A stretch of 37,850 nucleotides of DNA, taken from the NCBI GenBank assembly GCA_946554325.1, contig CAMNSB010000006.1, positions 1-37,850 on the forward strand, in the 5' to 3' direction. Position numbers and translations under genes: made by a program. This stretch comes from an uncultured Mycoplasmatota bacterium (GTDB taxonomy: Bacteria > Bacillota_I > Bacilli_A > RF39 > UBA660). The notes under the pieces are model-generated. The model had not been told where the DNA came from, did no database searches, and was given only the letters and a program-made list of their open reading frames with translations. This document shows, in pieces, positions 1 to 37,850 of this stretch (its first letter is position 1; the number at the start of each line of letters is the position of its first letter).

Positions 1-55
1 CAATCCTCTAATTAGAAATTATTTATAAACTGTCCAACTTTTGGGGTTCAGTTCA
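1..55 (-). mobile_element. Terminus of an IS3-family-like insertion sequence (IS150-group-style inverted repeat)
   Basis: Minus strand from 55 reads TGAACTGAACCCCAAAAGTTGGACAGTTT..., which resembles IS3/IS150-type terminal repeats (TG...CCCCAAAAGTTGGACA). It abuts the abrupt end of the surface-protein ORF. The body of the element would lie left of the window. Confidence 0.7.
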
Positions 56-3000
56 GGCATCCGTTCCTTTAAATGTAATTGTTAATGTATTTTGTGGTCC
101 TACTGTTCCACTTGGTGGATTTGTACTTACAATACTCCATATTGGTTTTGTAGTATCTCTTGCGATAGCATAATATAAGCTGTTTGAGGTTAATTGTATT
201 GTTGTTGATTCTGCAATCCCAGAAGTTGCATTCTTAGTTGTTGAAAAATATTTTGTGGTGTATCCATTCGGAGAAGTAATAGTTGGAGTTATGACATTGC
301 AACTAGAGCTCTGTGCTGTACCATTGTAAGTTGCACCTATCGTGCAGGAATCCCTTTCTTGACCAATTAATGCTACTCTTGAATTAATTTCTTCATCGTT
401 ACTTATTACATAACTTATGGTTCTAGTTACTGCATCTTTTTTAGTAATGGCATAATAGGTTTTTCCATTATTAGAGGAATTCACAGTAAGAGTAGCATTG
501 CTTCCTACCTGGGAAGATGTTGCAGTGGAAGTTTGGTTATAACCTACTATGGTTGGGGTAGCAGTAGGTGCTGTAATTGTTGGTGTTGTGACATTACAAC
601 TGGTTGCTTGCTTATCATTATTATATGCAACTCCTATAGTACAGCTTTTACTGGTAGCATTTATAGTATTTCCGTTAGCATTAAAGTTTACTGAATAAGT
701 GATTGCATTTTTATAACTAATAGAATAATAGGTGGAGTTTCCACTTAATGTAATAGTTCCTCCTGCAGAGATCCCCGTTATAGCATCAGAACTAGTACTC
801 CATCCTCTTGCCGTATAATTAGTAGCTACTGTAATGGATGGTGCTGTAACTGTACACGTTGTTCCTTGTGATGTACCATTATAAGTTGTTCCTATTGTAC
901 ATGAGTCACTTGTTTTTCCTATGGCTGTTACTCCTGTTCCTTGCTTTACATAAGTCACAGTTCTAGTGACAGCATCCTTTTTTGTTTGAGCATAATAGGT
1001 TGCATTGCTACTGACTGCTTTTGCTGTGTTATGTGGCCAAGTGTTAGAGTGATCTGAGGCACTAGTACTATAACCAATAATATTTGGTGTATTCGTACTT
1101 GCTCCAATAGTTGGACTTGATACATTGCAACTACTTGCTTGTGTTGCATTATTATAGACTGTTGGTATTGTACAACTTCTAGTAACTGTAGCATCTCCAA
1201 CTGCTGTATTCTTATCATTAGTTTGTGTACTTGCTCCATTTTTATTGAACGTTATTGTTATTGTTTTTGCTTCTTTCCTAAAAATAGCATATAGAGTAAC
1301 ATTACTTGTTTTCATGGTAAGACTACTTAAGGCACCGGTGGCATCTTTATTGGTATTCCATCCTACAAAGGTCCATCCACTCTTTGTAGCACTTGGTGTT
1401 AAGTCTATGGCACTATTATAGTTTACTTTGGCACTAGTTTTAGTAGCACTACTTCCTCCATTGGTGGAATAGTTATAGGTTACACTATATTGATTAATAC
1501 TCCATCTAGCATATAGAGTTAATTTATTGCTTGAAATTCCATATTGTCCGTTATCATAATTCCATGTTCCACTCCAGTTTGTCCAGTTATATCCATCATC
1601 TTCTCCATTACTTCTTGTAGTCCATCCTGCAAAACTATATCCTTCTTTTGTGAATGAATTACCTGATATAGATACGTTTTTTCCTGTTGTGGCTGTAGTA
1701 TTTGTCATACTTCCACTTCCACCATTTGCGTTATAACTAATGGTATAGGTATTAGCAATTGCTCTTGCTTCATAGGAAACATCACCACTTAAACTAATAC
1801 TTGCTCCTACTGCTCTTTTGGTTGTATTTTGATACCATCCATCCACTGTATATCCTTTACTTGCTGTAATAGATGGTAATGTAACAGTACAACTTGTCCC
1901 TTGGGTAGCATTATTATAGACTGCTGGTATTGTACAAGAATCACTTGTTTTTCCGATTGCACTTACTCCTGTTCCTTTTTCATAAGTTACTGTTCTTGTA
2001 ATAGCCTCTTTCCTAAATATTGCATATAGAGTAACATTACTAGTTCCCATATTTAGACTTTTCAAAGCTTCATGAGCATCTTTATTGGTATTCCATCCTA
2101 CAAAGGTCCATCCACTTTTTGAGGCAGTTGGTGTTAAGTCGATGGCACTATTATAGTTTACTTTGGCACTCGTCTTTGTCGCACTATTTCCTCCATTTGT
2201 TGCATAGTCATAAGTAACATTATATTGATTGATATTCCATCTGGCATATAGATTCAATTTGTTTTCTGTGATTCCTTTATCACCATTATCAAAGTTCCAT
2301 GTTCCATTAAAACTAGTCCAGTTATGTCCATCATCACTTCCATTACTATTTGTAGTCCATCCTGCAAATGTATATCCTTCTTTTGTAAAGCTATTTGTTT
2401 TAATACTAACACTCTCGCCTGCTTTTACAGTTTGAGAGCTCATCTCTCCACTTCCACCATTACTATGATAAATGATTGTATAGGTTTTAGCATTAGCCTT
2501 TGCTGTATAGGTTTTATTACTTGTTACTGTAACAGAATCATTTGCATTTCCAACTTTTGTTTCTCCTTCATACCAACCACTAACTGTATATCCTTTTGCA
2601 CCTTCTATGGTTGGTAAAGTAACATGACAACTTCCATTCTTTTCTGTAATTTCACATGTATCACTTGTTTTACCAATACTACTAATTCCTGTACTTTTTT
2701 CATAGGTGATATTTACTGTTTTGGTTACCGTGATTATGATCGTTTCTTTATGTCCTGTGCTAGTAGTTATGGTTATTGTGGCCGTTCCAGGATTTTTACC
2801 TTCTACATTTCCATTCTCATCTACTGTTACAATATCAGGATCACTACTAGTATAAGTAATATCTCCTAGGTTTTCTCCTTCTAGTTTGACTTTGTCTGTT
2901 GGTTTATTGGGTAAATCTAGTTTGATATCTGTCTTTACATCACTCGTAATATGAATGACATTAACTATTCTTACGATACTTGCTGTATTTCCATCATTAT

Positions 3001-4012
3001 CCGTGATTAAATACTTAATCTCATAACTTCCAGACTTATTTGTATTTACTTTTCCAACTGTTACTACTCTATTAGTTAGATTAGCTTCTCCACTACTGGC
3101 ACTGGCTCCAAGTTCTGAATATGCTTCTCCTCTTTTTATGGCTATTAAGTTATTACCATTTAATCTAATCACTGGTGGGATTGTATTCTTCTTATAGATA
3201 TTGACACTTCGAATAATCTTTCCTATATTTCCACTTTTATCAGAAATGGTATAAGTAATATAGTATACTCCTAGTTTGGATGTATCTATACTTTCCACTT
3301 CTTTGGTATTTTCTCCATCATAGTATTCATAAGTTACTGTTACATCTTCTTTATTTAAAGTATCTTTATCATCAACGATACTTTCTACTCCAGCATCTAC
3401 ATATTCTTTATTTTGTTCCACACTTTCTGATAAACTTCCCTTTAACTTGATGACTGGTGGGGTTACATCTTTAGAAGAAGCATTACTTTGAACACTAGAG
3501 ATTACCACTCTTGCTTTGAAGACTTTATTCTGCCCTTCATTTCCCACTTTCTCATCCATCCACATTTTAAGTTCGTAACTATCTTTACTTCCTACTTCTA
3601 GTTCTATTTGCTCTCTTAATTTCAAACTATCTAATACTTTTGGTTCACTCCACTCTTCATTATTTCTTTTTAGAGAATATTTTAGGAAAGAGTGATTCAT
3701 GGTACTTTGATCTTCTTCTAGAGAAATATCATACAAGGCTTTTACATCTCCTGTATTTTCCACACTAAACTGGTAGGAATCTAACATCATACCTCTTTCA
3801 TCACTCATCGGATAAATATTATCTAAGGAAATCGTCTTTTTATCTTTATATTCGATAGCAAGAGTTCCTGCCACTACTTCATTTTGTTTTGTTCCTTTTA
3901 ATACTTGTGATAAAAAGGCATAACTAACTCCGCTTATTACTAGTAAGAATAAACCACATAAAACAGTTAAACTAAAAAGAGAAACACTTTTATTTTTATC
4001 CTTTCTAAGCAT
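53..4012 (-). pseudogene. Large secreted/surface protein: TasA/camelysin-like N-terminus, DUF5011/Ig-like domains, BIG2-like domain, multiple InlB B-repeat (Listeria-Bacteroides) domains; 3' end truncated by IS
   Basis: N-terminal TM segment followed by AFLSQVLKGTKQNEVVAGTLAIEY...SVENTGDV; 'DVTPPVIKLKGS' modules; repeated 'TYTIIYHSNGGSGEMSSQTV...GYTFAGWTT' modules. The stop codon is the first 3 nt of the IS-like terminus. Confidence 0.8.
1255..2690 (-). repeat. Two long direct repeats (~735 bp period, 245 aa) inside the InlB-repeat protein
   Basis: 'atagagtaacattact' at 1291 and 2026, with extensive similarity across both units (GWTFVGWNTNKDA..., GYxFAGWTTxSNGxDDGxNWT). Confidence 0.8.
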
Positions 4013-4044
4013 GGATTCTTCACCTCATCATCATCTTATTTTTC

Positions 4045-4069
4045 ATCATAAAGGTAATTACTTTATGAT
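4045..4069. promoter_or_regulatory. Perfect 9-bp-arm inverted repeat ATCATAAAG-N7-CTTTATGAT in the 5' region of the InlB-repeat protein gene
   Basis: Direct reading; also present at 37591-37615 upstream of the other TasA-like gene. Confidence 0.7.
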
Positions 4070-4105
4070 ATTGAAATATAGTACTTTCTATCTTTATTTA
4101 CTATT

Positions 4106-4134
4106 ATTATATATTGAATTTTATATTTTTTCAA
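4106..4134 (-). promoter_or_regulatory. Sigma70/sigmaA-type promoter (TTGAAA-17-TATAAT)
   Basis: Minus strand TTGAAA (4134-4129), 17 nt spacer, TATAAT (4111-4106). Confidence 0.65.
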
Positions 4135-4391
4135 TGGTACGATTATAAAAAGTTTACAAATGGGAAAATATTTATAAAGAATATGCCTTATTTATAGTCA
4201 AAATATTTGTCAAGAATTTGTAGTATATTACATAAGCAGACAAAATATAGCATTTAGAAAAAATAGTCATTATTTTAGTCTAAGAATGAATAACTATGAA
4301 TACAAAAAGAGAAATTAGGATACTATCATAAAGTAATTATGAGTACTATTTTACTTTAAATTTGAGAAAGATATTGTCGAAATTTCGATAA

Positions 4392-4425
4392 TTAAAAAGA
4401 ATGCTTAGTTTGCGACCAGGCATTC
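4392..4425 (-). terminator. Rho-independent terminator after the TtcA-like gene
   Basis: GAATGC...GCATTC hairpin followed by TTTTT on the minus strand. Confidence 0.75.
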
Positions 4426-5259
4426 TCATTTTATTTTCTTTTGATACTCTTCTATGAATTTATGTTTTTTATCTTTTGATTTATAACCTAATATCGTATC
4501 TAGCGATACATTCTCACTTGATGCAAAGATATTATAGGCAATTAATGGATTTTCCTCTTGTAAATTGCTTATTAATTTTTTTACTTGTAAGCGTTTTGAT
4601 TTATTTTCTTCTTGTTCTAGTTTTTTTGTAAATTTACAAGCACAATTTATAAATGTTAACTGATGATATTTGGAAAAAGCAATAACATCTTTTTCTCTTA
4701 CAAAATATAGAGGACGTATTAACTCCATATCAGCAAAGTTTTTACTATGAAGTTTAGGGGGCATACTTTTATATTCTCCTCCATAGAGAATACTTAACAT
4801 AATTGTTTCTATTACATCATCAAAGTGATGTCCTAAGGCAATTTTATTACAACCTAACTCTTTTGCTTTATTATAAAGACACCCTCTTCTCATTCTAGCA
4901 CACATATAACATGGAGAATCTTTGTTTAATTTTTCACTTACAGCAAAAACATCAGTTTGAAAGATATGAATAGGAATATTTAGAATTTTCGCATTTTCTA
5001 TAATCTTTTCTTCTACTTCTTCTTTATAGCCTGGATTCATGACAATAAATTCTAGATCAAACTTTACTTTTCCATGATGTTTTAACTCCTGCATACATTT
5101 GGCTAATAGCATAGAGTCTTTGCCTCCAGAAATACAAACGGCAATTTTATCATTTTCCTCTACTAACTCGTACTCTCTTATTCCCTTCATAAAGGGTCTC
5201 CATATATTTTTACGATATTTTGTAATAATACTATGTTCTATTTCTTGATACTTTAACAT
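4426..5259 (-). CDS. TtcA-family PP-loop ATPase (tRNA 2-thiocytidine biosynthesis-like)
   Basis: SGGKDS PP-loop motif, PCYMCARMRRG, GHHFDDVIETIMLSILYGGE. Confidence 0.85.
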   Translation of the reverse strand: MLKYQEIEHSIITKYRKNIWRPFMKGIREYELVEENDKIAVCISGGKDSMLLAKCMQELKHHGKVKFDLEFIVMNPGYKEEVEEKIIENAKILNIPIHIFQTDVFAVSEKLNKDSPCYMCARMRRGCLYNKAKELGCNKIALGHHFDDVIETIMLSILYGGEYKSMPPKLHSKNFADMELIRPLYFVREKDVIAFSKYHQLTFINCACKFTKKLEQEENKSKRLQVKKLISNLQEENPLIAYNIFASSENVSLDTILGYKSKDKKHKFIEEYQKKIK

Positions 5260-5927
5260 GTTTTATCCGTATCACAAGTTAGACTTTGCGTTTTCTTCAT
5301 TGCCTTTGCTAATATACTTTTTAATTCTTTCTCCTGTTTTTCTGTTAACTTTTTATAAGGATCTTTTTGTGAATCTAATGTTCCAATATGAATATCTTCT
5401 ACATGTCCGTTTTTTACAAATAATACTGTTGGGAAATAAAGACGTTTTTCTTCTTCGGAATCTAGTCCTTCATATGTGCCTAATTTATCATCTAATAGTT
5501 CTAAGAGTTTATAGTAATTATCACTACCTTTTTTTTCCTCTATAATTTCTCCATCTTCATTTTTAGTCTTTGTATTTCTCTCTTCTAGTAAATTAGCGTA
5601 ATAAATTTTATCTAGTTCTACTTCTTTTGCTGCATCTATTAATACTGGTACTAAATTACGACACCATGGACATTTGGGAAATCCAAAATAGATGACGCCT
5701 GTTTTATTTTTTATGATATCTAGTACTTCACTACTATCTATATAAGATATTTTATTTTCTTCTGGAACGTTTAATTCCATTATCTCTTTATCATTTTGTT
5801 TTTGACCATTGATGCTTTCATATTCTTCTTTAAACTTCTGTTCATCTTTTGTTATTTTTAATTGTTTTTTAGTACATCCTGTTACTAGGAGTATACTGAT
5901 TACTAATAATATAACTACTTTTTTCAT
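5253..5927 (-). CDS. Thioredoxin-fold lipoprotein with CPWC motif
   Basis: Lipobox ILLVTGC; GVIYFGFPKCPWCRNLVPVL active-site-like motif. Confidence 0.75.
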   Translation of the reverse strand: MKKVVILLVISILLVTGCTKKQLKITKDEQKFKEEYESINGQKQNDKEIMELNVPEENKISYIDSSEVLDIIKNKTGVIYFGFPKCPWCRNLVPVLIDAAKEVELDKIYYANLLEERNTKTKNEDGEIIEEKKGSDNYYKLLELLDDKLGTYEGLDSEEEKRLYFPTVLFVKNGHVEDIHIGTLDSQKDPYKKLTEKQEKELKSILAKAMKKTQSLTCDTDKTC

Positions 5928-5943
5928 ACTTCTTTTTCTCCTT

Positions 5944-7047
5944 TTATATGATGTGATATTGATATTTGAATGCTATAATTCTTCTTACTGCAATATCTAT
6001 TGTTTCTATATCTATTTTTTCATTTTTTACTGCATTTAATACAGCCTCATAATCTTCTTTTAAATTAGATGTGATAATTAAATCGTTTAGAGCAAGTACT
6101 GCGAGTACTGCACTATTTTCTTCACCTTTATACTTCTTTATGGCATCCATTATTAGATCATCAGTTATGATGAGTCCTGTAAACTCTAGTTTTTCTCTTA
6201 ATTCTTTGTGTACTGTTTTTGAAAGAGAAGAAGGCATCGTCTCATCTAACGCTGTTATTATGTTGTGGGAAACTAATATGGCTGGAACACCTTCTTTGAT
6301 TCCTGCTTGAAATGGTAGGTAATCGTTTTCTGTGAAAGAAGCATAAGCTCTATTATCTATCGCGATTCCTGTATGTGTATCTACATTATTTCCATAGCCT
6401 GGAAAGTGTTTTAAGCAAGAAGCAAAGTTTTTATCATTATCTAGTTTTACCACTCTTTGAATAAATTCACTTGTAACTATTTTATCTTGACCTAGACTTC
6501 TTTTATACATATAATCATTTATATTTGTAGAAATATCAGCGACAGGGGCTAAGTTTAGATTAAGTCCTAGTTCTTTTAAAAGTGCTATTTTCTCAGTTTC
6601 TATTTGTTCTATTTTTTCAAATCCTCCTTCTTGATACAATTCTCTATTCGAAGGGAATTTACTACTACGAAAGTTTTTATAGCGGCTTACTCTTGTTACT
6701 GTTCCCCCTTCTTCATCTACTGCTAGAATAAGAGGAATCTTGCTTTGCTCTTGGTACTTTGTTATTTCTTCTTTTACCATTTCTTTTGTTTTATTTTCAA
6801 AGTCTTTCGCAAATAGAACGTATCCTCCAGGATGAATACTCTTAATCTCTTCTTCTCTCTCATCATTCATTCTTGCTAGAAAGAGCTGGCCCACTTTTTC
6901 TTCTAATGACATATTTTTTAGTTGTTCTTCTGCTTTTTCATAGTATGTACCAAATAGTTCCTTTTTCACTTGGTAAGTGATGATTTCTTTTGATTTTGCT
7001 GTGATAGGTAAAAATGCTGCCAATATTATTATCCATATTTTTTTCAT
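5944..7047 (-). CDS. Glycoside hydrolase family 3 (NagZ-like beta-N-acetylhexosaminidase)
   Basis: LEEKVGQLF, DEEGGTVTR, KHFPGYGNNVDTHTG, IITDDLIMDAI. Start placed at the internal Met preceding the signal-like KKIWIIILAAFLP. Confidence 0.85.
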   Translation of the reverse strand: MKKIWIIILAAFLPITAKSKEIITYQVKKELFGTYYEKAEEQLKNMSLEEKVGQLFLARMNDEREEEIKSIHPGGYVLFAKDFENKTKEMVKEEITKYQEQSKIPLILAVDEEGGTVTRVSRYKNFRSSKFPSNRELYQEGGFEKIEQIETEKIALLKELGLNLNLAPVADISTNINDYMYKRSLGQDKIVTSEFIQRVVKLDNDKNFASCLKHFPGYGNNVDTHTGIAIDNRAYASFTENDYLPFQAGIKEGVPAILVSHNIITALDETMPSSLSKTVHKELREKLEFTGLIITDDLIMDAIKKYKGEENSAVLAVLALNDLIITSNLKEDYEAVLNAVKNEKIDIETIDIAVRRIIAFKYQYHII

Positions 7048-7048
7048 T

Positions 7049-7885
7049 TCATTGCATCGCTTTCTCAAACTCTTTTGGTTCTTTGCTTATAAAAGTCATT
7101 ATTTCTTTTTTCATTGGATGAAATACTTTTAATCTAGTTGCATGCAAATATAAACGTTTTCCATTTGTTTTTTTTTGATATTTTTTATCTCCTAATATAG
7201 GGTTTCCTATATGGGCGAGTTGAACACGGATTTGGTTTTTTCTACCTGTTTCTATAAATATTTTTAACTTGCTCAGTCCATTTTTACTTTTTTCTACCTT
7301 ATAGGAGGTAATGGCTTTTTTTCCTTCTTTCGCAACATAAACTAAATTTGTTTTCGTCTCTTTTAAATAGTTTACTAGACGATCTTCTTGTTTCTTAGGA
7401 GTCTTTTCTACGATTGCTTTATATTCTCTTATTTTTACATATTCATCCCAGTGTTCTTGAAATTTTATTTTCGTTTTTTCATCTTTTGCTAATATTACAA
7501 CTCCACTTGTATCTTTATCTAATCTATGGATGATAAATACTTTGCTTCCTTTTCTTTGTTTGTTTAAATAATTATGAACCATGTGATATAAAGTATTTTC
7601 TTTTTCTTTTGTAGTGGCAACTGTCAATAATCCACTTGGTTTATCTACTACAATTATATAATCATCCTCATAGAGTATTTTAAATGGTAAGTTGGATATT
7701 TTTTTTTCTTTTATTATAATGTGCATTCCTTTTTCTAATGGATAGTCAAACTTTGTTGTTCTGGTGCTTTCTACATAAATACTACCATGAGTTAAGTACT
7801 GTTTTATTTTCTTTTTGGGAAGTGGTAATATTTCATATAAATATTCTAATAAATAGCTATTTCTTTCTACTATATACTCTTTCAT
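7049..7885 (-). CDS. RluA-family pseudouridine synthase
   Basis: HRLDKDTSGVVILAK motif, GRKNQIRVQLAHIGNPILGDKKY. Confidence 0.9.
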   Translation of the reverse strand: MKEYIVERNSYLLEYLYEILPLPKKKIKQYLTHGSIYVESTRTTKFDYPLEKGMHIIIKEKKISNLPFKILYEDDYIIVVDKPSGLLTVATTKEKENTLYHMVHNYLNKQRKGSKVFIIHRLDKDTSGVVILAKDEKTKIKFQEHWDEYVKIREYKAIVEKTPKKQEDRLVNYLKETKTNLVYVAKEGKKAITSYKVEKSKNGLSKLKIFIETGRKNQIRVQLAHIGNPILGDKKYQKKTNGKRLYLHATRLKVFHPMKKEIMTFISKEPKEFEKAMQ

Positions 7886-7907
7886 GCTATTCTCCTTATA
7901 ATACTTT

Positions 7908-8618
7908 TTACTTTCGTTTAAAGTCTAAAACCTTCATTTTATCGTTTTTTGTGATGTGATCTGATTCTCTAATTTTGCTAATTGCTTTATTTTGAGTAAA
8001 ACTGTTTAATTTATTTCGTTTTAAAAATGTGTATGTTTTTGTTTTTTGTTTTATAAAACATTCACAGATTAACCAAGCGAGGGCCATATTTACATAATAA
8101 GTATTTACTTTGATATTATTACATAGTTTAAAGATTTTAGCGATATAGTATTCTTCTATATAGTAATTTAGAAGTAATACAATTCCTACTCTTACCTTAT
8201 ATTCTTCTCTACTTTTTAAAAGTTTTTTTATTTTTTTGTAGAAGAATTTTTTATTTTCTTTTACTATTTTCATATTTGCAACTATATAGTCGCAAAGTGC
8301 CCAATTATCTATTTTGGTCATATAGATATTAAAGTAGTAAAAGAAAGTATCTAACTCTTTGATACTCGTAATGACAAGTCCTTCTAACATGACTTCTTCA
8401 TAATAAGTATCTTCTACTATTTCTAGGAAAGAGATAGGATTTTTTTTTGCTATTTTTTTAGCAATATCTTTTAATATTGGCATGCGAATTCCTATTTTTC
8501 CGTAATTTGTTGATATTAATTTAAAGTTAAAGTCTTTATAGCTAGTATCTTCTAACATGCATAATTCTCTTAGAAATACTTTATAGGACTCTTTTGTCCA
8601 CTCACTTGGTATTTTCAT
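7908..8618 (-). CDS. DNA alkylation repair protein (AlkD-like HEAT-repeat)
   Basis: GIRMPILKDIAKKIAK, YYEEVMLEGLVIT, DNWALCDYIVAN, ALAWLICECFIK pattern. Confidence 0.75.
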   Translation of the reverse strand: MKIPSEWTKESYKVFLRELCMLEDTSYKDFNFKLISTNYGKIGIRMPILKDIAKKIAKKNPISFLEIVEDTYYEEVMLEGLVITSIKELDTFFYYFNIYMTKIDNWALCDYIVANMKIVKENKKFFYKKIKKLLKSREEYKVRVGIVLLLNYYIEEYYIAKIFKLCNNIKVNTYYVNMALAWLICECFIKQKTKTYTFLKRNKLNSFTQNKAISKIRESDHITKNDKMKVLDFKRK

Positions 8619-8619
8619 A

Positions 8620-9852
8620 CTACTTCTCCTCTTCCAGACTTTCTATGGCCTTTATTAATGCTAGTTTACCATATGGATAGGTAAGAGAGCCTTGCATGTA
8701 GGCAATGTATGGTTCTCTTATTGGTCCATCGCAAGATAGTTCGATAGAGGAACCTTGAACGAAACTGCCTGAAGCCATAATTACTTTATCACTATAGCCT
8801 GGCATACTCCATGCATCTACCCTAGCATTTGAGTCAATAGGAGAGGAATTTTGAATACCCCTTGTAAAATTTATTAATTTTTCTTTGTCGTGAAAGATGA
8901 TATTTTGGACAATATCTACTCGTTTTTCTTCTGCTGTAGGTTCTACTTGATAGCCTAGCGTGTTCATTACTTTAGACGTTAATACTGCTACTTTTAGAGC
9001 ACTTGCTACTACTGAGGGAGCTAGGAAGAGTCCTTGGAGTATTTGTTTATTGATTCCAAGGGTTGGTCCAACTTCTCTTCCTTCTCCTGGCAGTGTTAAG
9101 CGTTCTGCACACAAAGATACCAACTCATCAGATCCTGCAATATAGGCACCATTTGGGGCAATGCCACCTCCTAGGTTTTTGATGAGAGAGCCTACTATAA
9201 TATCTGCTCCTACTTCTATAGGGGAGCGTGTATCTACTAGTTCACAGTAGCAGTTATCTACCATTATTATAATACTTTCATCTATCTTTTTAATTTCTTT
9301 GATTACTTTTTCTAGTTTTTCATTACTGATACTTTTTCTTGTTGAGTATCCTTTTGATCTTTGAATCTCTATTACTTTTACTTTATTTTCTTTGATAAAG
9401 TCTAATATTTTTTTTGTATCAAAATCATCTTCTACTAATTCAATTTGATGATATTTGATATTGTATGATGCTAAGGAAGAAGGGTTTTCTTTGATTCCAA
9501 TTACTTCATCTAGTGTATCATAGGGTTTTCCTGTAATACTTAGTAGGATATCATTTGGTCTAAGAAGAGCGAATAAACATACAGTTAGTGCATGACTTCC
9601 TGATATAAACTGACTACGAACAAGGGCACTTTCTGCTCCTAGGATTTCAGCAAATATTTTTTCTATTTTATCTCGGCCTATGTCGTTATAGCCATAACCT
9701 GTTGTTTCGGCAAAATCACTTTCTGATACTTGATATTTATGAAAGGCATTTAAAATTTTCTTACTATTTTCTAATTCTATTTGTTCTATTTCTAAAAATT
9801 TTTCTGCTAAAGCATGTTCTTCTTCATTTATGAGTTTTTCTATTTTTTTCAC
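8620..9852 (-). CDS. Methionine gamma-lyase / aluminum-resistance (YnbB-like) PLP-dependent enzyme
   Basis: TTGYGYNDIGRDKIEKIFAEILGAESALVRSQFISGSHAL; MVDNCYCELVDTRSPIEVGADIIVGSLIKNLGGGIAP. Confidence 0.85.
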   Translation of the reverse strand: MKKIEKLINEEEHALAEKFLEIEQIELENSKKILNAFHKYQVSESDFAETTGYGYNDIGRDKIEKIFAEILGAESALVRSQFISGSHALTVCLFALLRPNDILLSITGKPYDTLDEVIGIKENPSSLASYNIKYHQIELVEDDFDTKKILDFIKENKVKVIEIQRSKGYSTRKSISNEKLEKVIKEIKKIDESIIIMVDNCYCELVDTRSPIEVGADIIVGSLIKNLGGGIAPNGAYIAGSDELVSLCAERLTLPGEGREVGPTLGINKQILQGLFLAPSVVASALKVAVLTSKVMNTLGYQVEPTAEEKRVDIVQNIIFHDKEKLINFTRGIQNSSPIDSNARVDAWSMPGYSDKVIMASGSFVQGSSIELSCDGPIREPYIAYMQGSLTYPYGKLALIKAIESLEEEK

Positions 9853-10586
9853 TATCGGACACCTCCATCTACTTTTATCACTATATTATTGATATATGTA
9901 GCTTCATCACTTGCTAAAAAATATATTGCTTGTGCTACTTCTTCTGGTTTTCCTAATCGTTTTAAAAATATTTTTTCTTGTTCTAATTCTAGAAAGTCGT
10001 TATCTATACCCTCTACTTCTTTTTTTGTTGCAATAAAACCTGGAGCAACAGCGTTTACTCTTAGATAAGGACTATAGGCAAGAGAGAGGTTATTTGTTAG
10101 GGAAAGGATGGCTGCTTTTGAGGCATCATAATCGATGGTCATTGGATAATATTGGTTTAGACCATTCGTGGATGCTACATTAATGATTGTCCCTTTTTGG
10201 CTTTGATACATTTCTTCTCCTATTATTTTACTTACTAGGAAAGTTCCTACTACATTTACTTCCAAAGTATCCATAAACTTTTCTTTATTTTTTTCCGGAT
10301 AGAGATCTTCATAGCAAATGGCAGCATTATTGACTAGGCAATCAATGGTAAGATGTTTCTGTTTTATATTTTCTAATAACTTTATTATAGAGGACTCTTC
10401 GTGTAAGTCGCAATAAAAAGCATAACAGCTAACTTTATAATCTTTTTCTAATTCTTTTGCTATTTGTTCTGCTGATTCTTTGTTTTGATAATAAGTTAGG
10501 ATAATATTATAGTGGTTACTTGCAAACTTTTTTGCTGTATGTTGTCCTATTTCAGAAGATGAACCTGTAATTAATACCGTTTTCAT
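9852..10586 (-). CDS. Short-chain dehydrogenase/reductase (FabG-like)
   Basis: VLITGSSSEIGQHTAKKF, LVNNAAICYED, YDASKAAILSL, VNAVAPGFIAT, C-terminal KVDGGVR. Start set at MKTVLITG. Confidence 0.85.
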   Translation of the reverse strand: MKTVLITGSSSEIGQHTAKKFASNHYNIILTYYQNKESAEQIAKELEKDYKVSCYAFYCDLHEESSIIKLLENIKQKHLTIDCLVNNAAICYEDLYPEKNKEKFMDTLEVNVVGTFLVSKIIGEEMYQSQKGTIINVASTNGLNQYYPMTIDYDASKAAILSLTNNLSLAYSPYLRVNAVAPGFIATKKEVEGIDNDFLELEQEKIFLKRLGKPEEVAQAIYFLASDEATYINNIVIKVDGGVR

Positions 10587-10829
10587 ATTATCACACTCCA
10601 TTGTTATTGTAACAAAGAAAAGAGGGATAATCAACTAATTGGAGCTGTTAAACAGGATAAAATAGTGAATTTAAAGTAAGATTGTTATGAAAGACTTATA
10701 TTATAAAAATCGTTTGCCTAACATAGTGCTTGATAATATAACGTTGTTATAAAATTAGTTTCAAGATTAAGTGTTATAGTCTTACTATAGGCAAAACAAT
10801 CAAAAAAATAGTCATAGAAATAATAAGTC

Positions 10830-10858
10830 AAAAAAAAGTAGAATTTTGTAGTTCTACT
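10830..10858 (-). terminator. Rho-independent terminator after frr
   Basis: AGTAGAA-loop-TTCTACT followed by TTTTTTT on the minus strand. Confidence 0.8.
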
Positions 10859-10885
10859 CTGTTTCTTTTGTTATTGTTATTTTTG

Positions 10886-11440
10886 TTAAACAGTAAGTAA
10901 ATCCTGCTCTTTTGCTTTTAGTATTTCTTCTATTTTTTTATTATATGTATTTACTAAATCTTGGATTTCTTTTTCTAGACCTTTTTCTACGTCTTCTGGT
11001 AGTTCACATTTTTCAATTTTTTCTAGGGCATCATGGCGAATATTTCGAATACTTACTTTTCCTTCTTCACTCATTGCTTTTACTTGTTTTGTTAACTCTT
11101 TTCGTCTTTCTTCTGTTAGAGGTGGAATTACAATACGAATTGTTTCTCCATCATTACTAGGATTATAACCTAAGTTTGCTGCAATAATTCCTTTTTCAAT
11201 AGAAGCAAGACAGCTTTTATCAAATGGCTTGATTAATAATTGATTTCCTTCTGGCACAGAAATTGTAGTTAATTGTTTTAGTGGCGTCATACTTCCATAA
11301 TAATCTACCATTACCCCATCTAGGCTTGATGGATTAGCACGGCCCGCACGAACTGTTGCAAACTTTTTTTCTAATGCCTCTAGAGTCTTTTCTAATTTTT
11401 CTTTGCTTGAACCTATAATTTCATTTTCCATCCAATTCAC
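10886..11440 (-). CDS. frr: Ribosome recycling factor
   Basis: VRAGRANPSSLDGVMVDYYGSMTPLKQLTTISVPEGNQLLIKPFD. Confidence 0.95.
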   Translation of the reverse strand: MNWMENEIIGSSKEKLEKTLEALEKKFATVRAGRANPSSLDGVMVDYYGSMTPLKQLTTISVPEGNQLLIKPFDKSCLASIEKGIIAANLGYNPSNDGETIRIVIPPLTEERRKELTKQVKAMSEEGKVSIRNIRHDALEKIEKCELPEDVEKGLEKEIQDLVNTYNKKIEEILKAKEQDLLTV

Positions 11441-11518
11441 TCTCCTTGATATTATTATATTATAACTTCAAAATATTTGAAAGTGATTTTTTAAATTTAA
11501 AAGAAGAATACTTTTATA

Positions 11519-12058
11519 TTAGGCATTCTTCTTTTGATATTCTTCAATTAACCTGATGTATTTTGTTCTTAATTTTTTATGTTCTTTTTCAGTATATCCT
11601 TCCTTATTTTCTTTTGTAATTTCTTCATAGTCTAGACTATAACTTTCAATTTTACCATTTCTAACAAAGAAAAGTGCAGGCGTTTGTAATTTTTCTTCCT
11701 TTGATAATTGGCTCATTATTTGTTTTACTAATTTTTTATGTTTCTTAGGCTCATTATCTTTACTTGTTTTAAAGTTTAGGTAAGAAACATTTTCTACTTT
11801 TGTTTTTATAAAAGCCTCATTTAAAATCTTTACGCATAATCTTGACCATTCCCCATCTGAATTACCTAGAAAAATAATTCCACTGCCATCTGTTAAGAGG
11901 CTTATAACCTCCTCTATGGTACTATAGTGAAAAGGATTTTCTTCTTCGATATTATATTCAATTGCGAACTTTTCATTATCTTTTTGCTCTTCTATTTTTT
12001 TTACTGAACACCCTGTGATATAAAATATTATTACTAGGAAAAGAACTACTTTTTTCAT
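11519..12058 (-). CDS. Lipoprotein paralog of the thioredoxin-like protein, lacking CxxC
   Basis: Lipobox FYITGC; layout matches 5253-5927, but the active-site position reads FLGNSDGEWSRLCVKIL. Confidence 0.6.
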   Translation of the reverse strand: MKKVVLFLVIIFYITGCSVKKIEEQKDNEKFAIEYNIEEENPFHYSTIEEVISLLTDGSGIIFLGNSDGEWSRLCVKILNEAFIKTKVENVSYLNFKTSKDNEPKKHKKLVKQIMSQLSKEEKLQTPALFFVRNGKIESYSLDYEEITKENKEGYTEKEHKKLRTKYIRLIEEYQKKNA

Positions 12059-12073
12059 AACTACTCCAAAAGA

Positions 12074-12946
12074 TTAACCGTTGATTTGGTTCATTACTTC
12101 ATCTGCAAAGTTTTCTTCTTTTTTCTCGATTCCTTCACCAACAGCGAAACGTGTCATTGATACGATTTCTCCACCATTATTTTTAACGAATGTACCAACT
12201 GTTACTGAAGTATCTTTAATGAATTCTTGTTCTTCTAAGCATGATTCTTTATAGAATTTATTGATTCTACCTGAAACCATTTTTTCGGCTATTTCTTCTG
12301 GCTTACCTTCATTCATTACTTGTTCTTTGATTACTTTTTTCTCGTGTTCTAGTACATCTTCTGGCATTTCATCGCGATGAGTACAAATTGGATTCATTGC
12401 TGCAACATGCATTGCTACATCTTTTGCTACTTCTTCGCTTGCGTTACGTGTTACTACTAAGGCAGCAATTCTTCCTCCCATGTGTAGATATGGTCCGAAT
12501 TGTTCGTTGTCCTCTTTTGTTATTTTTACGAAACGTCTAAAACTGATTTTTTCTCCGATTTTAGCAGTAAGTGCGACTAATTTTTGTTCTATTGTCTCTT
12601 TGTTATCCTCTAATTTTAAAACGTCTTCTATATTGTTTGATTCTTGTTTTAAAATGAAATTTGCTAGATAATCTACAAAGTTTGTAAATTCTTCGTTTTT
12701 TGCTACAAAGTCTGTTTCAGAATTTACTTCTAATACAACTGCATGGTTACCTTCTGTTTTAATAGAACATAACCCTTCTGCTGCAATACGAGATTCCTTT
12801 TTAGCAGCTTTTGCAATTCCTTTTTCCCTTAACCAGTCAATGGCAGCGTCCATATTTCCTTCTGTCGCTTCCAATGCTTTTTTACAGTCTAGCATTCCTG
12901 CTCCTGTTTTTTCTCTTAACTCTTTTACATCACTTGCTTTAAACAT
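12074..12946 (-). CDS. tsf: Translation elongation factor Ts
   Basis: KELREKTGAGMLDCKKALEATEGNMDAAIDWLREKGIAKAAKK; AGGAGG before the ATG at 12946. Confidence 0.95.
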   Translation of the reverse strand: MFKASDVKELREKTGAGMLDCKKALEATEGNMDAAIDWLREKGIAKAAKKESRIAAEGLCSIKTEGNHAVVLEVNSETDFVAKNEEFTNFVDYLANFILKQESNNIEDVLKLEDNKETIEQKLVALTAKIGEKISFRRFVKITKEDNEQFGPYLHMGGRIAALVVTRNASEEVAKDVAMHVAAMNPICTHRDEMPEDVLEHEKKVIKEQVMNEGKPEEIAEKMVSGRINKFYKESCLEEQEFIKDTSVTVGTFVKNNGGEIVSMTRFAVGEGIEKKEENFADEVMNQING

Positions 12947-12971
12947 AGTAATCCTCCTTTTAAATTTATTC

Positions 12972-12997
12972 AAAAAAAGGGTGTATAACCTCCACCC
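12972..12997 (-). terminator. Terminator-like hairpin between rpsB and tsf (possible attenuator)
   Basis: GGGTG-loop-CACCC followed by TTTTTTT on the minus strand. Confidence 0.7.
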
Positions 12998-13002
12998 TCC
13001 TT

Positions 13003-13911
13003 TTATCTTAAAGCATCAATTAGTTCTTGTTTTTTCATAGTAGAATAACCTTTAATTTCTTTTTCTTTGGCTATTTTTTTCAAGTCTGCTAATGTCATAG
13101 AATCTAAATCTACTTTAGATTCTTTTTCTTTTGTTTCTTCTTGTGATTGTTCTTTTACTTCTATTCCTTCTTTTTTTTCTTTCTTTGGCATTTTTTGCTT
13201 ATCTTCATCTGTAGTATAGTCAATTATCTCATTTCCATTTACTTCAGCGATAGCATTTGCTAATGCACCAATCATTAGTTTAACAGCACGAACAGCATCG
13301 TCATTTCCTGGAATTACATAATCCACTACATCTGGATCACAATTTGTATCTACAATTCCAAATACTGGGATACCAAGTTTGTGTGCCTCTTTAATGGCAA
13401 TTTCTTCTTTTCTAGGATCTACAATTACTAATGCTTGAGGAATTTTTTTCATTTCACGAATTCCTCTTAAATTACGATGTAATTTTTCATATTCCTTTTT
13501 GATTTGAATTACCTCTTTTTTTGGTAATAATTCAAAGGTTCCATCAGATTCCATTTTATCAATTTCATCCATTCTTCTAACACGAGAACGAATCGTTTTA
13601 AAATTTGTTAAGGTTCCTCCCAACCATCTTTCTGTTACAAAATACATATTTGTTCTAATAGCAGACTCTTCACATGCTTCTTGTGCTTGTTTTTTTGTTC
13701 CAACAAATAAGAACTTTCCACCCTCTTCTGCAATCTTTTTCATTGCTTCATATGCTTCTTCTAATTTTTCTGCTGTTTTCTTTAAATCGATAATATAAAT
13801 ATCATCTCTTGTTGTATAGATGTATTCCTTCATTTTTGGATTCCATCTTCTTTTTTGATGTCCAAAATGAACACCTGACTCTAATAAATAATTCATTGAT
13901 ACTACTGTCAT
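13003..13911 (-). CDS. rpsB: 30S ribosomal protein S2 with SAP/Rho-N-like C-terminal extension
   Basis: [28 protein letters not shown]-terminal tail [31 protein letters not shown]. Confidence 0.95.
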
Positions 13912-14000
13912 ATCATTTCTCCTTTTCGTTTTTTCTTCTATTAGTTTCTAATATAAACCACCTCTTGGGCACTAGGTTCATACATTCACTAATATGTTTT

Positions 14001-14570
14001 TTATTTTAAAGCTTCTAGTAATTCTGCTTTTTTCATTGTTGTTGCATTTTCAATTCCTTGTTTTTTTGCTTCTTCTTTTAGTTCTGCAACTGTCATTTTA
14101 CTATAATCTTTTTGCTCTTCTTTACTTTTTGATGTTTTTGTTTCTTCTTTTTTGGTACCTGTAGATTTTACAGTTACTTCTTTAATTTTTGCTACTTCTT
14201 TGTTGCTTACTTTTCCTTCTTTTCCATCTTTTGCAACACGTACAAATTCAGAAAACATTTTTGGATCGTTAATAGCGATTTCTGATAGCATTTTGCGATT
14301 TACTTCCACTCCTGCTTTTGTTAGTCCCTCTATGAATCTAGAATAGCTGATACCATTTTCACGACATGCAGCATTGATTCTTGTAATCCATAACTTTCTA
14401 AAATCTCTTTTCTTCTGTTTACGATCACGATATGCATATTGTCCTGAATGCATTAATTGTTCTTTTGCTGTTTTATATAGTCTATGTTTGCTTCCAAAAT
14501 AACCTTTGGCTTGTTTTAATACTTTTTTATGACGAGCTTTTGTTACTGCTCCATTTTTCACTCTTGCCAT
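14001..14570 (-). CDS. rplT: 50S ribosomal protein L20 with SAP/Rho-N-like C-terminal extension
   Basis: [38 protein letters not shown]; tail [31 protein letters not shown]. Confidence 0.95.
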
Positions 14571-14593
14571 AATATATTCCTCCTTCTACTTCA

Positions 14594-14785
14594 CTATTTA
14601 ATGATATTTTGTAAACGATTTTGATCTGCTTTACTTAGTGTAGAGCCTTTTCTATTTTTACGGTTGATGGCACTTGATTTTTTTCCTGTATTATGACGAC
14701 TACCTGGTCTACCAATACTAATAGTTCCACCTTTTCTTACCTTTAGAACTTTTTTTGTTCCTTTATGTGTTTTGATTTTTGGCAT
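14594..14785 (-). CDS. rpmI: 50S ribosomal protein L35
   Basis: MPKIKTHKGTKKVLKVRKGGTI..., position between infC and rplT. Confidence 0.95.
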   Translation of the reverse strand: MPKIKTHKGTKKVLKVRKGGTISIGRPGSRHNTGKKSSAINRKNRKGSTLSKADQNRLQNIIK

Positions 14786-14800
14786 ACTTATTTCCTCCTA

Positions 14801-15334
14801 CTATTTATCTTTTTTAGGCACTAATACACAAGACATTACTCTGCCGTCTAACTTTGGTTGTTCTAGAATATCTGCATAGTCTTTTGTTTTTTCAATAAAA
14901 CGCATAATAACTTCACGACCTAATTCTGTATGAGCCATTTGACGTCCTTTGAAACGTACTGTTAATTTAATACGATCTCCTTTTTGCAAATACTTTAGGG
15001 CATTTCTAAGCTTTGTTTCAAAATCTCCTACATCAATTGTTGGAGACAAACGATACTCTTTTAATTCCGACATATTAGCTCGCTGACGTTTCAGTGCTTC
15101 TTTTTCCTTTTTCTGTTTTTCATAACGGTATTTATTATAGTCCATTACTTTACAAACAGGTGGGGTAGCATTTGGACTGATTAGAACTAAATCAAGGGAC
15201 GCATATTGAGCAAGTGTTAGGGCATCATTCATTGATTTTACTCCTACTTGTTCTCCATTTGGTCCAATTACTAGCACTTCTTTGGCTTTGATTTGCTCGT
15301 TAATCATCATGTTATTTTTATTGTTTGCGATAAT
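14801..15334 (-). CDS. infC: Translation initiation factor IF-3; probable non-AUG (ATT) start at 15334
   Basis: MINEQIKAKEVLVIGPNGEQVGVKSMNDALTLAQ. GGAGGTG Shine-Dalgarno immediately precedes TTA-ATT-ATC; the called ATGs at 15382/15346 fall in the leader hairpin or overlap the SD. Confidence 0.85.
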   Translation of the reverse strand: MIANNKNNMMINEQIKAKEVLVIGPNGEQVGVKSMNDALTLAQYASLDLVLISPNATPPVCKVMDYNKYRYEKQKKEKEALKRQRANMSELKEYRLSPTIDVGDFETKLRNALKYLQKGDRIKLTVRFKGRQMAHTELGREVIMRFIEKTKDYADILEQPKLDGRVMSCVLVPKKDK

Positions 15335-15357
15335 TAACACCTCCATAAAATTAAGAA

Positions 15358-15486
15358 AAGTGGATATCCATATTATATCCACTTAAAAAACCATTATCCT
15401 ATCTGTCTATTCTATATTGATTTGGCTTTTTACCTACTGCTACTCGCTAGTCAGGTGGATATAAATCTCTTTCCTTTTTCTCGACT
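15358..15486 (-). promoter_or_regulatory. infC-rpmI-rplT leader with mutually exclusive terminator/antiterminator (L20-leader-type attenuator)
   Basis: Terminator stem AAGTGGATAT/ATATCCACTT (15358-15384, 10 bp). An upstream TTATATCCAC (15464-15455) can alternatively pair with GTGGATATAA of the terminator 5' arm. Confidence 0.65.
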
Positions 15487-15492
15487 GTTATT

Positions 15493-15521
15493 ATTATATG
15501 AAAATAATTTCATAAAGTCAA
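15493..15521 (-). promoter_or_regulatory. SigmaA-type promoter for infC operon (TTGACT-17-TATAAT)
   Basis: TTGACT 15521-15516, TATAAT 15498-15493, 17-nt spacer. Confidence 0.75.
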
Positions 15522-15540
15522 CTATTTTTTCACTTTATTT

Positions 15541-18048
15541 TTAGGCAGTTTTCGCTATTTGTTGTTCTGTTTGACTTTTACTACTTGCATATTCTGCTAC
15601 CATTTGTGTTACTTCATTTCCATATTTTCCTTGTTTTTCATTGTTACTCGTAGTATTTGATACATTAATAGCAAGTGCTGCTGCTGTTGCTGCACCTAAT
15701 AGAGTTGTTCCTAAATCACTTGGAAGTGAATTTATGGTATTTACTTGTTCTAGGGTAAGTCCTGTTAGCTCTTCACCAATATTTGCTGTATTTATCATAG
15801 CATCATTCATATCCATAATTGCTGTTGGATTTTCTGTTAAAGATTTCATTGCTTCTAATGTCCCTTCTAAATCTAGATGAGAATGTGCATGTGCATATTT
15901 TTCCATGATTGGTCGACATGATGCATATACTTGATTTAGATTTTCTTGTGTTTTGTTGGCAATATCTTTAAAGGCACCTAAGGCATCCGCTTGACTTAGC
16001 GTTCCTTCTTGATACTTATTCATTACTTCTGTAAAGGAATTTTCTGTATTTTGATAAAACTCATTATAATAGTTATGACCCATTTTATCTGCTGTATGAT
16101 ATTTATTTGTTCCTATATTCCAGTTATGTTTATCAAGAGCAGCTCGTTCAATAGTTCCTGCAGCATCATTTACTGCTTGGTTTGATTGTTCTTTTATTCC
16201 TTTCATAAAGGTGTCGCTTTGAGCTTGCAAGTTTTCTCCTGCTTCATTTACCTTATTTATGACTTCTTCATTATGCATATTAGCAGTTTGAGACTGATTT
16301 TCTAAAATATTTTGTTTTTCTTTGGCTGTTAACATTCCATTAATAGTTGCAAGACTTGCTCCAACGATTGCTGCTGATGTATAAACATCTCTTACAAAAG
16401 GATCTGGTCGATAATCTAACATTTTTGCAAGTGGCGAATAATATCTCTTTCCAGTAGAACGTTTTCCAAAAATACTATTTTTTATATCTGTATTTTCGCT
16501 TAATAGTGTTTCACTTTCTACAAATGATTTTAGAGCCATTTTATCATTTCCTGTACGAATCGCATACTTTTCTTCTTTTTCTAATTGAGCTTCTTTTTGG
16601 GATAGACCTTCATCGTCATCATAACGTTTTGCAAATCTTTTTCCTACATAAGACATTTTAGATTCTGCTGCTTTCATATCTTCTTCAAAGCCATGAAGTC
16701 CTGATGATAACCATTCATTTGCTCTCACTTGTTTTTCTCTTAAATCTTTTATTACTTCTGCTTTTCCTTCTAAAAGAGTATTTTTTCTACTTTCTAATTT
16801 CTTACGCATTTGAGTATTTATATTTTTATTTTCTAACATTTCATCTAGAGATTCCAACTGGCGAAGAGATGAGAAAATATTTAAGTAGGATGATTTTACT
16901 TCTTCGTTTAGAGTCTCTACGTTTTTCATTGCATATTCACGTACTTTTTGATTTAGTAAATCATTTAAAACGGTTGGAGCCATTTGCTCTGTTACTTTGC
17001 TACTACGATATTCATGGTAAATAACATCTAGGTCTCGATCTGATAAATTATTTACGCGTACTTTTAATTTTTCTATTCTATCATTTGCTTCTTTATCTTT
17101 AAAAATACTATTTTTTAATTTTTTTGCTAGCTGGATTGGTACTTTTATTATGGATGGAATAAAATGTACTACATTATATAGATAGTTACCAGATGATAAT
17201 TCTTGTTTAAAGTTACTTGCTACTTTTATATTAGAAGCACGTAATTTTTTATGATCATTTTTCTTTAGACCTAATCCTGTTTTTAAATCACTTAAAATTT
17301 GTTTTAGTCCACGATCTTCTTCGTTAAACATGAAATCCTGATAATTTTTTTCTGAAACTACTGCAGGTAGTTGTTTTTTAGTTTGATTTCTTTTTTGTTT
17401 ATAAGGATTTACACTATCTAGTATGTTATCTTTTAAGGAATGATCTGGCAGTCCTAATACTGGTTCATCTTTTTTATCTATCATAAAATCTTCATATGTT
17501 TTTTCTGAAACTACTGCAGGTAGTTGTTTTTCAGTTTGATTTTTTTCCTGTTTATAAGGATTTACACTATCTAGTATGCTATCTTTTAAAGAATGATCTG
17601 GTAGGCCTAATATAGTATCCTGATTTTCATATGTTTCTTTCAATTGATTTAGTGCAATCAATTTTTTATTTGCTTCTTCTTTTAAAGTTTGATACTTGTT
17701 TGTGAATGCTTCGTAGTCTTTTTCGTTGAAGGGTCCTTTTTCTAGGGCTTCATTTAGTTCATTCTTAAAAATTTCCATAAAGTTTTCATTGGCTATTTTT
17801 ATTTGTTCTTCAATGTTTTTTATTTGGAATGCTGGTGAGGTATCAAAAATTGGATTATCTCTTCTTTCATCTTCTTTTTTAATAGATGATGATACTACTT
17901 CATAAGCATCATTTATCATTTTTTGATACTCTTCATTATCTCCTCTTGTCATATCACGTTCTAATAATCTTTTTGCACGTTTTACTTCTCCTCTTGTAGC
18001 ATATTTAGGGTCTACACCTAATACTCTAAGGGCATTTTCTAAGTTCAT
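15541..18048 (-). CDS. Large coiled-coil protein with degenerate J-domain-like N-terminus and two possible TM segments; unknown function
   Basis: 835-aa ORF; MNLENALRVLGVDPKYATRGEVKRAKRLLERDMTRG...YQKMINDAYEVV; hydrophobic AAIVGASLATINGML and LGTTLLGAATAAALAINV. Confidence 0.6.
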   Translation of the reverse strand: MNLENALRVLGVDPKYATRGEVKRAKRLLERDMTRGDNEEYQKMINDAYEVVSSSIKKEDERRDNPIFDTSPAFQIKNIEEQIKIANENFMEIFKNELNEALEKGPFNEKDYEAFTNKYQTLKEEANKKLIALNQLKETYENQDTILGLPDHSLKDSILDSVNPYKQEKNQTEKQLPAVVSEKTYEDFMIDKKDEPVLGLPDHSLKDNILDSVNPYKQKRNQTKKQLPAVVSEKNYQDFMFNEEDRGLKQILSDLKTGLGLKKNDHKKLRASNIKVASNFKQELSSGNYLYNVVHFIPSIIKVPIQLAKKLKNSIFKDKEANDRIEKLKVRVNNLSDRDLDVIYHEYRSSKVTEQMAPTVLNDLLNQKVREYAMKNVETLNEEVKSSYLNIFSSLRQLESLDEMLENKNINTQMRKKLESRKNTLLEGKAEVIKDLREKQVRANEWLSSGLHGFEEDMKAAESKMSYVGKRFAKRYDDDEGLSQKEAQLEKEEKYAIRTGNDKMALKSFVESETLLSENTDIKNSIFGKRSTGKRYYSPLAKMLDYRPDPFVRDVYTSAAIVGASLATINGMLTAKEKQNILENQSQTANMHNEEVINKVNEAGENLQAQSDTFMKGIKEQSNQAVNDAAGTIERAALDKHNWNIGTNKYHTADKMGHNYYNEFYQNTENSFTEVMNKYQEGTLSQADALGAFKDIANKTQENLNQVYASCRPIMEKYAHAHSHLDLEGTLEAMKSLTENPTAIMDMNDAMINTANIGEELTGLTLEQVNTINSLPSDLGTTLLGAATAAALAINVSNTTSNNEKQGKYGNEVTQMVAEYASSKSQTEQQIAKTA
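17307..17612 (-). repeat. Tandem 153-bp (51-aa) duplication inside the large coiled-coil ORF
   Basis: PDHSLKDSILDSVNPYKQEKNQTEKQLPAVVSEKTYEDFM... / PDHSLKDNILDSVNPYKQKRNQTKKQLPAVVSEKNYQDFM...; 'tctgaaactactgcaggtagttg' at 17351 and 17504. Confidence 0.9.
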
Positions 18049-18321
18049 CTAATCACTCCTTGCTTCATCATTTATCTGCATTAAAACTTCTTGTATCATT
18101 TCTTTTTCTTCTTCAGTTTCTATTTTTTCTAATGATCCTGTTCCAAGTATTGGATCATATGATGCTGTATAGATATTTTTTCTTCCATCTGGTGTTGTGG
18201 AATGATCTGTATAACCTATATATTCTTTCCCATTATCTTCACAATGAAAGGTAAATAAAACATCACATTCTACTTCTTTTCCGTTTTTCATGATTACTAT
18301 TTTTTCATCCATTACACCCAC
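18049..18321 (-). CDS. DUF1292-family protein
   Basis: Short acidic protein, EVECDVLFTFHCEDNGKEYIGYTDHSTTPDGRKNIYTASYDP. Confidence 0.7.
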   Translation of the reverse strand: MGVMDEKIVIMKNGKEVECDVLFTFHCEDNGKEYIGYTDHSTTPDGRKNIYTASYDPILGTGSLEKIETEEEKEMIQEVLMQINDEARSD

Positions 18322-18368
18322 TCCTATTCTTATATTAGGATACCATTTATCCTTGCTTCTGTCAATTT

Positions 18369-19127
18369 CTAAATGGTGTTATTTTGATATATTTTTTCTT
18401 CATACTGACTACGAATGTTAGAAATATTGGTTCTTCTTTTGCTACTTTCTTCTATAAAGGCATCAATTATTTTTTTAGCATCTTCATCATAGTCATACAT
18501 TTTTTCTGGGTGCCACTGCAAACCTATATGAAAAGACTTTCCACTATACTCTAATGCTTCTATGACTCCATCATCACTTTGTGCTACTACTTCATAGTAT
18601 TTGTTTTCGCTTGCACATTTTTTATGGAAACTATTGACCATTAACTTTTCTTTTTTTACGATTTGGTATAGTTTGCTATTTTTATCAATGGTTACTGTAT
18701 GTGCATAATTTTCTTCTTTTTTTTGATTATGGTTGATATCAGATGGTGGTACATCACAAAGTTTTACTTCGTCTTTATAACAAGACATTAATTGCATCCC
18801 AAGGCAGACTGCTAAAGTTGGAATATCTTTTTTGATGGCTTGTTCTAAAATATAACGATCATATTCTGTAAATTTAATTCCTCCAGGAATAAAAAGTCCA
18901 TTCACGGCATCCAGCCAAAAATCAATACTATTTTTTTCTTCTTCTGTCAATTCTTTAAATGAGTCATATTTTGTTTTAAAATAATCTAAATTCTGTGGTG
19001 GTGTTAGAAAAAATGGTTCTCCTTTTGCTTTTATGATTGTTGTTCTTACAAATTCATGTACATACTGCATGGAGGTTTTTTCCTCATTTTCTTCACATCG
19101 TGTCATTATGGCAATTAACGGTTTCAT
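18369..19127 (-). CDS. Gamma-glutamyl-gamma-aminobutyrate hydrolase family (class I glutamine amidotransferase-like, peptidase C26)
   Basis: FIPGGIKFTEYDRY, TLAVCLGMQLMSC nucleophile motif, GLQWHPEKMYDYD. Confidence 0.85.
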   Translation of the reverse strand: MKPLIAIMTRCEENEEKTSMQYVHEFVRTTIIKAKGEPFFLTPPQNLDYFKTKYDSFKELTEEEKNSIDFWLDAVNGLFIPGGIKFTEYDRYILEQAIKKDIPTLAVCLGMQLMSCYKDEVKLCDVPPSDINHNQKKEENYAHTVTIDKNSKLYQIVKKEKLMVNSFHKKCASENKYYEVVAQSDDGVIEALEYSGKSFHIGLQWHPEKMYDYDEDAKKIIDAFIEESSKRRTNISNIRSQYEEKIYQNNTI

Positions 19128-19182
19128 TTTATCACTCTCCATTTTTATTGTAACATAAAATATTTCATTTAAAATGCAAAAG

Positions 19183-19210
19183 AAAAAAAGTAGATCTGGT
19201 TTCTACTTTT
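19183..19210 (-). terminator. Rho-independent terminator
   Basis: AAAGTAGA-loop-TCTACTTT followed by TTTTC on the minus strand. Confidence 0.65.
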
Positions 19211-19378
19211 CTTGAAATTTTTCTAATGTCTTCCATCAATCTTATAACTATTTTTTCAAATTTCTAAAACAGTAACTATTCTGATGATATCATCAATTGA
19301 TAGACTAACTACAACAGTAGCAAACTGTAAAACAATTCCTAAACCTAAAAATATATATGTTTCTAACAATTGAATTTA

Positions 19379-20086
19379 TTATAGTTTTTTACTAAAAGTC
19401 TTGAAATGTTGCCTTACTTCTTTATCCGTTTTTTTCCACTCTACTATGTTTTCTCCTTCTTCTAACATGGGTAGACGCAAGTCCATGATTTCTTCTTTTG
19501 ATGGATAGACGCCATTAAAGTTTTCTAGTATTGCTACTGATTTTTCTATCTTTTCTTTGCTAGCTTCTACTTTTAGACTCATATCAATATAGTAATTTGC
19601 TCCATGAAGATTTTCCATACTATATAAATGAGAATAATTGTAATAATTACTTATGGTAAAAAATCCATCTGTGTAAGTTTTTGCATAAATAGTAGGATTT
19701 TGATGAATTCCAATTCCTTCACAACTTGTAATGGTATGAAAACTTCCATTTAAAAATTGAATTTCTTCTACGCCTATTTTATTTAGAGTTTCTATTTGGT
19801 TATAGAACTCTTCTTTAATATTTTTAGTATTTATTTTATAGATTGCATGTAACAAGTTGGCAAGTCCTATTTCTTTTGGTAAAGTGGTTTCTATTTTTCC
19901 TATCTCAGGATCTATTTCTGTATCTTCTAGCATTATTGTTAATCTTTTTAAATTATCTTTCCATTCCTCTTCTGTTTTTTCATCAAAATTTAGCTTTTGA
20001 ACACTTTCTGCTATTTTCCTCCAATTCATCATAGAGGGTGCTTCCCATAGTCTTATTTTTTCCATACTACTCATACTCCTTTTCAC
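19379..20086 (-). CDS. Hypothetical protein
   Basis: Uninterrupted 235-aa ORF in the operon direction; no family recognised. Confidence 0.55.
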   Translation of the reverse strand: MKRSMSSMEKIRLWEAPSMMNWRKIAESVQKLNFDEKTEEEWKDNLKRLTIMLEDTEIDPEIGKIETTLPKEIGLANLLHAIYKINTKNIKEEFYNQIETLNKIGVEEIQFLNGSFHTITSCEGIGIHQNPTIYAKTYTDGFFTISNYYNYSHLYSMENLHGANYYIDMSLKVEASKEKIEKSVAILENFNGVYPSKEEIMDLRLPMLEEGENIVEWKKTDKEVRQHFKTFSKKL

Positions 20087-20136
20087 TATGTTTTTCGTAT
20101 TTTATCATAAATTTTAATAACTTTCTAGATTATTCT

Positions 20137-20766
20137 CTATTTTATTTCTACTCCTAGCATTCCTACTAAGCTTTGACATTGGAAGGCATCGACTTTTATT
20201 TCTTTTAGGGAATAAAAATCAAATATTGTTGTTTGAATATTACAAGTGGAAAGATCCACTCCTTTTAGTTTTGTTCTCATAAATTCTGTTTTGGAAAGAT
20301 CTACTTGTTCTAAGTATATATTTTCTATATTTGTTTCTAGAAAAGTTGACTCCGTTAATTCGCCATTTTCTATTTTCATTCCCTTTATTTTAGCTCCTGC
20401 AAAATTCAAGTACCTACTTAGACAATTTTCTAGCTTTATATCATGACAAGAACTATCTATAAATGAAGTACCTATCATTTTACAGTTTTTAAATACGACT
20501 CGATATAGACTATTTTTGTCAAAACATTGATTAGAAAGATCACAGCCATCAAATATTACATCTACTAAATCTACATTTTCTAGTTTTACTTTACTAAAAT
20601 CTATATGATCGAATATACAGCTATCGATTGTTTTATCTGTTATGACTAGTTCTTCTTCTATGTTGTTTTTAAATATTCCACTTATTTCTTCCTTTGATAG
20701 TTCCTTTAATCCCTTTGTCTCTAGTATACCTAGTTTAGGTTCTTTTATCTTATATTTCTTATCCAT
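20137..20766 (-). CDS. Pentapeptide-repeat protein
   Basis: Every-fifth-residue L/F pattern: FSKVKLENVDLVDVIFDGCDLSNQCF..., LSKTEFMRTKLKGVDLSTCNIQTTIF. Confidence 0.8.
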   Translation of the reverse strand: MDKKYKIKEPKLGILETKGLKELSKEEISGIFKNNIEEELVITDKTIDSCIFDHIDFSKVKLENVDLVDVIFDGCDLSNQCFDKNSLYRVVFKNCKMIGTSFIDSSCHDIKLENCLSRYLNFAGAKIKGMKIENGELTESTFLETNIENIYLEQVDLSKTEFMRTKLKGVDLSTCNIQTTIFDFYSLKEIKVDAFQCQSLVGMLGVEIK

Positions 20767-20799
20767 GTATATCTCCTTTTATTGATTTATAACTGTTAT

Positions 20800-20833
20800 A
20801 TGAAAACACCAAATCTCCTAGAAATGGTGTTTT
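20800..20833. terminator. Terminator-like hairpin downstream of glyS
   Basis: AACACCA...TGGTGTT stem; the better T-run is on the plus strand, so direction is uncertain. Confidence 0.5.
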
Positions 20834-20838
20834 TTTGT

Positions 20839-22224
20839 TTAAAACTTCATTTTATCTTCAATATAGGCTTTTATTTCTTCTACTTTTAATGTAATCTGTT
20901 TCATTGTATCACGATCTCTTATTGTAACAGTTCCATTTGTTAGTGTTTCGTCATCTACTGTAATTGCAAAAGGAGTTCCTATGGCATCTGCTCTTCTATA
21001 GCGTTTTCCGATGGATGCTGCTTCATCATAGCTTATCATAAAATATTTGCTTAGTTCTTTATAGATTTCTTCTGCTTTTTCGCTATGAAGTTTTTTATTT
21101 AGAGGAAGTATTACTGCTTTATATGGTGCTAGGGCTGGATGGAAATGCATTACTTCTCTTGTATCCTCTCCTTCTAATTTTTCTTCTTCATAAGAATCGC
21201 AAAGAACTGTTAAAACTAGTCTATCTACCCCCACAGATGGTTCAATTACATAGGGAATGTATTTACTATTATCTTCTGGATCTAAGTATTCTTGAGATAC
21301 GCCAGAGTATTTTTGATGTTGTGATAAATCATAATCTGTACGAGAAGCAATTCCCCATAATTCACCCCAACCAAATGGGAACTTATATTCAATATCAGTT
21401 GTTGCATTACTGTAGTGAGATAATTCTTCTTTTTTATGATTACGAAGTCTTAGAGACTCATCCTTTATACCAAGGGATAGTAGGAAGTTATGACAATACT
21501 TTTTATAATACTCATGCCACTCTAGTTCTGTTCCTGGTTTACAGAAAAACTCTAACTCCATTTGTTCAAATTCACGGACACGGAAGATGAAGTTACCTGG
21601 AGTAATTTCATTACGAAAACTCTTTCCTACTTGTGCAATACCAAATGGTACTTTTAGTCTCATACTTCTTTGTACATTTAAGAAATCTGCAAAAATACCT
21701 TGAGCAGTTTCAGGTCTTAAATAGATTGTGCTTTTATTATCTTCTGTTACTCCTTGGAATGTTTTAAACATTAGATTGAATTTCCTAATATCTGTGAAGT
21801 TTTCTTCTCCACACTTAGGACACTTAATATGGTGTTCTTTGATGTATGAGATTAATTCTTCATTATTCATACATCCTGCTTCTACATCTGGGAATGCTTC
21901 TTCAATTAGTTTATCAGCACGATGTCTTGTTTTGCATTCTTTACAGTCAATTAGTGGGTCTGTAAATGTTGCTAAGTGTCCACTTGCCTCCCAAGTTTTT
22001 GGATTCATTAAAATGGCTGAATCTAGACCTACATTGTTTTTGTCTTCTTGGATGAATTTTTGCCACCAAGCTTTCTTGATATTATTTTTTAGTTCTGCTC
22101 CTACTGGACCGTAATCCCAGGTGTTGGCAAGGCCTCCATAAATTTCACTTCCTTGAAAAATAAGTCCATATTGTTTGCAGTATGCTACTAACTTTTCCAT
22201 TGTTAAATCATTCATTCTTTCCAC
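20839..22224 (-). CDS. glyS: Glycine--tRNA ligase (single-chain, eukaryal/archaeal-like)
   Basis: [64 protein letters not shown]. Confidence 0.95.
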
Positions 22225-22753
22225 TCTCCTTTATTTTTTCTATGATTTCCCCTTGGTTATTACTAATCAGGATATATTCTCCTAAATTCTTATCTAAAAA
22301 TCCCTCTTGATAGAGTTTATACATACTTTCTAACATGGGACTAAAGAAAAAGTCTACGTTATAGAGAATGATTTCTTTTCCTTTCTTACTTTTTAATTCT
22401 TCTAGACAAGAAAATAGTTCACTGTAGGTTCCAATCCCTCCAGGTAAGAATAATAATACATCACTTTTTTCGTAAATTTTCTCGAGTCTTGTCATGGATG
22501 AAGAAGTTATGATTTCTTCATCGCAAGGGACTTTTTCGAAATCGGACTTATAGGCAATGGGTGCCACGCCGATAATTTTTTTATTGTGTTTTTTAAAAAT
22601 ATCATAGGTTTTGCCCATTAGACCATAACTATATGCTCCAAAAACTAAATTAGTGTTTTTAAGTCTTGCTATTTTTTCTAGTAATTGTTGGCAAGATGTT
22701 CCATATTTATCTAATACTTCATCTCTTGCAGATGTTGCTACAAATATATTCAT
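22208..22753 (-). CDS. LOG/TIGR00730-like family protein (Rossmann, PGGIGT motif)
   Basis: [46 protein letters not shown]. Confidence 0.8.
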
Positions 22754-22783
22754 CTTTTTCTCTCCTCCTTTCTAAAATAAAAA

Positions 22784-22902
22784 CTTCTAGAATAAGTTAT
22801 AAGGACGAGTATACCCGCGGTTCCACCTTACTTATTCCAGAAGAATCAGCTTTTTCTTATACTGCTAGAGGATTCCAACCCTCGTCATCGCAACATCAAT
22901 AT
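22784..22902 (-). ncRNA. T-box leader (transcriptional attenuator) upstream of LOG-glyS
   Basis: Conserved AAGGTGGAACCGCGGG...CGTCCTT; terminator stem CTTCTGGAATAAGT/ACTTATTCTAGAAG followed by TTTTTATTTT; GlyRS in the downstream operon. Confidence 0.9.
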
Positions 22903-22908
22903 AGATTG

Positions 22909-22937
22909 ATTTTAATATTTTTTTTACTTCTTGTCAA
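22909..22937 (-). promoter_or_regulatory. SigmaA-type promoter for the T-box operon (TTGACA-17-TAAAAT)
   Basis: TTGACA 22937-22932, TAAAAT 22914-22909, 17-nt spacer. Confidence 0.75.
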
Positions 22938-22943
22938 TTACTT

Positions 22944-22987
22944 TTTACCATAACGACGATTAAACTTTACCATAACGATGATTAAAC
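22944..22987 (-). repeat. 22-bp perfectly adjacent tandem duplication at the 3' end of the TPR-like gene
   Basis: TTTACCATAACGACGATTAAAC / TTTACCATAACGATGATTAAAC (plus-strand reading), one mismatch. Confidence 0.85.
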
Positions 22988-24501
22988 TTCTCAACTTGGC
23001 TTTCTCTTCTCATTACTTTTACTTTCTCTTTTTCTTTTTGATTTAATAGTTTTTCATAATCATTTGCTTCTTTTGAATTATCACATGGGTACATCGTTAA
23101 AATATCAAAAGAGTTTGGTAATGTTACTACTTTAAAATAGTCTACAGGCATAGCAAACCTAGTATATCCAACTTCTTTTAGATAAAAGTTATACTGGTTC
23201 AATAAAGGATTATTAGCTTTGCATAGGTGACATGAGGGAAGTATTCTTCCTAATTTTTCATAAATGTCCTCGATATTTTCTTCTGATTTAAAATAACTTT
23301 TGTTATGTCCTTCTAGATGTAGTTTGATGTGAGATAGTGCTTTTTCTTTACTATAATTTTTTGCTTGACCTATACTATAAAACTCTCCACTTATTTCTGA
23401 AAGTCTTCCTGTTTTTGTATAAATATAGTTCCTAGCTTGATCCATTCTTTTACTATTTGAAACTTCTTCATTTGGAATGTTTGCTATTTCTTCTAGAGCT
23501 TTTTGATATTCTTTCATGTGAATATGAACGATAATTCTATCTTTTATACCATAATTATCACTATTTAGATATTGTTCTAAAAAGTGGAATCCTTCTTCTT
23601 GATATTCTGTATTTTCTACTAATGAAATATATTTTTTTATGGCATTCATTTGTTCTGGATACTTTTTAATGTATGACTCTAGAGATAGTCTAGCAAGAGT
23701 TTTTTCCTCATGCACTAACATTTCATGCACTGTTTTAAATTCTCTTTCTTGTACATTTGTTTTTTTTAATAATTTCTCATAATTATTTACAAATACATTG
23801 TGTTTTAAATCACTTGGTACCATCGTTAAAATTTCTTTTGAGTTTGGTGGTGTAATGACGATTAAATAATCAACATTTTCTTTTTTATACTGTCCTATTT
23901 GTGGGATGCGAAAATAATATTTTCTTAAAAAGTCACAGGTAATTACAGGGGTTGCATTTTCTAAAACAAGTGAAATATTATGGAATAATTCTTCTATGCT
24001 TATATTTTTAGAAAAACTGATACAGGGATTTTTCTCAATGTATTCTATTGCCTTTTTTTCATCGTAGAAAGCAAACTGCTGAACATAATAATTACTTAAT
24101 TCTATTTCACTACATATATTTAGTTTTGCCCTACAATAGGATTTCGCTTTTTCGATGTTATTGGTTGTCGATGGCATTGTAGCAAATTCTTCTAAAGCTT
24201 TCTCATATTCTTCTATTAGCATGTAGCTATAGGCTTTTTCTCTTCTAATATGTACTGGATTATCATTACTTTGTGCTAGTATTTCTAAGGCTTCTTCTGG
24301 TCTTTCTAATTGTCTTAATATTCCTGAATACTCTTTTATTCCATAACTATTGCCTGGATATTTTTCTAAATATTCTTCTAGTGCTTTTATTGCTAAAGGA
24401 TAATTCCCATGAATGATTAGTCCCGTAATTCCTCGAAACTCTGAAATTTTGTTTATTTCTTTTGTTCTTCTTTTTTTACCGAAATCATAAGTTCCCATCA
24501 T
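22960..24501 (-). CDS. TPR-like repeat protein, two-module paralog
   Basis: PLAIKALEEYLEKYPGNSYGIKEYSGILRQLERPEEALEIL and two copies of an F/KEILTM.P...NDYEKLL module. Confidence 0.7.
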   Translation of the reverse strand: MMGTYDFGKKRRTKEINKISEFRGITGLIIHGNYPLAIKALEEYLEKYPGNSYGIKEYSGILRQLERPEEALEILAQSNDNPVHIRREKAYSYMLIEEYEKALEEFATMPSTTNNIEKAKSYCRAKLNICSEIELSNYYVQQFAFYDEKKAIEYIEKNPCISFSKNISIEELFHNISLVLENATPVITCDFLRKYYFRIPQIGQYKKENVDYLIVITPPNSKEILTMVPSDLKHNVFVNNYEKLLKKTNVQEREFKTVHEMLVHEEKTLARLSLESYIKKYPEQMNAIKKYISLVENTEYQEEGFHFLEQYLNSDNYGIKDRIIVHIHMKEYQKALEEIANIPNEEVSNSKRMDQARNYIYTKTGRLSEISGEFYSIGQAKNYSKEKALSHIKLHLEGHNKSYFKSEENIEDIYEKLGRILPSCHLCKANNPLLNQYNFYLKEVGYTRFAMPVDYFKVVTLPNSFDILTMYPCDNSKEANDYEKLLNQKEKEKVKVMRRESQVEKFNHRYGKV

Positions 24502-24520
24502 ATTCCCCCTCTTATTCTTT

Positions 24521-25348
24521 TTATTTATGATACCGCTGATTAAATTTTTCGATTTGGCTTTTTCTTTCTATTTTCTTTGTTAGTCTAGGTTCTTCTTGTT
24601 TTGAGAGGAGTCCTTCATAATCATTGATGACTACATTTCTTTGATATGTGGTAGGACAGATAGATAGAATATCAAAAGTGGTTGGAAATACGACTACTGT
24701 TACATGGTTTATGTTTTCATTTTCGGCAGTTGTTGCAACATCTTTTAGATGAAATATATATTTTCTCATTAAGTTTCCTGTTAATGTCTGTTCTGCGTCA
24801 GGTAGTACTTTTTGCATATTATAGTATAAGTTTTCAATATCTACATTTTCTTCAAAATAAGCTTCCTTTTTTGGATCTGTATATTGTTTGATATATTCTA
24901 TCGCTCTATTTTCATCATATGAGATAAATTGATTGGTAGTATAACTTTTTGATAATTCGCGAAAAGCCCCTAGTTTTGCTTTGCAAAAGGATTGAGCTTG
25001 TTCCATATTATCATCTAGCCATGTCGCACGATTTATTTCTGCTAATGCTTTTTCATATTCTTCCATATAGATATAGCAATAAGCCTTTTCTCTTATGGTA
25101 AAGATTTTTTCTTCTTCTATTTGTGATAAATATTCTAATGCTTTCAAGGAGTTTCCTTGCTGTCTTAGAATCGATGCATATTCTTTTATGGCATAACTAT
25201 TTCTAGGGTATTTTTCTAAATACTCTTCTAATGCTGATTGAGCTAGTTTCATGTTTCCTCTTTGAATTAGACGAATAATTCCTTGAAACTCTTCTTTTTT
25301 CTTAATTGCTTTTGTTTTTTTGTTTCCATTTATATCCAGTCTTTTCAT
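24521..25348 (-). CDS. TPR-like repeat protein, one-module paralog
   Basis: KLAQSALEEYLEKYPRNSYAIKEYASILRQQGNSLKALEYL; strongly similar to the N-terminus of the neighbouring ORF. Confidence 0.7.
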   Translation of the reverse strand: MKRLDINGNKKTKAIKKKEEFQGIIRLIQRGNMKLAQSALEEYLEKYPRNSYAIKEYASILRQQGNSLKALEYLSQIEEEKIFTIREKAYCYIYMEEYEKALAEINRATWLDDNMEQAQSFCKAKLGAFRELSKSYTTNQFISYDENRAIEYIKQYTDPKKEAYFEENVDIENLYYNMQKVLPDAEQTLTGNLMRKYIFHLKDVATTAENENINHVTVVVFPTTFDILSICPTTYQRNVVINDYEGLLSKQEEPRLTKKIERKSQIEKFNQRYHK

Positions 25349-25465
25349 ACTATTCCCCTCCTAGTGAGAGTTATTATAACACATATGATAAATAATTTCT
25401 AGTCTATTTTTTGACAAAAGGTCATCGCCAAAAGAAAAAGCCTCAGGAGGAGACTATCATAATTT

Positions 25466-25525
25466 TTATTCAATAACGTATGGACTATTCAGTCTTCCAT
25501 CACCACTTTTTATTTTAGTCCCTTC
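25466..25525 (-). pseudogene. Remnant C-terminal tail of a surface-protein domain
   Basis: Minus-strand frame LILEGTKIKSGDGRLNSPYVIE*, matching the tail form RGDGSINNPYQI* at 36665. No start or body present. Confidence 0.5.
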
Positions 25526-25530
25526 TAGGA

Positions 25531-26271
25531 TTAGTTAGTTATTTTTTCGATTTTATGAACGAAATTTTTACTTTTTAGATAGAGTCCTGTATATCTTTCA
25601 TAATAATTGTCTAAAAATGTATTTATTTCTTTTTTTATAGCTGGACTTACTTCTAGTTTGCTAATTTTTTCTATGTCTACATAATAAAACATACGAATTA
25701 ATTTTATTGTTTTATCATCTACTAATGGTTCATTTTGATAGCACTTACTACAAATATATCCTCCAATATCACTACTTAGTGTAACAATTGCTTTGTTACT
25801 ACCACAGATAGTACATGCATCAATACTAGGCATTACTCCTAAAAAGTCTAGACACTTTAGCTCTACGATATTAGTAATTACTAGAGGATCTAGTCCTTCT
25901 TCTATCTTTTCAAGAGATGATGCTAAAATAGCAAAAAGACTACTTTCCTCTGTTTGTTTTGCCACTTGATCAATTAGTTCTACAATATAGGAAGCATAAC
26001 TGATTGCTGTTAAATTCATCATGGTCTTTGATAATGAATTTATAATATCTACTGATATTAATGTAGAAAGTCCTTCTTTTTTATAATAAATATGAAAGGT
26101 TCCGTAAATTAATTTTCTACTTACAGCACGAAGACGGCTTTTCATATTACGACATCCTTTGGCAATCATTCCGACTCTTCCATATTCTTTCGTTAAAACA
26201 TTTAGTATTTTACTGGACTCACTATAATTTGTCTCACTCATTACAATCCCTGTTACACTTACTATTTCCAT
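25531..26271 (-). CDS. recO: DNA repair protein RecO
   Basis: VTGIVMSETNYSESSKILNVLTKEYGRVGMIAKGCR; CTICGS...GGYICSKCY; position next to era. Confidence 0.9.
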   Translation of the reverse strand: MEIVSVTGIVMSETNYSESSKILNVLTKEYGRVGMIAKGCRNMKSRLRAVSRKLIYGTFHIYYKKEGLSTLISVDIINSLSKTMMNLTAISYASYIVELIDQVAKQTEESSLFAILASSLEKIEEGLDPLVITNIVELKCLDFLGVMPSIDACTICGSNKAIVTLSSDIGGYICSKCYQNEPLVDDKTIKLIRMFYYVDIEKISKLEVSPAIKKEINTFLDNYYERYTGLYLKSKNFVHKIEKITN

Positions 26272-26275
26272 CTTC

Positions 26276-26359
26276 TCACTTCTTTTCTAATTTGCTTAGC
26301 ATTAAATAATATTTAATATCTCCTGTTTCTTTAAATAATTTCCAAAGCGTTTTTCTCAT
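26276..26359 (-). CDS. YqzL-like small protein (27 aa)
   Basis: MRKTLWKLFKETGDIKYYLMLSKLEKK* between era and recO, the position of yqzL in Bacillus; not in the supplied ORF track. Confidence 0.75.
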   Translation of the reverse strand: MRKTLWKLFKETGDIKYYLMLSKLEKK

Positions 26360-26400
26360 TTTATCACCCTCATTATTATAGTGATAAAATTATTTATTTT

Positions 26401-27288
26401 TTATTCATCTTCTTTTAAACCTAATTCAGAAAAATATTTTTCTTCATCACGCCAATTTTTTAATGTTTTTACATAGGTTTCTATGTATACTTTTTTTCCT
26501 AAGAATTCTTCCATATCATATCTTGCTTGTGTGCCTATTTCTTTTAGCATACTTCCATTTTTTCCAATTAGTATTTTTTTAAGATTATCCCTATCTACTA
26601 CAATTAATACATGTATTTTCACCATTTTTTCTGTTTCTTCATAATGTTCTACATAACATGTTACTGCGTGAGGAATTTCTTCTTTTGTCAGTCTTAACAC
26701 TTTTTCTCTTACTATTTCTCCCATAATAAACCTTGTTGAAACATTGGTTAGTTCTTCTTCATCATATATTTGTTCTTGAGAAGGTAGATACTTTTTGATA
26801 CATTTTAAAAGAGCATCTTTATTTTCACCAGTGGATGCCGATATGGGGATGATTTCTTTAAAATCATATAAGTCTTTGGCATCCATGATGATTTTTAATA
26901 GTTTTTCTTTTTCTAGTTTGTCTATTTTATTTAATAGAAGAAAGATAGGAGCACTTTCTTTTTTTATTTTTTCTAAAATGAAGTGATCTCCTTTTCCAAT
27001 TCCTTTTTCTGCATCTACTAGGAATAAAATTAAATCAACACCTTCTGTATTTTGATAGGCTTTTTTATTTAGGAGTTTTCCTAGTTTATGGGTTGGTTTA
27101 TGTATTCCTGGAGTATCTACAAAAATAATTTGACTTTCTTCATCATTATAGATTCCTTCTATTACGTTTCTTGTTGTTCCTGCCTTATTGGAAGTAATGG
27201 CTAATTTTATTCCTAATAAATTATTTAGAAGCGTACTTTTTCCAACATTGGGGCGTCCTACTAAACTTACAAAACCACATTTTTTCAT
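26401..27288 (-). CDS. era: GTPase Era
   Basis: GRPNVGKSTLLNNLLGIKLAITSNKAGTTRN, DTPGIHKP, NKID, C-terminal KH domain ILIGKNGSMLKEIGTQAR. Confidence 0.95.
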   Translation of the reverse strand: MKKCGFVSLVGRPNVGKSTLLNNLLGIKLAITSNKAGTTRNVIEGIYNDEESQIIFVDTPGIHKPTHKLGKLLNKKAYQNTEGVDLILFLVDAEKGIGKGDHFILEKIKKESAPIFLLLNKIDKLEKEKLLKIIMDAKDLYDFKEIIPISASTGENKDALLKCIKKYLPSQEQIYDEEELTNVSTRFIMGEIVREKVLRLTKEEIPHAVTCYVEHYEETEKMVKIHVLIVVDRDNLKKILIGKNGSMLKEIGTQARYDMEEFLGKKVYIETYVKTLKNWRDEEKYFSELGLKEDE

Positions 27289-27671
27289 ATTAGATCATCC
27301 TCCGAAAAGGGATATGGACATAACTCTTCTACTGTGTGCATGACTACTTGTCCTTCTTTATTATAACAATAGATTTTACAGCCTTTTTCAAATAATTCTG
27401 AAATCATTTGTCTACATACAAAACATGGCATTCCAATATCAGAAGATGAGGTCATGATATGAAGTTCTTTAAATTGTCCTTTTTTTACACCATCTGTTAT
27501 GGCATTAAAGATGGCACTACGTTCTGCACAGGTTCCAGCACGAGTACTAGCATCTTCAACATTTACTCCCTTATATTCTTTCCCATCTTTCGTGATAAGA
27601 TAGGATGCGACTGGAAAGTTAGAAATAGGTACATAGCTATTTTTTTGTAATTCTAATAATTTTTCTTTCAT
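27285..27671 (-). CDS. cdd: Cytidine deaminase
   Basis: GVNVEDASTRAGTCAERSAIFNAI; GMPCFVCRQMISEL. Confidence 0.85.
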   Translation of the reverse strand: MKEKLLELQKNSYVPISNFPVASYLITKDGKEYKGVNVEDASTRAGTCAERSAIFNAITDGVKKGQFKELHIMTSSSDIGMPCFVCRQMISELFEKGCKIYCYNKEGQVVMHTVEELCPYPFSEDDLI

Positions 27672-28126
27672 AATGTATTCCTTCTTTCTATATTACATGC
27701 TTTTAGTACGGCATCTTGTTTTTGAAACATGATTTTTTCTTCTTCTTCTGTCATATGATCATAGCCTAATAGATGATAAAAACCATGGACTGCAAGAAAG
27801 GCAAGCTCCCTTGTTAAAGAATGCCCATACTCTTCACTTTGCGTTTTTGCTTTTTCTAAAGAGATATAAATATCTCCTAGAATACGTAAATTATTTAGTG
27901 GGATCATTTCTTTTTCATCTTCTAAGGCGAATGTTATGACATCTGTTTCTTTATCGATTCCTCGATATATTTTATTTAAGTTTTTAATATAATTATTATC
28001 TACGATGATTACATTAAATATGATATTTTCTAGTTGTTCTATTTCTTTTGCTTTTTCTAAAACGATGGAGATTACTTCTAGTTCTTCTATTTTTTTATTG
28101 GTTAAGTTATTTATTTCTATATTCAT
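27668..28126 (-). CDS. ybeY: rRNA maturation RNase YbeY
   Basis: NKIYRGIDKETDVITFAL; AVHGFYHLLGYDHMTEEEEKIMFQKQ (HGxxHLxGYDH). Confidence 0.95.
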   Translation of the reverse strand: MNIEINNLTNKKIEELEVISIVLEKAKEIEQLENIIFNVIIVDNNYIKNLNKIYRGIDKETDVITFALEDEKEMIPLNNLRILGDIYISLEKAKTQSEEYGHSLTRELAFLAVHGFYHLLGYDHMTEEEEKIMFQKQDAVLKACNIERRNTL

Positions 28127-28135
28127 TATTTCCTC

Positions 28136-28735
28136 CTAAATTAGTGTGATACAGGCTATTAACAAAAGAATTGAGATTAGGTTTAAAAACCATTCTGCTT
28201 TTAATATACGTGGCATACTACTACCTATTTTTGCTAAGATACTATATAGAAGATAACCTACTAGTCCTCCTGTGATATTTAAGATGATATCATCTATATC
28301 AAATACCCTTCCAATTGACATTTGCACACTTTCTATGGCGAGAGATGAAATGATGGTTAATATGAGTGGAATATATGGTCTTTTTACTTCTAGGTAGTAG
28401 CTTGCAAAAAATCCAAATGGTAAAAATAACAAGATATTTCCTAATACATTTTTTAAGAAAAGATGACTACCAAAGGTATAGCGTGATATTTCTTTAAAAG
28501 GAATAAAATTATTGGATGCTACCATGGTAGTATCTTGAAATGTTACCACTTGGAATAGACATAAAATATATATTACAAAAGATAATGTCAATAACTCTTT
28601 ATAAAGAATGGGCCTTTGTCTATTTTTTATTAAGTAAGCAATTCTAAAGGATACTAAAATTACCACTGAAATTAAGATCATCGGCCAAGTGAAATTTGCA
28701 ACTCCTTTTAATGTATTAGAAAGTGGTACTAGCAT
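28136..28735 (-). CDS. VanZ-family membrane protein
   Basis: NVLGNILLFLPFGFFASYYL; ESVQMSIGRVFDIDDIILNITGGLVGYLLY. Confidence 0.85.
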   Translation of the reverse strand: MLVPLSNTLKGVANFTWPMILISVVILVSFRIAYLIKNRQRPILYKELLTLSFVIYILCLFQVVTFQDTTMVASNNFIPFKEISRYTFGSHLFLKNVLGNILLFLPFGFFASYYLEVKRPYIPLILTIISSLAIESVQMSIGRVFDIDDIILNITGGLVGYLLYSILAKIGSSMPRILKAEWFLNLISILLLIACITLI

Positions 28736-28736
28736 T

Positions 28737-29924
28737 TTATTCTTCCTCCTTTTCTGCTTCTTTTTGTAAATCTTCTAGTTTGATATCTTTTAGGCTTATT
28801 GTATCTGTAATATTTTCTTTTACTTTGAAAAATATTTCTACTTCTATTTTACTATTTTTATGGGACTTTTTCAAAGTTTTTTGTGAAATTATCTTATCTT
28901 CTTTTCCTAGGTTATTTTTTAATTTTTGAATCGCTAGTTCTACTGCTTTCTGATAGGCCTGTTTAGGATTTTTGACTTCATTTTGTATTTTTACTTCTTC
29001 TTGTGTAGTTAGATAAAACGATATTGGAAGAATGTTATTTCTTAATAGTTTTACTCTTTTTTGTGTTTTATTTTGATAAGGTTTTAAGTCTAGAAGTGTT
29101 ATATTATGATTTAGGAAAGAAAACTCTAGGCATTTTTTCTTTTTTCCTGTTTTTATTTCTTCTTTGTAGTTATAAGGTACTTCTATTTTTACTCGATACC
29201 ATATTTCTGCAAATACTTTTCCTTCTGCTCTTACTTTACTAACTGGTGTATCTTTATTTTTAATAATTCCATTTATGATGACATCTCCTTTTTGGACATA
29301 GTCATTTTTCTTTTTTTCAATAGCACCATGACTTGCTTCAATTTCTAATATTCGTCCTCTTTTTTTTGCAACTATGCTTTGAGATTCTTTCTTTTGTTCC
29401 TTTTTGTTTTTCTTTCTTTCTTCCACATTAATACGATAGGTTGTTCCTTTTTCTTCTATTTCAATCCATTCTAAATGGTCATTTTCTTTTTCTAATATTT
29501 TTTCTTTTATTTGTTCGCGTTTTTGAAAAGAGACTTTAAAACGATATGGTTTGATTCCATACTCTTCTAAATCTGTAATGATTAAGTTTCTGATTTCTTC
29601 TTTGGTATGAATCACTTCTACTTTTAAAATGAGACTAGATAAGAATTTTAAGAGGAGTAAAGCAAAAAGGATAGAGACTAGAAAAAGAAAATATTTTCGA
29701 TATAAATATTTTACTTTGGCTATTCCATAGCAATTTATTAATTCTATTTTATATATTGTTTTTAAGTCTTTTATCTTCTTATAATTCTCTTCTTCTACTA
29801 ATAGAAATAGAGCATCTTCTGTCGTTTTTACTTTTAATAATTCTATTTTTAAGGCAATTAGTTTGGATAGAAAGCTTTTAGGATATGGTCCTGTTATTTT
29901 TATATAATATTTTGACTCAAACAT
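28737..29924 (-). CDS. yqfD: Sporulation protein YqfD-like
   Basis: Membrane-anchored ORF with GYGI/NCYGIAKVKYLYRKY and QKGDVIINGIIK; yqfC-like gene immediately upstream. Confidence 0.75.
   Translation of the reverse strand: MFESKYYIKITGPYPKSFLSKLIALKIELLKVKTTEDALFLLVEEENYKKIKDLKTIYKIELINCYGIAKVKYLYRKYFLFLVSILFALLLLKFLSSLILKVEVIHTKEEIRNLIITDLEEYGIKPYRFKVSFQKREQIKEKILEKENDHLEWIEIEEKGTTYRINVEERKKNKKEQKKESQSIVAKKRGRILEIEASHGAIEKKKNDYVQKGDVIINGIIKNKDTPVSKVRAEGKVFAEIWYRVKIEVPYNYKEEIKTGKKKKCLEFSFLNHNITLLDLKPYQNKTQKRVKLLRNNILPISFYLTTQEEVKIQNEVKNPKQAYQKAVELAIQKLKNNLGKEDKIISQKTLKKSHKNSKIEVEIFFKVKENITDTISLKDIKLEDLQKEAEKEEE

Positions 29925-37850: not shown

Follow-up and report, generated by a model that had tools for sequence, protein, structure and literature searches.

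A very probable glycine T-box riboswitch without IDTM or Stem II upstream of glyS in one Bacilli-like family

Introduction

Four classes of T-box are listed in the literature (PMC10482949). Members of Class II are specific for glycine, their Stem I is long and carries IDTM, and they lack Stem II; in Class III, Stem I is short, the specifier sits in its apical loop, and Stem II is required (PMC10482949). The formation of stable complexes has been tied to IDTM in transcriptional T-boxes and to Stem II in the forms with short Stem I (PMC7583486, PMC10482949). In published structural work, codon–anticodon pairing is reinforced through IDTM, which contacts the tRNA elbow, through Stem II, or through both, and fast transcriptional switches are generally IDTM-dependent. 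In the classical T-box, helix A1 is sheared when the terminator forms (PMC7583486). Short forms were sought for the TBDB with a second model in Actinobacteria and among truncated-Stem-I matches of the main model (PMC7778990).

Here, a leader located upstream of glyS is described in a stretch of 37,850 nucleotides (the window) of an uncultured Mycoplasmatota bacterium. It is very likely a transcriptional, glycine-specific T-box riboswitch in which both IDTM and Stem II are missing. Its anatomy, codon identity, covariation, promoter, and gene context are shown by sequence comparison; that it binds tRNA, senses whether the tRNA is charged, and switches in the direction proposed is inferred, without experiment.

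The leader and its genomic context

The leader precedes a LOG-family gene, the first gene of the operon, and glyS, which lies downstream and overlaps the LOG gene end. The features are as follows, all on the minus strand.

22902-22774, minus: leader, upstream of the LOG-family gene and glyS
22937-22932, minus: -35 element TTGACA (sequence; arrangement shared by relatives)
22914-22909, minus: -10 element TAAAAT, 17-nt spacer from -35 (sequence and promoter-score test)
22859..22896, minus: ultrashort Stem I, about 38 nt, with basal helix, K-turn-like internal loop, and apical hairpin (fold and covariation)
22896-22890 / 22865-22859, minus: Stem I basal helix AUGUUGC / GCAGUAU (sequence, fold)
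22885..22889, minus: K-turn 5' strand GAUGA, with 3' partner UA at 22867-22866
22868..22883, minus: apical helix GAGG/CCUC (strands 22883-22880 / 22871-22868, which co-vary) with loop GUUGGAAU
22874..22876, minus: putative specifier triplet GGA (Gly) in the Stem I apical loop
22847..22858, minus: A-rich linker in the place of Stem II, ending with a purine string before Stem III
22834..22846, minus: Stem III, AUUCU-UCU-GGAAU (near-invariant in relatives, 99% of cells paired)
22829-22816, minus: T-box sequence AAGGUGGAACCGCG (sequence)
22801..22829, minus: antiterminator A1 (AAGG/CCUU) and A2 (GCGGG/CUCGU) (Rfam 3'-half alignment; two-sided changes in A1 and A2)
22825-22819, minus: 7-nt T-box bulge UGGAACC within the antiterminator
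22830..22843, minus: terminator 5' arm CUUCUGGAAUAAGU, overlapping the Stem III loop and 3' strand
22784..22797, minus: terminator 3' arm ACUUAUUCUAGAAG, co-varying with the 5' arm
22774..22783, minus: U-run UUUUUAUUUU (sequence)
22208..22753, minus: LOG-family gene (ORF; Pfam PF03641, E 7e-18)
20839..22224, minus: glyS, single-chain (dimeric-type) glycyl-tRNA synthetase (ORF; PF00587 and PF03129)

The near-consensus promoter TTGACA-17-TAAAAT (22937-22909) lies directly 5' of the Stem I hairpin. An earlier note on this stretch had claimed this promoter, with a start near 22902, and a Stem I made of AUGUUGC/GCAGUAU and GAGG/CCUC at 22896-22859. Both claims held, the latter by sequence, fold, and covariation in relatives, while the start near 22902 remains a prediction inferred from the promoter. 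The upstream TPR-repeat gene ends at 22960 (ORF), about 60 nt before the hairpin, which leaves too little space for a long Stem I. The stretch between recO and the leader encodes two neighbouring TPR-like proteins that resemble each other, at 22960-24501 and 24521-25348.

The promoter arrangement is shared by relatives. Over 99 aligned leaders, the mean promoter score was 10.36 of 12, compared with 8.4 ± 0.07 for shuffled sequences; where a promoter is clear, 13-30 nt separate the end of the -10 element from GAUGA in nearly every leader, and the length from the predicted start to the U-run is 107-131 nt (median 118). A clear promoter was also found 12-25 nt 5' of the GAUGA motif in most of 16 short leaders collected independently through GlyRS (see below). 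In the window (22208-22753) and in about 20 relatives (e.g., L081, L084, L103, L109, L117, L138, L153), the T-box is separated from glyS by a LOG-family (PF03641) gene. Because of this recurrence, co-regulation of the LOG gene with the glycyl-tRNA synthetase is likely, for a reason that is unknown.

Conservation within family f1

GlyRS was searched in 60 relatives and the leaders upstream were then read directly. Through the protein alone, 16 short glyS leaders of the same family (f1) were found, as against one long form; since these 16 share the architecture, the short leader is not a chance arrangement. Among 37 inspected f1 genomes, including that of the window, the short leader is present in 29; Stem I is long in one (G003), one lacks such a GlyRS, and in the other six no T-box was recognised before glyS.

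A covariance model, R1, was built from nine short leaders and run on 388 genomes of the family, 193 of the order, 296 of the class, and 388 of the phylum. In the order sample, 131 of 193 genomes match at E <= 1e-9, nearly all with the short form, the long form of G003 just passing. The class sample gave 28 matches in 296 genomes, all from f1 (none in about 258 genomes outside it), and the phylum sample gave 13 in 388, again all from f1, out of roughly 17 f1 genomes (none in about 371 outside). At the sensitivity of this search, the short leader is thus confined to one Bacilli-like family. GlyRS is present in 109 of the 110 fetched loci, sometimes after a LOG gene; in the remaining locus LOG is present and glyS probably lies beyond the edge. 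Two genome bins, G143 (L135/L136) and G144 (L090/L217), carry two short glyS leaders each, every one with its own GlyRS, which may reflect either two glyS genes or mixed bins.

In the alignment of 99 leaders, 92.4% of cells pair and 14 of 22 pairs show changes on both sides. Cells with two-sided changes number 178, compared with 44 ± 7 after shuffling and at most 28 in slid controls, and the base pairs of Stem I are among those that covary. These figures lean in favour of the structure, as the alignment was fitted to it and relatedness was not removed. MAFFT alone misaligned the variable apical loop, and therefore the apical helix was tested by permuting its two strands among 88 distinct leaders; it averages 3.92 bp, against 3.20 ± 0.10 for permuted strands, with none of 2000 permutations as high.

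At the Rfam gathering threshold, no match was found in the leader of the window. At an E-value threshold, RF00230 matched with 35.8 bits (E 2e-06), below the cut-off of 93 bits. The support came from the 3' half only, and the Stem I placement was discarded, as the promoter region had been used for Stem I. A SNORD15 match (E 8.6) was rejected as chance. The same genome contains 11 other T-boxes scoring 80-136 bits, which indicates that the lineage uses ordinary T-boxes and that the glyS leader is the outlier. When 20 relatives were scanned with RF00230, 18 scored 34-49 bits and two were unmatched; none reached the cut-off. Since the model was built on forms with long Stem I, the sub-threshold score marks divergence and not exclusion from T-boxes.

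Stem I and the glycine specifier

In all 99 aligned leaders, Stem I measures 32-36 nt and stops at the specifier, and none of the 99 has the long, IDTM-bearing form. The linker between Stem I and Stem III is 11-17 nt in every leader, too short for a Stem II with its S-turn and IIA/B pseudoknot, which is absent throughout the set. Given these lengths and that of the whole leader, there is no space for either Stem II or IDTM, and in this respect the leader is odder than the earlier note had stated.

Of the 99 leaders, 88 carry GGA and 11 carry GGC in the loop; the base before the triplet is U in all, and the base after it is A in 98, so that the purine after the specifier, one membership test for T-boxes, is present. 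Weaker-scoring leaders have GGU (L214) or GGG (L215, L217). R1 was trained on leaders bearing UGGA, by which the set of 99 is biased towards this motif; the set of 16 found through GlyRS is free of this bias and independent of the model, and its triplet is GGA in 15 and GGC in one. As the triplet varies only at its third base, stays within the glycine codons, and stands before GlyRS, it is inferred by sequence comparison to be a glycine specifier; no tRNA-binding data are available. The tRNA-Gly(GCC) of the window's genome ends in U-CCA (U73), complementary to UGGA. The tRNA-Gly(UCC) was not found in this genome; nor was tRNA-Pro, which indicates that the tRNA set is incomplete. Both tRNA-Gly(UCC) and tRNA-Gly(GCC) isoacceptors are present in a single-contig relative.

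The K-turn strand GAUGA is found in 90 of 99 leaders, and its 3' dinucleotide is GA in 68, UA in 17, and CA in 13. From these sequences alone, a K-turn is inferred for most leaders of the family; its formation in the window's own copy is less certain because the dinucleotide there is UA and not GA. Taken by itself, Stem I has little stability (-4 to -10 kcal/mol), and in several relatives it is not recovered by free-energy folding.

Antiterminator and terminator

The T-box sequence and the 7-nt bulge of the UGGN-ACC type meet the test of membership in the superfamily. A hairpin followed by a U-run, the latter 10-20 nt past the antiterminator (the end of the model), is found in 99 of 99 leaders, and a Shine-Dalgarno-like GGAGG lies beyond the hairpin. 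In the predicted terminator, the Stem III loop and 3' strand together with the following linker are paired with the downstream arm, and A1 and A2 remain intact within the terminator loop in 98 of 99 predicted folds. The exclusivity of terminator and helix A1, belonging to the canonical transcriptional T-box platform, is not met in these 98 folds. For the window's leader, the terminator is predicted at -23.2 kcal/mol and Stem III plus antiterminator at -6.3. Over the aligned leaders, the duplex of the terminator arms has -12.1 kcal/mol, compared with -9.27 ± 0.16 for permuted arms. Because one terminator arm includes the 3' half of Stem III and the other lies past the antiterminator, which stays intact, it is inferred from the predicted folds that Stem III, and not A1, is the probable point of competition.

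Among the 11 ordinary T-boxes of the window's genome, at least five (L003, L005, L006, L007, L009) are likewise predicted to have a terminator that uses Stem III sequence and encloses a largely intact antiterminator. As far as predicted folds can tell, the layout is not unique to the short T-box, and it could be a habit of the lineage.

The earlier note had placed a candidate glycine specifier GGA in the hairpin loop and a transcriptional terminator/antiterminator in the 3' half. The former is supported, with tRNA binding still inferred; the latter held, and is refined here to a terminator enclosing the antiterminator and competing with Stem III. Its contrast with translational ileS T-boxes, in which short Stem I is chiefly found, matches the literature (PMC10482949). 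The central claim, an ultrashort Stem I in a transcriptional T-box, is supported by the promoter just upstream in nearly all relatives, and the case is more than a one-off across the f1 genomes. Two outcomes set beforehand as refuting, a normal Stem I upstream and inconsistent covariation, were looked for by comparison and not found.

Proposed mechanism

It is proposed that the anticodon of tRNA-Gly would pair with GGA or GGC in the loop of the short (~34-nt) Stem I, which lies very near the RNA's 5' end, and that the K-turn would bend Stem I back over the short linker toward the antiterminator. The UCCA end of uncharged tRNA-Gly would then pair with UGGA in the antiterminator bulge and lock Stem III, A1, and A2 as a unit. 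With Stem III locked, its 3' half would be unavailable to the terminator, which depends on it; termination would be blocked and the LOG-glyS operon would be transcribed. With charged tRNA-Gly, the downstream arm would invade Stem III, the terminator would close around the antiterminator, and transcription would stop. As both IDTM and Stem II, to which published work ties stable complexes, are absent, the affinity for tRNA would have to come from elsewhere; this is an inference without binding data.

If this reading is correct, then a widespread natural leader without IDTM and Stem II makes the published IDTM/Stem II rule directly testable. It also offers a very small sensor of tRNA charging for structural work, kinetics, and engineering, and an example of a switch whose antiterminator stays intact while the terminator encloses it. 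In addition, an entire branch of regulators that sense tRNA escapes the Rfam model when its cut-off is applied.

Alternative explanations

The leader might be an ordinary Class II glycine T-box with a long Stem I further upstream and a fortuitous annotated promoter, and such a glyS T-box does exist in G003 of the same family. This is very unlikely. The upstream gene ends too close to the hairpin; wherever a promoter is clear, the -10 element almost always stands a short distance before GAUGA; GAUGA and GAGC, which form the two K-turn strands in the long leader, sit immediately on either side of the short hairpin; and Rfam finds a Stem I only if the promoter region is counted as part of it. Short Stem I and apical specifier are typical of the short translational T-boxes of Actinobacteria (PMC10482949), but a T-box of that type is all but excluded here by the hairpin and U-run shortly past the antiterminator in every leader and by the position of GGAGG beyond the hairpin and not within it.

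The poor Rfam score could also point to a decaying relic that no longer binds tRNA and in which only the terminator works, and the six of 37 inspected genomes without a recognised T-box before glyS show that loss is possible. A relic is nevertheless very improbable, as the leader is kept, with covariation, in many genera of the family and its triplet, unlike in relics, varies only at the third base. Less easily dismissed, although still unlikely, is a T-box acting mainly via the 3' discriminator and UCCA end, with the Stem I loop weak or accessory and helped by a protein (e.g., a K-turn-binding L7Ae homologue). The lack of IDTM and Stem II, the weak Stem I, and the K-turn kept in most leaders speak for it, and K-turn proteins may support T-boxes (PMC7583486); however, codon identity is strictly kept, which argues that anticodon reading matters. 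The preferred reading remains a transcriptional T-box in which the glycine codon of the short Stem I would be read.

Relation to known T-boxes

The closest relative is the long glyS T-box of G003 (L016), in which a full distal Stem I with IDTM-like motifs is aligned by Rfam. It shares with the short leaders a near-identical Stem III, antiterminator, and terminator layout, the same K-turn strands, and the GGA specifier, whereas the distal Stem I is missing in the short leaders. Loss of distal Stem I by an internal deletion would be the most economical scenario, but the GlyRS tree lacks the support needed to say what came first: G003 falls among short-form genomes with weak support, and retention is not separated from regain.

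Like Class II T-boxes of the Bacillus subtilis glyQS type, the f1 leader is glycine-specific, precedes a glycyl-tRNA synthetase, and has a transcriptional terminator, a single-stranded linker without Stem II, a K-turn at the base of Stem I, and UGGA for U73. It differs in a Stem I of only 32-36 nt that ends at the specifier and lacks both the distal stem and the IDTM that contacts the tRNA elbow, and in a terminator that encloses the antiterminator. With the Class III ileS T-boxes of Nocardia and Mycobacterium, it shares short Stem I, the apical-loop specifier, and the lack of IDTM. In contrast to them, it has neither Stem II nor the IIA/B pseudoknot, its amino acid is glycine and not isoleucine, it ends in a transcription terminator instead of sequestering a ribosome site, and it is found outside Actinobacteria.

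The short leader passes the sequence tests of a T-box and fits none of the four classes, because it combines the short Stem I of Class III with the absence of the Stem II which that class needs, and the long IDTM-bearing Stem I of Class II is missing. No report of a short transcriptional glycine form was found in the open-access literature searched. We consider the leader a real and new variant, its novelty being judged from open-access reviews without comparison with TBDB entries. A bolder reading, likely in our opinion, is that of a fifth T-box architecture, transcriptional and specific for glycine, with a length of about 118 nt between start and U-run, without IDTM and Stem II, in which Stem III competes with the terminator in place of A1.
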